Part shown: positions 1 to 63,600 of the stretch, one piece after another
How the letters are laid out: each line of letters starts with the position of its first letter
Numbering within the stretch: position 1 is the stretch's first letter
Assembly: GCA_016787225.1 (NCBI GenBank)
Contig: JAEUUY010000017.1
Location: 1-63,600 of the forward strand
Length of the DNA: 63,600 nucleotides
Direction: 5' to 3'
From: Chitinophagales bacterium
Lineage (GTDB): Bacteria > Bacteroidota > Bacteroidia > Chitinophagales > JADJOU01
Notes under the pieces: generated by a model
What the model was told of the DNA's origin: nothing
Seen by the model: the letters and a program-made list of their open reading frames with translations, nothing else
The model's database searches: none
Made by a program: the position numbers and the translations under genes

Positions 1-34
1 AATTAGAAATTAATCAATTCAAAATTAAAGACTA

Positions 35-138
<104 letters not shown>

Positions 139-140
<2 letters not shown>

Positions 141-689
141 ATTTTATATTTATCATATAAGTATGGTAATTGCAAAGCCTCGAAGAAATTCGGGGCTTTT
201 TTTGTGCTATAAAGCTGAAGGCTGATGGTACTGTCCCTACACAGTGTAGGGATGGGAGAGTAAGTCGCCTGCTGACGAAGCGAAGCATGTCAGCATACTG
301 ACCGCAAGCGTCAGTAGCCATTTTATATTTATCATATAAGTATGGTAATTGCAAAGCCTCGAAGAAATTCGGGGCTTTTTTTGTGCTATAAAGCTGAAGG
401 CTGATGGTACTGTCCCTACACAGTGTAGGGATGGGAGAGTAAGTCGTCTGCTGACGAAGCGAAGCATGCCAGCATACTGACCGCAAGCGTCAGTAGCCAT
501 TTTATATTTATCATATAAGTATGGTAATTGCAAAGCCTCGAAGAAATTCGAGGCTTTTTTTGTGCTATAAAGTTGAAGGCTGATGGTACTGTCCCTACAC
601 AGTGTAGGGATGGGAGAGTAAGTCGTCTGCTGACGAAGCGAAGCATGTCAGCATACTAACTCCCGATAGTTATCGGGACGTCAGTAGCC
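139..689 (+). repeat. Tandem array of 5S 3'-half plus terminator
   Basis: The segment from the last bases of 5S through its terminator is followed by three further copies of a 5S 3'-half-like unit. The junction GCCATTTTATAT recurs at 138, 317, 496 and 687, giving periods of 179, 179 and 191 bp. Each unit keeps the 5S segments CTATAAAG, GCTGATGGTACTG and GGGAGAGTAAGTCG. The helix IV loop is replaced by a perfect hairpin (TCCCTACAC/GTGTAGGGA), and two more hairpins (GCTGAC/GTCAGC and ACTGAC/GTCAGT) are inserted before the closing GCC. The last copy is longer because a TCCCGATAGTTATCGGGA palindrome (661-678) sits in the last hairpin. Open reading frames across the array are repeats of each other and not credible genes. 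Confidence 0.85.
174..203 (+). terminator. Rho-independent terminator of the rRNA operon
   Basis: AAGCCTCGAA and TTCGGGGCTT form a 10-bp stem (one G-U pair) closed by a GAAA loop and followed by seven T. It lies about 35 bp after the 5S 3' end. The same hairpin recurs at 353-382 and 532-561 inside the downstream tandem copies. Confidence 0.9.
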
Positions 690-699
690 ATTTTATATT

Positions 700-732
700 A
701 ATCCTGACAGTTAGTGACTCGTCGGGATTTTT
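700..732 (+). terminator. Terminator closing the 5S-derived array
   Basis: ATCCTGAC (701-708) pairs with GTCGGGAT (721-728) and is followed by a T run. It differs from the terminator in the upstream copies, so the final unit joins a different 3' flank. Confidence 0.65.
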
Positions 733-754
733 AATGTCTAATAGGACAGAAATT

Positions 755-1777
755 CTATGAGTCTAATCTATTCGAATGATCAGTATTAAACTCCTTCAAG
801 ATATCAAACCAATCTTTTATTTGCTTTGAGCGCTCTAGATTTACCCTTTTAACCGTTTCATTGTACTTGATGATACCCAAACTGAATTCTTGATTGAGTT
901 TTTCAAAATCTCTGTTAGAAGCTTTCTCCGTTTCTTTTAGAGATTCATGATTTTTCTTAGCCGTATTGTATTTCGATTTTAAAATAAAAAAGTCTTGTAT
1001 GGCTACGAAATCCTTTTCTACCTCCTCTTTATAAAATTTGAACAAGTATTTCGTAGCATGTATCATTCTAGAATCATGATCATAGGGTTTGAGAGCCAGA
1101 ACTTTTTCAATACTACTCTTCAAAAGGGTCTTCTGTGCATCCATATTTTGAGTCATCGCATTGATGTCTTCTTTTTCTATAGACTCTAGTAATTTCTTCT
1201 CTTGATAATGACACTTGAGGTAGATCAAATAGATTTGATTGGAATATTTTAAAGTTTCAGACATCTTGCGGATTTTCTGACTTTTCTTATCCAATTCTCC
1301 CTCAACTATTTTAATATCATTAGCACGGGCATATCTATGAAATGCAGTATCAAAATTATCCCATGCTTCATGAAGCTTTTCATTAGCTTTTTCCTGCATA
1401 GTGAAATAGGCTTCCATATTGTCATAAGATTTTTCTGCTATCTCTTCGATATCCATTATTTTCTCATAATCGTCAGTCAGCACGATTTTCAAAGTAGATA
1501 GATACTTTAGCCCTTCTTGTTTAAGTTTGGAGTCTTCTATTTTTTGAAATTTTTCATGTTCAGAGTCTATCTTGTCAATGAGTTTTTCGCGTTTTGATTC
1601 TACCTTTTTTATGTTTCGTCCTTTTACAATGACTTTCAAATACTGGAATACTTCCTTTTTAGAGTCATTTAGTATAGATTGAATTTCCTTCATATACTTT
1701 AAAGATTTACTTTGAGAGTAAGAGAACTGTGGACTTAGAAAAATGGAGCAAAGTATAAAATATGTATAGAATCTCAT
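755..1777 (-). CDS. Exported coiled-coil protein of unknown function
   Basis: The 340-residue product begins with a typical signal peptide (charged MRF, hydrophobic YFILCSIFLSP, cleavage near FSYSQ). The rest is almost wholly charged and helical, rich in Lys, Glu and Asp with heptad-like spacing, so a long periplasmic or surface coiled coil is likely. I see no catalytic motif, lipobox or T9SS tail and do not recognise the family. It is transcribed alone, toward the 5S array, from a TAATTTTG box (1798-1805, minus). Function unknown; the reading frame itself is secure from its length, signal peptide and promoter. Confidence 0.75.
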   Translation of the reverse strand: MRFYTYFILCSIFLSPQFSYSQSKSLKYMKEIQSILNDSKKEVFQYLKVIVKGRNIKKVESKREKLIDKIDSEHEKFQKIEDSKLKQEGLKYLSTLKIVLTDDYEKIMDIEEIAEKSYDNMEAYFTMQEKANEKLHEAWDNFDTAFHRYARANDIKIVEGELDKKSQKIRKMSETLKYSNQIYLIYLKCHYQEKKLLESIEKEDINAMTQNMDAQKTLLKSSIEKVLALKPYDHDSRMIHATKYLFKFYKEEVEKDFVAIQDFFILKSKYNTAKKNHESLKETEKASNRDFEKLNQEFSLGIIKYNETVKRVNLERSKQIKDWFDILKEFNTDHSNRLDS

Positions 1778-1797
1778 TGTTATCTATTTTTAGTAAT

Positions 1798-1805
1798 CAA
1801 AATTA
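1798..1805 (-). promoter_or_regulatory. Promoter -7 box of the coiled-coil protein gene
   Basis: On the minus strand the sequence reads TAATTTTG, matching the Bacteroidota -7 consensus TAnnTTTG. A TTG (1822-1824) lies 16 bp upstream. It sits about 20 bp before the ATG at 1777. Confidence 0.5.
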
Positions 1806-2062
1806 GAATAAATTATAAAACCAATCATGTAATTTCAGTTTCCTATAACCTTGATTATATTGATAGTGCCTTATTTTTTAGTGCTTCTTTGTTAAATTAG
1901 TTTATGATTTTTTCTTGCTGTTTATGCAATTATAATATTACAGAGTTATTAATACATCAACATTTAATTTATGTATATCGCTGTAATACAGCTGTTTATT
2001 GCCTATAAATTAAAAAAATAAATTTTTTTAATTAAAAATGGAAAATATTCACATTTTCTATC

Positions 2063-2070
2063 TACCTTTG
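2063..2070 (+). promoter_or_regulatory. Promoter -7 box (TACCTTTG)
   Basis: TACCTTTG matches TAnnTTTG and lies 22 bp before the ATG at 2093. The rest of the 1778-2092 gap is AT-rich and holds only this box and the divergent one at 1798. Confidence 0.6.
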
Positions 2071-2092
2071 CCTAAACTTAAATTCATTAGTT

Positions 2093-3796
2093 ATGAGAAA
2101 GATTAATACACAAAAATTTTTAATAACCCTTTGGGTAATTATTCAATCAATGGTAACACTCTATGGTCAAGTTCCACAGAAATTTAGTTATCAAGCAATA
2201 ATTAGAAATTCATCGAATGCTTTAGTAGCAAATCAAACGATTGGCATGAAGATATATATTCTTCAGGGTTCTGCTGTAGGTTCAGCAGTGTATTCTGAGA
2301 CACATACTCCCATGACTAATGCAAATGGATTGGTTAGTATTGAGGTAGGCAGTGGGACAGTTGTCTCTGGATCATTTAGTGGTATTGATTGGTCCTTAAC
2401 TTCGTATTTCATCCACACCGAGATCGACCCAACTGGAGGAACAAATTATTCAATTACAGCAACAAGTCAATTATTAAGTGTACCATATGCTTTATATGCT
2501 CTTAATAGTCCTTCGTGGGGATTGAATGGTAATGGAGGGACTAGTGACGCTAATTTTATTGGAACTACTGACAATAAAACTTTTTCGATAAGAACGAATA
2601 ATACATTAAGAATGGCATTTTCAGACGCTGGACATGTGTTAATACCATCAACAGGAAGTCTTGGTCTGGGTACTCTTTTACCAAATCCTAATTTTAAATT
2701 AGATTTAGTTCATGCAGGATCATCCGGTATGAGAATCGGTTCTACCGCAGGCAATTCAATTCTTAACGTAGATGCATTTGATGGGGATGCTCAGCTGCGA
2801 TTAGCTAGAGCTGGTACAAACCAATGGACACTTCGCAATGTTCCAGCAAATGATAACTTTGAGATATTTGAGACTGGTGCTGGTTCTCGTCTATCTATTG
2901 AAAATGCGACAGGTAATGTGGGGATTGGCGAAGTAATTCCAATTTATAAACTTCATGTGACACATGGAGGCAGTACAGGAATTATTGTCAAATCTACTAG
3001 CTCTTATTCAGTGCTAGATATTGATGCTAAATCAGGCGATGCTGCATTGCGTTTTATAAAAGATGGATCTAATCAATGGAATACACGAAACAATCCTGGC
3101 ACTGATGATTATCAAATTTTCGAATTAGGAGGCGGTGGAGAAAGACTTAGAATAGAAAACACTACTGGTAGAGTAGTAGTTAATGGAAATTTACACGTAG
3201 GAGGAACTCTATCAAAAGCCGCAGGATCATTTAGAATAGACCACCCTATGGATCCTGAAAATAAATATTTAGTACATAGCTTTGTAGAGAGTCCTGATAT
3301 GATGAATATTTATAATGGTAATATTACTACAGATGCTGCAGGAAAAGCGATAGTGACTTTGCCTGATTATTGTAGTGTAGTGAATAGAGATTTTCGATAT
3401 CAGTTAACAGTAATCGGTTCGTTCGCTCAAGCTATAATAAGTAGAGAAGTAAGCAATAATAGCTTTGAGATATCTACCAATACACCTAATGTGAAAGTAA
3501 GTTGGCAATTAACTGGTATCAGACAAGATCCATACGCGAATAAGTATCGCATTCCTACTGTAGAAGAGAAGGCGGAAAAAGACAAAGGGAAATATCTGAA
3601 TCCAGATTTATATAATATGCCTGTTACAAAAATGATAGGCTATACACCAGAACCTGTTGAAGAGGGCAAAGTAACTTCTTCTATAATAGAAGATGAAGGA
3701 AAGAAGGTGGTGAAATCAGATGACAAATCCCCAGTGCAGGTAAATGAGAAGGATGAAAAGAAGCAGGTAGGTGAGAAAAATTCTCCTTTAAAGTAA
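2093..3796 (+). CDS. Large exported protein with internal repeats, fibre-like
   Basis: This 567-residue protein has a signal peptide (about 1-26, ending in TLYGQ). A domain common in Bacteroidota surface proteins follows (about 27-140; QKFSYQAIIRN, LLSVPYALYA). Two tandem repeats of about 85 residues span roughly 195-365; each carries an LDxDAxxGDAxLR-like core, NQWxxRN and LRIEN(T)TG. After them comes a conserved region with HPMDPENKYLVHSFVESP. The last 60 residues are low-complexity Lys/Glu and may attach or retain the protein. No T9SS tail is evident. The architecture resembles tail-fibre or adhesin-like repeat proteins; a structural surface role is inferred. It has its own promoter and is followed by a T9SS-tailed gene. 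Confidence 0.75.
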   Translation: MRKINTQKFLITLWVIIQSMVTLYGQVPQKFSYQAIIRNSSNALVANQTIGMKIYILQGSAVGSAVYSETHTPMTNANGLVSIEVGSGTVVSGSFSGIDWSLTSYFIHTEIDPTGGTNYSITATSQLLSVPYALYALNSPSWGLNGNGGTSDANFIGTTDNKTFSIRTNNTLRMAFSDAGHVLIPSTGSLGLGTLLPNPNFKLDLVHAGSSGMRIGSTAGNSILNVDAFDGDAQLRLARAGTNQWTLRNVPANDNFEIFETGAGSRLSIENATGNVGIGEVIPIYKLHVTHGGSTGIIVKSTSSYSVLDIDAKSGDAALRFIKDGSNQWNTRNNPGTDDYQIFELGGGGERLRIENTTGRVVVNGNLHVGGTLSKAAGSFRIDHPMDPENKYLVHSFVESPDMMNIYNGNITTDAAGKAIVTLPDYCSVVNRDFRYQLTVIGSFAQAIISREVSNNSFEISTNTPNVKVSWQLTGIRQDPYANKYRIPTVEEKAEKDKGKYLNPDLYNMPVTKMIGYTPEPVEEGKVTSSIIEDEGKKVVKSDDKSPVQVNEKDEKKQVGEKNSPLK

Positions 3797-3880
3797 AGCA
3801 TTTTAGGAGAAAATAAAAAGGAATGAATTGAAATTTATAGGAATATAGATTTCAGAATTAAAATTCTAAATTATAATATC

Positions 3881-4372
3881 ATGGTGAAAAATAAATTCAA
3901 TTTAAATTTAATTTTATTGTGGCTGTTGGTCTTCTCATTTACTATTAGCAATGCACAGCATTCTGTGAATACCGCAGGAGGAAATGGAACTGGCAGTGGT
4001 GGAAGTATAGTATATAGTTCTGGTCAGTTGGTTTATACTTCTCATAAAAGTTCTTCTGGTCGAATAGATCAAGGAGTTCAGCATGCTTTTGTAGTAATAA
4101 ATTTAGGTATAAGCGGTACTAGTTTCGACCAGCAATTGACGGTATATCCGAATCCGACGGATGGCGATTTGACATTATCAATGAAGAGTTATCGAAATGA
4201 AAAACTTTCTTATCAAATTTGCGATATTCAAGGTAAGATATTGACTACACAGTCTATAAAGTCGCCTCAATCAAAGGTGACAATGGGTAGTTATAGCCCA
4301 GCCAATTATTTTTTATACATTTTAGACAAGGATGGTCATCGAGTTCAATCCTTTAAAATTATTAAGGAATAA
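3881..4372 (+). CDS. Small secreted protein with T9SS type A sorting domain
   Basis: This 163-residue protein has a signal peptide (1-25, cleaved near SNAQ). A short Gly/Ser-rich segment (about 30-70) follows, then a C-terminal type IX secretion domain of about 75 residues that starts at LTVYPNPTDGDLTL and ends in FKIIKE. The YPNP motif and following beta-rich repeat are the classic type A signal for export across the outer membrane and surface attachment. Only about 60 residues of passenger remain, so it may be a small surface protein or a reduced relic. It lies 84 bp after the fibre-like gene in the same orientation and shares the strong terminator at 4400. Confidence 0.8.
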   Translation: MVKNKFNLNLILLWLLVFSFTISNAQHSVNTAGGNGTGSGGSIVYSSGQLVYTSHKSSSGRIDQGVQHAFVVINLGISGTSFDQQLTVYPNPTDGDLTLSMKSYRNEKLSYQICDIQGKILTTQSIKSPQSKVTMGSYSPANYFLYILDKDGHRVQSFKIIKE

Positions 4373-4399
4373 TTCTATCCACCAGGCTGAAGCATATAA

Positions 4400-4443
4400 A
4401 AAAGATGAACGCAGACCTTATTATTGGTCTGCGTTCATCTTTT
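4400..4443 (+). terminator. Strong Rho-independent terminator
   Basis: An 18-bp perfect inverted repeat (4400-4417 with 4426-4443) around an 8-base loop ends in TTTT. Its symmetry (A run on one side, T run on the other) would also let it work on the minus strand. Confidence 0.85.
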
Positions 4444-4626
4444 GCAACTTATATTGTAAAATGTCTCTCTGCACTATGTTTAGCAAAACTAAAAATACCA
4501 GATGGTATACTTGCAGTAAGAAGTCGTGCTTACATAAAAGTAATAATCAAACTATGCAGAATTTTAGTTTAGACTAGGGTACAAATTGACGACAATTTTT
4601 GTTGTTTTATCTAAGATTTAGCTTTT

Positions 4627-4776
4627 ATACCGATTGGAATTCTGTAATAGTCATCCCGATAGCTATCGGGAAACTTCGTTCAATTGGACTAAACACAATT
4701 CACATCGGCATTTACTTCCGCACGTGCGGAATATGATTTATTCTGTATTGGCATAAAGAATAAATCACATTGGTAT
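4627..4776. repeat. Palindrome-rich intergenic element
   Basis: In the 4373-4839 gap, a 150-bp stretch is bounded by near inverted ends (ATACCGAT at 4627, ATTGGTAT at 4769). It contains three nested palindromes: TCCCGATAGCTATCGGGA (4654-4671), TTCCGCACGTGCGGAA (4716-4731) and GATTTATTCT/AGAATAAATC (4735-4766). Its reverse complement shares ATACCAAT and GTCCAATTG with elements near 47341 and 61265. No ORF is credible here. It looks like a small non-coding mobile or REP-type repeat. Confidence 0.5.
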
Positions 4777-4839
4777 TAACTTAGGTTGAACCATCACAAT
4801 ATTTCACCGCCATCTTCGACTTTCCATTAATTTTGAAGT

Positions 4840-6042
4840 ATGATAAATGGATTATCTAAAGTTGACTGGAAAAAAGACTTGCATGTACTGCTTGTATTGA
4901 CATCATTGGTAGTTTTGTTTTTTCCATCACATATACTATGGAGTCAGAGCTTGATAGCTTGTGTATTATGGGCTGTGATATTGTTTCTTAAATCCAGAAA
5001 GTTTGAGACTAAAAGTTTTTTAGCCTACCTATTAATTACATTTTATTTTATAATAGTTTTATCAGGCATTTGGGCAGAGAATAATGCCCTTTATCTGGGT
5101 GCCATACGTATGAAAATTATGTTACTAGGAATTCCATTTTGCTTTCTAATATGGAGCCATTGGTCTTCAAATCAGATTAAATTATTCACTAAGGGACTTT
5201 TATTGGCGATATTCTTATCTGCTTGCTTTGTTGTAGTAAATTATCTCATACATAGAACAGAGATTCTGGAAGGACTACTCAGAGGACATCCCATTCCTGT
5301 TCCTTTCAAAGATCATATTCGCTATTCTATTTTACTTTGTTTTTCTTTAATACTGAGCTTGTATCACGCGGATAAGTGCAGAAAAAACCATATTAAGCGT
5401 AGTTTTTATTATTGGTTTGCAGGTAGTATCTTGTTATTTTTTTATATACAATTTCTAGCAGTAAAGACAGGAATATTGCTTTCTATTGTTGTGGTATTTT
5501 CTTTTATCAGTTTTAAAATTTGGGAAAAGAAAGTTTATGTGAAAGGCCTAGTAGCTTTCTTATTCATTTTTATAAGTCTTTTTTTAGTAGTTCAATATGT
5601 CCCAACAGTTAAAAATAAGTTATCCTATTTTTCATGGGATATAGGAAAATACAAGGAGAAGAATTACAAATCATATTCTGATGGAGAACGCATTGTTTCT
5701 ATCATGAAAGGTTACGAGATCGCTTATCAAAACCCTATACTTGGAGTGGGTGAAGGCAATTTGGTAAGATATATGGATTCTGATTCGAACAAGCTACCAC
5801 ACAACCAATTCATTGTTGTATGGGCGCAAAATGGGATATTCGGTTTGATTGGTTTTATAGCTATTTTTGTAGTCTCTTTTTGGGTTTCTATAAAGAAACA
5901 CAACTGGCTAGCATTTGCCTATACTTTAGCTATGTTCATAGCCAACATGCTGGAACCCATGTTCGAAACTCAAGTAGGTTTGACGATTTTTATACTACCT
6001 TTGCTCATAGTACATTCCATAGAAAGATTGGATACGAATTGA
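4840..6042 (+). CDS. O-antigen ligase / polymerase-like membrane protein
   Basis: This 400-residue polytopic membrane protein has about ten to twelve hydrophobic segments. A long soluble loop sits at about 265-325, and the conserved end GVGEGNLVRYMD ... LPHNQFIVVWAQNGIFGLIGF is followed by the last membrane segments. This arrangement is that of the O-antigen ligase/Wzy family (WaaL, PF04932), which joins or polymerises glycans on undecaprenyl carriers at the periplasmic face of the inner membrane. Its stop codon overlaps the start of a WaaE-like glycosyltransferase, supporting an LPS or surface-glycan role. Ligase and polymerase cannot be separated by eye, and the exact substrate is unknown. 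Confidence 0.82.
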   Translation: MINGLSKVDWKKDLHVLLVLTSLVVLFFPSHILWSQSLIACVLWAVILFLKSRKFETKSFLAYLLITFYFIIVLSGIWAENNALYLGAIRMKIMLLGIPFCFLIWSHWSSNQIKLFTKGLLLAIFLSACFVVVNYLIHRTEILEGLLRGHPIPVPFKDHIRYSILLCFSLILSLYHADKCRKNHIKRSFYYWFAGSILLFFYIQFLAVKTGILLSIVVVFSFISFKIWEKKVYVKGLVAFLFIFISLFLVVQYVPTVKNKLSYFSWDIGKYKEKNYKSYSDGERIVSIMKGYEIAYQNPILGVGEGNLVRYMDSDSNKLPHNQFIVVWAQNGIFGLIGFIAIFVVSFWVSIKKHNWLAFAYTLAMFIANMLEPMFETQVGLTIFILPLLIVHSIERLDTN

Positions 6043-6794
6043 GTTTAGCAGTTGTTATTATTACAAAAAATGAGGAAAAGAATATTCTACGCTGCCTAGA
6101 ATCAGTGGAAGCGTTTTGTGATGAAATTATAGTTCTGGATAGTTTTTCCACAGATAGAACAAAGGATGTATGTTCTGGATATTCTAAGGTGAAATTTTTT
6201 GAGCGTGCGTTTGATGATTATATTCAGCAAAAGAATTTCGCCAATTCCTTGGTCGAATCAAATTATATTTTGAGCTTAGATGCCGATGAATATGCAGATA
6301 GTTCTTTGCAGAAGCTTATTGAGTCTAGAGAATATGAAACCTATGGTGCCGTTCAATTTTTACGAATAAATTTTATTGAAAATTTTTCTGTTAGATATGG
6401 ACTTTGGAGCAGAGATGTTAAGATTCGATTATGGAAGAAAGAACTAGCCAAGTGGTCAGGCTCTATTCCTCATGAACATATAGATTTATTGCCGAATACC
6501 AAGATATTAAATTCTTCAGCTGTAATAAATCATAATGCTTATGAAAATTCCCAAGATTTAGTTTTGAAGGCAGAAAAATATGCCTTACTTGCAGCTAAAA
6601 ATTATTCATCTAAATCGTTGGCTTTGCTTACTTGGTCTCTGCTCGTGAATCCTATTTTTAAATTTTTCAAAGGTTATATTCTTCTTCAAGGTTATAAGGA
6701 TGGAAAATTCGGTTGGGAAATTGCAAAAGTTTCCTTCATTGAAACATTTAAAAAGTATTTTTATGCCTTGAAATTAAAATTTCAAAACAATTAG
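6039..6794 (+). CDS. Family 2 glycosyltransferase, WaaE/KdtX-like
   Basis: This is a GT-A fold family 2 glycosyltransferase of 251 residues. The N-terminus reads LAVVIITKNEEKNILRCLES, the nucleotide-binding part contains DSFSTDRT, and the metal-binding acid motif is LDADEYAD. The C-terminal part matches WaaE-like enzymes of LPS core synthesis (ALLTWSLLVNPIFKFFKGY). I chose the TTG at 6039 because the similarity begins right there and it overlaps the upstream stop as TTGA; the frame upstream of this lies inside the ligase gene. It acts at the cytoplasmic face of the inner membrane, adding a sugar to lipid-linked glycan. mtgA follows 2 bp later, so the three envelope genes form an operon. Confidence 0.85.
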   Translation: MSLAVVIITKNEEKNILRCLESVEAFCDEIIVLDSFSTDRTKDVCSGYSKVKFFERAFDDYIQQKNFANSLVESNYILSLDADEYADSSLQKLIESREYETYGAVQFLRINFIENFSVRYGLWSRDVKIRLWKKELAKWSGSIPHEHIDLLPNTKILNSSAVINHNAYENSQDLVLKAEKYALLAAKNYSSKSLALLTWSLLVNPIFKFFKGYILLQGYKDGKFGWEIAKVSFIETFKKYFYALKLKFQNN

Positions 6795-6796
6795 TC

Positions 6797-7495
6797 ATGG
6801 CAGTCATAGCAACGGTGTTTAAAAAGCTACTGAAGTTTATGAAATGGTTTTTTATCATTTCAATAATTTCAGTGATTATATTTCGATTTATTCCTATTCC
6901 TATTACGCCTACTATGATCTATCTTTTGGGCGAACAAGCTTTCGATTCAGAGCGCAAATTGGTTTTAAAAAAAGATTGGGAGTCTCTTTCGAATATTTCA
7001 CCTAATATGAAATTGGCGGTCATTGCATCGGAAGATCAGTTGTTTTATGAGCATTATGGCTTCGACTTCGCAGCTATAAAAAAGGCTATTCGCAATAACG
7101 AAAAGGGAAGAAGGCTCAAAGGTGGAAGCACCATATCCCAACAAACCGCAAAAAATGCTTTTTTATTACCTCATAGAAATTATCTAAGAAAGGGATTAGA
7201 GGCCTATTTCACTATGCTTATCGAACTCTTATGGTCTAAGGACCGTATTATTGAAGTGTATCTCAATGTTATCGAATTTGGCAATGGTATCTATGGTGTA
7301 GAAGCCGCATCGCAATATTATTTTAAAAAGTCAGCAAGCAAACTGACCAAGGATGAAGCCTCGTTATTGGCAGCCGTTTTACCGAATCCTATTCGATACA
7401 AAGTGGATAATCCCTCAAGCTATATACTGAGAAGAAAAAACTGGATCAAGCGGCAAATAAGTAAATTAGGTATACCTACAGAAATTAAAAATTAA
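6797..7495 (+). CDS. mtgA: Monofunctional peptidoglycan transglycosylase
   Basis: This glycosyltransferase 51 enzyme polymerises lipid II into glycan strands. The 232 residues hold one N-terminal membrane anchor (about 12-36) and the full GT51 domain: catalytic Glu in ASEDQLFYEHYGFD, GGSTISQQTAKN, and LLWSKDRIIEVYLNVIEFG with the second Glu. There is no transpeptidase domain, and the length matches MtgA. It starts 2 bp after the glycosyltransferase gene and probably shares its transcript. The only TAnnTTTG box nearby (7517) is downstream of it. Confidence 0.93.
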   Translation: MAVIATVFKKLLKFMKWFFIISIISVIIFRFIPIPITPTMIYLLGEQAFDSERKLVLKKDWESLSNISPNMKLAVIASEDQLFYEHYGFDFAAIKKAIRNNEKGRRLKGGSTISQQTAKNAFLLPHRNYLRKGLEAYFTMLIELLWSKDRIIEVYLNVIEFGNGIYGVEAASQYYFKKSASKLTKDEASLLAAVLPNPIRYKVDNPSSYILRRKNWIKRQISKLGIPTEIKN

Positions 7496-7516
7496 AAACA
7501 TTTAGTTAACCATATC

Positions 7517-7524
7517 TACATTTG
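7517..7524 (+). promoter_or_regulatory. Candidate promoter -7 box upstream of smpB
   Basis: TACATTTG matches TAnnTTTG. It is 160 bp before the smpB GTG, implying a long leader if used. No clear -33 TTG was found. Confidence 0.35.
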
Positions 7525-7684
7525 CAGCATGAAATAATGAATGGGAATTTCTATTACGAGGTGCATTTAATCTTTTATATTGTTATCTTAATGTTAGAAA
7601 CAATTTCTAAAATTCTGCATTTGCGGCTATTTTGGTAGCGTTAAGTTTGATTGGATTAACAAATTGAAAATATTCTTTTAACAA

Positions 7685-8158
7685 GTGAATAAAGAAATAA
7701 AAGGACAAATACGCATAGCGAATAAAAAAGCTGGATTTCTGTATAATTTAGTAAAAAAATATTCTGCGGGAATAATTTTAAGAGGTACTGAAGTCAAAGC
7801 TATCAGAATGGGGCGTGTAAGTATCAATGAAGCTTTTTGTTATTTTCGAAAGGAGGAATTATTCATTAAAAATATGAATGTGGGAGAGTATGATTTCGGG
7901 ACCTATCTAAATCATGTGCCGAATCGCGAGCGTAAGCTACTGCTTAAAAAGTCAGAAATTAATCAGTTGCTCGCAAAGGTCAAAGAAAGAGGGCTCACAA
8001 TAGTGCCCGTAGAGCTTTCTATTAATGATCGAGGGTTTATTAAAATAGAAATTTCTTTAGCTCAGGGAAAAAAAGTCTTTGATAAACGAGATGCGATTAA
8101 AAATAAGGACAATAAGCGTGAAATGGATCGTATGAAAAAAAAGTTGAATATTCGATAA
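7685..8158 (+). CDS. smpB: SsrA-binding protein SmpB
   Basis: SmpB binds tmRNA and brings it to stalled ribosomes for trans-translation. The 157-residue product matches along its length: IRIANKKAGF at the N-terminus, GTEVKAIRMGRVSINEAF, FIKNMNV, RERKLLL, and a basic C-terminal tail (GKKVFDKRDAIKNKDNKREMDR) that mimics mRNA in the decoding centre. The start is GTG at 7685; no ATG lies closer to the conserved N-terminus. The partner tmRNA is encoded at 30797-31161 on the other strand. It stands alone between mtgA and the respiratory operon. Confidence 0.95.
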   Translation: MNKEIKGQIRIANKKAGFLYNLVKKYSAGIILRGTEVKAIRMGRVSINEAFCYFRKEELFIKNMNVGEYDFGTYLNHVPNRERKLLLKKSEINQLLAKVKERGLTIVPVELSINDRGFIKIEISLAQGKKVFDKRDAIKNKDNKREMDRMKKKLNIR

Positions 8159-8264
8159 TTTGTACAAAACTTTGGTATTCAATATGGCTTATTTAAAGTG
8201 ATTCTAAATAACATTAATGTGGATAAATTATTTTACAACCACTATAATATTAAGGACAAATACC

Positions 8265-8272
8265 TATATTTG
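8265..8272 (+). promoter_or_regulatory. Promoter -7 box of the act-cox operon
   Basis: TATATTTG matches TAnnTTTG, 37 bp before the first ATG of actA. No convincing -33 element. It is the only good box before a run of twelve closely spaced genes. Confidence 0.6.
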
Positions 8273-8309
8273 CAACGCTTAAAATTCAAATTCAATATTA
8301 TTTTATATA

Positions 8310-9584
8310 ATGATGCGCAATATTAAAAAGCTAGGTTTATTCCTGATTTTCACCGTTTTGTCTTTGAGTATGTTGCAGGCTCAGGACGCGAAAGCAGGTA
8401 AGGCAACATTTAGAAGTAAGTGCGGTAGCTGCCACGATGTATCTCTTCAACAGAAAATGACTGGTCCTGCACTAGCAGGTGTTGTTGATCGATGGAATGC
8501 TGCAGGTGCTTTTAAAGGGAAGTCTGGAGAAGAGTGGTTAAAGACTTGGATATACAACTGGAACGATGCAGTATCTTCTGGTTATCCTTATGCAGTGAAA
8601 ATGAAAGATTATGACGCCAGTGCGATGAGTGTTTTTGCGGGTCAAATTTCTGAAGAGGAATATGCTAACATGTTGGCTTACATAAAGAATCCAGCTGCGG
8701 CAGCGCCCGCTGGAGGTGACAAAACTGCAGGAACTAAAGTTTCAGCAGGGGGAGATGATAGTAAAACATCTTATACATTAGCAGTACTTGGTGCTTTGGT
8801 ATTACTATTGCTTTTAGCTTATTTTCTAGGTAGAACTTCTAAGAATCTTGATTTAGTTTCTGTAGTGAAAAAAAGTGATGGTCAATACGATGTTAAGGTA
8901 GGTTCAGAAGATAAAACACCTTTTTACTTAAAGAGCTCTTTTAAATCGTTTTTATTACTTGCTACCGTCTTGTTATTTGTATTTGCTCTAGGTAAAAGTG
9001 CTATAGGACTGGGAAGACAGCAAGGCTATCAGCCTACACAGCCTATCAAGTTTTCACATGCACTGCACGCAGGTCAAAATAAAATTGAGTGTCAATATTG
9101 TCACTTCACGGCTGCTGAGAGTAAGCATGCTAATATACCTTCAGTGAGTACTTGTATGAATTGCCATGTTGCAATCCAAAGTGGACCAAAGTATGGTAAA
9201 GCTGAAATAAGTAAAATTTATGAAGCTGTGGGTTGGGATCCTTCTACGAATACCTACTCCAAAGAACCTAAAAAAGTAGAATGGGTTAGAATTCATAACC
9301 TCCCTGATCATGTTTATTTCAATCACGCTCAGCACGTCACAGCTGGTAAAGTAGAGTGTCAGACCTGTCATGGTCCAATAGAGACTATGGAAGAAGTATA
9401 TCAGTATTCTCCATTATCTATGGGATGGTGTATTAATTGTCATAGAAATCATGATGTTCAGTTTGTAGATAATGCTTATTACAATACATTCAAGAGTTTT
9501 CATGATGGTATGAAAGCAGGAGATAGAAAGCGTGTTACTGTAGAGGATATAGGCGGTACAGAGTGTCAAAAATGTCACTATTAA
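8310..9584 (+). CDS. actA: Alternative complex III multihaem cytochrome c ActA, with fused monohaem domain
   Basis: ActA is the periplasmic electron-transfer cytochrome of alternative complex III (quinol:cytochrome c or oxidase oxidoreductase). The 424 residues hold a signal peptide (1-25), a class I monohaem cytochrome c domain (CGSCH at 38-42, with Met-bearing KMTGPAL), a Gly/Ala linker, two membrane spans (about 150-175 and 210-230), and a five-CxxCH domain (CQYCH, CMNCH, CQTCH, CINCH, CQKCH). That gives six haem sites. The pentahaem part is the family hallmark; the N-terminal monohaem domain is an extra module. It opens the act operon. Starts at 8310 and 8313 are both ATG and equivalent. 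Confidence 0.9.
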   Translation: MMRNIKKLGLFLIFTVLSLSMLQAQDAKAGKATFRSKCGSCHDVSLQQKMTGPALAGVVDRWNAAGAFKGKSGEEWLKTWIYNWNDAVSSGYPYAVKMKDYDASAMSVFAGQISEEEYANMLAYIKNPAAAAPAGGDKTAGTKVSAGGDDSKTSYTLAVLGALVLLLLLAYFLGRTSKNLDLVSVVKKSDGQYDVKVGSEDKTPFYLKSSFKSFLLLATVLLFVFALGKSAIGLGRQQGYQPTQPIKFSHALHAGQNKIECQYCHFTAAESKHANIPSVSTCMNCHVAIQSGPKYGKAEISKIYEAVGWDPSTNTYSKEPKKVEWVRIHNLPDHVYFNHAQHVTAGKVECQTCHGPIETMEEVYQYSPLSMGWCINCHRNHDVQFVDNAYYNTFKSFHDGMKAGDRKRVTVEDIGGTECQKCHY

Positions 9585-9645
9585 TTTCCAACTAATCAAG
9601 AATAAAAAAATAATTGATAAATTCTAAATTCAAACTAAAGTAGAA

Positions 9646-12636
9646 ATGAATTCGAATATAAATAATGAATTTGGCGAAGAATTACCAGTATTACAGGGAA
9701 TTTTAGAGCCTATCACGGATAAGGAAACGAATAGAAGAGACTTCTTAAAAACTTTGGGTTTTACAGTAAGCGCGGCTAGTATAGCAGCTTCATGTTCTAT
9801 CCCTGAGAAAAGATCTATTCCTTATGTCAAAAGACCAGAGGAAATAGTACCAGGAATGGCTACTTATTATGCTTCAGTTTTTGCACAGGGAGGTCACTAC
9901 AATAGTATATTGGTAAAAAATAGAGATGGAAGACCTATCAAGATAGAAGGTAATCCTGATTCGGTATTGTCAGGTGGAGGCACTACAGCCTTAGCGCAGG
10001 CTTCTGTCATTTCATTATATGATTCAAATAGACACCAAAATCCAAAAAAAGGTGGTAAAGATTCTGACTGGAAAACTGTTGATTCAGAAATTGTTACTAA
10101 GTTAAATGAATTGAAAGCCTCTAATAGTAAAGTAGCTTTGGTTACTTCTTCTATCATGAGTCCTTCTACCAATGCTTTGATATTTGAATTTATATCTAAA
10201 TATCCAAATATTGTTCATGTAACGCACGATGCGGTATCTATGTCAGGATTATTGACAGCAACTGAACAGTCTTTTGGGGTGAGAACATTGCCTCAGTATC
10301 GCTTCGATAATGCAGATGTCATCTTATCTATAGGTGCGGATTTTGCTGCTACATGGTTAAATCCAGTTGGGTTTTCAAAGCAATATATTAAGCGTAGAAA
10401 GGTATCGAAAGAAAATACGAATATGAGTACTCATATTCAGGTAGAATCAGTACCTTGTCCTACAAGTGCTACAGCAGATCATAAATTTTTAGTATCTGCA
10501 TCTGATGAGGCTAGATTTGCTGCAGAATTATATAATACTTTGACAACAGGAGCTGCTTCAAAAGTAGAAGGTGTAGCGAAAGTAGCTGAAGCCTTGACCA
10601 AGGCTAAGAATGAGGGCAAATCAATTTTAGTAGTCAATGGTATCAATGATACGAATGTTCAAAAATTGACCTTTGCCTTAAATAGTTTCTTAGGAGGAAT
10701 AGGTAAAACAGTATTTGTAGGACCTAAGGTAAATTATAAAAAAGGTGTTCAGGCAGATACAGATGCTTTTGTAGCTGAATTAAAAAGTGGCGTTATCAAA
10801 GGAGCATTATTCTTAGATTCTAATCCAGTTTATTCAATGGCTGGAGGAAGCGATTTAGCAAAGAAAATTGAAGGACTTGCTTTAAGTGTATCTTTCTCAG
10901 ATAAAATAGATGAGACCTCTTCAGTTTGTCAATATATCTGTCCTAATAATCATTATCTTGAAAGTTGGAATGATTACGAACCTGAACAAGGAGTTTATGC
11001 TATAGCACAGCCAGTTATTTCTCCATTATTTAATACTCGCCAGTTTCAGCAGACCTTGATGAATTGGCTAGGCAATACTGGAAGCTATTATGATTTTATT
11101 CGAAACACGGCTTCGACATATAATTCAGGATCTGGCTATCATAATTTTGATGCATTTTGGTCTTATACCCTTCAAAAAGGTGAGTTTGCAAGCTCAAGTT
11201 TTGGTTCTGCTTCGTCTTCTTCTTTTAACGGTGGCGATTTAAGTGGAGCAATTGCACAAATCAATGCGAATTATGCCAAGAGTGATAAATTTGAAGTAAG
11301 ATTTTATGAAACGGTGCACGGAGACGGCTCTGCTGCAGACAATCCTTTCATTCAAGAACTACCTGATCCAGTTTCTCGTATGACTTGGAGCAATTATTTC
11401 TTAGGCAATCCAGATGATGTAAAAGCCTTAGGGGCTGATGCTATTTTGAATGAGAAAAAATATACGATTCTCAAAGCAAATATCAATGGCAAAGAGGTTT
11501 CTCTTCCTGTAGTACCTATGGCTGGTGTAGCTAAAGGTACATTAGGTATGAAATATGGTTGGGGAAGAACGAGCACTTCTAGTGCAGAATATCAATATGG
11601 ATATAATGCATTCAACGCACTTCCAAATTCAGGAAGCAATGTTGTAGCAAAAGTTGATGTTTCTAGCACTGGCAATAGTGAAGAAATGGCTTCCGTTCAG
11701 TCTTATTTTACTCTAAACCATATGGGATTGGGTGGAGAGAAGACACGAGATCTAATAAAAGAAACGACTCTTGCTGAATATAAGTCAAATCCTGAAGCAG
11801 GCAACTTGATAGGAGGTCAGAGTAGAAAAGAATGGATTGAGCATCATTTGGTGACCTTATATCCAAAACATGAATATCCAGGACATCAGTGGGGTATGGC
11901 TATTGACCTTAACTCTTGTGTGGGTTGTGGTGCATGTGTCATAGCTTGTAATGTAGAGAATAATGTGCCTGTTGTGGGTAGAAAAGAGGTTTTCCGTTCT
12001 CATGACATGCATTGGATGAGAATTGATAAATATCATACGGGCGATGTTAATAATCCAGATGTAACCTTCCAGCCTATGCTTTGCCAGCATTGTGACAATG
12101 CTCCATGTGAGAATGTTTGTCCTGTAAGTGCTACCAATCATAGTACAGATGGCATCAACCAAATGGCTTACAACAGATGTATTGGTACGAGATATTGCGC
12201 CAACAACTGTCCATATAAAGTGAGAAGATTTAATTGGTTTGACTATACTGGTTCTGATTCATTTGGTGCTATCAACGATAATGATCCTTTGAATAGAACC
12301 GATGCGATAGCTCGTATGGTGCTGAATCCTGACGTTACTACTCGCTCTAGAGGGGTAATTGAAAAATGTAGCTTCTGTATTCAAAGAATACAAGTAAGCA
12401 AATTAGACGCTAAGAAGGAGAATAGAGAAGTAAGAGATGGCGAGATAGTGACCGCATGTCAGTCAGCTTGTTCTACAGGTGCGATTGTGTTTGGAGATGT
12501 TAATAATCCTGAGTCATTGGTTTCTAAATTGACGAATGATGAAAGAACCTTCGGTGTCGTAGAGGAGATATATACTAAACCTTCCGTCAACTATATGACT
12601 AAGGTTAGAAATAGAGATAAATCGAATAAAGCATAA
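9646..12636 (+). CDS. actB: Alternative complex III iron-sulfur/molybdopterin-like subunit ActB
   Basis: ActB is the large periplasmic Fe-S subunit. The 996-residue protein has a twin-arginine motif (RRDFLK, about 28-33) with a lipobox-like AASC, so it is exported folded and probably lipid-anchored. A molybdopterin oxidoreductase-like domain follows (to about 740) that in this family binds no cofactor. The C-terminal ferredoxin domain carries Cys clusters CVGCGACVIAC, CQHCDNAPCENVC, CIGTRYCANNC and CSFCIQR, consistent with four clusters. It accepts electrons from quinol oxidation in ActC/ActF and passes them to ActA. It lies 61 bp after actA. Confidence 0.93.
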   Translation: MNSNINNEFGEELPVLQGILEPITDKETNRRDFLKTLGFTVSAASIAASCSIPEKRSIPYVKRPEEIVPGMATYYASVFAQGGHYNSILVKNRDGRPIKIEGNPDSVLSGGGTTALAQASVISLYDSNRHQNPKKGGKDSDWKTVDSEIVTKLNELKASNSKVALVTSSIMSPSTNALIFEFISKYPNIVHVTHDAVSMSGLLTATEQSFGVRTLPQYRFDNADVILSIGADFAATWLNPVGFSKQYIKRRKVSKENTNMSTHIQVESVPCPTSATADHKFLVSASDEARFAAELYNTLTTGAASKVEGVAKVAEALTKAKNEGKSILVVNGINDTNVQKLTFALNSFLGGIGKTVFVGPKVNYKKGVQADTDAFVAELKSGVIKGALFLDSNPVYSMAGGSDLAKKIEGLALSVSFSDKIDETSSVCQYICPNNHYLESWNDYEPEQGVYAIAQPVISPLFNTRQFQQTLMNWLGNTGSYYDFIRNTASTYNSGSGYHNFDAFWSYTLQKGEFASSSFGSASSSSFNGGDLSGAIAQINANYAKSDKFEVRFYETVHGDGSAADNPFIQELPDPVSRMTWSNYFLGNPDDVKALGADAILNEKKYTILKANINGKEVSLPVVPMAGVAKGTLGMKYGWGRTSTSSAEYQYGYNAFNALPNSGSNVVAKVDVSSTGNSEEMASVQSYFTLNHMGLGGEKTRDLIKETTLAEYKSNPEAGNLIGGQSRKEWIEHHLVTLYPKHEYPGHQWGMAIDLNSCVGCGACVIACNVENNVPVVGRKEVFRSHDMHWMRIDKYHTGDVNNPDVTFQPMLCQHCDNAPCENVCPVSATNHSTDGINQMAYNRCIGTRYCANNCPYKVRRFNWFDYTGSDSFGAINDNDPLNRTDAIARMVLNPDVTTRSRGVIEKCSFCIQRIQVSKLDAKKENREVRDGEIVTACQSACSTGAIVFGDVNNPESLVSKLTNDERTFGVVEEIYTKPSVNYMTKVRNRDKSNKA

Positions 12637-12705
12637 TTAAATCACAATTAAAATTTAAAAGGTATTTGGTGCCATTATCGCTAACTGCTGAATAAACTAA
12701 AATAT

Positions 12706-14100
12706 ATGTCACAAGTAGATTCATTATTGAGAGAACCATTGATAAATGGTGTAGACAAGACCTACGGAAAAATTACAGAAGACATCGTGCGCAATACAGA
12801 AGGAAATCCTCCAAAAGATTGGTGGATAGCCTTTGGCTTTGCCGTTGCTGGCTTATTGCTTTATGTTACAGCAGTGAGTTGGACTATATTCAAAGGTATA
12901 GGTGTATGGGGTCTTCAAAAAACTGTAAACTGGGCTTGGGATATCACCAACTTCGTATGGTGGGTCGGTATCGGTCACGCAGGGACCTTGATTTCGGCGG
13001 TACTTCTTCTATTCAAACAAAAATGGAGAACAGGTATTAACCGCGCGGCTGAGGCTATGACCATCTTTGCGGTTATTTGTGCAGGTCAGTTTCCATTAAT
13101 TCACATGGGTCGTATTTGGCAAGGATTTTTCATATTCCCTTATGCAAACACCAGAGGTCCACTTTGGGTAAATTTTAATTCTCCACTTCTTTGGGACGTA
13201 TTTGCGATATCTACTTATTTCACGGTTTCTTGTCTTTTCTGGTATTCTGGGCTAATGCCAGATTTTGCTACTATTCGTGATAAGGCTAAGAGTGAGAAAA
13301 GAAAGAAAATATACAATATCTTGAGTTTTGGTTGGAGAGGTACTGCTATACAATGGTCACGCTTTGAGAGTCTTTCTCTTGTGTTGGCAGGACTTTCGAC
13401 ACCGCTTGTACTTTCAGTGCACTCTGTAGTATCCTTTGACTTCGCTACATCTGTTATTCCAGGGTGGCATACTACCATTTTCCCTCCTTACTTCGTTGCA
13501 GGGGCTATCTTCTCTGGATTTGCTATGGTACAGACTTTGATGTTGATTACCAGAAAAGTACAAAAATTGGAAGATTACATTACGATAGCTCATATTGAAT
13601 CTATGAATAAAGTAATCGTTCTTACGGGTTCTATTGTTGGTATAGCCTATATCACAGAGCTTTTCATAGCATGGTATTCAGGTTATTTGTATGAGCAATA
13701 TGCTTTCTATAACAGAGCATTTGGAGATTATTGGTGGGCTTATTGGTCTATGATGACTTGCAACGTATTATCACCACAGTTATTCTGGTTTAAGAAGTTT
13801 CGTCGAAGCATTTTTGTAAGTTTTATCATGTCTATCTTTGTGAATGTAGGTATGTGGTTTGAGCGCTTCGTGATTATCGTAACTTCTTTGCATAAAGATT
13901 TCTTAGTGTCAAGCTGGAATTATTTCACTCCTACATGGGTAGATATTTCAATTTTTATCGGTAGCTTGGGATTATTCTTCACTTGCTTCCTGTTATTCTC
14001 ACGTACGTTTCCTGTAATAGCTATAGCAGAGGTAAAAGCTATTTTCTCTTCGATATCTGAAGCAGCGCAGGCTAAGGCGAGAAAAGAAGGTTCACATTAA
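12706..14100 (+). CDS. actC: Alternative complex III membrane subunit ActC (NrfD family)
   Basis: ActC is a polytopic quinol-oxidising subunit of the NrfD/PsrC family. The 464 residues contain about ten membrane spans, with family segments WWVGIGHAGTLISAVL, CAGQFPLIHMGR and SVHSVVSFDFATSVIPGWH. Conserved His and acidic residues in the spans belong to the quinol site and proposed proton path. It sits 69 bp after actB and 29 bp before actD, in standard act order. Confidence 0.94.
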   Translation: MSQVDSLLREPLINGVDKTYGKITEDIVRNTEGNPPKDWWIAFGFAVAGLLLYVTAVSWTIFKGIGVWGLQKTVNWAWDITNFVWWVGIGHAGTLISAVLLLFKQKWRTGINRAAEAMTIFAVICAGQFPLIHMGRIWQGFFIFPYANTRGPLWVNFNSPLLWDVFAISTYFTVSCLFWYSGLMPDFATIRDKAKSEKRKKIYNILSFGWRGTAIQWSRFESLSLVLAGLSTPLVLSVHSVVSFDFATSVIPGWHTTIFPPYFVAGAIFSGFAMVQTLMLITRKVQKLEDYITIAHIESMNKVIVLTGSIVGIAYITELFIAWYSGYLYEQYAFYNRAFGDYWWAYWSMMTCNVLSPQLFWFKKFRRSIFVSFIMSIFVNVGMWFERFVIIVTSLHKDFLVSSWNYFTPTWVDISIFIGSLGLFFTCFLLFSRTFPVIAIAEVKAIFSSISEAAQAKARKEGSH

Positions 14101-14129
14101 TTTAGTATAAATACAAATAGAATAATAAT

Positions 14130-14672
14130 ATGGGTCACGGAAAAATAGAGCACAAAGAATATGTTTATGGAATTTATTCCCATGAAACAAATTTTTTAGA
14201 TGCTATCAAGAGTGTTCAAGCGGATGGATTAACTGTAGATGATGCTTATTCTCCATTCCCTGTGCATGGTATCGATGATTTATTAGGTGTTAAAGAAACC
14301 AGTTTGCACAAAGCTGGCTTTACGCTAGGATTGACAGGAACGGTAACTGCCCTAAGTGTAATGACCTATGTCAACACAATGGGTTATCCTACTATTTTTG
14401 GAGGTAAGCCATTTTGGTCACTGCCAGCTTTTATTCCGGTTATATTTGAAACTACAGTCCTTATGGCCGCAGTAGGCATGTTTTTCGTATATATCAAACG
14501 TAATGAGCTTTTTCCAGGAAAAATTCCAATGATCATAGATGAAAGAACAACGGATGATAAATTTGCCTTAGCATTTGGAATAGATGGAAAGTCTGATAGT
14601 GAAATAGCAAACATAAAGTCTGCATTGCAGAAGAGTGGGGCGGAAGAGATTAACACAAAATCATTTGAATAA
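14130..14672 (+). CDS. actD: Alternative complex III subunit ActD (DUF3341)
   Basis: ActD is a DUF3341 protein of 180 residues. It has a soluble N-terminal half (VYGIYSHETNFLDAIK, VDDAYSPFPVHGID), two membrane spans (about 65-88 and 97-121), and a cytoplasmic tail ending in DERTTDDKFALAFGID. The motif YSPFPVHG and the two-helix hairpin are typical of the family. It contributes two membrane helices to the complex and has no cofactor. Gene order actC-actD-actE fixes the assignment. Confidence 0.93.
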   Translation: MGHGKIEHKEYVYGIYSHETNFLDAIKSVQADGLTVDDAYSPFPVHGIDDLLGVKETSLHKAGFTLGLTGTVTALSVMTYVNTMGYPTIFGGKPFWSLPAFIPVIFETTVLMAAVGMFFVYIKRNELFPGKIPMIIDERTTDDKFALAFGIDGKSDSEIANIKSALQKSGAEEINTKSFE

Positions 14673-14691
14673 TTAATAATACAAAGTAAAG

Positions 14692-15363
14692 ATGGATAGC
14701 CAAACTAAAAAGTTTTATCTAAAAATAGGTGTTGCACTTCTTTTCGTAGCTTTTCTACTATATAAGAGTCCTAAATCACCAGGGAGTATTTATGCGCCTG
14801 ATATGGCTTTCTCCAAAGCATATGAAACATATTCAGATGATAATCCTCGAGGTACAATGTTGCCAGTAGCGAATACTGTTTCAAGAAACGCACTTCCTAG
14901 TGATGAACTTTATCAAAAGGAGAAGTCGGTCATTTATTCTTACAACTATACACGTTTTTATCAGAATACAGATGCTGATAAAGCGAGAGCAGGTGCGGAA
15001 TTGAATAATCCATACGAACCTACGGAAGCTGTTTTAGCTAGAGCAAAGGTTGTATATGATAAGCAATGTGCTATCTGTCATGGTGAAAAAGGTCTAGGTG
15101 ATGGTAAGTTAATTGTAAGAGAAGATGGTAGCGACGGTGCATACAAATCAGTACCTCCTAAATATTCTGATAGACTAGTAGGTATGAAGGATGGCGAAAT
15201 TTTTCATTCTATCACATATGGTAAGAATCTAATGGGTGCTCACGCTGCTCATGTAAAGGCTGATGATAGATGGAAGCTTGTATGTTATATAAAAGAATTA
15301 GGAGGGTTAAATAAAGCGTCTGATCCTGCGGCTGCAGCACCAGCTGATTCTACTAAAAAATAA
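14692..15363 (+). CDS. actE: Alternative complex III monohaem cytochrome c ActE
   Basis: ActE is the anchored monohaem cytochrome c of the complex. The 223 residues have an N-terminal membrane anchor (about 8-24), the segment DDNPRGTMLPVANTVSR typical of the family, one haem site CAICH followed by GEKGLGDG (about 123), and a Met ligand probably in KNLMGAHA. The tail is Ala/Pro-rich. It is believed to sit beside ActA on the periplasmic side. The gene is 19 bp after actD. Confidence 0.92.
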   Translation: MDSQTKKFYLKIGVALLFVAFLLYKSPKSPGSIYAPDMAFSKAYETYSDDNPRGTMLPVANTVSRNALPSDELYQKEKSVIYSYNYTRFYQNTDADKARAGAELNNPYEPTEAVLARAKVVYDKQCAICHGEKGLGDGKLIVREDGSDGAYKSVPPKYSDRLVGMKDGEIFHSITYGKNLMGAHAAHVKADDRWKLVCYIKELGGLNKASDPAAAAPADSTKK

Positions 15364-15396
15364 TTTGAGTAAAGATAAAAGATAAATAGAAAAAAA

Positions 15397-16842
15397 ATGG
15401 GACACGAAAAAGTACATTTCGATTTGAATAAAGAACATTATAAGTTCGAAGGTAGCATTAAAACTATGACTATAGTCTTTATGGTTCTTGGTGTATTGGG
15501 TGCTATTTGGGCTTTTTTTGATAATGGTGGATGGAATCACCATGCTAGATTTTGGTCTAATTTTCTCTTGAATTCTTATTACTTTAACGCTATGGCCTTG
15601 ACTGCAATTTTCTTTATAGCAGCTCATACCATTGGCTATGGTGGCTGGATTGCATCTGTTAAAAGAATATTTGAAAGTTTTAGTAGTTACATTTTGGTTG
15701 GGTTGATTTGTTTCCTTATCATTATAGCAGGAATTTGGCTTGACTGGCATAGTTTATACCACCATTGGACACACCCAGCTCCTGGTGATACTATTGTAGG
15801 TGATAAAATAGCTTTTCTAAATAAGGGAACGTTTACTGGACTTACCTTATTGTTTTTTGCAGGTTGGATTATCTTTTCTCAGTGGTTTAAGAAGCATTCC
15901 TTGGCTTCAGATCATTATACTGATGAGGTAGCTTACAATCAAAAGTCTAAGTATATAGCTGCTGGCTATATTGTTTTCTTTGGTGTAGGTACTTCTGTAT
16001 TCAGCTGGTTAGCGGTGATGTCGCTAGATCCTCATTGGTATTCTACCTTATTTGGATGGTATAATTTTGCTAGTTATATGTGTGGGTTTCTATGCATGAC
16101 TATCTTAATTATCTTAATACTAAAAGCTAAAGGTAATCTAGCTTTTGTTAATGAAAGCCATATGCACAATATTGTATTGTTCCTTTTCGGCTTTAGTGTA
16201 TTTTGGACTTATCTATGGTTTTCACAGTTTATGCTTCAGTGGTATGGTAATATACCAGAGGATACCATGTGGTTTGTCAAGAGATTTGACGTTCCTATGT
16301 TCAAGGCATTTTTCTGGATTGCTTTTATAATAAACTTTATTTTCCCCTTCCTTTTCTTAATGAAAAGAAGAGCAAAAAGAAATCCATGGATTTATGGTAT
16401 AGCTGCAGTTATATTGTTGTTTGGACATTATTTAGATTTCTATTCTATGGTTATGTTCGAACCAAATAGAGAATCAGAGCACCATGCTTCAGCTCCTGAA
16501 ACTCATGCAGCAAAATTTGAAAATTCTGTAAAATTGTTGGCAGATAATCATACGAAGGATACAGCTCATGCCGCAGAGCATGCGGTTGTAGCTTCTAACG
16601 AAAATCATGCTACCAATACACATACTGATGTAGCTGCTAGCTCACATACTATGGATCAAGATCATTCACATGACGCACATGCTAAGCCTGCTCATCATGC
16701 AACTTTAGGTTTGATAGAAATAATGATGTTTCTAGGATTTATTGGTTTATTCTTATATGTTATTCTTTCTACATTGAGTAAGAATCGATTAGTGCCATTG
16801 AAATCCCCTTATTTAGAAGAGAGTTTAAACTACCATACTTAA
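15397..16842 (+). CDS. actF: Alternative complex III membrane subunit ActF with His-rich insertion
   Basis: ActF is the second polytopic subunit, related to ActC. The 481 residues carry about ten spans with HHWTHPAPGD, SWLAVMSLDPHWYSTLFGWYN and QWYGNIPEDTMWF, all typical of the family. Unusually, about 82 residues (355-436) before the last span form a hydrophilic insertion with 14 His (for example DQDHSHDAHAKPAHH), a possible metal-binding loop. The last span and a short tail follow. It ends the act genes; coxB starts 35 bp later, so complex III and oxidase are co-transcribed. Confidence 0.92.
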   Translation: MGHEKVHFDLNKEHYKFEGSIKTMTIVFMVLGVLGAIWAFFDNGGWNHHARFWSNFLLNSYYFNAMALTAIFFIAAHTIGYGGWIASVKRIFESFSSYILVGLICFLIIIAGIWLDWHSLYHHWTHPAPGDTIVGDKIAFLNKGTFTGLTLLFFAGWIIFSQWFKKHSLASDHYTDEVAYNQKSKYIAAGYIVFFGVGTSVFSWLAVMSLDPHWYSTLFGWYNFASYMCGFLCMTILIILILKAKGNLAFVNESHMHNIVLFLFGFSVFWTYLWFSQFMLQWYGNIPEDTMWFVKRFDVPMFKAFFWIAFIINFIFPFLFLMKRRAKRNPWIYGIAAVILLFGHYLDFYSMVMFEPNRESEHHASAPETHAAKFENSVKLLADNHTKDTAHAAEHAVVASNENHATNTHTDVAASSHTMDQDHSHDAHAKPAHHATLGLIEIMMFLGFIGLFLYVILSTLSKNRLVPLKSPYLEESLNYHT

Positions 16843-16877
16843 GAAATTAATTTACTTTAAAGAAAAATTAAATAGAG

Positions 16878-18356
16878 ATGTTAAACATTTTATTGACCTT
16901 AGGAGTTATAGTCTTGTTTTATTCGATAGCTGTTATGCTGGCGAATATTGTAGAACGCATTAGAACTCTAAGAGGAGAAGAATTAGATTACTCAAGAAAT
17001 AGTCAAAGACATGGAAAATTATTCATGATTTATGGGATATTTTTCTTGATTATGTGTGCATTTAGTTTGAAGTACATGGAGTTTGCAAGTCTTCCAAAGG
17101 CTGCTTCAAATTGGGGTGTAGAGGTTGATACTTTATTCGTAGTCACTTGTTGGATTACAGGTATTGTTTTTGTAATCACACACATTGCACTTTTTTATTT
17201 CGTATGGAAATATAGAGGTGAAAAAGATAAGAAGGCTACTTTTTTTGCGCATAGCGGTAAGCTAGAGTTGATATGGACTTCGATTCCAGCTTTGGCTATG
17301 GCGGTGCTTGTAATCATGGGACTTAAAACATGGTTTAATGTATTTCCTAATAAAAAAACACTACCTGCCAATCAATTAACTATTGAAGCTACTGCGAAGC
17401 AGTTTAATTGGCTGCTTCGTTATCCAGGAGCAGATGGCGTATTTGGAAAAAGAGTAATTTCAAAAGATTTTGTAAGTCCCGATAATGAACTAGGCATCGA
17501 TTGGACAGATCCTGCAAGCCATGATGATTTTTTCGCATCGGAACTATACATGGTAAAAGACAGACCTGTTCATTTTAATTTGGGAGCATTAGATGTGTTG
17601 CATAGTTTTTATTTACCTCATTTTAGAATGAAAATGGATTGTGTACCTGGTGTACCTACTGGCATAGGTTTCACACCTACTATGACTAATGATGAGACTC
17701 GCGAATTATTAAAATCAAATAAACATTGGGCTAGTATAGATCCTGAGACCAATGAGCCTAGATACATGAAATTCAATTATGAATTAGCTTGTGCTGAGTT
17801 GTGTGGAAAATCTCACTATGGTATGATGATGCCTGCGCACGTAGTCTCTCAAGCTAAGTTTGACGAATGGGCTAAAGCGCAAAAACCTTTTTATGAGGTA
17901 AACAAAGATAAGATTCAAGCTTGGTTAGCAAAAATGAATATGACTGCAGCTCCTGCTAAGGTAGATAATCATACTGCATTTAGTTTTGAGGAAGTGATGA
18001 AAAAGGGTATCGATAAAGATGCAGTGTATGAGACAGATGCCATTGAGTTCGCTAGTGGTAGTGCAGAATTAAATGCTAAGTCGAAGGGAACACTTGACCA
18101 ATTAGCTCAATTATTGGAAAAGAATCCTTCAAATTCGATAGTGTTATCTGCTCATACGGATAGCGATGGAGATGATGCTAAAAATTTGGAATTAAGTCAG
18201 AAGAGAGCAGATGCTTGTTTAGCTTATTTAGTAAGCAAAGGCATAAAAGCTGAAAGAGTTGGCGCTAAGGGTTACGGTGAGACCCAGCCGATAGCAGACA
18301 ATGCTACCAAAGAAGGCAAACAAAAAAATAGAAGAACAGAATTTGATTTTAACTAA
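16878..18356 (+). CDS. coxB: Cytochrome c oxidase subunit II fused to an OmpA-like domain
   Basis: Subunit II passes electrons from cytochrome c to the oxidase through the CuA centre. The 492 residues comprise four N-terminal hydrophobic spans (1-20, about 48-70, 86-112, 130-155), then the periplasmic cupredoxin domain with CuA ligands: His in DVLHSFYLPHFRMKMD and the motif CAELCGKSHYGMM. About residues 382-492 are an OmpA/MotB-type peptidoglycan-binding domain: IEFASGSAELN, LSAHTD, LELSQKRA, GYGETQP and the terminal KQKNRRTEF. A normal subunit II ends soon after the CuA fold. The fusion is in one clean frame with coxA 42 bp downstream. The enzymatic call is certain; wall anchoring is inferred. 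Confidence 0.94.
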   Translation: MLNILLTLGVIVLFYSIAVMLANIVERIRTLRGEELDYSRNSQRHGKLFMIYGIFFLIMCAFSLKYMEFASLPKAASNWGVEVDTLFVVTCWITGIVFVITHIALFYFVWKYRGEKDKKATFFAHSGKLELIWTSIPALAMAVLVIMGLKTWFNVFPNKKTLPANQLTIEATAKQFNWLLRYPGADGVFGKRVISKDFVSPDNELGIDWTDPASHDDFFASELYMVKDRPVHFNLGALDVLHSFYLPHFRMKMDCVPGVPTGIGFTPTMTNDETRELLKSNKHWASIDPETNEPRYMKFNYELACAELCGKSHYGMMMPAHVVSQAKFDEWAKAQKPFYEVNKDKIQAWLAKMNMTAAPAKVDNHTAFSFEEVMKKGIDKDAVYETDAIEFASGSAELNAKSKGTLDQLAQLLEKNPSNSIVLSAHTDSDGDDAKNLELSQKRADACLAYLVSKGIKAERVGAKGYGETQPIADNATKEGKQKNRRTEFDFN

Positions 18357-18398
18357 CTAGAATTATAAGAAAAGAAAGTCGATAATAAAAAGTAAATT

Positions 18399-20171
18399 AT
18401 GGCACATACAGCACACGAACATCATGAGGATTCATTCTTGGAGAAATATATTTTCAGCCAGGATCATAAAATGATTGCTAGACAGTTTCTATTTACAGGT
18501 ATTTTTTGGTCAATAGTCGGAGCTGCGATGTCTGTTCTTTTCAGATTGCAGTTAGGCTGGCCTAATGAGACATTTCCATTTTTAGAAACATTGCTCGGAA
18601 AGTGGGCAGAAGGTGGAAGAATTTCGAATGAGTTCTATTATTCATTAGTCACTATGCATGGAACCATATTGGTATTCTTTGTATTAACGGCTGGTCTTTC
18701 AGGAACTTTTGCTAATCTTCTTATCCCTTACCAAGTAGGAACTAGAGATATGGCTTCACCATTTATGAATATGCTTTCTTATTGGTTTTTCCTATTGGCA
18801 GGTGTATTAATGCTAGCTTCACTATTTGTGCAAACAGGTGCAGCCTCTGGTGGTTGGACCATGTATCCACCGCTGAGTGGATTGCGTGATGCTAAGGTAA
18901 ACGCAGGTTCTATGTGGGGTACAGACTTATGGTTTTTAAGTATGGCTATGTTTATCGTATCCTCACTTTTAGGAGGTTTGAATTATATAGCAACCATCTT
19001 AAATTTAAGAACCAAAGGTATGACTATGTGGCGCTTACCTTTGACGGTGTGGGCTTTATTGTTTACAGCTATTTTAGGTGTTTTAGCATTCCCACCATTA
19101 TTAAGTGCGGCTCTTTTACTAGAGTTCGATAGATTATTCGACACCTCTTTCTATTTGTCTGATATCGTCGTTGGAGGAAATTTGCTTGACTATAAAGGTG
19201 GTTCGCCTATTTTGTTCCAACATTTATTTTGGTTCTTAGGACACCCTGAAGTATATATTATTATATTACCTGCTATGGGTATTACTTCAGAGGTACTTTC
19301 TGTTAATGCTCGTAAACCAGTCTTTGGTTATAGAGCCATGGTTTACGCCATCGGTGTTATCGTATTACTTGGCTTCTTAGTGTGGGCGCACCACATGTAT
19401 ATGTCTGGTATGAATCCATTTTTAGGATCGATATTTACCTTATTTACCTTGTTAATTGCAGTTCCTTCGGCAGTAAAAGTATTTAACTGGCTGACGACGA
19501 TATGGAAAGGTAATCTAAGACTAACTCCAGCAATGATGTTTGCTCTTGGTTTCGTATCCTTATTTATATCTGGAGGATTGACTGGAATCTTCTTAGGTAA
19601 TTCTGCGATTGATATACCTTTACATGATACCTACTTTGTGGTTGCGCATTTCCATATCGTTATGGGTGTAGCGGCATTCTTTGCAATGTTTTCTGGCGTA
19701 TATCATTGGTTTCCTAAAATGTTTGGTAGATATATTAATGATACATTGGGCTATGTACATTTTTATGTGACCATTATCTCTGCTTATGCTATATTCATAC
19801 CTATGCACTTTATGTTAAGCCTTCCTCGTAGATATTACGTTTATTCAAATTTTCAGACATTTAATATCTTCGAAGATGTATCTAAGTTCATATCTGTTTT
19901 TGCTATTATTTCATTTTTAGCTCAAATTTTATTTGTAGTAAACATTGTTTATAGCGCATTAAAAGGAAGAAAATTCACTAATGAGAATTTGAATCCATGG
20001 GGTTCTAACACCTTAGAGTGGACAACACCGGCTGAGCATATTCATGGAAACTGGCCAGGTGAAATTCCAGAAGTTCATAGATGGCCGTATGACTATTCTA
20101 CAGGATTTGGAGATACTGATTTCAGACCTCAAACAGAGCCTTTGAAAGAAGGTGAAGAATCACACGGTTAG
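18399..20171 (+). CDS. coxA: Cytochrome c oxidase subunit I (A1-type aa3)
   Basis: This is the catalytic subunit, which reduces oxygen at the haem a3-CuB centre and pumps protons. The 590 residues show twelve or more spans and the key motifs: HGT near residue 87 (haem a His), WFLGHPEVYI (CuB His, D-channel Glu and the cross-linked Tyr, marking an A1-type oxidase), WAHHMYMSGM (two CuB His), and HDTYFVVAHFHIVMG (haem a and a3 His). The N-terminus is His-rich (MAHTAHEHHED). It lies between coxB and ctaB in the operon. Confidence 0.97.
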   Translation: MAHTAHEHHEDSFLEKYIFSQDHKMIARQFLFTGIFWSIVGAAMSVLFRLQLGWPNETFPFLETLLGKWAEGGRISNEFYYSLVTMHGTILVFFVLTAGLSGTFANLLIPYQVGTRDMASPFMNMLSYWFFLLAGVLMLASLFVQTGAASGGWTMYPPLSGLRDAKVNAGSMWGTDLWFLSMAMFIVSSLLGGLNYIATILNLRTKGMTMWRLPLTVWALLFTAILGVLAFPPLLSAALLLEFDRLFDTSFYLSDIVVGGNLLDYKGGSPILFQHLFWFLGHPEVYIIILPAMGITSEVLSVNARKPVFGYRAMVYAIGVIVLLGFLVWAHHMYMSGMNPFLGSIFTLFTLLIAVPSAVKVFNWLTTIWKGNLRLTPAMMFALGFVSLFISGGLTGIFLGNSAIDIPLHDTYFVVAHFHIVMGVAAFFAMFSGVYHWFPKMFGRYINDTLGYVHFYVTIISAYAIFIPMHFMLSLPRRYYVYSNFQTFNIFEDVSKFISVFAIISFLAQILFVVNIVYSALKGRKFTNENLNPWGSNTLEWTTPAEHIHGNWPGEIPEVHRWPYDYSTGFGDTDFRPQTEPLKEGEESHG

Positions 20172-20205
20172 TAGTACTTGTTTAATTAACTATAATAGAA
20201 GATAA

Positions 20206-21090
20206 ATGAATAAGATTAAAGTTATTGCATTGCATAAGGTTCAAGCTAGACTTGGAAACTATGCTGCATTATCTAAGTTCCGTTTATCATCATTTGTCAT
20301 TTTATCTTCGGTTATTGGGTTCATAGTAGGTTCTCCATCTGGAGAATTTGATTGGGTTAAATTGACACTTTTCACCCTTGGTGGTAGCCTAGTTACTTTT
20401 GCTTCTAATGCGATCAATCAGCTGATAGAAAAAGATTCTGATCGTCTGATGATTCGCACTCAGAATAGGCCTTTACCTACAAGGTCTATGAGCCAAATGG
20501 ATGCCGTTTTGTTCATTGGTATTACAGCCCTGGCTGGTATATTGACTTTGACGTTTGCTGTCAATACTATGACAGGGTTACTATCAGCATTATCTCTTTT
20601 GATTTATGGCTTTATATACACACCGCTTAAAAAAGTTTCTTCGATAGCGGTTTTTGTCGGAGCTATACCTGGGGCATTGCCACCATTGTTAGGATATGTA
20701 GCGGCTACCAATAACTTAAATCATTATGCTGTTTGGTTATTCGTCGTTCAATTTTTCTGGCAGTTCCCTCATTTTTGGGCGATAGCATGGCTAAGTTATG
20801 AGGATTATCTCAAGGCAAATATCATGTTGCTACCCAGCCGTGATGGCAAGTCGAAGCAGTCTGCATTTATTACGTTTATCTATACCATAGTGCTAGTTCC
20901 GCTATCGCTGTATCCAGTTTATTTAACGAATCAGTGGAATGCTGGAGCTATAGTATTACTTCTAGCTAGCCTTGGATTTAGCTATTTAGCCTTCAAGTTT
21001 TATAAGTCTTGTAAAGATAATGATGCTAGAGCGCTTATGTTTGGTTCGTTTGCTTATTTATTGATATTCTTAATTTCATTATTTTTCTAA
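20206..21090 (+). CDS. ctaB: Protohaem IX farnesyltransferase (haem O synthase)
   Basis: CtaB adds a farnesyl group to haem B to make haem O, the precursor of haem A for the oxidase. The 294 residues form about nine spans of the UbiA family. The two substrate motifs are NAINQLIEKDSDRLMIRT with NRPLPTRSM (first Asp-rich site) and YEDYLKANIMLLPSRDG (second). Haem A synthase (ctaA) is not in this window and must lie elsewhere. The gene is 34 bp after coxA and 5 bp before the first subunit III gene. Confidence 0.95.
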   Translation: MNKIKVIALHKVQARLGNYAALSKFRLSSFVILSSVIGFIVGSPSGEFDWVKLTLFTLGGSLVTFASNAINQLIEKDSDRLMIRTQNRPLPTRSMSQMDAVLFIGITALAGILTLTFAVNTMTGLLSALSLLIYGFIYTPLKKVSSIAVFVGAIPGALPPLLGYVAATNNLNHYAVWLFVVQFFWQFPHFWAIAWLSYEDYLKANIMLLPSRDGKSKQSAFITFIYTIVLVPLSLYPVYLTNQWNAGAIVLLLASLGFSYLAFKFYKSCKDNDARALMFGSFAYLLIFLISLFF

Positions 21091-21095
21091 GTAAA

Positions 21096-21677
21096 ATGAG
21101 TGATGCAATGAATATGAAGTCGCCAATGAGTGGAAGAATTCATCCGAAATTATTCCTACTCTATCTTTCTTTTGGTAGTATGATTATGCTGTTTTCAGCA
21201 TTTTGCAGTGCGCTTATTGTCCGCAAAGGAGATATTCGTCAGGCATGGATTGAATTGCCTTTACCATCAGCTTTTTTATATAGTACCTTGATTATTATTG
21301 TTTCGAGTGTTACTATCCATTTGGCATATAAATATATCGCTCAAAAATCCCAGTTCATGCTTTGGAGTCTGATTACTTTAGCCTTGGCTTTAGTTTTTGT
21401 TAGCCTACAGTGGCAGGGGTGGAATGAAATGCAGACTAGACAAATTTTTCTTAATGGGAATCCTTCTGGATCTTTTATCTATGTTATTTCTGGTTTACAT
21501 GGATTACACTATGTAGGAGGTATTGTTGCCTTGATATTGATGATTTTAAATTTCAGAAAAAAGACAATTGGTGAAGGTCAAAAAATGGGCTTCAATATTT
21601 TAATGCAGTATTGGCATTTTATTGGTATCGTGTGGGTATTATTATATTTATTTTTTAAATTTATTATATATAAATAA
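21096..21677 (+). CDS. Cytochrome c oxidase subunit III-like protein (first copy)
   Basis: This 193-residue protein has five predicted spans and ends with the subunit III signature: FIYVISGLHGLHYVGGIVAL and YWHFIGIVWVLLYLFF, whose His residues are typical of CoxC. The N-terminus is short, so it is a five-helix subunit III. Bacteroidota act-cox operons often carry two such genes in tandem. The start at 21096 is 5 bp after ctaB; internal ATGs at 21108 or 21114 are possible. It stabilises subunit I and may guide oxygen access. Confidence 0.88.
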   Translation: MSDAMNMKSPMSGRIHPKLFLLYLSFGSMIMLFSAFCSALIVRKGDIRQAWIELPLPSAFLYSTLIIIVSSVTIHLAYKYIAQKSQFMLWSLITLALALVFVSLQWQGWNEMQTRQIFLNGNPSGSFIYVISGLHGLHYVGGIVALILMILNFRKKTIGEGQKMGFNILMQYWHFIGIVWVLLYLFFKFIIYK

Positions 21678-21683
21678 TTATTT

Positions 21684-22379
21684 ATGGCAATAGAAACAGT
21701 AGAAAATTTAAAAGAATCACACTGGCAAGGTGGTGCGCCACCAATGAAGGCGAGTTATGGAAAAACCATGATGTGGTATTTTCTTATTTCGGATACATTT
21801 ACCTTTGTAGCATTTCTAGTTTCCTACGCTACGGTGCGTATGGTCAATGCAGAAGCTTGGCCAAAGGCTTCTAAAGTATTTAGTTCTATTCCTTTACCAG
21901 GATTTGAAAAGTTTCATGATTTACCATTGGTTTTTGTAAGTTTGATGACCTTCATACTTATCATCAGTTCTGTGACGATGGTTCGTGCCGTGCAGGAAGG
22001 TGCCAGAATGAATAGAGCAGGAGTTGTGCGAAATTTGCTACCTACAATTGGTTTTGGTATTCTATTTTTACTTTGTCAGTATTTTGAGTGGACACACCTC
22101 ATGCACGATGGAATGACTTTAACTTCTATGCCTGCGAAGTTTGCTGGAGCTAATGGCACTGTAGCCTATCAGTTTGGTTCTTATTTCTTCTTAATTACAG
22201 GTTTTCACGGTGCGCACGTGTTTGGTGGAGTGATACTAAATTTGTATCTACTTATAAGAACATTGAGAGGAGATTTCGATAGACTGGGTCATTATGAAAT
22301 GGTAGAGAAGATAGGTTTGTACTGGCACTTTGTAGATTTAGTATGGGTTTATGTATTCCTAGCTTTCTATTTAATGTAA
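21684..22379 (+). CDS. coxC: Cytochrome c oxidase subunit III (second copy)
   Basis: This is the second of the tandem subunit III genes, 231 residues with about five to six spans. Conserved points are MMWYFLISDTFTFVAFLVSY near the N-terminus, a span holding CQYFEWTHL, FLITGFHGAHVFGGVI, and YWHFVDLVWVYVFLAFYL at the C-terminus. It begins 6 bp after the first copy, so the two are probably translationally coupled. One copy may occupy the usual subunit III position and the other a peripheral one; that is not decidable from sequence. Confidence 0.92.
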   Translation: MAIETVENLKESHWQGGAPPMKASYGKTMMWYFLISDTFTFVAFLVSYATVRMVNAEAWPKASKVFSSIPLPGFEKFHDLPLVFVSLMTFILIISSVTMVRAVQEGARMNRAGVVRNLLPTIGFGILFLLCQYFEWTHLMHDGMTLTSMPAKFAGANGTVAYQFGSYFFLITGFHGAHVFGGVILNLYLLIRTLRGDFDRLGHYEMVEKIGLYWHFVDLVWVYVFLAFYLM

Positions 22380-22416
22380 GAAAATATTATTAACTGAAAA
22401 TTTGAAATTTTAAAAT

Positions 22417-22866
22417 ATGGGACATCATCATTCTGACACGTATCCTAAGCATGACAATCATTTGGCATTAACAGATGGGGATTATAAGCACCACAAAGCT
22501 GATATTTGGAAAACTACTGGTATATTGTCTTTCGTTACAGTATTCGAGGTAGGATTTGCTATATGGTATGAAAAGTCTTTGATTCCGGGCGGAGCACCAC
22601 TATGGGCACTTCAATTGACCCTTGTAGTACTATCATTATTAAAGGCTGGCTATATTATGGCTGTATTTATGCACGTAAAGCATGAAACTAGAGCTTTTAT
22701 TCTCACTATTCTAGTTCCTTTTAGCTTACTGATATGGATGATAATTTCTTTCATTTATGATGGTAATGACTGGAATGGCAGAAATAATAATCGTTTTGGA
22801 GATAAGCCTCACCCAAGTGTACTGAAACAACATGGCGGTGTCGTTATTGAACATGGACATCATTAA
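22417..22866 (+). CDS. Cytochrome c oxidase subunit IV-like protein
   Basis: This 149-residue protein of the COX4_pro type has three spans (about 33-52, 60-85, 90-113) and the family segment ALQLTLVVLSLLKAGYIMAVFMHVKHE. Both ends are His-rich (MGHHHSDTYPKHDNH and VIEHGHH). The subunit has no cofactor and supports assembly of the oxidase. It is the last gene of the operon before a strong terminator. Confidence 0.9.
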   Translation: MGHHHSDTYPKHDNHLALTDGDYKHHKADIWKTTGILSFVTVFEVGFAIWYEKSLIPGGAPLWALQLTLVVLSLLKAGYIMAVFMHVKHETRAFILTILVPFSLLIWMIISFIYDGNDWNGRNNNRFGDKPHPSVLKQHGGVVIEHGHH

Positions 22867-22873
22867 TTAATAC

Positions 22874-22905
22874 AAAAGACGACTCTTAGGGTCGTCTTTT
22901 TTTTT
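22874..22905 (+). terminator. Terminator of the act-cox operon
   Basis: AAAAGACGAC (22874-22883) pairs perfectly with GTCGTCTTTT (22891-22900), loop of seven bases, followed by nine T in total. It separates the structural genes from the SCO and DUF420 assembly genes. Confidence 0.9.
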
Positions 22906-22971
22906 GATATTTTATTTTTTCATTGTATCAAACTGTTTTAAAATTGCATATCATTTATAGAATGACATAAG

Positions 22972-23649
22972 ATGAATAAGAAAAATTGGCTTTGGATTAT
23001 AGTGTTTATAGCTGTTACAGCGGTGCCTGCTGCTATCATATATTATACGAAACAAAAAAATAATTTTAGGAATTCAGCTGCACCTAGACCTATCTGGCCA
23101 CAAGGATTGGCGGAGAACGGTAAAGATACGCTATACTTCAAACTACCGATTTATACCGCCCTTAACGCCGATAGCACACTTGTAAGTACTCAAGAACTTG
23201 ATGGAAAAATAACGGTTATAGAGACTTTTTTCTCTGAATGCCAGTCTATCTGCCCTATTATGAATAAAAATCTGACACGCGTATTTGAAAGTCTGGGTCG
23301 GAATAAGCAATTTCAGATTTTCTCGTATAGCGTGGACTATGAGCGTGATGATTTGGCGAAATTGCGCACTTATGCGGCTAATCATGGTGCAGATTTGGTT
23401 CAGTGGAAATTTCTTCGCTCACCGCAGGACTCCATTTTTAATTTCGGGAGATGGGGTTTAAAATTACCTGTAGGTGAAGATGAGATAGAGGGAAATTTTC
23501 TCCATAGTGAGCGTTTTGTATTGGTGGATTGGAATAGAAATATTAGAGGCTACTACGATGGTACTGACTCTGCAAGTGTCAATAAAATGATGAATCATAT
23601 CGTACTCTTGATGAGTGAAAAAGATAGATTGGAGAGGAAGAAGAAATGA
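22972..23649 (+). CDS. SCO1/SenC family copper chaperone
   Basis: SCO proteins deliver copper to, or reduce, the CuA site of oxidase subunit II. The 225 residues have an N-terminal membrane anchor (about 4-22) and a thioredoxin-like periplasmic domain. The metal site is CQSIC (CxxxC, about 86-90, in FFSECQSICPIMNKNL), with the conserved distal His in FLHSERFVLVD. It lies right after the oxidase operon terminator and before DUF420, so copper loading of the neighbouring coxB product is its likely task. Confidence 0.93.
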   Translation: MNKKNWLWIIVFIAVTAVPAAIIYYTKQKNNFRNSAAPRPIWPQGLAENGKDTLYFKLPIYTALNADSTLVSTQELDGKITVIETFFSECQSICPIMNKNLTRVFESLGRNKQFQIFSYSVDYERDDLAKLRTYAANHGADLVQWKFLRSPQDSIFNFGRWGLKLPVGEDEIEGNFLHSERFVLVDWNRNIRGYYDGTDSASVNKMMNHIVLLMSEKDRLERKKK

Positions 23650-23713
23650 TTTTAAAATATGTTCTGATAGTTATCCGGATTGAAAAGGTAAAAATTAATT
23701 TTATTTTATAATT

Positions 23714-24253
23714 ATGAATCAACGTGCTAAACAATTAATAGGCTTATTGACAGCTGTCGTAATGGGATTGGTATTCCTAATGTATAGCGGATTTGGTGTC
23801 AAGGAATGGTTTGATGCTAGCTTTCCAGACTTTGATAAATCAAGACTTCCATTTCTAAATGCTTTGTTCAATTCATTAGTTTTTATCTGTCTTTTGAGTG
23901 CATTTCGAGCGATTAAAAACAAGAATATTCAGGTTCATAGAAGGTTTATTTATATAGCTTGTGTATTATCGACTTTGTTTCTTTTGAACTATGTTTTCTA
24001 TCATATGATCTCCGAATCTACAAAGTATGGTGGAGAAGGAATACTGAAAGGAATTTATCTCTTTATTCTAGTTACACATGTTATCTTGGCAGCTCTGAGC
24101 TTTCCATTTATAGTTTATACAGCCTTTTTAGGACAAACTATGCAGGTCGAAAGCCATAGGAAGTTAGCTAAGTTTGTGTTTCCTGTTTGGTTATATGTTG
24201 CCTTTACAGGTGTGGTGGTTTATTTCATGATATCGCCGTATTATCAGCACTAG
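23714..24253 (+). CDS. DUF420 membrane protein (CtaM-like oxidase assembly factor)
   Basis: This 179-residue protein has about five spans. HRRFIYIACVLSTLFLLNYVFYH and the ESHRKLAKFVFPVWLYVAFTGVVVYFM end are typical of DUF420. A DUF420 member in Firmicutes (CtaM) is needed for aa3 oxidase maturation, and position next to SCO supports the same role here, by inference. Its TAG stop (24251-24253) overlaps the minus-strand TAG of lptD (24250-24252): the palindrome CTAG ends both genes. Confidence 0.88.
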   Translation: MNQRAKQLIGLLTAVVMGLVFLMYSGFGVKEWFDASFPDFDKSRLPFLNALFNSLVFICLLSAFRAIKNKNIQVHRRFIYIACVLSTLFLLNYVFYHMISESTKYGGEGILKGIYLFILVTHVILAALSFPFIVYTAFLGQTMQVESHRKLAKFVFPVWLYVAFTGVVVYFMISPYYQH

Positions 24254-26817
24254 AAATAATTTTCTATCAATGGTCTATTTCTAGACAACCTCAAATCCTG
24301 AAGCAGTGCAGCCTTGGGTCTTATTTCTATAGTATAAGCTTGTCCGATATTAGAAATGGGTATGTAATTGACGCGAAACTCCCAGCAGTGCATATCACGA
24401 ATAGCAGAAATTGTAGTGATACCAATTTGTTTCGTGTTAAAATCATAACCTGAAGAAATTGCAATCTTCCAATTTTTAGTGAGGTTGAAATCGAAATTAT
24501 TTAGAAAAATGGAAGCATTTACTATGGAAGTATCATTTAGCTTATCGGATGTAAAGTCCCTCCTTACATTGATATTAAATGACATGGCAAGATTCCATGG
24601 ACTATTAAAGTCATAGAAAAAATGATAATTTCTAAATATGAAGTTTCGTTCAAATTCACTACCTTTTTGCGAGTTTAGTATTCTTCTCGATATGTTACTT
24701 GCATTGAGATTGAGATTTGCAGTAGCATTCATAGTCATCAATCTAGCTAAGCCTTCTCCTTCAAAAAGTTTGAATTTATCTTTTCTCTGTCCTCTCTCAT
24801 AGTGATAGGGGTCAAATACCAAGGAACCATTAAAGGTTAAAAATTGGAGTGTAGAATTACTAAATGAAACCGTATAATTACTCATTTTAAAACTATCTGC
24901 ATTGAAATTATAGCTGCTATTGATACTAAGGGCATCTAAGAGCATTAGTTTTTTAGTTCCTGTCGTACTATCTTTTTTATTTTTAAATTTGCCCTCAAAA
25001 GCATTATTGATGCCAAAGGATAAAACTGCATTCGAAGTACTTCTTATTCCTGTATTGGCACCTAAATATTGAAAATACTTTATCTCTCTTTTAGATGTAT
25101 CAGTATAACGATCAAAATATCCCCAAAAATCAGTACTAAAATCAGGGGTATAACCAAAATCGATAAATGGGCTTACCTGATGACGAATGCCTCTAATAAA
25201 TCCTTTCTTAGAAATAGGATACATACCTATAACAACGGTGTTGAGACTTACTCCCCCATCAAAATCCCTTGCAGTATAGACACCATTGGTTATTACCGAG
25301 TCTGGCTTTACTTCTCCAGAGTCTCTTGAGATATTTATCTTTTTGAAGTACATGTAGTCATTATAGCTTAATCTTGGAATAAGATTAAAATATTTGAAGA
25401 GACGAATATTTTGAAAACTAAAGACTGCATTATGCTGAACTCCAAGATTTAAGTTCTTTAAGAACTTCCCGTTAAATATATTACTATCTGGTGTAGAAGG
25501 CAACACTGCTAATGCTGAAGTTGTATGTTGGAGATTAATTACGACTGAATTTTGCTTATTGGGGTTTTGATATATATTGCCATTATAATTAATTCTTAAA
25601 TTGGGTAAGCTACCACTTACTGTTTGTGTCTTTAGATCTTGATTATAATTGATACCGGCGTTGACAACTATTGGTGCTCTTTTAAATCGCTTTGTAGCAT
25701 TGAGGTTCGAACTTATCTGTCCTGTAATTCTGGTAGCATCAAGTGTGAGAGAGCGATTGATCGCCCCTTGTGTCATATATCGCAGATCAGAATTAAACGT
25801 AAATGTCGGATGAGCTTTAGGACTCTGTGTATGACGCCAGTTAAATATATAGTTGATTGGAGTAGTACCTAATACCGTGGGATTATCGGCATCACCTGTA
25901 AAAATCCTATTGGTTTCTGCAGTGAATTCTCCATCATATTTATAGAGTTTGTTATATCGCAAATTTCCTACGAATTTATAGCTTCCATTGAAGTAAACAT
26001 CTGCTAAAACCTTTGCATCCATATAGTCATTAATCCCAAAATAAACCCCCATGTTTTGAAGGTTGAAAAAAGGACTAAATCCATATTGTTGAGGAAATAT
26101 AATACCAGTTCTCCTCCCTTTCTGAGCTGGGAAAATCCCGAATGGCAAATAGATTGGAGTCTTTACGTCGTTTATAACAATATTCGTAGGGCCCGTGACA
26201 ATTGATTTTTTAGTAGTCAATTTAAGTTTCTTAGCATTAAAGTAGAAGTGTGGATGATCCAGATCACACGTCGTGTATTTTGCTTTGTATATAAACCAAT
26301 TACCGACGCTATCCTTTTTTACCTCATGACCATGCAGCAGTGCTTCATCCTCTTTGGTTATAATATCATATACCTTACCTTTTTTCGTTTTGAAGTTATA
26401 AAGTAATTTATCTGTATAATAGTCCTTACCAGCTTGCTTCATGTAGGGTCGACCTTGAATACTATCGTTTTGCTTCCATTGATTGCCAGCTAGTACCCCG
26501 CTAGTCCAATCATAATCAATAAAATATGCTTCGACTAACATGTCGGTATATGATATTTTTGAGTCATTGAACAAATGCATTTTTTTTGTTCGAATATTGT
26601 ATATAATACTATCCTTGGCCTTATATTCTATACGAGAGGCTATATCGTCATTGGACGATACAAGTGTATTCGAATCTAATTTTGTTTTCGAAGAGTCAGA
26701 TTTTTCTTTTGACTGAGCAGTTGTGGTCAGAAAATTGAGCACAAATAAACAAATAATTACTAATTTTGTGTTTAATCTAGGTAAGTTGTTTAGAAAATTA
26801 TTAACAAGCAAGATCAA
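24250..26817 (-). CDS. lptD: LPS-assembly protein LptD (Bacteroidota type)
   Basis: LptD is the outer-membrane translocon that inserts lipopolysaccharide. About 855 residues: signal peptide (LVIICLFVLNFLTTTAQ), an OstA/LptA-like beta-jellyroll (DSIIYNIRTKKMHLF, LVEAYFIDYDWTSGVLAG, YKAKYTTCDLDHPHF), then a long beta-barrel starting near YLPFGIFPAQKGRRTGIIFP and ending in an aromatic strand (PLIENYF). The frame remains open to a TTG at 26877, but that codon lies in a TATATTTG box (26875-26882, minus), so I prefer TTG 26817 (or 26811). The 5' end overlaps the divergent amidase gene. Function is secure; the exact start is not. Confidence 0.88.
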   Translation of the reverse strand: MILLVNNFLNNLPRLNTKLVIICLFVLNFLTTTAQSKEKSDSSKTKLDSNTLVSSNDDIASRIEYKAKDSIIYNIRTKKMHLFNDSKISYTDMLVEAYFIDYDWTSGVLAGNQWKQNDSIQGRPYMKQAGKDYYTDKLLYNFKTKKGKVYDIITKEDEALLHGHEVKKDSVGNWFIYKAKYTTCDLDHPHFYFNAKKLKLTTKKSIVTGPTNIVINDVKTPIYLPFGIFPAQKGRRTGIIFPQQYGFSPFFNLQNMGVYFGINDYMDAKVLADVYFNGSYKFVGNLRYNKLYKYDGEFTAETNRIFTGDADNPTVLGTTPINYIFNWRHTQSPKAHPTFTFNSDLRYMTQGAINRSLTLDATRITGQISSNLNATKRFKRAPIVVNAGINYNQDLKTQTVSGSLPNLRINYNGNIYQNPNKQNSVVINLQHTTSALAVLPSTPDSNIFNGKFLKNLNLGVQHNAVFSFQNIRLFKYFNLIPRLSYNDYMYFKKINISRDSGEVKPDSVITNGVYTARDFDGGVSLNTVVIGMYPISKKGFIRGIRHQVSPFIDFGYTPDFSTDFWGYFDRYTDTSKREIKYFQYLGANTGIRSTSNAVLSFGINNAFEGKFKNKKDSTTGTKKLMLLDALSINSSYNFNADSFKMSNYTVSFSNSTLQFLTFNGSLVFDPYHYERGQRKDKFKLFEGEGLARLMTMNATANLNLNASNISRRILNSQKGSEFERNFIFRNYHFFYDFNSPWNLAMSFNINVRRDFTSDKLNDTSIVNASIFLNNFDFNLTKNWKIAISSGYDFNTKQIGITTISAIRDMHCWEFRVNYIPISNIGQAYTIEIRPKAALLQDLRLSRNRPLIENYF
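26761..26768 (+). promoter_or_regulatory. Promoter -7 box of the amidase gene
   Basis: TAATTTTG matches TAnnTTTG; a TTG (26735-26737) lies 23 bp upstream. A transcript starting near 26775 would miss the first codons of the longest amidase frame, supporting the GTG start at 26822. The box sits inside the lptD signal-peptide coding region on the other strand. Confidence 0.45.
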
Positions 26818-26821
26818 AGTA

Positions 26822-28741
26822 GTGGAGATAAGTAAACCTAAATTTTTAAAATCTTTAGAGACTAATATAAACGGCAAATATATTATTTATATTGCAATCC
26901 AAATTCTTTTTGCTAAGTCAGTATTGGGACAAACAGAAATAGGAAATCGCACAGTAAGCACGGTAGTCATAGATCCTGGTCATGGTGGTAGAGACCCTGG
27001 GGCATTAGGGAAGGTCTCAAAAGAAAAAGAGATAGCTCTTTCTATAGCTCTTAAATTGGGAAAATTAATCAATCAAAGATTTCCTGAAGTAAAGGTTATG
27101 TATACCAGAAACGATGATCGATTCATAGAATTGTATCAACGTGCGGATATAGCTAACAAAGCTAAAGCGGATTTATTTATTTCTATACATGCTAATTCCA
27201 CTACTAAGCAAGGCCCTAGTGGAGTTGAATTTTGGGTATTGGGTCTCCATAAAGCGGACGAAAATCTTGAAGTCGTAAAGAAGGAAAATGCGGCACTTCA
27301 GTTTGAACAGGATGTAAGAAAGAACTACGGTTTTGACCCAAATTCTCCTGAAGGTGCTATCATAATGACTATGCAGCAGAATTTATATTTAGATCAGAGT
27401 ATTCAATTGGCTAAACTTATGGAGTCGAGATTTGTAAGGGAAGACAATCAACTCAATAGAGGCGCCAAGCAGGCTGGATTTATAGTATTGTACAAAACCT
27501 CCATGCCTAGCGTGCTGGTAGAGGTTGGATTCATCTCTAATCCAGATGAAGAGCAATATATAGCAAATGAAACTGGACAAACAAAAATAGCAGCCAATCT
27601 CGCCAATGCTTTTGCTGACTATAAGATGAAATATGAAAGTGGAGCTATAAAACAAGTATCTAAAGATGTCGAGAAAAAGACAACAACAAGCATACCAATT
27701 GCTGATAATTCAGGAACTGGGAATAATGGTTTTTCAAAGCCTTCTGCTAATGGAGCTATAAGTACAGAGGAATCTACACCTGTAGCAGAAGTTGTGAAAA
27801 AAGAAAGCCCTCAAATAGCCGCAAGCTCCAAGCCTTCTTCTTCAAATTTAGATATGAGCAATAATAAGAAGAAAATAGTCATTGAGGAGGAAGTTGAAAA
27901 ATATTCTGAAAATAATTCATCTTCGACTATGAGTGAATTGAACGCCAAATCAAACAATAATGTCACAACAACTATCGTTAATTCCACTCCAAGTAGTAGT
28001 ATAAGCTCGAAACCTAATTCGTCTAGTTTGGAACCGAACTCAAATTCAAAAACTATAATTAGTGATTACGAAATAGAGGCCAAAAAGAAACCAGCTCTTA
28101 CGAGCACACCTATTGCAGAAAAATTTTCGAAAAAACCTACTGAACCTGTCACTGCTGCAAAAGCTAAACCAGAGATGCCTACGAAAGAAAGTGTTAAGAA
28201 AGAAATTATTGATAAATCGCTCAAGAATGCAGATAATAAGCCAACCCCAACATTGAAGATAAACACAACTACACCTGGAAAAATTAAACTTAATGATGAA
28301 AATTCCAATGTTCCTTCTTATGTGGCTGACAATGATATAAAGAAAGAGATTGTAGATAATACAAAAAGGATAGACAAACGAAACAATATTCTCGAAAAAA
28401 ATACACTACCAGAAACATCTGATACCAAGTCAAAACCTATTGTTTCGGCATCTCATACTAGCTCAAAATCTTCTCCTATCCCAATACCTGAAAAAACTGC
28501 TGGTTCAGAAATTATTTATAAAGTTCAGATTAAGGCATCTAGTACAAAAATCAAGAGCGATGATCCTATTAACTCAAGTTTTGATGGTGTAGAAGAGAGT
28601 TTTGAAAATAATATGTACAAATATCTTTTAGGACGTTTCACAAATGAAAATGATGCCAAGGCTCGATTGGAAAAAGTGAGAAGCCAAGGCGTAAAGGATG
28701 CATTTATTGTGAAATACAAGGATGGGGTTCGTGTGAAATAA
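26822..28741 (+). CDS. N-acetylmuramoyl-L-alanine amidase with C-terminal SPOR domain
   Basis: This zinc amidase cuts the peptide from MurNAc in peptidoglycan. From the GTG at 26822 it has about 639 residues: a signal peptide (IIYIAIQILFAKSVLGQ), an Amidase_3 domain with zinc and catalytic motifs VVIDPGHGGRDPGA, EKEIALSIALKLG, LFISIHANS and VLVEVGFISNPDEE, a long Ser/Lys/Pro/Asn-rich linker of about 270 residues, and a C-terminal SPOR domain (YKVQIKASS ... YKYLLGRFTNENDAKARLEKVR) that binds denuded septal glycan. It is thus a probable cell-division amidase (AmiC-like). The frame is open back to 26723, but the promoter box at 26761 argues against that start. hflX follows 8 bp later. Confidence 0.9.
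   Translation: MEISKPKFLKSLETNINGKYIIYIAIQILFAKSVLGQTEIGNRTVSTVVIDPGHGGRDPGALGKVSKEKEIALSIALKLGKLINQRFPEVKVMYTRNDDRFIELYQRADIANKAKADLFISIHANSTTKQGPSGVEFWVLGLHKADENLEVVKKENAALQFEQDVRKNYGFDPNSPEGAIIMTMQQNLYLDQSIQLAKLMESRFVREDNQLNRGAKQAGFIVLYKTSMPSVLVEVGFISNPDEEQYIANETGQTKIAANLANAFADYKMKYESGAIKQVSKDVEKKTTTSIPIADNSGTGNNGFSKPSANGAISTEESTPVAEVVKKESPQIAASSKPSSSNLDMSNNKKKIVIEEEVEKYSENNSSSTMSELNAKSNNNVTTTIVNSTPSSSISSKPNSSSLEPNSNSKTIISDYEIEAKKKPALTSTPIAEKFSKKPTEPVTAAKAKPEMPTKESVKKEIIDKSLKNADNKPTPTLKINTTTPGKIKLNDENSNVPSYVADNDIKKEIVDNTKRIDKRNNILEKNTLPETSDTKSKPIVSASHTSSKSSPIPIPEKTAGSEIIYKVQIKASSTKIKSDDPINSSFDGVEESFENNMYKYLLGRFTNENDAKARLEKVRSQGVKDAFIVKYKDGVRVK
26875..26882 (-). promoter_or_regulatory. Promoter -7 box of lptD
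   Basis: The minus strand reads TATATTTG, a full match to TAnnTTTG, about 58 bp upstream of the chosen lptD start. It lies within the amidase coding region, so the two divergent genes have interleaved promoters. Confidence 0.45.
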
Positions 28742-28749
28742 AATTCAAA

Positions 28750-29976
28750 GTGGCATTAGAAAGAAAAGAATTTGTAGTAGATAATACGCTGCGTTTAAAG
28801 GAGCGTGTAGTCCTTGTGGGAATTGCCCAGTCGCGTGCCGATTTACCTAAATTGAATGAATATCTCGAGGAACTAAAATTTCTATCTACTACTGCAAATG
28901 TAGAGCCTATAGAGGTGTTTCATCAAATACTTGAAAAGCCTGATACCCGATTTTATGTAGGTAGCGGGAAATTAAAAGAGATTAAAGAATATTGTAAAGC
29001 AAATGCCATAGATGCTGTCATTTTCGATGATGAAATTAGTCCTTCGCAGCAAAATAATATTGAGAAGGAATTGCAAATAAAAGTCTTAGATAGAAGTATG
29101 CTCATACTCGATATCTTCGCTCAAAATGCTAAAACACTACAAGCCAAAACACAGGTGGAACTCGCTCAGACACAGTATCTGCTACCTAGGCTGAAAGGCA
29201 TGTGGCAACACTTAGATAGAATCAAGGGAGGTATAGGAATGCGAGGCTCGGGTGAGAAAGAAATAGAGACCGATAGACGGATAGCACAAACAAGAATATC
29301 TCGACTCAAAGAAAAACTAGAAGAGATAGCAAAGCAGAATCAAACCCAACGAAAAAATCGTGGAGAGATGATACGTGTAGCCCTTGTCGGTTATACAAAT
29401 GTAGGCAAGAGTACTATCATGAATTTATTGTCCAAAGCGGATATTCTGGCTGAGGATAAACTCTTCGCTACACTCGATACCACAGTGCGCAAAGTAGTGA
29501 TTGATAACGTTCCATTTCTGCTTTCAGATACAGTAGGATTTATTAGAAAATTACCACATCATTTAGTGGAGAGTTTTCAGTCCACTTTAGTAGAATCGCT
29601 GGAGAGCGATATTTTGATTCATGTAGTCGATATTTCTCATCCCCAATTTGAAGATCATATTAATGTGGTGAATAGCACCCTGCGCCAGCTCAAGGCTGAC
29701 GATAAACCAACGATTATGGTTTTTAATAAAATGGATTTGTATCGAAAAAATAATTTTGATGAATTTCTTTTTGATGAAGAAAAAGAACTCATACTAGAAG
29801 ATTTCAAAAGAACGTGGATGTCAAAAACACATGAGAATTGTATATTTATCTCTGCTACTGAGATGGAAAATCTTCAAGAATTCCGTGAAGAATTACTTTC
29901 AAAAATTAAAAAACTTTATTCTGAACGATACCCTTATAAAGCTAAGTTTTTATGGGGATATGAGAATTTTAGTTAA
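28750..29976 (+). CDS. hflX: Ribosome-associated GTPase HflX
   Basis: HflX splits stalled or heat-damaged ribosomes. The 408 residues hold the N-terminal HflX domain (about 10-170; FYVGSGKLKEI, FDDEISPSQQNNIE), a helical linker with GGIGMRGSGEKEIETDRR, and the G domain: P-loop GYTNVGKS (about 215), LFATLDTT (switch I), DTVGF (G3) and NKMD (G4). The start is GTG at 28750, where similarity begins, 8 bp after the amidase stop, so the two are probably co-transcribed. Confidence 0.95.
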   Translation: MALERKEFVVDNTLRLKERVVLVGIAQSRADLPKLNEYLEELKFLSTTANVEPIEVFHQILEKPDTRFYVGSGKLKEIKEYCKANAIDAVIFDDEISPSQQNNIEKELQIKVLDRSMLILDIFAQNAKTLQAKTQVELAQTQYLLPRLKGMWQHLDRIKGGIGMRGSGEKEIETDRRIAQTRISRLKEKLEEIAKQNQTQRKNRGEMIRVALVGYTNVGKSTIMNLLSKADILAEDKLFATLDTTVRKVVIDNVPFLLSDTVGFIRKLPHHLVESFQSTLVESLESDILIHVVDISHPQFEDHINVVNSTLRQLKADDKPTIMVFNKMDLYRKNNFDEFLFDEEKELILEDFKRTWMSKTHENCIFISATEMENLQEFREELLSKIKKLYSERYPYKAKFLWGYENFS

Positions 29977-29979
29977 AAG

Positions 29980-30729
29980 TTGAATGTTAAAAGTTTTATT
30001 GCTTTGATGATTTCGCTTTCTCTAGCGAATATATCTTTTTCTCAGGTTAAAATTAGTAATCTGAGTTTAACTGATTCAACTTTGCCTATTGCCTATTTAG
30101 GGGTTGATAATGTCTTGTCAATTAGCGGTTTGAGCAAGGAAATGAGGTTATCAATAAATTCAAAATATACTAGCACTAGGTTAATGAAAAATGGAGAAAA
30201 TAATTATATTTATCAGCCAAGCATAAGTGATAAATATGACACTATCTTTATTTGGAATGAAGATATCATAATAGCCAAACAACATTTTAAAATTTTAATA
30301 TTGAATGAACCTAAAGTGTCATTAGGAAATAATCGTGACAGTTTTATCTCTATTTCACAAGCTATAAACAGTCCTTATCTTAGTATTTACATACCAGATA
30401 ATTATTTCAAGTATAAGATGTATGTAGCTTCTTTTGAATTATTTAAAATTGAAAATAAAGATACTTTTGCCCTGTATAGCCCAGAAATTCAACAATATTA
30501 TGATACAATTTTAACTATTGATTTTATGACAGGAAAAGAGACTTTTAAAATTGAAAGAAAAGAAAGTAGAATTGAAAGAAACTTTAATGAATATCTTACA
30601 ACTTATCAATTAAGTGAATTAAGAAAAATGAAGAAAGGCGATAAATTGCTATTTAAAGAGATAACTATTCGAGGAGGACAAAATGGTTGTAGCAGAAAAT
30701 TAAACGATTATCAAGTTGAAATCAAGTAA
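29980..30729 (+). CDS. Exported GldM C-terminal-like domain protein
   Basis: This 249-residue product begins at a TTG 3 bp after hflX and has a signal peptide (KSFIALMISLSLANISFSQ). It holds LPIAYLGVDNVLSIS near 35-50 and ends with KKGDKLLFKEITIRGGQNGCSRKLNDYQVEIK. Both are patterns seen in the periplasmic domains of GldM, the T9SS/gliding motor stator (GVDNPI..., GDK..F..I...G...RKL). It lacks the membrane anchor and N-terminal part of GldM. A role linked to T9SS or gliding is inferred; it could also be a freestanding domain with another role. Confidence 0.6.
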   Translation: MNVKSFIALMISLSLANISFSQVKISNLSLTDSTLPIAYLGVDNVLSISGLSKEMRLSINSKYTSTRLMKNGENNYIYQPSISDKYDTIFIWNEDIIIAKQHFKILILNEPKVSLGNNRDSFISISQAINSPYLSIYIPDNYFKYKMYVASFELFKIENKDTFALYSPEIQQYYDTILTIDFMTGKETFKIERKESRIERNFNEYLTTYQLSELRKMKKGDKLLFKEITIRGGQNGCSRKLNDYQVEIK

Positions 30730-30753
30730 GGTAAGTTGATATTAAATACATGA

Positions 30754-30790
30754 CTCAACTTTCAACTTTTCAACCTTCCACTTTCAACTA
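30754..30790. repeat. Short TTCAACT-type low-complexity repeat
   Basis: CAACTTTCAACTTTTCAACC and CTTTCAACT form degenerate heptamer-like repeats between the GldM-like gene and the tmRNA. A reverse-complement echo (AAAAGTTGAATGTTAAAAG) spans the hflX/GldM-like junction near 29975. No function is evident. Confidence 0.35.
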
Positions 30791-30796
30791 AAAAAG

Positions 30797-31161
30797 TGGA
30801 GCTGCAGAGATTCGAACTCTGGTCCTGAGTGAGCGAAACCATACCTTCTACACGTTTAGTTCTCTATTGGATTTTCGATGAGAAAATGGAATAGAACCAA
30901 CCTATTCCTCACTTATTCTATATAATTTAATAGCAGCGTATAGACACCACCACTACGAGTCCGAGTTTATCTGATGCCTGCGGGCCTTGTATCGGACAAA
31001 CAAGTGCCGGGAGACAGTAGGGCTTAGACTTAGTCTTAAGCAGCTACGGCGTAAGTATTTTCGCCAATTAAAAAAGTTCAGTATATGGATTTTAGTGTGC
31101 TAATACCATCACACTACGTGCCAGTATAATTTGACATCACCAGTCAATTCCGGTCAGCCCC
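30797..31161 (-). ncRNA. ssrA: Transfer-messenger RNA (tmRNA)
   Basis: tmRNA rescues stalled ribosomes with SmpB. On the minus strand it starts GGGGCTGACCGG (from 31161) and ends CAGCTCCA (30804-30797), so GGGGCUG pairs with CAGCUCC as the acceptor stem. GTTCGAATC near 30811-30820 is the T loop. The tag frame reads GENTYAVAA then stop, near 31070-31040, close to the usual bacterial AANDENYALAA-type tags. The 3' CCA is not encoded: the discriminator A at 30797 is followed by CTTTTTT, which may also serve with the acceptor stem as a terminator. Length 365 nt. Confidence 0.95.
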
Positions 31162-31270
31162 ATTAATTTTTATTAAATATTCAAAGAACAATTTATATTC
31201 AGTAAATTCGCAGTCGAAAATTACCATACAGACTACAAAGGTCTATATTTTTTTTTATTTATTATAGTTT

Positions 31271-32512
31271 ATGTTGAATAAGATTGGAATCCTCCGTGAA
31301 GAGAAGCAGCCTGTAGATAAGCGCTCTCCATTGACGCCAGAGGATTGTGCTGATTTGATTAAAAGGTATAAGGGTTTAGAGATATATGCGCAGCCCTGTA
31401 AAGATAGGTGCTTTAAAGATGAAGAATTTAAAGCCGCTGGGGTTAAAATACAAGAAAATCTGCTTGATTGTGATTTATTACTGGGGGTCAAAGAAATTCC
31501 AATTCACTGCCTAATGCCTTCTCGCAGATATATGTTTTTTAGTCATACTATCAAGAGACAACAACATAATTTGAAATTATTGCAAACCATCCTCGATATG
31601 AATATCGAGTTGATAGATTATGAAGCTCTGGAAAATGATAAAGGAGAGCGTGTTGTAGCTTTCGGATATTGGGCGGGAGTAGTAGGTGCATACAATGCTG
31701 TTTGGATGACACAGAAACGATTGTTTAAGAAAACGCTTCCACGTCTTTATGAAATGGATTGTTACGATAATGCTAAAGAAAATTTAAAAGGTTTAGATTT
31801 TGGGCAGTTGAAGTTTGTCATTACAGGCACTGGGAGAGTAGCCACTGGAGCTGCACAAGTCATGAACGATGCCGGAATCAAGCGCGTAAGTCCTCATGAT
31901 TTTCTGAATAAAACCTATGATGAAGCAGTATATACGCAATTGTCCAGTCAGGATATGTTTAGCCCTAAATTCAAGCATATTACATTTTCGAGACAGGAAT
32001 TTCACGAAAAACCTTTGAATTTCAAATCCAATATGGATGCCTACACCCAAGTAGCGGACGTGTTAATTAATGCTATTTATTGGAATCCCAAGGCGCCGCA
32101 GTTGTTTACCATGAAGGATATGAAAAAGTCTTCATTTAAGATAAAGGCAATAGCTGATATTACTTGCGATATAGCACCAGAGGCTTCTATTCCGTCAACC
32201 GTCAAGGCGACTACTATACCTCAACCTGTATTTGGTTTTCTGCCATTGAGAGAAAAAATGGTGGATCCATTTACGAAGAGTGCTATCGATGTTATGAGTA
32301 TTCCGAATCTTCCAAGTGAATTGCCGAAAGATGCCTCAAAACATTTCAGTACCAATTTATCCAATATCGTCATTCCAGAATTCTTTAAAGAAGAAAGCAC
32401 TATGCTTAAGGGTGCAAGAATTACAAAAAATAAACAACTAACAGATGAATTCCTTTACTTAGAGAGCTATGTTTATGATGATGTGTATCGCGCAAGTAGG
32501 ATAAAGTCCTAA
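31271..32512 (+). CDS. AlaDH/PNT-family NAD(P)-dependent dehydrogenase, saccharopine dehydrogenase-like
   Basis: This 413-residue protein has the N-terminal AlaDH/PNT substrate domain (IGILREEKQPVDKRSPLTPEDC, LLGVKEIP, MFFSHTIKRQQHN). A Rossmann part follows with LKFVITGTGRVATGAAQVM, a variant GxGxxxxG loop. The middle and C-terminal parts (IKAIADITCDIAPEASIPSTVKAT) resemble Lys-forming saccharopine dehydrogenases more than alanine dehydrogenases. Likely an NAD(P)-linked amino acid dehydrogenase acting on lysine or a related substrate; the substrate cannot be fixed from sequence. It starts 110 bp past the tmRNA 5' end. Confidence 0.72.
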   Translation: MLNKIGILREEKQPVDKRSPLTPEDCADLIKRYKGLEIYAQPCKDRCFKDEEFKAAGVKIQENLLDCDLLLGVKEIPIHCLMPSRRYMFFSHTIKRQQHNLKLLQTILDMNIELIDYEALENDKGERVVAFGYWAGVVGAYNAVWMTQKRLFKKTLPRLYEMDCYDNAKENLKGLDFGQLKFVITGTGRVATGAAQVMNDAGIKRVSPHDFLNKTYDEAVYTQLSSQDMFSPKFKHITFSRQEFHEKPLNFKSNMDAYTQVADVLINAIYWNPKAPQLFTMKDMKKSSFKIKAIADITCDIAPEASIPSTVKATTIPQPVFGFLPLREKMVDPFTKSAIDVMSIPNLPSELPKDASKHFSTNLSNIVIPEFFKEESTMLKGARITKNKQLTDEFLYLESYVYDDVYRASRIKS

Positions 32513-32544
32513 TTTAAATTTATAATAAATAAGCTAGAATTCCA

Positions 32545-33625
32545 ATGAATTTAGAAAATTATAAAAACCTCAAAGATAGAATGGCCTCGCTTAGGAGGTA
32601 TCTTTGACGTCGAGAATCGAATTTTTAAAATAAAAGAGGAGGAGCAATTGACATTGCGTCCTGACTTTTGGAGCGATACAACGAAAGCTGAAGCTATTCA
32701 ACGTTCAATTCGTGAGAATAAGTCTTGGGTAGAGGATTATCAATCGGTAGAACATTTTATGAATGAAATAGATACTTTGCTAGAATTTCGTAGCGAAGGG
32801 GAGACTATCAAGGAAGAAGAGTTAGACATATTGTATATTGAATTCGAGAATCATTTAGAAGATCTAGAGGTCAAATCAGCCTTATCAGACCCAGAAGATA
32901 ACCTCGGAGCCATTCTCAAAATAAATGCTGGGGCAGGAGGTACAGAGAGTTGTGATTGGGCGTCAATGCTCGAGCGTATGTATATCATGTGGGCAGAGAG
33001 TAAGCGTTTCAAGATAACCGAACTCGACAAAAATGAAGGTGATGTAGCGGGTATTAAATCAGTTTCGCTACAAATAGAGGGTCACCTAGCCTATGGGTTT
33101 TTAAAATATGAAAATGGTGTACATCGCTTGGTGCGGATATCTCCGTTTGATAGCAATGCGAAGCGGCATACTTCTTTTGCTTCCGTTTTTGTGTATCCTT
33201 TGGTCGATGATAGTATTCAGATAGAGATTAAAGATGCAGACCTAGAAGTAATCACTTCGCGCTCAGGAGGAGCAGGCGGTCAGAATGTAAATAAGGTGGA
33301 GACCAAGGTACAGATGACACATAAACCTACAGGGATCACCGTAGTATGTCAAGTAGAACGCTCACAACATGGCAATCGAGAGCGTGCTTTGCAGATGCTT
33401 CGGGCTCAGTTATACGACCTTGAAATTCAGAAACGAAACGCCGAGCGAGACAAAGTGGAAGCAGGGAAGATGAAAATCGAATGGGGTTCGCAAATACGAA
33501 ACTATGTCCTTCACCCCTATCAGCTTGTTAAAGACGCTCGTACAGGTTATGAAACCAGTCAGTCGCAAGATGTCTTAAATGGCAATTTAGATCCGTTTAT
33601 GAAGGCACTGTTGTTGCATAAATAA
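32545..33625 (+). CDS. prfB: Peptide chain release factor 2, with programmed +1 frameshift
   Basis: RF2 terminates translation at UGA and UAA. The gene is split: ATG 32545 runs 20 codons to an in-frame TGA (32605-32607), and the rest lies in the +1 frame from GAC at 32606. The site has the full autoregulatory signal: Shine-Dalgarno-like AGGAGG, short spacer, then CTT TGA C. Low RF2 favours slippage at CTT and more RF2. The product (about 360 residues) shows the SPF specificity tripeptide ([12 protein letters not shown]) and the catalytic GGQ ([14 protein letters not shown]). Calling the downstream frame alone, from 32648, would lose the N-terminus. Confidence 0.95.
32596..32608 (+). promoter_or_regulatory. 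prfB programmed frameshift site
   Basis: AGGAGG (at about 32593-32598), TAT, CTT (32602-32604), then TGA C. This is the conserved recoding site of bacterial prfB, where the SD-like element pairs with 16S rRNA and the ribosome slips from CUU to UUU at a slow UGA. Confidence 0.9.
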
Positions 33626-33710
33626 GTAATATAGGAAGATGTCTAGAAACAGCCTCATACATTAGAAATATAATCTATCCTCTTGTTGAGATTCCTTTTA
33701 TCTTTGTCTT

Positions 33711-33941
33711 ATGAATATCTCAAAAGCTGACATTGAAGAAAAATTAGAACTCGTGCGACCCTTTCTCGCTGAAGATGATGGTAATGTGGAGCTAGTAGAT
33801 GTCACGGATAAAGGAGAGGTTAAAATACGTCTAAAAGGCAATTGTAGTAATTGCTCCATGAAAGAAAATACTATAAAATTAGGGATAGAAAATATCTTAA
33901 AACAGTTCTATCCTAATATTTCTGTACTAGAAGTAAAATAA
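33711..33941 (+). CDS. NifU C-terminal domain protein (Fe-S scaffold)
   Basis: This 76-residue protein consists only of the NifU-like domain: FLAEDDGNVELVDV and the cluster-binding CSNCSMKENTIKLGIENILK (CxxC). Such stand-alone Nfu proteins carry and transfer Fe-S clusters. A TATCTTTG box (33699-33706) ends 5 bp before the ATG; if used, the mRNA would be almost leaderless, so it may be fortuitous. sufE and sufT lie 4 kb downstream. Its cofactor class is secure; its client proteins are unknown. Confidence 0.92.
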   Translation: MNISKADIEEKLELVRPFLAEDDGNVELVDVTDKGEVKIRLKGNCSNCSMKENTIKLGIENILKQFYPNISVLEVK

Positions 33942-34006
33942 TATTTCTTAGCGACATTTTTTGACATTATCGATGTTCATCTTTGTGATAAATAATTTTT
34001 ATCATT

Positions 34007-34180
34007 ATGAACTCCATACATTTCAAAGATTTAGTTTTGTACTTCGTTACTGCCAATGCATTTTTTTTTCTACTTATGAATTCAGATAATGAACTCATGG
34101 TAGTGCCTTTTGGGATTTTACTTTTAGTTCTATTATTTATCTATTTAATAAGAATGCAGACTAAGTTTCAACTAGACTAA
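34007..34180 (+). CDS. Small two-span membrane protein (57 residues)
   Basis: An ATG at 34007 opens a 57-codon frame ending in TAA (34178-34180). The product starts MNSIHFKDLVLYFV and has two hydrophobic stretches (about 9-24 and 31-48, PFGILLLVLLFIYLI) and a basic end (RMQTKFQ). A TTG (33961) and CATCTTTG (33978-33985, one mismatch from TAnnTTTG) lie upstream, and a large hairpin follows. Composition and topology are protein-like, but I recognise no family, so it remains a candidate gene. Confidence 0.5.
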   Translation: MNSIHFKDLVLYFVTANAFFFLLMNSDNELMVVPFGILLLVLLFIYLIRMQTKFQLD

Positions 34181-34208
34181 AATACAAGTACTTACTCAGA
34201 TGAAGAAG

Positions 34209-34256
34209 CAGGAGATAGCTAAGTTTTAGGTTGTTTTTTTACTTAGTTGTCTCCTG
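34209..34256 (+). other. Large inverted repeat, possible terminator
   Basis: CAGGAGATAGCTAAGT (34209-34224) pairs, with one bulge, with ACTTAGTTGTCTCCTG (34241-34256). The T run lies in the loop, not after the stem, so it is not a textbook terminator. It separates the small membrane ORF from the phosphoesterase gene. Confidence 0.5.
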
Positions 34257-34321
34257 AATCTTCACAATTCCATTCTTTTTTTCAAATTTCACCTAACTTC
34301 GTTGGTAAATTAAAAATCAAC

Positions 34322-34825
34322 TTGCCTAAAATATTACTTCTTTCAGACAATCATAGTCATATAGAGACCAAACTCAATCCCTACTTCGAAAAGTCTGATG
34401 AAATATGGAATGCAGGTGATATAGGCAGTATGGCTGTAGTGGAATGGATGGAGAGTTTTGGAAAGCCTATTCGTGCTGTATATGGAAACATCGACGATAG
34501 AGAATTGAGAACAAGATTTCCTGAAGATAATATTTTTGAAATAGAAAATATCAAGGTTTGGATGACCCATATCGGTGGATATCCTGGGAGATATAGTTCT
34601 AGGGTTCGCAATATGTTTACAGAAGTAAAGCCATTACTCTTTATATGCGGTCATTCGCATATTGTGAAATTGGAACAAGATCATAAATATGGGCATTGGG
34701 TCTTTAATCCTGGTGCAGCAGGCAATCATGGGTTTCATCAAGTAAAAACAGCAATCAGTTTTGACATCCGTGGGAATAATATTACCAATGTGGAAGTTAT
34801 AAATTTGGGGCAGAGAGGGAGGTGA
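34322..34825 (+). CDS. Calcineurin-like metallophosphoesterase (YfcE/MJ0936 type)
   Basis: This binuclear-metal phosphoesterase of about 168 residues shows all family motifs in order: LLLSDNHSH (D-x-H), NAGDIGS (GD), YGNIDD (GN-D), MTHIGGYPG, CGHSHIVK (GHSH) and FNPGAAGNHG. These small enzymes act as phosphodiesterases; the natural substrate is usually unknown. I start it at TTG 34322 (MPKILLLSDNH), where similarity begins. An upstream in-frame TTG at 34247 would add 25 residues without family resemblance and lies inside the upstream hairpin. Confidence 0.88.
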   Translation: MPKILLLSDNHSHIETKLNPYFEKSDEIWNAGDIGSMAVVEWMESFGKPIRAVYGNIDDRELRTRFPEDNIFEIENIKVWMTHIGGYPGRYSSRVRNMFTEVKPLLFICGHSHIVKLEQDHKYGHWVFNPGAAGNHGFHQVKTAISFDIRGNNITNVEVINLGQRGR

Positions 34826-34935
34826 TTAATTTGAAAATGATTTAATTTGAAAATTTGAAAATGAAAATCATTGCACCGTTTGAGTGTAGTTATTACTAAT
34901 TCGTGCATTCGTGGCTAGAAAAGACTAAGTAAAAT

Positions 34936-35481
34936 ATGAATAAAGAATCCATATATAAGCTCACACAGAACTATCTGATAACATATCCCAATGATGTACA
35001 TGCATTGCAAGTATTAGAATTTCTTGAGAAATATGACAATTTCTGGCAGCGTGATAATTCTTATGGGCATATCACTTCGTCTGCATGGGTGGTGAATGAA
35101 GCTCGTGATACAGTATTGATGACCCACCATAAAAAATTAAATATTTGGATTCAGCTAGGTGGTCATATTGAAGCTAGAGATAAATCTATCTACGATGCCT
35201 GTGAACGTGAATTAAAGGAGGAGTCGGGCTTGAGCGAATTTAAGCTTATATCTGAGGAAATTTTCGATATCGATGTTCATAAGTTTCCCCAGTCTGCCAA
35301 TGGTTTTCCTGAACATTTTCATTTAGATATTCGACTATTATTTGAGGCCAATTCTGCTGAAATAATTAATTTTGATATATTAGAATCAAATAAGGTAGTT
35401 TGGTTGCCGATAAATGAGATAGAAAAATATCAAAATGCTGAATCGGTCATTCGCATGGTAGAAAAACTGAAATTCTTATGA
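34936..35481 (+). CDS. Nudix hydrolase (first of a pair)
   Basis: This 181-residue protein has a long N-terminal extension (about 1-55) before a Nudix fold. The Nudix box appears as GGHIEARDKSIYDACERELKEESGL, with the essential REL-EE-G core but an irregular spacing in its first half. Nudix enzymes cleave nucleoside diphosphate-linked compounds; the substrate is unknown. Its ATGA overlap with the next gene (35478-35481), another Nudix enzyme, implies translational coupling. Confidence 0.85.
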   Translation: MNKESIYKLTQNYLITYPNDVHALQVLEFLEKYDNFWQRDNSYGHITSSAWVVNEARDTVLMTHHKKLNIWIQLGGHIEARDKSIYDACERELKEESGLSEFKLISEEIFDIDVHKFPQSANGFPEHFHLDIRLLFEANSAEIINFDILESNKVVWLPINEIEKYQNAESVIRMVEKLKFL

Positions 35482-35918
35482 ATAATAGTATTCACGTAAA
35501 AGCTTTTGCCTATTTTGAAAACAATCAAAGGGTTTTTTTGTTTAAATTTCAAGATACAAAAACAGGAGAATATATTTATCGACCTATAGGTGGCACGGTC
35601 GAGTTTGGAGAGTTGAGTGAAGAAGCTTTACATCGAGAAATTTTAGAAGAGTTAAATACCAAAATTACTATTGATTCAAAACCTATAGTATTAGAAAGTA
35701 TTTTTTCTTTTGAAAATAAAAAAGGACATGAAGTTGTATTCGTATTTCCATGTAGTTTCAAAGAGCAGTGTTACTATGAGATAAAAGATTATCAAATATT
35801 GGAATCGAATGGTGAAAAATTAGTAGCGAATTGGTATTTAAAATCAGACTTTCTATTAGGTGTAAAACGATTAGTACCAGAAGGATTAACTAAAAGACTT
35901 AAACTGGAACAACATTGA
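35478..35918 (+). CDS. Nudix hydrolase (second of a pair)
   Basis: This 146-residue protein is a compact Nudix domain whose box GGTVEFGELSEEALHREILEEL keeps Gx5E, RE and EE, although the residue after EEL is Asn instead of Gly. It overlaps the upstream Nudix gene by four bases and the coaE start by four (TTGA), so the three are one transcript. The box differs from the first Nudix gene, so they are not a recent duplication. The substrate is unknown. Confidence 0.86.
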   Translation: MNNSIHVKAFAYFENNQRVFLFKFQDTKTGEYIYRPIGGTVEFGELSEEALHREILEELNTKITIDSKPIVLESIFSFENKKGHEVVFVFPCSFKEQCYYEIKDYQILESNGEKLVANWYLKSDFLLGVKRLVPEGLTKRLKLEQH

Positions 35919-36499
35919 AAATAGGTGTCACAGGTGGTATAGGTAGTGGAAAGTCTCTCGTGGTAAATGAACTTGAGCGATTGGGTGCTATAGTATATCG
36001 CGCTGATAAGAAGGCAAAAGAATTGGTTTATTTACCAGAGGTCAAAGAAGAAATTATCAAATGCTTTGGAGAAATGGCTTTCGAACAGGGAATTTATAAT
36101 ACGAAGTATATTGCCTCTATTGTTTTTAATGATAAATCGAGGCTTCAAGAATTAAATGCCATTATTCATCCTGCTGTGTTTCGGGATTTGGATATGTTTT
36201 GTAAAGAGCATCAGGGAAAAACTATTGTGTACGAATCTGCTCTCATGATGGAGACAGGACATACGCATTTGTTTGATGTGATAATATTGGTCACGGCTCC
36301 TCTGGAGCTTCGAATAAATCGAGTCATGGGTAGGGATAACGCTGACAGAGAATCTGTGCAGAAGCGTATCAATCAGCAATGGTCAGATGAAAGGAAAAAA
36401 GAATTCGCAGATTTTGTCATAGAAAATATCGAAAGAGAAGATACTTTAAAACGTGTGAACGAATTGTGGGCAAGTAATTTCCACAAGCAATCAAATTAG
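35915..36499 (+). CDS. coaE: Dephospho-CoA kinase
   Basis: CoaE phosphorylates dephospho-CoA, the last step of coenzyme A synthesis. The 194 residues show the P-loop GVTGGIGSGKS at the N-terminus, the CoA-site acid in ADKKAKELV, the His/Pro of NAIIHPAVF, and the lid RVMGRDNADRESVQKRINQQW. The start is TTG at 35915, right at the conserved KIGVTGG, overlapping the upstream stop. Length is typical. Confidence 0.95.
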   Translation: MKIGVTGGIGSGKSLVVNELERLGAIVYRADKKAKELVYLPEVKEEIIKCFGEMAFEQGIYNTKYIASIVFNDKSRLQELNAIIHPAVFRDLDMFCKEHQGKTIVYESALMMETGHTHLFDVIILVTAPLELRINRVMGRDNADRESVQKRINQQWSDERKKEFADFVIENIEREDTLKRVNELWASNFHKQSN

Positions 36500-36501
36500 T
36501 A

Positions 36502-37221
36502 GTGATAACAAAAAGCACAGATTTACTAGCTAATTTTCGTTTGGAAAAAAACCAAAACTTACAGGATTATGTAGAGGGTTTCATGACTCCCTCTCGCATA
36601 GAAATTATTAAAAAAGTATTGGAGACTCGTATGCGCTATATGACATTAGTAGCTGAAAATTTTATAGATGAATACAATATTCATGCCATGATACGAACCA
36701 GTGAGTGCTTTGGTTTGCAAGATTTTCATAATATTGGTCAAAAAAATGTGCTATTAAAAAAAAATAAGTCTGTTAATAGAGGCGCTTTTCAGTGGACCCA
36801 TATTTACGATTATACAGACTGTAATCAACCCACACTTGCTTGCATTGAAAATTTAAAGGCTAAAGGTTATCGTGTATATGCTACCTCATCGCATATTGCA
36901 GCGAATTATACTCCAGAAAATATTCCTCTAGACCAGCCTTTGGCAGTGATACTAGGCAAAGAGCATGAGGGAATCAGCGATATTGCTTTGCATCATTGTG
37001 ATGGCATAGTGACAATTCCTATGTATGGATTTACAGAAAGTTTTAATGTATCGGTGGCAGCATCCCTTTTGACGAGAACGATTGTAGAGCGGATTCGTAA
37101 TTCAAATATTCCATGGCAATTTAATCAGGAAGAAAAAGAAAATCTATATTATGAATGGATCTGGCATAGTATCAAACATCCTGATAAACTCTATCACGAA
37201 TGGGTCAAAAATCAACTATAG
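36502..37221 (+). CDS. trmH: TrmH-type tRNA/rRNA 2'-O-methyltransferase (SPOUT)
   Basis: This is a SpoU-family knotted methyltransferase of 239 residues. The three SPOUT motifs are present: NIHAMIRTSECFGLQDFHNIG (motif 1), LAVILGKEHEGISD (motif 2), and IVTIPMYGFTESFNVSVAASLLT (motif 3, the SAM knot). The N-terminal helix (MTLVAENFIDEYN) and C-terminal WQFNQEEKENLYYEW match TrmH, which methylates G18 of tRNA; a related target is possible. It starts at GTG 36502, 2 bp after coaE. Confidence 0.88.
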   Translation: MITKSTDLLANFRLEKNQNLQDYVEGFMTPSRIEIIKKVLETRMRYMTLVAENFIDEYNIHAMIRTSECFGLQDFHNIGQKNVLLKKNKSVNRGAFQWTHIYDYTDCNQPTLACIENLKAKGYRVYATSSHIAANYTPENIPLDQPLAVILGKEHEGISDIALHHCDGIVTIPMYGFTESFNVSVAASLLTRTIVERIRNSNIPWQFNQEEKENLYYEWIWHSIKHPDKLYHEWVKNQL

Positions 37222-37341
37222 ATTTTCAGAAGTAATAGCGAAGATAAATGTCGCAATCAAACTCATTAAAAATACATTAATGTTATATTTCGTATAAATA
37301 GGCACAATTTTCTTATTTTTACTCAATCTAAATTCAAAGTA

Positions 37342-37842
37342 ATGTATAAATATTTTATATTGATTCTTCTCGGAGCATTCATAGTAGGTTGTGGAGGAGG
37401 TGAATCGGAAAAAAAGATTCCAAAGGACTGGGAAATGATAGAGGTCTATAGCGACGAAGTAGATGTGCTCAATGAAGGAGGTTATTACGGTTTATTTTAT
37501 GATAGAGACAATCCGCTCAAGGATAGTTTTCTCGAAGAATCGGACGATAGAATTGTAGCATTAGCGGTAGCCGAAAAGCCTGTTGTCGGTAAGTCTGATG
37601 CATATATTTGGGTAGCAGATAGCAATTTTAAATTGACTCTCACAGAAGATAAAACAGATAAAAGAGATAAGTATTTTAGAAAATATGAAGATGAAAATTT
37701 TGAAGTAACCCTGGATATGAAATTCTGGGAGCGTATTGATGGCATGGACGAAGAAGATATGTATATTTATAGAGGAAAAATGAAAATAACCTCTAAAGAA
37801 CATAAGAACAGTAAGGAATATCGAGTGAAAGGTGGAATATAA
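37342..37842 (+). CDS. Lipoprotein of unknown function
   Basis: This 166-residue protein has a lipoprotein signal peptide (MYKYFILILLGAFIVGC, lipobox VGC followed by GGGES). The mature part is acidic, with no recognised domain; the C-terminal half (KYFRKYEDENFEVTLDMKFWERIDG) is charged and probably beta-rich. It stands alone between trmH and sufE. I do not recognise the family. Confidence 0.75.
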   Translation: MYKYFILILLGAFIVGCGGGESEKKIPKDWEMIEVYSDEVDVLNEGGYYGLFYDRDNPLKDSFLEESDDRIVALAVAEKPVVGKSDAYIWVADSNFKLTLTEDKTDKRDKYFRKYEDENFEVTLDMKFWERIDGMDEEDMYIYRGKMKITSKEHKNSKEYRVKGGI

Positions 37843-37924
37843 ATAGCTACCAGTGGGCAGTAGATAGTAGTCAGTTATCTGTTGTGTTTTTAGTCTATTT
37901 TAAAATAAAAATGAATAATAAAAA

Positions 37925-38341
37925 ATGACACTTGCGGAGCGCGAAGCGGAGCTTATAGAAATTTTCGAATGGATCGAAGACGATACCGATCGATACATAC
38001 AAATTATGGATTATGGTAAGAAAATGCCAGAGTTTCCTGAATCAGAAAAAACGGAATCGAATGAAGTCAAAGGCTGTCAAAGTAAAGTATGGCTCACCTA
38101 TAGATATGATAATGGAAAGTTGTATTTCCAAGCGGATAGCAACACAGCCATTACGAAAGGAATCGTAGCAATTCTTGTTTTTTTATGGTCCGATTTATCT
38201 CCAAAAGAAATATCAGAAGCTAGTTTAGATATTTTGGAAAAAATCGAATTAAGAAAACATCTTACTTCACAGCGAAATAATGGATTGACTGCTATGATAC
38301 AAAAAATGAAAGGCGTAGCAAGTGTAGTATCCAATGATTAA
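37925..38341 (+). CDS. sufE: SufE cysteine desulfurase sulfur acceptor
   Basis: SufE takes persulfide sulfur from SufS and passes it to the SufBCD scaffold. The 138 residues show the active cysteine in EVKGCQSKVWL (Cys near 51) and the family C-terminal pattern ADSNTAITKGIVAILVFLWSDLSPKEI. It ends with TAATG, the A of the stop being the first base of the sufT start (38341), so the two are coupled. sufBCDS are not in the window. Confidence 0.94.
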   Translation: MTLAEREAELIEIFEWIEDDTDRYIQIMDYGKKMPEFPESEKTESNEVKGCQSKVWLTYRYDNGKLYFQADSNTAITKGIVAILVFLWSDLSPKEISEASLDILEKIELRKHLTSQRNNGLTAMIQKMKGVASVVSND

Positions 38342-38688
38342 TGAAAAAATGTAAAATATCCGAAGCAATGACCCAAGAAGAAAGAAACGTTTTGAAAGAT
38401 AAAATTATCGAAGCTCTCAAAACAATATATGACCCCGAAATACCCGTCGATATCTATGAATTAGGACTCATTTATGAAGTGAATATCGATGAGAAAGCAC
38501 ATGTAGAAATCGTAATGACCTTGACTTCACCGAATTGTCCCGTAGCGGGCTCGCTCCCAGAGGACGTGAGAACAAAAGTCGCAGAGGTAGAAGGAGTCAG
38601 CGGCGCACATGTCGAGCTTGTATTCGAACCAGCTTGGGACAAGACATTTATGAGTGAGGAAGCCATGCTCGAATTAGGATTTTTATAG
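38341..38688 (+). CDS. sufT: MIP18/DUF59-family Fe-S maturation protein
   Basis: This 115-residue protein is a DUF59/MIP18 domain: TIYDPEIPVDIYELGLIYEV, then MTLTSPNCPVAGSLPEDV with the single conserved Cys, and a tail FEPAWDKTFMSEEAMLELGFL. Homologues (SufT, PaaD-like) help mature Fe-S enzymes; no Paa genes are nearby, so SufT is the better name. A second in-frame ATG (38368) is possible as start. It overlaps sufE by one base. Confidence 0.88.
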   Translation: MKKCKISEAMTQEERNVLKDKIIEALKTIYDPEIPVDIYELGLIYEVNIDEKAHVEIVMTLTSPNCPVAGSLPEDVRTKVAEVEGVSGAHVELVFEPAWDKTFMSEEAMLELGFL

Positions 38689-38733
38689 ATTTTAAACGAT
38701 TTATCCTATTTTTACCTCTAATAAATTGATTAT

Positions 38734-40614
38734 ATGAAGTATTTTGTTCTATTCTTAAGTTCTATTTTGTTTTTTAATGTAGATGCACAAACAAAAACAG
38801 AAGGAACAGCTCCAAAAATCAAGGAAATAAATTTGTCCGATACCTCTTTAAAGGATTATGCGCCTGCACTTACTACCCCAGCCACTCAGCCTGTACCAGT
38901 ATCAGAGTATGGTACGAAGAAAGCCGAACTATACAAAAAAAGATTAGAGGCTCAAAAGGCGAAAAAAAAAAGCGGAAATGGAGACGAAGCAGTAAGCCCA
39001 AAGATTCTGCAACAGTTCGAAGGTAATGCTACAAATAGCACTCCTGCAGATAATGATGTAGCAGTAGGACTTGATGGTAAAATTATCAGTGCGGTTAATT
39101 CTAATATTCAAATTTATAATGAAAATGGTGTTTCGATACAGACGAAGACACTTGCATCCTTAGCTAGTAGTTTGGGTAGTTTTACATCTAATTCAGATCC
39201 ACGATTATTATACGATGCTCAATCCGATAGATATGTAATTGTTTGGTTTACTGGAAGTAATAGTACTACCAATAAAATTATTGTAGGATTTACCAAAACT
39301 AATGATCCAGCAGGGGCTTGGAATATGTATACGTTAAATGGAGCATCATTCAACGATTCTACTTGGAGTGACTATCCAATTATTTCATTAAGCAATAAAG
39401 ATTTGTTCATTACCTTTAATCAAGTAAAGGATAATATACATTGGTCAGTTGGTTTTAAACAATCTGTGATTTGGCAGATAGATAAGCAAAAAGGTTATGA
39501 TGGCGATCCTTTAAAGTTTACCCTATGGAGCGATATCAAATATAAAGGCGGCTTTTTAAGAAATATATGTCCTGCAAAATATCAGACAGCCAGTCCAGAT
39601 AGCAATATGTATTTCTTATCCGTAAGAAATGTGGCAGAATCGAATGATACTATTTTTCTTTTAGAAATTACGAACACCTATGCTTCTGGTAAGGCACAAT
39701 TAAAGCAGAAAGTGTTAAAATCTCCTGTCAAATATGGATTTCCGCCTAATGCCTTTCAGAAAAAAATAGGAGGAAAAATCCAACAACTTATGACGAATGA
39801 TGCCAGAGTCTTGGCAGCAATTTATGAAAATAATCATGTTCACTTTGGATTGAACTCTATCTTGAATCCTGATGTTACTGCAACGGTAATGCTAGGGAGC
39901 ATTAAAAATGTAAGTAGCCCCGCCCCTATAGTACAATCTAAATTATTAAATATTTCTGGAATGGAATTCGGTTATCCGAGTATGGCCTATGCCGGCACGG
40001 ATATCTATGATCATAGAATCGTATACTCATTCTCACATTGTCGTGAAGATAGTTTTCCAGGCACCTCTGTTATTTATAAAGATGCGAAAGATAATTATTC
40101 AAAACTAATGGTGGTCAAAGAGGGGATTACGCATATCGATGCGATTCCTCCAGGTATACCATCGTATCCTGAGGACACTATTGAGAGATGGGGAGATTAT
40201 ACCAATATGCAGACTTTGCATCAGATACCTAATCAAGTATTTTTAACGGGGTCATTCGGTAAAAATAATCGCATGGCTACATGGCTAGCAAAACTCGAAA
40301 TTAATGATACTGTAAAAGGACCTAAACCAACTGCATCTATTCAAGTTTCAAACAATACTAGCTCTTTTAATGTTTTTCCAAATCCTGTTCAAAATAAATA
40401 TTTCGAGGCACATTTTGACTTAGAAGAGTCAGAATATTTACATTTCAATCTAATGGATATGCAAGGAAGATTAGTTACTAAATTGCTAGAAACTAAAGCT
40501 AATGCTGGCTTTAATCAGTTTCAGTTTCGAACAAATGATTTATCGACAGGTCAATATTTGCTGCAAATAAAAGGAGAAAAATCTATCGGTATGTTTAAGG
40601 TAATAATAGATTAG
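38734..40614 (+). CDS. Secreted beta-rich protein with T9SS sorting domain
   Basis: This 626-residue protein has a signal peptide (MKYFVLFLSSILFFNVDAQ) and a Lys/Ala-rich segment (about 60-80). A large beta-rich domain follows (about 90-520) with propeller-like repeats (DRYVIVWFTGS, WSDYPIISLSNKDLFITFNQ, DTIERWGDYTNMQ). The C-terminal T9SS type A signal begins at FNVFPNPVQNKYFEAHFDL and ends QLLQIKGEKSIGMFKVIID-like. It is therefore exported across the outer membrane. No hydrolase motif is clear; adhesion or polymer binding is possible. Its 3' end overlaps lplA (minus) by 20 bp. Confidence 0.82.
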   Translation: MKYFVLFLSSILFFNVDAQTKTEGTAPKIKEINLSDTSLKDYAPALTTPATQPVPVSEYGTKKAELYKKRLEAQKAKKKSGNGDEAVSPKILQQFEGNATNSTPADNDVAVGLDGKIISAVNSNIQIYNENGVSIQTKTLASLASSLGSFTSNSDPRLLYDAQSDRYVIVWFTGSNSTTNKIIVGFTKTNDPAGAWNMYTLNGASFNDSTWSDYPIISLSNKDLFITFNQVKDNIHWSVGFKQSVIWQIDKQKGYDGDPLKFTLWSDIKYKGGFLRNICPAKYQTASPDSNMYFLSVRNVAESNDTIFLLEITNTYASGKAQLKQKVLKSPVKYGFPPNAFQKKIGGKIQQLMTNDARVLAAIYENNHVHFGLNSILNPDVTATVMLGSIKNVSSPAPIVQSKLLNISGMEFGYPSMAYAGTDIYDHRIVYSFSHCREDSFPGTSVIYKDAKDNYSKLMVVKEGITHIDAIPPGIPSYPEDTIERWGDYTNMQTLHQIPNQVFLTGSFGKNNRMATWLAKLEINDTVKGPKPTASIQVSNNTSSFNVFPNPVQNKYFEAHFDLEESEYLHFNLMDMQGRLVTKLLETKANAGFNQFQFRTNDLSTGQYLLQIKGEKSIGMFKVIID

Positions 40615-41482
40615 TCCATAAAGAATCCTCCAATGCTATATCTGCAGGGTATAGCCTTTTATGAATATACTTAGAAGGATCATTCATTCCTTTTATATTT
40701 AAAATTCGACCATTTTCAAGTTCGATTTCTATTTTATTTTTTGAAATTATACCATTAGCAGAGATATCTAAATAAAAGTGCAGTTGGCCGTATTTCTCAG
40801 TCATAAGTTTATAGACTTGAGAAATATCAATTAATTTATTATCTAAAGTATTAGCGAATCCCATAATTGAGAGACTTTTCTGAATAAACTCGTCTTGGCT
40901 TAAGTCAGTATAATTTGAAATGTTGTCGATAAAAGAGCGCACACTTGGACTTGCCTTGGTTTGCAATTGGTATGGATTTTTTTGAATGAGTAAGTCTATC
41001 ATTTCTAAGTTACTGTCAAATAGAAGTGTTAAATGACTTAAAATAGCTTTATTGCTTGAGAATTGAGCACTACCACTAATTTTTTTACCATTTTCTAAAA
41101 TAATGGCATTGCGCTCATTCATACTTGCTTTTAAATCGAGATTATTTAAGGCATTCACTATTCTACCTACTGAACCTGAATATTGATTTACGTTTTTTAA
41201 ATCGTATTTTTCGAAAAAAGCGAAATTAACATTGCCCAAATCATGCACCACAGTGCCACCACCACTTATCCTGCGAGCTAATTTATAATTTGAATTGAAA
41301 AAAGAATCAAGGTGAACTTCTTGAAAAAAATTTTGATTTTTCCCTAGTACCACACAAGGTTCATTTCTATATATTAGAAGTAATTCTTGATTGGTGAAAT
41401 CAAAGTTACGAACTAAATACTCTTCTAGTGCAAGATTATAATAAATATTATTTGATTCAGAGTAGTGGAATACTCGATCCAT
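40595..41482 (-). CDS. lplA: Lipoate-protein ligase A-like
   Basis: LplA activates lipoate with ATP and attaches it to 2-oxoacid dehydrogenase E2 or GcvH. The 295 residues show the BPL/LplA fold signatures: RNEPCVVLGKNQN (near 42), RRISGGGTVVHDLGNVNFAF (lipoyl-AMP loop) and a Lys-bearing NGKKISGSAQ. The C-terminal accessory part is shorter than in E. coli LplA (337). It is 7 bp from the SdpI-like gene, which is 3 bp from gltA, so lplA may be in the citrate synthase transcript, a sensible pairing for central carbon metabolism. Confidence 0.88.
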   Translation of the reverse strand: MDRVFHYSESNNIYYNLALEEYLVRNFDFTNQELLLIYRNEPCVVLGKNQNFFQEVHLDSFFNSNYKLARRISGGGTVVHDLGNVNFAFFEKYDLKNVNQYSGSVGRIVNALNNLDLKASMNERNAIILENGKKISGSAQFSSNKAILSHLTLLFDSNLEMIDLLIQKNPYQLQTKASPSVRSFIDNISNYTDLSQDEFIQKSLSIMGFANTLDNKLIDISQVYKLMTEKYGQLHFYLDISANGIISKNKIEIELENGRILNIKGMNDPSKYIHKRLYPADIALEDSLWTNLLLP

Positions 41483-41489
41483 TAGATAA

Positions 41490-41864
41490 CTAAGAAATCT
41501 GATTCTTTTGCTTCCACATTCTACGCAACTTATCCTGAGTAAGGAAGAAAATCATAACTGTAGCTACAATGAGTAGCAAGGAATCAATGATAGTATATAG
41601 CACGAATGCTTGAAAAATAAAGTTTGTCATATACTTTATAAGCATTGATACCATAAAAAAAAGTGGAGAAAAAATCAAAATGAAATGACTTGCAGTTTTT
41701 TGAGCAAAAAACCAGTTATAATCATTTTTCAGTGCCAAGGTAGTTCTAAACCCATAGAACCTATTTTTGGAAGGCGGAAATAACTTTAAAATTATGCCAC
41801 TTATAAAAAACATTCCATAAAACAATATGGTCTGCAAAGTGAGCAAGAATTGAAATTTATCCAT
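41490..41864 (-). CDS. SdpI-family membrane protein
   Basis: This 124-residue protein has three to four spans. The family signature is KNRFYGFRTTLALKNDYNWFFAQKTASHF, which matches the conserved core of SdpI, the immunity protein of a Bacillus toxin. In other bacteria the family is widespread without a known toxin, and none is visible nearby. It lies between gltA and lplA with only 3 and 7 bp gaps, so it is co-transcribed. Confidence 0.82.
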   Translation of the reverse strand: MDKFQFLLTLQTILFYGMFFISGIILKLFPPSKNRFYGFRTTLALKNDYNWFFAQKTASHFILIFSPLFFMVSMLIKYMTNFIFQAFVLYTIIDSLLLIVATVMIFFLTQDKLRRMWKQKNQIS

Positions 41865-41867
41865 GAA

Positions 41868-43157
41868 CTATTTTCTATCCTTTATTGGAACAAAAGCTCT
41901 TGGTGTCTCACCTATGTATATTTGACGCGGTCTGCTTATCGGTTGCTTCTCTTCAATCATTTCTTTCCACTGCGCAACCCATCCAGGTAAGCGACCCAGC
42001 GCGAATAGTACTGTAAACATGTCGCTAGGATAGCCTAATGCACGATAAATAATACCTGAATAAAAATCAACATTAGGATATAGTTTTCTATCAATAAAAT
42101 ATTGATCACTCAAGGCGATACCTTCTAATTCCATAGCGATATCGAGTAGCGGATCTTTTACGCCTAATTGATTTAATACATCTTCTGCAGATTTTTTGAT
42201 AATCTTGGCTCTAGGGTCAAAGTTTTTATAAACTCTATGACCAAAGCCCATCAAGCGAACTCCAGCTTCTTTGTTTTTTACTTTTTCTACATATTGCTTG
42301 GTAGAAATACCAGAGTCTTTAATTTCCTGAAGCATTTCCAATACTTCTTGATTCGCACCTCCATGCAGTGGTCCCCAAAGAGCAGCAATACCTGCAGCTA
42401 TGGTCGCCCAAAGATTGGTGTGAGCAGAGCCTACCATTCTCACTGTAGAGGCAGAGCAGTTCTGCTCATGATCGGCGTGCAGAATGAGTAGTTTATTTAA
42501 AGCACTAGCTACGACAGGATTTACCTGATAAGCCTCACATGGATTTCCAAACGTCATAGCGAGATAATCCTCTACAAAACCAAGGGCATTGCTTGGATAC
42601 ATTACAGGGTGTCCTATTCTTTTCTTATACATCATAGCACATAGATTCGCCATTTTGGCTACAATGCGCACTATAGTGAGGTTTCTGTCATCTTCGGTGC
42701 TATGTGGATCCTGATTATTGGGATAGAAGGATGACATCATACTCATCATAGTCATCAACTGTCCCATAGGGTGTGCACCTGTAGGATAAGCATCGAATAC
42801 TTTTTTTACATCTTCGTGAACCAAGCTATGGCGTGTAATTTGTCGCTTCCATTCAGTATATTCAGCTTCATTGGGTAGTTTGCCATATATAAGCAAGTAG
42901 GCTACTTCAAGAAATTCAGCTTTCTCTGCTATTTCTTCAATAGCATATCCACGATAGTGCAGTATCCCTTTGTCGCCGTCTATAAAAGTGATGGCGGACT
43001 TAGTCGAGCCCGTATTTTTATAACCATCGTCATAGGTGACTAGTCCAGTAGTATCTCTCAATTTGCGAATATCAATGGCGGATTCATTTTCCGTGCCAGT
43101 GATAATAGGTAGTTCATACACATTGCCGTTATACTCTAGTTTAGCTACGTTTGACAT
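41868..43157 (-). CDS. gltA: Citrate synthase
   Basis: GltA condenses acetyl-CoA and oxaloacetate to citrate, entering the TCA cycle. The 429 residues match the Gram-negative type: N-terminal beta domain (TGLVTYDDGYKNTGSTKSA, FIDGDKGILHYRGYAIEE), catalytic His in HADHEQNCSASTVRMVGSA, a second His in LWGPLHGGANQEV, and VRLMGFGHRVYKNFDPRA with Asp and Arg substrate contacts. Length is full. It leads a compact minus-strand set with the SdpI-like and lplA genes. Confidence 0.97.
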   Translation of the reverse strand: MSNVAKLEYNGNVYELPIITGTENESAIDIRKLRDTTGLVTYDDGYKNTGSTKSAITFIDGDKGILHYRGYAIEEIAEKAEFLEVAYLLIYGKLPNEAEYTEWKRQITRHSLVHEDVKKVFDAYPTGAHPMGQLMTMMSMMSSFYPNNQDPHSTEDDRNLTIVRIVAKMANLCAMMYKKRIGHPVMYPSNALGFVEDYLAMTFGNPCEAYQVNPVVASALNKLLILHADHEQNCSASTVRMVGSAHTNLWATIAAGIAALWGPLHGGANQEVLEMLQEIKDSGISTKQYVEKVKNKEAGVRLMGFGHRVYKNFDPRAKIIKKSAEDVLNQLGVKDPLLDIAMELEGIALSDQYFIDRKLYPNVDFYSGIIYRALGYPSDMFTVLFALGRLPGWVAQWKEMIEEKQPISRPRQIYIGETPRAFVPIKDRK

Positions 43158-43260
43158 AAATGTTATATTAAATTAGGACTTTAAAAATTATGAGGTAAAT
43201 ATACTCAAATATTTCTTGGTATCAAGTATAATAGAAGAACAAATTTTATTAAAATAAGTT

Positions 43261-43428
43261 CTATTTAATTTTAGATTTAAAATACTTCAAGAAAATCAAT
43301 CCAATAATCGCAAATAAAAAACTAAAAATGGTTTTTGGACCAATCCCGTGTCGCACTAGCTGAAACAATGCTGATACAAATAACAAAATGATAACAAATA
43401 GCCAGCCGTAGTAGATAGATTTGGTCAT
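43261..43428 (-). CDS. Small two-span membrane protein (55 residues)
   Basis: On the minus strand an ATG (43428-43426) opens 55 codons to TAG at 43263-43261. The product starts MTKSIYYGWLFVIILLFVSA, then has QLVRHGIGPKTIFSF, a second hydrophobic segment, and a basic tail (KYFKSKIK). The positive-inside pattern and clean hydrophobic blocks are protein-like. It lies 103 bp upstream of gltA in the same direction. I recognise no family. Confidence 0.5.
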   Translation of the reverse strand: MTKSIYYGWLFVIILLFVSALFQLVRHGIGPKTIFSFLFAIIGLIFLKYFKSKIK

Positions 43429-43793
43429 GTAGTTTATTTAGCAGATAGTGTGTAGTTTATATAGTGGTTACAGAATGAACCATGATTTTATCGGTAAAAT
43501 TAAGCTATTTATGCAGAAATAATTGTTATTTTTCTTCTTTGGCATCTTCAATGAATTGATTGCGTTCATTGATCCAATATGATTTTTTATATAGTCATAC
43601 TTTTAGTCGCTTTTGTCCATTTGCATTCATAAAGTGGCGAAAAGTGGAGAATAGTTCCATCATACATAAATGGTATTATTATGGCTCTAAGTTGATTCGT
43701 ATGGGTAACTATAAGTGATATGAACAATACCATAAAAATTGTAGACTATGTCATTGGGAATTTATGAAGTAAAAAACTATATAAAATTGGGTC

Positions 43794-43806
43794 GCTCCTA
43801 TGGAGC
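43794..43806. repeat. Short palindrome beside the IS256 left end
   Basis: GCTCC TAT GGAGC, 10 bp from the target duplication of the insertion sequence. It resembles the short GC-rich palindromes on the right side (45206-45346). The rest of 43430-43815 shows no credible gene. Confidence 0.45.
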
Positions 43807-43815
43807 TTAGCATTG

Positions 43816-43823
43816 TATTATTG
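43816..43823. repeat. Target site duplication, left
   Basis: TATTATTG directly abuts the left inverted repeat and is repeated at 45180-45187. Confidence 0.88.
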
Positions 43824-45179
43824 GATACTGTTCAAAAAAGTGTGTAAAATCCAAAACTCTGATTTTTGTGTTGAACTAAAAAAAACACAGAAAAATGAAC
43901 TTTACACAAGAACAAATGTCAGAAATATTTGACGAAATTGCAAAGAAAAAGGATGGATACAGAGAACTACTAAAGCTTTCCTTAGAGTCGATAATGAAAG
44001 CGGAACGTCAGGAGTTTAACAAGAAACATTCTGATAGTTCAAATGGTTATAGATTGAGTAGCGTTTTTGCTCATCGAAGTAAATTAGAGTTAGTGATACC
44101 GAGAAGTCGCCATCATAATTTTTACCCGTTAATCCTTGCTCTGATAAAGGATCAGGATAATGAAAGTAAAGAACTAGCCTTTGAGCTATATAGGGCTGGA
44201 TTGACGACAGAGCAGGTTGGCTCTATGTTCAATAAAATATATGGTCAATCCTATAGTAAAGCAGCTATAAGTTCTATGATGCAAACGGCTCGTGAGGATG
44301 TATTTGCCTGGCTAGAAAGAGAGCTAGAAGAAGAATATCCAATTATTTACATAGATGCTACCTATTGGCATACCAGAAGAGATGATAGTGTTTCCAACGA
44401 AGCCTATTATACCATTTTAGCAGTCAAAAAAGATACTACGAGAGAGGTTCTAAGTATTGTTAATCATCCTACAGAAGGTTCTAGCAATTGGGAAGAGGCA
44501 TTTCTAGCATTAAAAAAGCGAGGAATGAAGAAAGTGCAATTAGTTGTTTGTGATGGATTGCAAGGAATAGAAAATGTGATTAAATCAGTCTTTCCTCAGG
44601 CTATTGTACAATTATACACTGTTCATTTAACTCGAAACATATTAGCCAAGGTGAAACCTAAGCATAAAGCGGAAGTAGCTGCTGATTTAAAGGTCGTATT
44701 GAATCCAGATAATCCTAAAGATACTCCAAAACAAGGAATAGCTAAGTTTCATGACTTTATTGATAAATGGCTCAAAGTATATCCTTCCTTGAATACATAC
44801 AATGCTCCAAGGTATCATTTATACTTCAATTATCTACTTTATGAGACGGATATTAGGCGTATGATATATACCACCAATTGGATAGAAAGACTAAACAGAA
44901 CCTACAAAAGAACCCTTAGAATGAGAAGTTCTATGCCAAGTCCAGAATCCGTATTATTCCTTATAGGCAGCACTGCTATGGACAGAAAAGAATATTCTTA
45001 TCCTATTTACCAATTTAAAAACTCAAGCAAAATAAAATTTGAATGACTAATTTTGAAAAACCAAACAAATCTGGCGAAGAGGAGTCATTCTCCTTAAGAA
45101 GGATTCTTCTTCAAAAGAAATAAATTGATTTTATAACTCTCAACTAAAAATCAGTTTACACACTTTATTGAATACTACC
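43824..45179 (+). mobile_element. Complete IS256-family insertion sequence
   Basis: The 1,356-bp element has 25-bp terminal inverted repeats (43824-43848 and the complement of 45155-45179) that agree at 21 of 25 positions, sharing the inner block AAAGTGTGTAAA. It is flanked by an 8-bp direct repeat TATTATTG (43816-43823 and 45180-45187), the size expected for this family. Inside is one intact transposase gene. Intact ends, duplication and frame point to a recent insertion. Confidence 0.92.
43895..45046 (+). CDS. IS256-family transposase (Transposase_mut)
   Basis: This DDE transposase moves the surrounding element. The 383 residues show the family pattern: first Asp in YPIIYIDATYWHTRR, second in KVQLVVCDGLQGIENVI, then a Cys/His-like VHLTRNILAKV, and the third acidic residue in YTTNWIERLNRTYKRTLRMR. 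The length is close to the usual 390-410. No frameshift or stop is present, so the enzyme is probably functional. The coding region ends 133 bp before the right end. Confidence 0.95.
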   Translation: MNFTQEQMSEIFDEIAKKKDGYRELLKLSLESIMKAERQEFNKKHSDSSNGYRLSSVFAHRSKLELVIPRSRHHNFYPLILALIKDQDNESKELAFELYRAGLTTEQVGSMFNKIYGQSYSKAAISSMMQTAREDVFAWLERELEEEYPIIYIDATYWHTRRDDSVSNEAYYTILAVKKDTTREVLSIVNHPTEGSSNWEEAFLALKKRGMKKVQLVVCDGLQGIENVIKSVFPQAIVQLYTVHLTRNILAKVKPKHKAEVAADLKVVLNPDNPKDTPKQGIAKFHDFIDKWLKVYPSLNTYNAPRYHLYFNYLLYETDIRRMIYTTNWIERLNRTYKRTLRMRSSMPSPESVLFLIGSTAMDRKEYSYPIYQFKNSSKIKFE

Positions 45180-45187
45180 TATTATTG
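45180..45187. repeat. Target site duplication, right
   Basis: TATTATTG directly abuts the right inverted repeat, identical to 43816-43823. Confidence 0.88.
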
Positions 45188-45205
45188 AGAAATATTATTA
45201 ACAGT

Positions 45206-45346
45206 TAGCCCCGAATGGGGCTAGTAAATTAGCTTTCATTTGAATCCTCTACTTTGTTCGTGTTGACTTTCTGATTTTAACTCCGTAGGAGTGGTCTGTT
45301 TGTAATAGACAAAATTAGCCTATAACATTTAAACCCCCAGAGGGGT
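45206..45346. repeat. Cluster of short GC-rich palindromes
   Basis: Three palindromes in 140 bp: TAGCCCCGAATGGGGCTA (45206-45223), ACTCC GTA GGAGT (45280-45292) and ACCCCCAGAGGGGT (45333-45346). Together with GCTCCTATGGAGC on the far side of the insertion sequence, they look like a set of REP-type hairpins split by the IS. The 45047-45412 gap holds no gene. Confidence 0.5.
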
Positions 45347-45412
45347 GGCATGTGATTCATAGCTCCAAAACAACCCACACTATTTAGCTTAGACCCAACA
45401 ATAAATATAAAA

Positions 45413-46198
45413 TTAGTTTAGTTGATAAAGTTGAATAGCATTCTCCGTAGTTATCTTCGCAACTTCTTCTAAAGAAATTCCTTTTAAATCAGCTAGATAA
45501 GTAGCTATGTCTCTCACATAAGCTGATTCATTGCGCTTGCCTCGGTAAGGCACTGGAGCGAGATAAGGAGAGTCTGTTTCTAGGACAATATGATCCAGGG
45601 TTATATTTTTAATGACTTCTTGTAAACCTGATTTAGGATATGTGAGGACACCACCTATACCCAGATAAAAGCCACAGTCTATGATTTTCTCTGCTTCTTG
45701 CATCGAACCTGAAAAACAATGCATAACTCCACGCAGACCTTTTTTTGCGTATTGAGTTATTAATGGAATGACATCTTGATTAGATTTTCGGCTATGTATG
45801 GAAACGGCCTTATCAAATTCAATTGCCCATTCAAACTGCATTTCCAAGGCTTGTTTCTGCTCCTTTTGAAAAGTCAGATCCCAGTGATAATCCAAACCTA
45901 TTTCACCTACCCCGCAATACTTATCAGGATTTTCCTTAAGTATGGTATACACCTTATCTAATACTTCGAGATAATTTTCCTTGACATCGCAAGGATGGAT
46001 TCCCATCATAGGGTAAAACGTATTAGGATAAGCTTCACACAAGGTATGCATGGGCTCTATGGATTCTAAATCTATATTGGGTAATAGAACTTGACCAACC
46101 TGATTCTTCTTTAGACGCTGTATCCAATCAGCTCTATCCTCTAACATAGAAGGTAGGTAGCAGTGGGAATGGGTATCTATGAGGTAGTAGTCAGTCAC
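45413..46198 (-). CDS. TatD-family metal-dependent hydrolase
   Basis: This TIM-barrel amidohydrolase-type DNase has 261 residues. Metal and catalytic motifs are in order: LIDTHSHCYL (HxH), CGVGEIGLDYHWD (Glu), SIHSRKSNQDV (His), GVMHCFSG (His) and VLETDSPYLAPVPYRGKRNE (Asp). TatD-type enzymes act as metal-dependent 3'-5' nucleases, with proposed roles in DNA repair or RNA quality control. It follows the lone transketolase half by 63 bp on the same strand. Confidence 0.93.
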   Translation of the reverse strand: MTDYYLIDTHSHCYLPSMLEDRADWIQRLKKNQVGQVLLPNIDLESIEPMHTLCEAYPNTFYPMMGIHPCDVKENYLEVLDKVYTILKENPDKYCGVGEIGLDYHWDLTFQKEQKQALEMQFEWAIEFDKAVSIHSRKSNQDVIPLITQYAKKGLRGVMHCFSGSMQEAEKIIDCGFYLGIGGVLTYPKSGLQEVIKNITLDHIVLETDSPYLAPVPYRGKRNESAYVRDIATYLADLKGISLEEVAKITTENAIQLYQLN

Positions 46199-46261
46199 AG
46201 TGGAAAGTAATCCAGTCGAAATATTAAACTCTATTTAAAATTTATAATTCAAAATTTATAA

Positions 46262-47218
46262 TTATCTATCTAGCATTTCCTTGCAAGCAGCATAGACACT
46301 GTCAGAGTCCAAACCATATTTTTTCATCAATTCGCTCGGCGTTCCACTCTCACCGAAACTATCCTGCATCGCGACAATCGACATCGGTGTAGGCATTTCT
46401 TCCGCTAAAAGTAAAGCTATGGTACTAGCTAGTCCTCCCAATCTTTGATGTTCCTCCGCTACCACTATTTTCTTAGTTTTGGCTACGCTTTCCAGTATAG
46501 CAGGTTCGTCTAGTGGCTTTATGGTATGAATATTGATTACCTCAGCAGAAATGCCTTCCTCCTTTAATTTCTTGGCAGCTACTATGGCTTCCCAGACCAA
46601 ATGACCCGTCGCTACGATGGTTATGTCATTTCCCTCTGAAAGTTTGATAGCTTTTCCTATTTCGAATTTACTATCTTTTGGTATGAATATAGGCACTTTA
46701 GGCCGACCAAATCGCAAATAAACAGGACCATCATAATCTGCAATGGCAAGAGTCGCTTGATAGGTTTGATTATAGTCGCAGGTGTTGATGACCGTCATAT
46801 TAGGCAGCATCTGCATTAAGCCTATATCTTCCAAGATTTGGTGTGTAGCCCCATCTTCGCCCAAGGTCAAGCCTGCGTGCGATGCACATATTTTTACATT
46901 TTTGTTGGAATAGGCTACGGATTGGCGAATTTGGTCATAAACTCTTCCCGTTACAAAATTCGCAAAGGAAGACGCAAAAGGTATCTTTCCAGCGATAGCT
47001 AATCCTGCAGAAAGCCCAATCATATTAGCCTCAGCTATTCCCGCCTGTACAAACCGCTGCGGAACTTTCTTTTTAAAATCTCCCAATTTCAGGGAATCGG
47101 TTAGGTCAGCACAAAGGGCTACCACATCAGGATGCGTGTCGGCTAATACCGTCATTGCGTCGCCAAATCCAGAACGCGTATCGTTCTCACCTAAAACAAT
47201 AATATCGTCTAAACTCAT
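46262..47218 (-). CDS. Transketolase C-terminal half (pyrimidine-binding subunit)
   Basis: The 318 residues cover only the pyrimidine-binding and C-terminal domains of transketolase: VALCADLTDSLKLGDF, QAGIAEANMIGLSAGLA with the catalytic Glu, SHAGLTLGEDGATHQ, and the C-terminal TVVATGHLVWEAI and VVAEEHQRLGGLAS. Split transketolases exist in which a separate N-terminal protein carries the thiamine diphosphate phosphate site. That partner is not adjacent: the next gene upstream on this strand encodes a VWA lipoprotein. It may be encoded elsewhere. Confidence 0.9.
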   Translation of the reverse strand: MSLDDIIVLGENDTRSGFGDAMTVLADTHPDVVALCADLTDSLKLGDFKKKVPQRFVQAGIAEANMIGLSAGLAIAGKIPFASSFANFVTGRVYDQIRQSVAYSNKNVKICASHAGLTLGEDGATHQILEDIGLMQMLPNMTVINTCDYNQTYQATLAIADYDGPVYLRFGRPKVPIFIPKDSKFEIGKAIKLSEGNDITIVATGHLVWEAIVAAKKLKEEGISAEVINIHTIKPLDEPAILESVAKTKKIVVAEEHQRLGGLASTIALLLAEEMPTPMSIVAMQDSFGESGTPSELMKKYGLDSDSVYAACKEMLDR

Positions 47219-47340
47219 AAGGAAAATATCTATGACGACAAATGTAAAGCATATTCGAATTGGGATATAAACTATCCATCCACAATATGTGAATTATGGG
47301 AGAATCGTTATTCTTTTCTTAGTGTACTAATGGAAAAGTG

Positions 47341-47406
47341 ATACCAATAGCAGTTTTAAAATGGTCCAACCCATTTTAATACCTTGCTATGGTATTAAAT
47401 ATTGGT
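47341..47406. repeat. Multi-hairpin palindromic repeat
   Basis: An outer pair ACCAATA/TATTGGT (47343-47349, 47400-47406) encloses two hairpins: AAAATGG/CCATTTT (47359-47377) and AATACC/GGTATT (47378-47396). It begins ATACCAAT and contains TGGTCCAA, shared with elements at 4627 (complement) and 61265. It lies downstream of the VWA gene on the minus strand and could also act in 3'-end formation. Confidence 0.4.
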
Positions 47407-47424
47407 TTGCGAAATTTCAATATT

Positions 47425-48627
47425 TTATGAAGAAGAATCCTTCTTATATCCGAGTTTTTTTCCTAATTCCTGAATAGAAGATTCTATTGCCTTGCCTAAA
47501 TCATCCGAATTTTTAGAAGCTGTTTTCTTCAATTCTTCTTGAATATGCGCCTCTCTTTTCTTTGCTAGTTCTGCAATTTCTTTCTGGATCATGCTGCGTT
47601 CTTTAGACTTGGCATCAATTATTTTTATTTTTTCTTCTTTTGATTTGCCCTTAAGTTCATTAGGCAGTTCTTCTTCCTTTGCATTTTCCAGAAATGTTTT
47701 ATCGTCAGCCACTTTATCTACGATATCCCAAGAAGAATTTTTATAAGCACTCGACTTTGATTTGGAAATAGTCCGCTCAACTTGATTCGATTGAGATATC
47801 GATGACGCATTTGCATCTTGTCGTACTTGATTCATTTTTTTCATTTCACCCTCATGACCATAACTCATATAGGTTTTATTGAGTTTATCATTCGCACTAC
47901 TAATTTTTTCATCATATGGGGTGATGATATATCGCACTTTTTCATTGGAATTGATGTGAAAATATTTTCCATTTCCTGATACAGCGCCATCTTGCCAGAA
48001 GGTGCTAATTCCTTCCATATTATCCCCACAGAAAATAGTATTGATATAGATATTTTTCTTTCTAGCTTCGGCTATAGCTTCGTTATAGTTAATTTTACCT
48101 TGATTAAAAGGCTCGTTACCTGCTATATAAATTAACTTCATAGCATTCGATTGATTATTCCATATCAGATTTTGAGTAGAAGCTTTGATAACTGCCCCAC
48201 AGTACTCTTCGCCACCATTGGTGCGCAGTCCGAATAGTTTCTCGGATATCAAATCTAGGTCTTGAGTAAAAGGAACTATCTGCTGCACCCAGTGTTTTTC
48301 TGACGATAAATTATCATTTCCATATTGATATAGAGCTATTTCTATTTGAGGTTCTCTGCCGTTATATTTCAGCGTGGTCAAGGTATTGACGACATTCCAA
48401 AGCCGAGATTTTGCTTGTTCTATGAGTCCGTCCATACTATTGGAGCAGTCGAGCAATAGAGCTAGTTGTATTTTAGGAGCATTGCCATCGGGTTGTGGAG
48501 CAGGGTTCGTTCTAGTAGGCCTGGTAGGAAATTCAAGATCGGCTGCATTATTGCCTTGTGACTGACACGAAATAAAAAACGTACATGAAAGAATGGCTGT
48601 AGTAAAAAATTGATTGAAATGATGCAT
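47425..48627 (-). CDS. VWA-domain lipoprotein
   Basis: About 400 residues starting at ATG 48627 (MHHFNQFFTTAILSCTFFISC), giving a lipoprotein signal with Cys-21; a longer start at 48666 would put 13 extra residues before the signal and is rejected. A von Willebrand factor A domain (about 45-270) has an intact MIDAS motif (LLDCSNSMDG, DxSxS). The last 130 residues are charged coiled coil (KEEKIKIIDAKSKERS, KKREAHIQEEL). Such proteins bind partners at the cell surface or in the periplasm in a metal-dependent way. The partner is unknown. Confidence 0.85.
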   Translation of the reverse strand: MHHFNQFFTTAILSCTFFISCQSQGNNAADLEFPTRPTRTNPAPQPDGNAPKIQLALLLDCSNSMDGLIEQAKSRLWNVVNTLTTLKYNGREPQIEIALYQYGNDNLSSEKHWVQQIVPFTQDLDLISEKLFGLRTNGGEEYCGAVIKASTQNLIWNNQSNAMKLIYIAGNEPFNQGKINYNEAIAEARKKNIYINTIFCGDNMEGISTFWQDGAVSGNGKYFHINSNEKVRYIITPYDEKISSANDKLNKTYMSYGHEGEMKKMNQVRQDANASSISQSNQVERTISKSKSSAYKNSSWDIVDKVADDKTFLENAKEEELPNELKGKSKEEKIKIIDAKSKERSMIQKEIAELAKKREAHIQEELKKTASKNSDDLGKAIESSIQELGKKLGYKKDSSS

Positions 48628-48948
48628 AGGAAGGGATTTATGGTTATTGGATACCATAAAAACCAATTAGGTTAAATGCTATTATATTTATTTTCTTCTA
48701 ATTAAGATGACTTAACAGGATTTTCATCATTTCATACTAAAATTAGGATAAGATTTTATAAAAAATGGAAAAGGTTTTTAGCTTTCAATATGCATCAAGC
48801 ATAGAATCCTTGTTTGACTAAAACTTTAACTAGACCCCTCAAACGTAGACAAGAAAGAAGTGGTTATTCTGCTTCTCATTTTTACATACAGGCACAGAGA
48901 CCGTTTCACTAATCTCTGGCCAGTTGGAGGGATATTTTTTTTGTCAAA

Positions 48949-49665
48949 TCAACAACCCATTGGGTAATTGACAATCAAATACTTTGTACTACGATTACCA
49001 TTACTGTACTCTATGATAAATTTTACGCGTCTTACCGCAACCCCAATCCAATATGAATCCTGCCAATTTTTTCTAATCGTATCATTGATAATTTCAAGGC
49101 ATCTCTTATAATCTTCATCAGATTTCAAGAATTTTATTAGCTCATTCTTATTAAAACTTGGAAAGGATGAGCCCTGTTCCTCAGTTATTGTATCTGTCAT
49201 ATAGGTAAACTTGCTTTTTGATTTTACTTGTTTCCAATCGGAAACATAAGTTTTCCAGTCATATAAAGTATAATGGGGTCCTTCATCATTGAAAGTTAAG
49301 GTATTTTGATAATTTTCGAAAAGCCTGATACTTTTAATGTTAGGATTTAAATTCTCTAAATTTATTTCAACATTATCAAAATCATATCCTAGTTCAACCA
49401 AAATGGTAATGGAGTCATTATGCTTTTTCGTTTCTTCATCATAAACAACAATACCCGGAATCGAAATAGCAAAATCAGAAAAACTTCCTCTGAAAGTATC
49501 TTTTGTTTCAAAAATATCACCTTGTGTAGTAGCCTCCTTTCTAAACATAGAATCAAACTCAATACTATTGTTCTTATGTTTTTCCTCGATATACTTATTC
49601 TCACCAGAGTTATTGCAGCTGAGTGTTAGTAATACTAGAATAGATAATACTTTCAGTTTATTCAT
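48949..49665 (-). CDS. Lipoprotein of unknown function
   Basis: This 238-residue protein has a lipoprotein signal peptide (MNKLKVLSILVLLTLSC followed by NNSG). The mature part has no recognised domain; it is mixed alpha/beta with an IIEYSNGNRSTKYLIVNYPMGC C-terminus. It stands alone between hppA and the VWA gene. The gap 48667-48948 holds nothing I can identify. Confidence 0.72.
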   Translation of the reverse strand: MNKLKVLSILVLLTLSCNNSGENKYIEEKHKNNSIEFDSMFRKEATTQGDIFETKDTFRGSFSDFAISIPGIVVYDEETKKHNDSITILVELGYDFDNVEINLENLNPNIKSIRLFENYQNTLTFNDEGPHYTLYDWKTYVSDWKQVKSKSKFTYMTDTITEEQGSSFPSFNKNELIKFLKSDEDYKRCLEIINDTIRKNWQDSYWIGVAVRRVKFIIEYSNGNRSTKYLIVNYPMGC

Positions 49666-49770
49666 TTTTTACATTGACAAATTTAAGAATACAAAAATAA
49701 TAAAAACACCTTCTCACCTCATCAGTTGTTCCCACCTTACTATCTCATTTACAAAAATATTACTAAACAA

Positions 49771-49802
49771 AAAAAGGCCATGATATTACTATCACAGCCT
49801 TA
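49771..49802 (-). terminator. Terminator of hppA
   Basis: On the minus strand, AAGGCTGTGATA pairs with TATCATGGCCTT (imperfect, one mismatch) around a GTAA loop and ends in seven T. It lies just downstream of the hppA stop. Confidence 0.75.
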
Positions 49803-49829
49803 TTCATAATTAAAACTTAAAATTAAGAA

Positions 49830-52499
49830 TTACTTCTCCGTCACTCGCATCGAAATTCTTCTATTCTTTTGTTTGCACTCTTCGGTGTCATTGGCTGGGC
49901 AAACCGGGTGATTCTGACCATAACCCTCCGCCTTCATTCTATCTGATGCTATGCCTAATTTTACTAGTTCATCCATGACATTCGTGGCTCTTTCACCGGA
50001 TAGTTTTAAGTTAGCATCTGCATTGCCGGTATTATCGGTATATCCACCTATTTTCACTTTTACATTAGGAAATGCTTTTAAGATATTGGCTATATTACCG
50101 AGCTGCTCCTGAGAAGCTGGAGTCAAGATATTTTTTCCAGTTTCAAAAGTCAATCTATCAAAATCAAACCATGTAGTGTCATTCACCATCGAGTTATTAT
50201 CACTTATAAATTTGAATAAACCTGCTTCAATACCATTGTCTGGAACTTGCATTGTTGCTGTGCTACCAGGAAGTGTAATCGCTGCCTGTCCGTCTTGAAT
50301 CATGATTTTTTGCTCTACGATTTCCATTTTGGTCACTTCCTTGTGACAACAATGATTCTGCTCAGCTAAGAAAGGCGCAATGGTCAAACCAACTAATGAT
50401 GTCAGCTTAATTAAAATATTCATAGAAGGACCCGAAGTATCTTTGAAAGGATCTCCTACCGTGTCACCAGTCACTGCAGCTTTATGCGGTTCAGATTTTT
50501 TGAAATATTTCTGTCCATCGATTTCTACACCTTTTTCAAATGATTTCTTGGCATTGTCCCAAGCACCACCCGCATTATTCTGGAAGATAGCCCATAGCAC
50601 ACCAGAAACCGTTACACCTGCCATATAGGCACCTAGAGGCTCTGCACCCATAAATAATCCAACTAATACAGGCGTCACTATCGTTATCAAGCCTGGAAGC
50701 ATCATTTCTCTCAAAGCAGCCTGAGTAGAGATAGCTACACACTTGCCATATTCTGGCTTGCCAGTGCCTTCCATAATACCTGGTATTTCTTTGAATTGTC
50801 TTCTCACTTCTTTTACCATGTCCATAGCTGCCTTACCTACACTACTCATAGCGAGTGCAGAGAAGACGACTGGTACCATAGCACCTATAAATAGTGCAGC
50901 TAGTACATTGGCTTTGAAAATATTGATACCATCGATACCAGTAAATGTCACATAAGCTGCAAATAAAGCTAAAGCGGTCAATGCTGCTGAAGCAATAGCA
51001 AATCCTTTACCAATAGCCGCTGTCGTATTTCCTACTGAATCCAAGATATCCGTTCTACCTCTTACTTCTTCTGGTAGTCCAGACATTTCTGCGATACCTC
51101 CTGCGTTATCTGCTATAGGTCCGAATGCATCAATAGCTAGCTGCATAGCCGTAGTAGCCATCATAGCACCTGCAGCTATCGCTACTCCGTAAAATCCTGC
51201 AAAATGATAAGCACCCATAATAGCTCCAGCGAATAACAAGATAGGCATCCATGTACTCATCATACCGAGGGAAAGACCAGCTATGATATTGGTAGCTGCA
51301 CCCGTTCCAGATTGTCTAATAACACCTAAAACAGGTTTTGTACCTACGCCTGTATAGTATTCTGTAATGGAAGAAATAACACCTCCTACAACCATTCCTA
51401 TAATAGTAGCTATAAATACATCCATTCTGCTAACCATTTTAGCCTTTTCACCGAAAAATTCCATATTCATTTCAGCAGGCAATATCCAGTTAATCAAGAA
51501 AAATACAGAAATCAAAGTCAAAATCAATGAAGACCAGTTTCCTATATTCAAGGCTCTTTGTACATCGCCATTATCATCTTTTACCGATACAAACCAAGTA
51601 CCGACGATGGACCATATAATACCTACTGCAGCTATAGCTACTGGTAAGATAATAGGTCCGATACCACCAAATCCTTGGAAGATACCTTCATTGGCAGGAT
51701 TGCCTAATAAATAATTTCCTAGAACCATAGCTGCTAGAACCGTTGCTACATAAGACCCGAATAAATCTGCACCCATACCCGCTACGTCACCTACGTTATC
51801 ACCTACATTATCCGCGATTGTTGCTGGGTTGCGTGGATCGTCCTCTGGGATACCTGCTTCTACCTTACCTACGAGGTCAGCACCTACATCAGCAGCTTTC
51901 GTATAAATACCACCGCCTACTCTTGCGAAAAGTGCAATAGACTCAGCACCTAATGAAAATCCTGCTAGCACTTCCAAAACCTGTGTCATGGCTGTGGAAC
52001 CACCATTAGCGAAGTCTCCACCCATGAAGTATTTGAATAATAAGATAAATAAGAAGCTCAAACCAAAAACCGCTAGACCAGCTACACCCAGTCCCATCAC
52101 CGTACCACCACCGAAGGATACTTTCAAGGCTTTAGCTAAACTCGTACGAGCTGCTTGCGTCGTTCTGACATTGGCTTTAGTAGCAATTCTCATACCGATA
52201 TTTCCGGCTACTGCTGAGAAAATAGCTCCTATGACAAAAGCAACTACGATAAGCCAGTGTGAAGTAGCTACCATTTGAGATAGCACGCCTAATAAGATAC
52301 CTGCTACAGCTACGAAAATAGCTAGAATACGATATTCAGCGTTTAAGAAAGCCATAGCTCCTTCTGCTATATAGTTAGCGATTTCTGTCATTTTGCTGTC
52401 ACCAGCGTCTTGCTTTTTTACCCATGAGGATAGGAAAAACATGTAAACCAGACCTACGATACCAAAAAATGGTAAGATGTAAATTAAATTGTTGTCCAT
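49830..52499 (-). CDS. hppA: Membrane pyrophosphatase fused to a C-terminal OmpA-like domain
   Basis: This ion-pumping pyrophosphatase (889 residues) uses PPi hydrolysis to move Na+ or H+ outward. The ATG at 52499 ([10 protein letters not shown]) is chosen because similarity starts there; a 25-residue upstream extension has none. About 16 spans, with catalytic motifs [20 protein letters not shown] and [15 protein letters not shown] (about 204-245) and [14 protein letters not shown]. Ala in [10 protein letters not shown] suggests the K+-dependent class. The last 140 residues carry an OmpA domain: [36 protein letters not shown] and KQKNRRISM. The last span exits to the periplasm, so the domain would face peptidoglycan. 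Confidence 0.94.
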
Positions 52500-52598
52500 T
52501 ACTTTATAAATAGTTAATTGTTTGATTTTTAAAAAGGAAGGCAAAAATAGAAGTTTTAATTTTCTATGTGCCATTTTTTTTAAGGACTAACTGAACAA

Positions 52599-52682
52599 AT
52601 TGTCCTTTTTAGAACAATTATTAAAAATTGTCCTTTTTAGAGCAATTATTGAAAATTGTCCTTTTTAGGGCAATTATTTATA
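52599..52682 (+). repeat. Three 28-bp direct repeats before satD (operator candidate)
   Basis: ATTGTCCTTTTTAG recurs at 52599, 52627 and 52655, exact 28-bp spacing. Each copy ends in an inverted match (AATTGT...ACAATT in copy 1, AATTG...CAATT in 2 and 3), so each is a dyad. They end at the TATATTTG box of satD, whose product has a C-terminal helix-turn-helix. A repressor site array is the simplest reading. Confidence 0.75.
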
Positions 52683-52688
52683 TATTTG
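52681..52688 (+). promoter_or_regulatory. Promoter -7 box of satD
   Basis: TATATTTG matches TAnnTTTG, 14 bp before the ATG at 52703; the TTG in the third repeat (52656-52658) lies 22 bp upstream and may be the -33 element, so a bound repressor would mask the promoter. Confidence 0.65.
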
Positions 52689-52702
52689 CAGAAATTAAAA
52701 AG

Positions 52703-53311
52703 ATGATAGCAGTTATCACAGGTGATATTATTAATTCTAGGCAAGTCAATTCAAGGTATTGGCAGCCTAAGCTTAAGAAGCTATTCTCGCAAAATATTGC
52801 CGATAAAAAGAAATGGGAAATCTATAGGGGAGATAGTTTCCAAATAGAAGTCAAGGTAGAGGAAGCTTTAAACTGGGTATTCACTATCAAAGCTGCTTTG
52901 AGGAGCGTTGAATTTTTAAATGTACGAATGGCTATAGGAATAGGCGATAAGACATATTCTGGCAAAAAAGTTACAGAATCCAATGGCAGTGCTTTTGTTT
53001 ATTCTGGGGAGTGTTTTGATAAGCTGAAAAATGAAACCTTGGCAATAAAATCACCATTTAATGAATTGGATGACCACTTCAATCCTATTTTAAAATTAAT
53101 TGGATTTATTACTGATAATTGGAAGCCTGTAACTGCTGAGACTATCTATTATGCCATTGAGAATAAAGGTTTAAGGCAAAAGGAGTTGGCAGAAAAATTA
53201 CATAAAAATAGTGCTACCATTAGCAGGGCACTTAAGCGAGGTGGCTATGACGAGATTTCAGAGGCTTTGAATTTGTATACTAAAAAAATAGTTCTATGTT
53301 TGAACTCCTGA
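52703..53311 (+). CDS. SatD-family protein with C-terminal helix-turn-helix
   Basis: About 202 residues from ATG 52703 (MIAVITGDIINSRQ), the typical SatD start. The N-terminal domain (about 1-130) has IYRGDSFQIEV and RMAIGIGDK, a nucleotide-cyclase-like fold in related proteins. The C-terminal part holds a HTH (GLRQKELAEKLHKNSATISRALKRGG, about 160-185). It may sense a small ligand and bind the three repeats upstream, by inference. Its last 16 bp overlap the DUF3307 gene. The frame extends upstream to 52628, but that lies inside the repeats and is rejected. Confidence 0.82.
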   Translation: MIAVITGDIINSRQVNSRYWQPKLKKLFSQNIADKKKWEIYRGDSFQIEVKVEEALNWVFTIKAALRSVEFLNVRMAIGIGDKTYSGKKVTESNGSAFVYSGECFDKLKNETLAIKSPFNELDDHFNPILKLIGFITDNWKPVTAETIYYAIENKGLRQKELAEKLHKNSATISRALKRGGYDEISEALNLYTKKIVLCLNS

Positions 53312-54009
53312 TTAAAATAGTGCTTAGTCATCTGCTAGGAGATTTTGTTTTCCAAACAGATAAAATGGTTAAGAATATTGGAGCTAAGAAATTTAGGTCT
53401 CCGTATTTATATCTGCACGTAGCTATACATCTGGCTATTATGCTGATAATTAATGGATTTAAAAAAGATTATATATTCCCTATAGTGGTCTTAGCCTTTT
53501 CGCACCTAGCTATAGACAGTGTAACGAAAATTTTGATTGTACGGAAAATTAAAGAAATCAACAATCTTATCTTAGATCAGACTTTACATGCCTTATCCAT
53601 TTTTATATTTATTCTTTGCTTATTTGAAGTCCAGATCGAGTGGCACAAGATTTTTAGCAAGGATAATTATCTATTGCTAGCAATGCTGATATTCTTGTTG
53701 AGCACTTGTTCTATTATCATTAGTAAAATAATGTCTTTATTTGATTATAGCCCACCGAATAAGGGACTAGAAGATGCAGGAAAAGTAATAGGTTTATTAG
53801 AAAGATTGTTTATCTTTTACTTTGTAGTTTCAGGATTTTGGGAGGGAATTGGATTCTTGCTAGCTGCTAAATCCATCTTTCGCTTTGGTGAATTGAAAGA
53901 CGGAAAAGATGTCAAGCATACCGAGTATATACTTATCGGGACATTGTTGAGTTTTGGTTTGGCTATTTTAGTTGCGATTATTTATCTGCAACTGAAAGCA
54001 AATATATGA
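53296..54009 (+). CDS. DUF3307 membrane protein
   Basis: This 237-residue protein has about six spans. The DUF3307 signature is at the N-terminus (LLIKIVLSHLLGDFVFQTDKMV) with YLHVAIHLAIML and SHLAIDSVTKILI, His and Asp residues that may bind metal, and DQTLHALSIF. Function is unknown. It overlaps satD by 16 bp, so they are co-translated; the pairing recurs in Bacteroidota as I know it, which suggests SatD controls or senses what this membrane protein does. Confidence 0.82.
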   Translation: MFELLIKIVLSHLLGDFVFQTDKMVKNIGAKKFRSPYLYLHVAIHLAIMLIINGFKKDYIFPIVVLAFSHLAIDSVTKILIVRKIKEINNLILDQTLHALSIFIFILCLFEVQIEWHKIFSKDNYLLLAMLIFLLSTCSIIISKIMSLFDYSPPNKGLEDAGKVIGLLERLFIFYFVVSGFWEGIGFLLAAKSIFRFGELKDGKDVKHTEYILIGTLLSFGLAILVAIIYLQLKANI

Positions 54010-54014
54010 TTAGC

Positions 54015-54593
54015 CTATTTCTGGCAATACTTAGCAGATTCTTCAATTGGGTATTTATTTTGCAAGTTTACGTCATTGAAGCTATGATGGCTCCCCCAAA
54101 AGAATAATTTTTCAAATAGAGGAAGTAGTTTTTTGTTTTTTATTTTTTCGAGAAAATAGATTTCGTGTTCTTTTTCTTTGATCCCCATTTCATAAAGTAC
54201 CTTATTATGGTCATAAATTTCTAACTCATGGAAATATTGCATCATTTTAAAATACTCGCATACATTTCCACTTTCTAGCCTTCCTGCAAAATAATAGGGC
54301 ATAAACCAACCGATAAGGTAGCAGGATAAACTAATAAGTCTTCCAATAAGATGAAATTTGAATTCATAAAATGAAGAAGGCTCAATATGGTATAACTTCA
54401 TAATCTCGAATACCTCTTTTCTATGATACCATTCATCATCTTCTATTTGCTTAATGGCATTCTTTTCTTCTATACTTGAGACAGAGCTCGCGTGACCTAT
54501 ATAAGCGAACGCTGCTGCCTTTTCGGCAGAGTATGCCATTTTTAAAAGGTCTACTAACTTCGAATGACTTTGAACTTTCTCTTTGTTTGTCAT
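54015..54593 (-). CDS. Ferritin-like diiron protein (COQ7/rubrerythrin-like)
   Basis: This 192-residue four-helix protein has carboxylate/His pairs in ferritin-like spacing: YSAEKAAAFAYIGH (Glu ~21), EDDEWYHRKEV (ExxH), FHELEIYDHN (ExxH) and KEKEHEIYF (ExxH). A hydrophobic region (about 84-110) could dip into the membrane, like demethoxyubiquinone hydroxylase. This genome class makes menaquinone, so a ubiquinone role is doubtful; a diiron oxidase or peroxidase is more cautious. It lies 3 bp after pyk on the same strand. Confidence 0.7.
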   Translation of the reverse strand: MTNKEKVQSHSKLVDLLKMAYSAEKAAAFAYIGHASSVSSIEEKNAIKQIEDDEWYHRKEVFEIMKLYHIEPSSFYEFKFHLIGRLISLSCYLIGWFMPYYFAGRLESGNVCEYFKMMQYFHELEIYDHNKVLYEMGIKEKEHEIYFLEKIKNKKLLPLFEKLFFWGSHHSFNDVNLQNKYPIEESAKYCQK

Positions 54594-54596
54594 TGA

Positions 54597-56030
54597 CTAG
54601 TTCACAACTGTAACCTTTACGGTATTGGTCTTTGATTTTTCATTGAAAGGCATGGATGCCGTATTGATAACAATATCATTTTTCTTAACCAGTTTTTTAT
54701 CCTTTAAGATTTGAATAACGTCCTTGATAGTTTGGTCAGTACCCTCAAAACCTTCGTAATAAAAGCCTTTTACTCCCCATATAAGATTCATGGTGTAGAG
54801 GAGAGGCTTATTATCGCTAAAAATATAAATCTTAGATTTCGGACGGAAGCTAGATACTCGGAATCCAGTATATCCCGAGCGAGTAATTCCGATGATGGCT
54901 TTTGCACTTAACCCTTCTGCTAGGTTCACCGCAGAATGACAAACGGCATCAGGGATATAATCTGCATTATCGATATCGCTGACATAGCTCATGGTATTAT
55001 ATATATCAGAATTCATTTCTACCTGCTCTATTATCTTCGACATGGTTTCTATAACCTTGACAGGAAAAAGCCCTACAGAAGTTTCTCCACTCAGCATCAA
55101 GGCATCAGCGCCATCTAGCACGGCATTGGCTACATCCGAAATCTCTGCTCTTGTAGGAAAGCTGCGCTCGGTCATACTCTCCATCATTTGTGTAGCTACG
55201 ATAACTGGTTTTCCCAGTTGATTGCATTTTTTGACAATTTCTTTCTGCAATAGTGGCACTTTCTCTAGAGGCACCTCGATAGCTAAATCACCGCGCGCTA
55301 CCATGATTCCATCCGATACCTCCAAAATACTTTCAAGATTAGTGATGGCCTCTGGTTTCTCTATTTTTGAAATTACTTTTAAATGTAACCATGCCTCACC
55401 AAAGACTTTTTTTACCTCCATGACATCTTCTGCCTTGCGTACAAAGCTGAGGGCTATCCAGTTTGCACGATTGTTGATAGCAAATTCTAAATCTTGCCTG
55501 TCTTTGGCAGTAAGTGATTCTATAGTAGTTTTAGTATGGGGAAAATTGACACCTTTTTTTGATTTGAGTTCTCCACCTTCTAGCACTATTACCTTTATGG
55601 TATGATCGTCTATAATAGATAGTACTTGTAGACATATTTTACCATCATCGACTAATATATTCTCACCAACATTAACGTCCTCGCCAAGTCGGTCATAGCT
55701 CACGTAGAGCTTTTCTAAAGTTGAAATTTGTTTTTGATTCGTAACCAGAAGCTGCTGCCCTACCTCCAATAATATACTGCCATTCTCGACTTCACCTACC
55801 CGTATTTTAGGACCCTGAAGGTCTGCTAGAATAGCTATGTGCGTGCCATGTTGCTTGTTAAAGTCTTTTACTTTCTGAAATCCTTTCAAATGAAAATCAT
55901 AATCACCATGCGAAAAATTGAAGCGAAACACATCTACTCCATTTTTTATCATATTACTAAAAACCTCGTCCGATTCACAGGCTGGGCCATAGGTTGCTAT
56001 TATTTTTGTTTTATTATCTTTTAGAATCAT
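54597..56030 (-). CDS. pyk: Pyruvate kinase
   Basis: Pyk makes ATP and pyruvate from phosphoenolpyruvate in glycolysis. The 477 residues show KTKIIATYGPAC, FRFNFSHGDYDFH, ADLQGPKIRVGEV, the catalytic Lys in LKVISKIEKPEA, MVARGDLAIEVPLE with metal Asp, and PTRAEISDVANAVLDGADALMLSGETSVG. The C-terminal allosteric domain is complete but short. Two minus-strand genes (ferritin-like and esterase) lie within 20 bp on either side. Confidence 0.97.
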   Translation of the reverse strand: MILKDNKTKIIATYGPACESDEVFSNMIKNGVDVFRFNFSHGDYDFHLKGFQKVKDFNKQHGTHIAILADLQGPKIRVGEVENGSILLEVGQQLLVTNQKQISTLEKLYVSYDRLGEDVNVGENILVDDGKICLQVLSIIDDHTIKVIVLEGGELKSKKGVNFPHTKTTIESLTAKDRQDLEFAINNRANWIALSFVRKAEDVMEVKKVFGEAWLHLKVISKIEKPEAITNLESILEVSDGIMVARGDLAIEVPLEKVPLLQKEIVKKCNQLGKPVIVATQMMESMTERSFPTRAEISDVANAVLDGADALMLSGETSVGLFPVKVIETMSKIIEQVEMNSDIYNTMSYVSDIDNADYIPDAVCHSAVNLAEGLSAKAIIGITRSGYTGFRVSSFRPKSKIYIFSDNKPLLYTMNLIWGVKGFYYEGFEGTDQTIKDVIQILKDKKLVKKNDIVINTASMPFNEKSKTNTVKVTVVN

Positions 56031-56047
56031 TGCTTTTAAATTGCGTT

Positions 56048-56827
56048 TTATTTATTATCAATAAATTGATTTACTTTATGGTAAATTTCATCGGGGTTGT
56101 CCGCATGCACCCAATGTCCAGCATTTGAAATGAATTCTAATTCTGCTTTTGGATAGAGGTCAAAGATATGCAATGAGGTCTCTTTCGTTATGTATTTACT
56201 TTGTTCTCCACCTATAAATATTGTTTTTCCAGCGAATCCTTTCTGTGGCATATATTGAATAATTTCAAGATAGTCTCTATAGAGTACTTGCCAGTTAAAC
56301 TTCCATTCAAATTTCATTGACTGCTCATTTCTTCGAATATTTTTCATCATAAATTGCACCACTCCTTCTTCGTGGATATAAGAACGAATGGCATTTTCGA
56401 TATCATTACGATTGGTGTATGCAGCTAGGTTTGTTCCTTTTATCATTACAAATACGTCTGCATGGTGAGGTGGATACTTGTATGGAGCAACGTCTACTAT
56501 GATAAGACTTATTAAAGAATCTGGAAATAGACTTGCAAATTCCATTGCTATTTTACCTCCCATCGAATGGCCAAGTAGGTGACATTTTTCAATGCTCTCA
56601 TTTTTTAATACCGATTTTATATCCATGGCACATGACGAAAATCGCATATCGTCGCTGTGAAACGAACGTCCATGATTTCGAACATCAATACTGATGACGT
56701 AGAAGTTTTCTGACCACTTCTTAGCTAAAGACTGCCAATTATCTAGACTGCCGAATAGCCCATGCACTATAAGCAGACAAGGTTTAGATTTATCTCCTGC
56801 AAACTTGTAATGAATCAATTCTGACAT
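56048..56827 (-). CDS. Alpha/beta hydrolase (YbfF-like esterase)
   Basis: This 259-residue enzyme has the oxyanion motif LIVHGLFGSLDNWQSLAKKW, DVRNHGRS, the nucleophile elbow LLGHSMGG (Ser about 98), the acid near VDVAPYKYP or IFIGGEQSKY, and His in AGHWVHADNPDEI. This is close to the YbfF/acyl-CoA esterase type. Its start is 2 bp from the DUF58 stop region, so both are in one minus-strand transcript with pyk and the ferritin-like gene. Confidence 0.87.
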   Translation of the reverse strand: MSELIHYKFAGDKSKPCLLIVHGLFGSLDNWQSLAKKWSENFYVISIDVRNHGRSFHSDDMRFSSCAMDIKSVLKNESIEKCHLLGHSMGGKIAMEFASLFPDSLISLIIVDVAPYKYPPHHADVFVMIKGTNLAAYTNRNDIENAIRSYIHEEGVVQFMMKNIRRNEQSMKFEWKFNWQVLYRDYLEIIQYMPQKGFAGKTIFIGGEQSKYITKETSLHIFDLYPKAELEFISNAGHWVHADNPDEIYHKVNQFIDNK

Positions 56828-56829
56828 GG

Positions 56830-57741
56830 TTATTTAAGCATCTTAGTGCGTTTTCGGAGAAAGCTCGATAAAATTTGGTTGTAATCTTGGTTAATATCTG
56901 CCTCCACAAAATCTACTCCGTATTGTATACATTTGGTTTTGATTTTGTTTATTTTATCTTCCATTGCTTTTTGAAATTTTGATTGCAATTCTGAGGGTAT
57001 CAATTTAATTTTTTCACCTGTTTCCATATCAATAAACTCAGTAGGCTGAATTCCATAATCAAGCTCTATTTCTGTTTTTTTCTGATGCACATAAAATAAT
57101 ATTAAATCATGCTTTTGAAATGCGAGGTGCTGAAGTGCCTTTACAAATTTTTCGTCAAAACTGTCATCGATAGTGGTATTCAATAGATCCGTAAAAATGA
57201 CAACGAGGGTTCGACGCTTCAACGAATATGCCAAACCATGAATGCATTCGATAATATTGGAGGTAGAATGATTGTTTTCTTTTTGCAAATAGTTATTTAA
57301 AGCGGTATAAATTAACTGCTTATTCTTCTCAGTCAGCTTTGGCTCTATATTCTGTAGAATGGAGTCTGAAAAGAGGGTTAAACCAAAAGCATCTCGTTGT
57401 TTTTTTAACAAGTGAATGAGACTGGCCGCTGCTATACTGCTAAATTCAAGTTTTGTTCGGGGATTTTCTTTAGGAAAATACATGGAGCTAGATACATCGA
57501 TAACCAATTGACAACGGAGATTGGTTTCTTCATCGTATTTTTTGATAAAAAGCTTATCCGTTCTGGCGAATACCTTGTAATCAATACTTTTTAGATTATC
57601 TCCTAGATTGTATTGCTTATGTTCACGAAACTCGGCAGAAAATCCGTGAAATGGACTGCGATGCAGTCCAATCAGGTATCCTTCGACTATTTTTTTTGCC
57701 AAAAGATCCAGTTTATCAATGGAATTTAACTCCTTTATCAT
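56830..57741 (-). CDS. DUF58-domain protein (VWA-like)
   Basis: This 303-residue protein matches DUF58: GYLIGLHRSPFHGFSAEFREHKQYNLGDNLKSIDYKVFARTDKLFIKKYDEE, then a VWA-like core LVIDVSSSMYFP (DxSxS) and FTDLLNTT. Proteins of this family usually sit beside a MoxR AAA ATPase and envelope VWA proteins; neither is here. The MIDAS serines suggest metal binding. A minus-strand TAATTTTG box (57751-57758) lies directly upstream. Confidence 0.88.
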   Translation of the reverse strand: MIKELNSIDKLDLLAKKIVEGYLIGLHRSPFHGFSAEFREHKQYNLGDNLKSIDYKVFARTDKLFIKKYDEETNLRCQLVIDVSSSMYFPKENPRTKLEFSSIAAASLIHLLKKQRDAFGLTLFSDSILQNIEPKLTEKNKQLIYTALNNYLQKENNHSTSNIIECIHGLAYSLKRRTLVVIFTDLLNTTIDDSFDEKFVKALQHLAFQKHDLILFYVHQKKTEIELDYGIQPTEFIDMETGEKIKLIPSELQSKFQKAMEDKINKIKTKCIQYGVDFVEADINQDYNQILSSFLRKRTKMLK

Positions 57742-57750
57742 GTTTCACTA

Positions 57751-57758
57751 CAAAATTA
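57751..57758 (-). promoter_or_regulatory. Promoter -7 box of the DUF58 gene
   Basis: Minus strand TAATTTTG with a TTG (57776-57778) 17 bp upstream; it lies 10 bp before the ATG at 57741. Confidence 0.45.
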
Positions 57759-57910
57759 ATGCTTCCTTTTTTGTTCAATTTAAAATTAAAGTTAATTAAA
57801 GACACAATAAACTTAGCGTTTAAGTGTTATCATGTAGAAAATAACCATAAGTATTCCTCATAGAATGCCAGGCTATGTTTTGCAACAATTTTTAATGAAA
57901 ATGAAAATTT

Positions 57911-57941
57911 TTTGAATAATGTCACAATAAACTTATATTTG
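57911..57941 (+). promoter_or_regulatory. Bacteroidota promoter of the 77-residue gene
   Basis: TTTG (57911-57914), 19 bp, then TATATTTG (57934-57941), a near-perfect Bacteroidota promoter. The ATG follows at 57985. CACAATAAACTTA overlaps it (57923-57935) and is repeated 120 bp upstream (57803-57815). Confidence 0.7.
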
Positions 57942-57984
57942 TAGCGTTAGTAACTTGTAATTCAAACCCAAAATAACTCAATAT

Positions 57985-58218
57985 ATGCAAGAAACCTTTA
58001 CCCACACCGATCTTTTAAAATCAATTTACGGAGAATCAGATTGTTGCGATAATTACAAATTGAAACAAGAGATCTTAAAAAACCCAGTTTTGGCTGAAGA
58101 ATATAGAGATTTAAAGAAATCTAAATCTATGCTTGATGCGCATTTGTTTACTCCAAAGGAATCTACTGTCAACACTATTCTGGCGAGTAGTAAGCGTAAA
58201 GAAAAAGAATTGGTTTAA
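57985..58218 (+). CDS. Small conserved-looking protein of unknown function
   Basis: The 77-residue product (MQETFTHTDLLKSIYGESDC...) is helical and charged, with a YGE-x-CC motif at about 15-22 and a C-terminal basic tail (SSKRKEKELV). It has no signal peptide or membrane segment. A strong promoter and a lone position suggest a real, regulated gene. I do not recognise it; a regulatory or stress peptide is possible. Confidence 0.7.
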   Translation: MQETFTHTDLLKSIYGESDCCDNYKLKQEILKNPVLAEEYRDLKKSKSMLDAHLFTPKESTVNTILASSKRKEKELV

Positions 58219-58245
58219 TTCAAAGAAATTCTGCTAGACCTTTTC

Positions 58246-59649
58246 TTACCTGATTTTTTCTGATATTTTTTCAAGAAGCCAGCTTTTCTCTGCGATTTGT
58301 GTCTGTTTGTAAATATCTTCATCTAGTTTTTTGGCTTTACTAGGCGTAGCTCCATAGATTTTATCGACCATTTTTAAAAAATTGATAATACTGATTTTAT
58401 GTGATTCAGAAATTACTTTATTTTTCTTAATATATTCTTTAAAGCTAATCACGAGTGAGGAAAGTGCATCGCTTTCTTTTATTTCGAAATAATTTTTCAA
58501 TAAAAGCACTTTTGAGTTGATAGAATAAAAGGCATCTCTCCCAAAATCCACTTTTAGCAATTCTCTTAAACTTTCTTTATACATTTTTTTCTCAAAGCGT
58601 ATTCTCGCCAGATTAAAGTGTCTACAAGAATCCATTATTTCAGATGGAAGAAAGGATACATAGTCTTCAATAAACTTTTCTGCTCTAATGAAGTCTTTTT
58701 TTCTTAAAAAAATATGGATGACATTATTGATTCTTGTATTTGTAAGGAAATCAAGAGAATTAAACATTGAATTTTCTTGACAAAAGTTATAAATTAAATA
58801 TTGTTCATCTATGAAATCAAGATCCCCTTTATTTATTTGTGCAGTGGAATAGTTTAACAAATAATTTATCCATATAATTTGATCAGGTAAGTCCCATAGA
58901 TTTGAGTTTTCGAACAGATAATTCTTTAGATTATAATATCCCTCATGATTTGGATTGGTTAACAGTTCTATTATTAAGAAGTACACCTCAAATTCGGGAA
59001 TATTCTTATAGTTTGATTTATGTTTTAGTTCATTATAGCGAGTCTGGACAATATGCAGATCGCTTGATTTATATACATTTGAAAATGTAATTAGTAAGGA
59101 ATATTGACGGAGAAATTCGAAGTCAGCAAAAGCTTCGGCAGCTTTTGCCATTTCAATAATTGAATTATATTTATCTTCAACGGATGCATTTTTAATAAAA
59201 TTATATTGTCCATTTAAAACGCTTTTATTGTATTGAAAGATAAATTTATTAAGTGCGCCATGAGGATTATAGTCATTCTCAATGTTCAATAAAATATTCT
59301 TTTTTAGTTTTTTGTTTTGAATGAAATCCATCCAAATTTTCTCAGAATGCACATTCTTTTTTTCATTTTCCTCTAAGAGTATAAATTCCTTAATGGCTTC
59401 CATGAGCCTATTTAAAGTAAACCTCAGCTTATTGTCATTATAATTATCCTCTGGATATACCTCCTTAAATAATATTTCCTTGGTCAATTGATCCAATCTT
59501 TCTTTACTGGCGTAAGCTGCAAGGCAGTTGTGACATTGTATTATGGTTACGCTCTTTGACCAATGGCTTGTACTTATAAATTTATTTAGTTTTTTCAACT
59601 CCCCTTTGGTCCAAGAGAAATAAATTTCACCAATTATACTTTGTTTCAT
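58246..59649 (-). CDS. Cytosolic helical protein of unknown function
   Basis: This 467-residue protein has no signal peptide. Nearly the whole length is alpha-helical with repeated 35-40 residue helix pairs (for example RAEKFIEDYVSFLPSEIM, FNLARIRFEKKMYKESLRELLKV), as in TPR-like solenoids. A pair CHNCLAAY lies near 40. No catalytic motif is visible. It has its own minus-strand promoter (59697-59704) and may be a protein-interaction scaffold. Confidence 0.7.
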   Translation of the reverse strand: MKQSIIGEIYFSWTKGELKKLNKFISTSHWSKSVTIIQCHNCLAAYASKERLDQLTKEILFKEVYPEDNYNDNKLRFTLNRLMEAIKEFILLEENEKKNVHSEKIWMDFIQNKKLKKNILLNIENDYNPHGALNKFIFQYNKSVLNGQYNFIKNASVEDKYNSIIEMAKAAEAFADFEFLRQYSLLITFSNVYKSSDLHIVQTRYNELKHKSNYKNIPEFEVYFLIIELLTNPNHEGYYNLKNYLFENSNLWDLPDQIIWINYLLNYSTAQINKGDLDFIDEQYLIYNFCQENSMFNSLDFLTNTRINNVIHIFLRKKDFIRAEKFIEDYVSFLPSEIMDSCRHFNLARIRFEKKMYKESLRELLKVDFGRDAFYSINSKVLLLKNYFEIKESDALSSLVISFKEYIKKNKVISESHKISIINFLKMVDKIYGATPSKAKKLDEDIYKQTQIAEKSWLLEKISEKIR

Positions 59650-59696
59650 TTCTTTGTTTTTATGTCTATTTCATATAATATTAAAAAAATGTCTAA

Positions 59697-59704
59697 CAAA
59701 GTTA
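59697..59704 (-). promoter_or_regulatory. Promoter -7 box of the helical protein gene
   Basis: Minus strand TAACTTTG (matches TAnnTTTG), 47 bp before the ATG at 59649. It faces the divergent promoter at 59715-59745. Confidence 0.5.
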
Positions 59705-59714
59705 AAATATTATT

Positions 59715-59745
59715 TTGAAATTGATGTAAATTATAGCTACCTTTG
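59715..59745 (+). promoter_or_regulatory. Promoter of the dockerin-like secreted protein gene
   Basis: TTG (59715-59717), 20 bp, then TACCTTTG (59738-59745). The ATG is at 59817, giving a leader of about 65 nt. Confidence 0.65.
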
Positions 59746-59816
59746 TATGGAAATGAGATAAAGGTTAATTTTCAATTTCTAGTCTATATAAATTAAATAA
59801 GCAAAATATACAAACA

Positions 59817-61178
59817 ATGAAAAGACTATTACTATTCTTAGGCCTAAATATTATAGGTTTCTCTCAGCTAAAGGCTCAGCTGGGGAAAGATACGTTTTAT
59901 TTTAGAGATGACATGCATCTAAATTATAATTTACTTTTAAAATTGAATGATGCTAATCAAAATCAACTCAGAATTATTGGAGTGACTAAGATTGGTCTAG
60001 ATACAGCTTCGTATACACTTGAAATTTCCTCTGACTCTAGTTTTGTGAATATTAAATCTACTAGTTCTGCACTCGTTTTTGGCAATTTTCGCTATAAAAC
60101 TATTTTAGGTTCGACTTTAGATTCTACGACAGTTTATTTTGAGAAAAAATCAATTCCAGGCGATTTGTATCCAGGCGATTGCAATAAGGATAATCTTGTA
60201 AATCACATGGATCTTTTGCCTATAGGCTTAATGTTTGGACAATACGGTTCGCCAAGAAATCTTGCGGATACCAATATTAGTTTTGGAGTTCCCAAAAAGG
60301 TTCATAACTGGTTTTATGAAGTTAGAGGAATCAATGCTAAACATGCTGATGTAGATGGGAATGGATTAATAAATGAGAATGATATAGTGCAGTTAAGAAG
60401 AAATTTTGGTAAGGATAAAGGTAATTATCTTCCGATATTGAGTTTTGCTTCTAATGAAGTAAAATTAGTCCTTTCTATTCCTGATACCATAAAGCTAAAT
60501 TCTTCTGTAGGCAGGATAAGTGTGCCTATTGTAATTAATTCTCCAGGTAAAATAAGTGCTTATGGATTAGGATTTTCATACACTGTTAGAGTATATGATA
60601 AAAATAATATAACTCAAAGTAGATTCTATCCATATACTAAGTATAACAGAACCAATGTGTGGGATGAATTTTCTACTCTTTTTTTGATGGACACTGTTAG
60701 CTACATGGAGCACGTGAACATAGCTTATAGTAAGAGAAATCAAAGTAATGGTGATATTGATCCACAAGGAGGTATCATTGATATTATTATTGAAGATGTA
60801 TTAATAGGAATAGCTAACCCTGGTGATATTACCCATATGAATATTTACCTCAAGGAAGTAGCATTAATTGACAAAGATTACAATACTATTCCAATAACGC
60901 CTGTCTCAAAACGAATTTATTTGCAGAAGGCAACATCCTCAATAAGTAATATAGATTATATGGGTTGGTCTGTATATCCTACAAAAGTTGAACATAGCTT
61001 GATTATTCTAAATCCAATGCTTAGAAAAGCAAACTATATGATTTATAATTCTTTAGGTCAGTTAATTGCAAGTGGTCCAATGTCTGAAAAAATAGAGTTG
61101 TCGACATTATCTTGGTCGAATGGCTTATACTATATAAAGAATGATCTTAATTCTGAAGTAATTAAGATTCAGAAGTAA
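59817..61178 (+). CDS. Secreted protein with dockerin-like calcium loops and T9SS tail
   Basis: This 453-residue protein has a signal peptide (MKRLLLFLGLNIIGFSQLKA). A dockerin type I-like module follows (about 119-200), with two EF-hand-like loops (GDCNKDNLVNHMDLLPIG and ADVDGNGLINENDIVQLRRNF). Next comes a cohesin-like or beta-sandwich region (about 215-360, NSSVGRISVPIVINSPGKISAYGLGF), and the end is a T9SS type A domain (WSVYPTKVEHSLIILNP ... YYIKNDLNSEVIKIQK). In this phylum such modules mark surface proteins rather than cellulosomes. Calcium binding is expected from the DxDxDG-like loops. Confidence 0.82.
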   Translation: MKRLLLFLGLNIIGFSQLKAQLGKDTFYFRDDMHLNYNLLLKLNDANQNQLRIIGVTKIGLDTASYTLEISSDSSFVNIKSTSSALVFGNFRYKTILGSTLDSTTVYFEKKSIPGDLYPGDCNKDNLVNHMDLLPIGLMFGQYGSPRNLADTNISFGVPKKVHNWFYEVRGINAKHADVDGNGLINENDIVQLRRNFGKDKGNYLPILSFASNEVKLVLSIPDTIKLNSSVGRISVPIVINSPGKISAYGLGFSYTVRVYDKNNITQSRFYPYTKYNRTNVWDEFSTLFLMDTVSYMEHVNIAYSKRNQSNGDIDPQGGIIDIIIEDVLIGIANPGDITHMNIYLKEVALIDKDYNTIPITPVSKRIYLQKATSSISNIDYMGWSVYPTKVEHSLIILNPMLRKANYMIYNSLGQLIASGPMSEKIELSTLSWSNGLYYIKNDLNSEVIKIQK

Positions 61179-61264
61179 AGATGTTTAGATTTTGGTTTTT
61201 AAAATGGTTATTTCCATAATGAAAAACCGTTTTCTTAGTTCTTCATAGTCACTGAATATTATAT

Positions 61265-61305
61265 ATACCAATTCAAAGGTGAATATGGTCCAATTGAATT
61301 TGGTA
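61265..61305. repeat. Palindromic repeat (ATACCAAT...TTGGTA)
   Basis: TACCAATTCAA pairs, with one bulge, with TTGAATTTGGTA; the middle contains TGGTCCAATTG. It shares both words with elements at 4627 (complement) and 47341. It lies in the 61179-61755 gap, where two longer minus frames lack coding features. Confidence 0.45.
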
Positions 61306-61560
61306 CAATGCTCATGAAATTTCACTTGTCTGCATTTTTTAAATTTACGGTTGGTATAACAGCATGCAAAGAATTCTAGCAATTCCTCTTAGATTATTTT
61401 CAATAAATAGTCAGTTTTTCGTCAAAAACGTCTAACAAACTTTATTTTTTCTTGTTTTTTTTCTTATCATCTTGTCGCATCTTTGTACTAGAAAAACTAA
61501 TCAACCTTACTACGTAATAAACGAGCTCCAAAAAATGAGAACAAATCCTTAAGAAATTAT

Positions 61561-61595
61561 CCATGGACTTAGCAGCAATTAGTCTAGGTCCATGG
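61561..61595 (+). other. Strong hairpin in an apparent non-coding transcript
   Basis: CCATGGACTTAG (61561-61572) pairs with CTAGGTCCATGG (61584-61595): a 12-bp stem with one G-U around an 11-base loop. It sits between a CATCTTTG box (near 61481-61488, one mismatch) and a terminator (61726-61757), so it may belong to a small RNA of about 260 nt. The stem is also the start of a 25-codon frame (ATG 61563 to TGA 61640) whose product would begin MDLAAISLGPWEDK. Confidence 0.4.
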
Positions 61596-61725
61596 GAAGA
61601 CAAACGAAAGCTATTTTTAAACAAATATACCGAATACTGAAAAAAAAATCTAACACTAAAAAGCACTCTGGAAACTGAAAATCTTTTCTATCTAGGGATT
61701 GATTTACTGGTTATTTTCAAAAAAT

Positions 61726-61757
61726 GGTCACCTGCAATGGGTGACCTATTTTTTTTT
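61726..61757. terminator. Bidirectional terminator
   Basis: GGTCACC (61726-61732) pairs with GGTGACC (61740-61746), loop of seven, followed by TATTTTTTTTT on the plus strand. On the minus strand GGTCACC is followed by ATTTTTTG, so it also ends the thioesterase gene. Confidence 0.8.
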
Positions 61758-62181
61758 AATGCTTCTTAACTACCATAGTCGTGAGCCGGGCTACACTTAC
61801 CATTCTATCATTTTCATCCTTGATTTCAATATTCCATACATGTGTAGTTCTTCCTAAATGAAAGGGACTGCATTTAGCATATACAAATCCATCTTTTACG
61901 GCTCGTAGGTGATTTATATTGAGCTCAAGGCCTACTATGCTTTCCTTTTCAGCATCAACGCACATAACAGCTGATACACTGCCTATAGTTTCAGCTAAGG
62001 CTGCCGTGGCACCCCCATGAAGTAAACCCATTGGTTGTTTTGTTTTTCCTATTACTGGCATTCTCATTTTTAAAAAGTCTTCTCCTAATTCTAAAAATTC
62101 CATTTCTAAGAATTGACCCATTGTATTCTGCGCTCTGAGTTTTAGTTCTTCTAATGATTGGGGAGATTTCCAAATAGACAT
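61756..62181 (-). CDS. PaaI-type hotdog thioesterase
   Basis: This 141-residue hotdog-fold enzyme cleaves acyl-CoA thioesters. The family motif is PMGLLHGGATAALAETIGSVSA (HGG with the downstream catalytic Glu), and the C-terminal part FHLGRTTHVWNIEIKDE matches the DHNA-CoA thioesterase (MenI)/PaaI group. The menaquinone step (MenI) is a plausible role given Bacteroidota physiology, but no other men genes are here. It stands alone and ends on a terminator. Confidence 0.87.
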   Translation of the reverse strand: MSIWKSPQSLEELKLRAQNTMGQFLEMEFLELGEDFLKMRMPVIGKTKQPMGLLHGGATAALAETIGSVSAVMCVDAEKESIVGLELNINHLRAVKDGFVYAKCSPFHLGRTTHVWNIEIKDENDRMVSVARLTTMVVKKH

Positions 62182-62276
62182 GAATCAATTATTTTGGCAC
62201 TAAAGTTAGAACTTTTTATGAAGGTGTTACCATAAATAATTTTTGGAATCTTTAATTATGATTATAATAAAAACAA

Positions 62277-62302
62277 AGAGGCTTGTCTAAAGACAAACCT
62301 CT
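62277..62302 (-). terminator. Terminator of the lpxD-like gene
   Basis: On the minus strand AGAGGTTTGTC pairs with GACAAGCCTCT (one internal mismatch) around TTTA and is followed by TTGTTTTTA. It is 35 bp past the gene's stop. Confidence 0.75.
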
Positions 62303-62336
62303 CTTACTTAATTAAAATTGAAAAAAATAAACCTAA

Positions 62337-63302
62337 TTACATAACTGTTTCCTTATCAGCTATGAGGTGTTTTATTTTATCTAATAAGTTCGGGAGCATT
62401 CTAGCGGCGGCATAATGCTTCATAGCTTGTCTCGCCTCTATCGCAGGAGATCCAAAGTATCGTAAATTTCCTTCTAGATTTTTATCTACATTTGATGAAG
62501 CAAGAATTATTGCATTATCCCCAATAGTTAGTCCTTTGGAAATACCTACCTTCCCATAAATTGTAACATTATTCCCTATTTTAGTTTTACCTGCTATAGC
62601 TACTTGTGCACAAACCAAACAATTTTCTCCAAGAATTACTCCGTGCGCAATATGTATTTGATTATCTAGCTTACTCCCTTTTCCTATCTTAGTAGTTCCT
62701 GATACACCTGAATCAATACTGCAGTTTGATCCTATTTCTACATCGTCTTCAATTATAGTGTTCCCAATAGTATGCATTTTAAGATATTTGCCACCTTGTT
62801 TATTATAATAAAAGGCTTCCGAACCTACTGCTGTATTGGATTGTATGATAACATTGCTACCTATTGTTGTATTCGGGTATATCGTCGTATTGGGATAAAT
62901 AATGCAGTTGTCACCTATTGTTACATTTTTCCCAATAAAAACGTTTGGATAGATAATGCACCCTTCTCCAATTATTGCCTCAGAACTGATAATCGAATCA
63001 TTTGAATGTTTAGTAGGGAAGTAGTCAAGAGCTATTTGGTTAAATATCTTAAATGGGTTGTCAGTATATAATAGGCATTTATCTTCTGGGCAATCGATTA
63101 CTTGATTGATTATAATAAATGATGCAGAACTTTTTAATGCTTTTTCATAGTATTTCGGGGTGTCAACAAAGGTGATATCGCCTTCTTTAACTCTATTGAT
63201 TTCATTGATACCATTCACCTCTTTTGAATACCTGTTAGATATGATTTTTAAGTCATATTTATCAATTAAATCACTCAGTTTGACCTTGTCTTTAAAGTCC
63301 AT
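62337..63302 (-). CDS. LpxD-like UDP-3-O-acylglucosamine N-acyltransferase
   Basis: LpxD adds the N-linked acyl chain to lipid A precursor in the cytoplasm. The 321 residues have the N-terminal nucleotide-binding domain (about 1-100) and a left-handed beta-helix of hexapeptide repeats (IIGEGCIIYPNVFIGKNVTIG...). The catalytic His lies in DNQIHIAHG, and the C-terminal helices (YAAARMLPNLLDKIKHL) match LpxD. The repeat IYPNTTIYPNTTIG is a small local duplication. Many Bacteroidota carry two LpxD paralogues; which one this is cannot be told. Confidence 0.85.
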   Translation of the reverse strand: MDFKDKVKLSDLIDKYDLKIISNRYSKEVNGINEINRVKEGDITFVDTPKYYEKALKSSASFIIINQVIDCPEDKCLLYTDNPFKIFNQIALDYFPTKHSNDSIISSEAIIGEGCIIYPNVFIGKNVTIGDNCIIYPNTTIYPNTTIGSNVIIQSNTAVGSEAFYYNKQGGKYLKMHTIGNTIIEDDVEIGSNCSIDSGVSGTTKIGKGSKLDNQIHIAHGVILGENCLVCAQVAIAGKTKIGNNVTIYGKVGISKGLTIGDNAIILASSNVDKNLEGNLRYFGSPAIEARQAMKHYAAARMLPNLLDKIKHLIADKETVM

Positions 63303-63412
63303 TTTTTCTTGTTCTATTTATTATCTGACGATAATTGGGTATGTATGGTTGCATACAACCTAGTTTTTAATTAATAATTTTATTTAAATTGATTTTTTAG
63401 TTGAATAAAACT

Positions 63413-63444
63413 AAAAATGCCAAGGACGAATCCTTGGCATTTTT
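63413..63444 (-). terminator. Terminator of the CHU_C protein gene
   Basis: AAAAATGCCAAGGA (63413-63426) pairs perfectly with TCCTTGGCATTTTT (63431-63444), CGAA loop. On the minus strand it lies 16 bp past the stop at 63461 and ends in five T; it could also act in the other direction. Confidence 0.85.
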
Positions 63445-63460
63445 AAAGTAGTTATTAAGA

Positions 63461-63600
63461 CTACCTTATCAACGTAATACTTCCTTTTTTAGTACGTTTT
63501 TCTCCGTTGAGATATTCTACCTCTGCAGAGAAGCTGTATACGCCACTTGGTTGTGGCTCGTTTTTATAGACCCCATCCCATCCCATAGTGATATGGTCAG
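63461..63600 (-). CDS. Gliding-associated CHU_C / T9SS type B sorting domain protein, 3' end only
   Basis: The last 45 codons of a gene that begins outside the window. The frame reads DHITMGWDGVYKNEPQPSGV, then EVEYLNGEKRTKKGSITLIR and a TAG (63463-63461). WDG-Y-N-PQPSGVY and the closing KKGSITLIR are hallmarks of the CHU_C domain (T9SS type B signal). Its passenger domains are not visible. It is too short for automatic calling but is clearly coding. Confidence 0.85.
   Translation of the reverse strand, partial: DHITMGWDGVYKNEPQPSGVYSFSAEVEYLNGEKRTKKGSITLIR

Follow-up and report, generated by a model that had tools for sequence, protein, structure and literature searches.

Does a respiratory oxidase whose subunit II ends in an OmpA domain hold on to the cell wall? 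The question is raised by a coxB gene in the 63,600-nucleotide stretch of Chitinophagales DNA analyzed here (the window; genome G000), the features of which are listed in Table 1. The gene is read in a single frame from ATG to TAA, with 492 codons, no internal stops and no frame changes. Pfam placed COX2_TM at residues 72-149, COX2 at 168-259 and OmpA at 391-485, the last with an E-value of 2.7e-24 and 85.8 bits against a cut-off of 27.2. With respect to its body, the product is a CuA-type subunit II with both the COX2_TM and COX2 domains and the full set of CuA ligands (C305-AEL-C309-GKS-H313-YG-M316 and H242). The tail is a full-length PF00691 domain, above the curated cut-off and of the same fold, which carries the OmpA signature HTDSDGDDAKNLELSQKRA and NRRTEF. 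A first-pass annotation had reported an OmpA domain after a complete CuA domain, and this was borne out by Pfam, by alignment and by an AlphaFold2 model.

Table 1. Coordinates of the fused coxB gene, its parts and the other features of the window.
Feature	Position	Strand	Remarks
coxB-OmpA fusion gene, cytochrome aa3 oxidase subunit II with C-terminal OmpA domain	16878-18356	+	492 aa
COX2 transmembrane region, residues 72-149	17091-17324	+	Pfam COX2_TM and hydropathy
CuA domain, to end of C305-C309-H313-M316 ligand motif	17379-17825	+	
Linker, residues 345-385	17910-18032	+	sequence weakly conserved, length conserved
OmpA (PF00691) domain, residues 386-492	18033-18353	+	Pfam, alignment, model
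D428, predicted peptidoglycan-binding Asp	18159-18161	+	
R443, predicted peptidoglycan-binding Arg	18204-18206	+	
Alternative complex III (ACIII) genes, whole block	8310-16842	+	
actA, multihaem cytochrome	8310-9584	+	
actB, iron-sulfur/molybdopterin-like protein	9646-12636	+	
actC/NrfD	12706-14100	+	
actD	14130-14672	+	
actE, monohaem c	14692-15363	+	
actF, membrane protein	15397-16842	+	named by position; no Pfam or NCBIfam match
coxA, ctaB-like UbiA, two COX3-type genes, COX4_pro, SCO1, DUF420	18399-24253	+	
Membrane pyrophosphatase (H_PPase) with C-terminal OmpA domain	49830-52499	-	OmpA about 49881-50150

Hydropathy analysis of the fused CoxB found four hydrophobic stretches within residues 1-157 and none beyond residue 170. 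With all four ahead of the CuA domain and no further one behind it, the tail shares the periplasmic location of CuA, as had been supposed from the start. By hydropathy and domain order the layout is of the MotB type, with OmpA on a linker at the periplasmic side of an inner-membrane complex. Solved wall-binding OmpA domains aligned with the CoxB tail across its whole length, and D428 and R443 coincided with the Asp and Arg that are conserved in the domains of C. gingivalis OmpA (5wtp) and P. aeruginosa OprF (5u1h), in keeping with the initial impression that the wall-binding pair is present. In the AlphaFold2 model (27 sequences, mean pLDDT 79.6) the predicted body matched oxidase subunit II chains by Foldseek, and the predicted tail superposed on C. 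gingivalis OmpA 5wtp_C at 1.3 A over 106 columns. The linker was modelled with a pLDDT below 50, and the placement of the CuA and OmpA domains relative to each other is uncertain in the model. The MurE of the window genome carries DNPR, the motif of MurE enzymes that add meso-diaminopimelate (meso-DAP).

The fused coxB sits between the ACIII genes and the coxA block, and the ACIII and aa3 genes thus stand together in the window. The same gene order was observed in G001 (L041) and G002 (L042), and in L141 apart from an unmatched SCO1. In F. johnsoniae, a member of the same phylum with the same kinds of ACIII and aa3, isolation of ACIII yielded a supercomplex with cytochrome aa3 (PMC8552683). 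A supercomplex of this kind may also form in the window's organism.

Within the window's genus the fusion was found in G000, G001 and G004, the second being an independent MAG whose protein (L041) shares 87% identity. Absence from all relatives had been raised as a possible refutation; instead the fusion proved widespread, being pervasive in the sister family f18 and present in more than 80 genomes beyond the window's (f1, f8, f18, f19 and f20 denote families of the window's order). The f18 survey took 120 genomes at least 95% complete, 116 of them with CoxB, and by hand count from the rows the profile match continued into the OmpA part in 85 of the 116 and not in 31. These 85 include one closed chromosome, two degenerate cases and two on truncated or split contigs, and the fusion is kept across more than 50 genera of the family. 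Single fusions were found in f8 (G055, G183), f19 (G118) and f20 (G024). No CoxB-OmpA outside the window's order was seen, at the thresholds used, in samples of the phylum (247) and class (396), each of which took in some genomes of that order. The cultured type strain Haliscomenobacter hydrossis DSM 1100 very probably carries the fusion, as L141; G258, which we take to be Saprospira grandis Lewin, has an unfused CoxB. One f18 genome (G1010) has two different fused coxB copies, L169 and L177. In an f18 lineage without OmpA (L125-L128, L130) CoxB has other, probably helical tails, which extend about 150-185 residues past the CuA motif and have a high content of Ala, Glu and Lys.

Both the Asp and the Arg were kept in 66 of 68 CoxB proteins with a recognizable OmpA tail, as counted by motif search, with all tails of more than 120 residues that failed the motif read by eye. 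Comparison of G000 with G001 (NG86) gave a dN of 0.10 with dS saturated for the OmpA part, 0.07 with a dS of 2.8 for the CuA part, and 0.17 with a dS of 1.6 for the linker. The low dN against saturated dS indicates that the OmpA part is under purifying selection. Linker identity between G000 and G004 was only 22%. Even so, the distance that separates the first Cys of CuA and the Asp of OmpA was 123 residues in all three f1 proteins (the window's genus) and a median of 124 in 59 f18 proteins (s.d. 2.8, range 110-133), against 136-148 in f8, f19 and f20; the near-fixed distance may be due in part to inheritance.

The tail has also been lost. CoxB of the congeners G002 and G003 (L013, L014) is about 85 residues shorter, and nucleotide alignment demonstrated that most of the OmpA part is deleted, with the sequence coding for IADNxxxEGKQ retained and followed by a stop, past which the DNA still aligns with the former KNRRTEFDFN end. 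Since G004, a more distant relative, still has the fusion, this relic points to secondary loss. The tail of genus g113 (L142, L184) is at OmpA length with the HTD and NRR motifs gone, and appears to be a degenerate or repurposed domain. Given these losses, the degeneration in g113 and the unfused members of f18, the tail is dispensable in some lineages.

In a tree of the CoxB core the f18 fusions grouped together, with scattered losses, and the f8, f19 and f20 fusions each adjoined unfused CoxB of their own genus or family. In the OmpA tree the f8, f19 and f20 tails shared a clade (100/100) with DUF937-OmpA and pyrophosphatase-OmpA proteins, and the f18 (85/85) and f1 (100/100) groups stood apart from it. 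One origin for all CoxB-OmpA was rejected on a careful 58-row tree with a p-AU of 2.1e-5, a value that is indicative only, since the groups were named partly after the sequences were seen. An earlier quick tree of 112 rows had given a p of 0.41 for a single origin, after a poor search in which one constrained tree had a score 66 units better than that of the free tree. Rejection of the all-together constraint implies at least two fusion events. The f1 and f18 fusions may be of common origin (support 56/77), and one event for the four f8, f19 and f20 fusions gave a p of 0.072. DUF937-OmpA proteins, the OmpA part of which lies near the f8, f19 and f20 CoxB tails and the pyrophosphatase tails, are a possible donor family. 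L192, L218, L219, L221, L222 and L236 are of this type, with DUF937 confirmed by Pfam for L192.

A second pump in the window has an OmpA tail. The membrane pyrophosphatase matched H_PPase with an E-value of 2e-260 and OmpA with 1.1e-18, and the Asp and Arg are kept in this tail also. The C-terminus of solved membrane pyrophosphatases faces the lumen or periplasm. Such fusions were found in 3 of 149 genomes of the order (G000, G055, G060); as G055 appears in the lists of both fusions, it has both fused pumps, like the window genome.

The first-pass annotation had recorded no established example of an arrangement of this kind, which was too strong a statement, since OmpA tails occur on Gloeobacter PsaB and on some bacterial membrane pyrophosphatases. 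PsaB of Gloeobacter violaceus (PDB 7f4v chain aB) is, like CoxB, an integral membrane subunit of an energy-converting complex with a C-terminal OmpA domain (residues 759-861 of 872 in the deposited sequence, E 2.4e-15), although it belongs to a cyanobacterial photosystem I. The paper on that photosystem ends its PsaB model at residue 727 and makes no mention of peptidoglycan or OmpA in the text (PMC9000952). Membrane pyrophosphatases with a C-terminal OmpA-related domain are described in Paucibacter and others, with a role still to be elucidated (PMC11210485). These too are inner-membrane ion pumps with an OmpA tail, but of another kind and from another phylum, and the window adds a Bacteroidota example of the pyrophosphatase. 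The caa3 oxidases (2yev) likewise have a subunit II lengthened at the C-terminus by a periplasmic domain; theirs is an electron-carrying cytochrome c, whereas that of CoxB-OmpA is of the wall-binding type and without redox motifs. MotB/MotS stators and other inner-membrane OmpA proteins share the wall-binding type of OmpA on a linker. Wall anchoring is essential in MotB/MotS, which are force-generating stators, in contrast to a redox pump whose domain some relatives do without. A search of open-licence papers found none that describes an oxidase-OmpA fusion; the sequence databases surely contain such proteins already. In view of the PsaB and pyrophosphatase analogues, CoxB-OmpA joins ordinary families in a combination that has precedents.

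We consider it probable (roughly 0.72) that CoxB ends in a functional peptidoglycan-binding OmpA domain which tethers the oxidase non-covalently to the wall. The inner-membrane end of the tether would be held by the CuA domain together with the four membrane helices, and the flexible linker of about 40 residues would give OmpA access to the wall from the periplasmic side of the inner membrane. Meso-diaminopimelate in a peptide stem would be gripped there by D428 and R443, so tethering the oxidase in the manner of MotB. An ACIII-aa3 supercomplex, if formed, may be anchored along with it, as the first-pass annotation had envisaged as a possibility. Lateral mobility of the oxidase would be restricted; the benefit would be a fixed respiratory array, many inner-membrane-to-wall links, or both. 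In favor of wall anchoring are the fold and the retained Asp and Arg of the tail, its location in the periplasm, the purifying selection on it, its near-fixed distance from CuA and its repeated acquisition, along with the meso-DAP-type MurE, the fused pyrophosphatase in the same genome and the operon context shared with L141 and G001. Against these stands the dispensability of the domain in some relatives, so that the anchoring originally proposed is retained as a qualified reading.

An artefact of assembly or frame that fused two genes is of negligible probability, as independent assemblies, including the closed chromosome, carry the fusion; chance, chimera and frameshift were ruled out by its recurrence in L041 and in the other genomes. 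That the domain is folded and selected but serves mainly to dock to another envelope protein, or to aid assembly or dimerization of ACIII-aa3, we regard as unlikely. Some OmpA-family domains do also work through proteins (YfiB and TssL were among the structural-sequence matches), linker and domain orientation are poorly determined in the model, and the two fused g113 proteins drop the OmpA motifs yet keep the length. However, the Asp and Arg that clasp meso-DAP are almost always retained, and different OmpA subtypes were recruited onto CoxB, which favors a property common to the family, namely wall binding. Scattered absences in f18 and the relic in G002 and G003 would suit a nearly neutral passenger, fused by chance, passively inherited and lost at leisure, but this is hard to reconcile with the low dN, the conserved site residues and spacing, the multiple origins and the retention across so many f18 genera, and we give it little credence.

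The usual picture of respiratory complexes is that they diffuse within the inner membrane, and the known cases in which that membrane is anchored to the wall are mainly those of flagellar stators and envelope machines. Tentatively, and at somewhat less than even odds, wall-tethered ion pumps may be a recurrent design, in which OmpA has been put repeatedly on the periplasmic ends of the aa3 oxidase, the membrane pyrophosphatase and, elsewhere, photosystem I, and abundant complexes, held rather than diffusing, double as inner-membrane-to-wall links. As a selected and repeatedly acquired oxidase tail in a large family with cultured members, the fusion makes anchoring directly testable. The tail-less congeners and the degenerate genus provide natural controls, and anchoring could be probed for its effect on supercomplex mobility, distribution and envelope strength.
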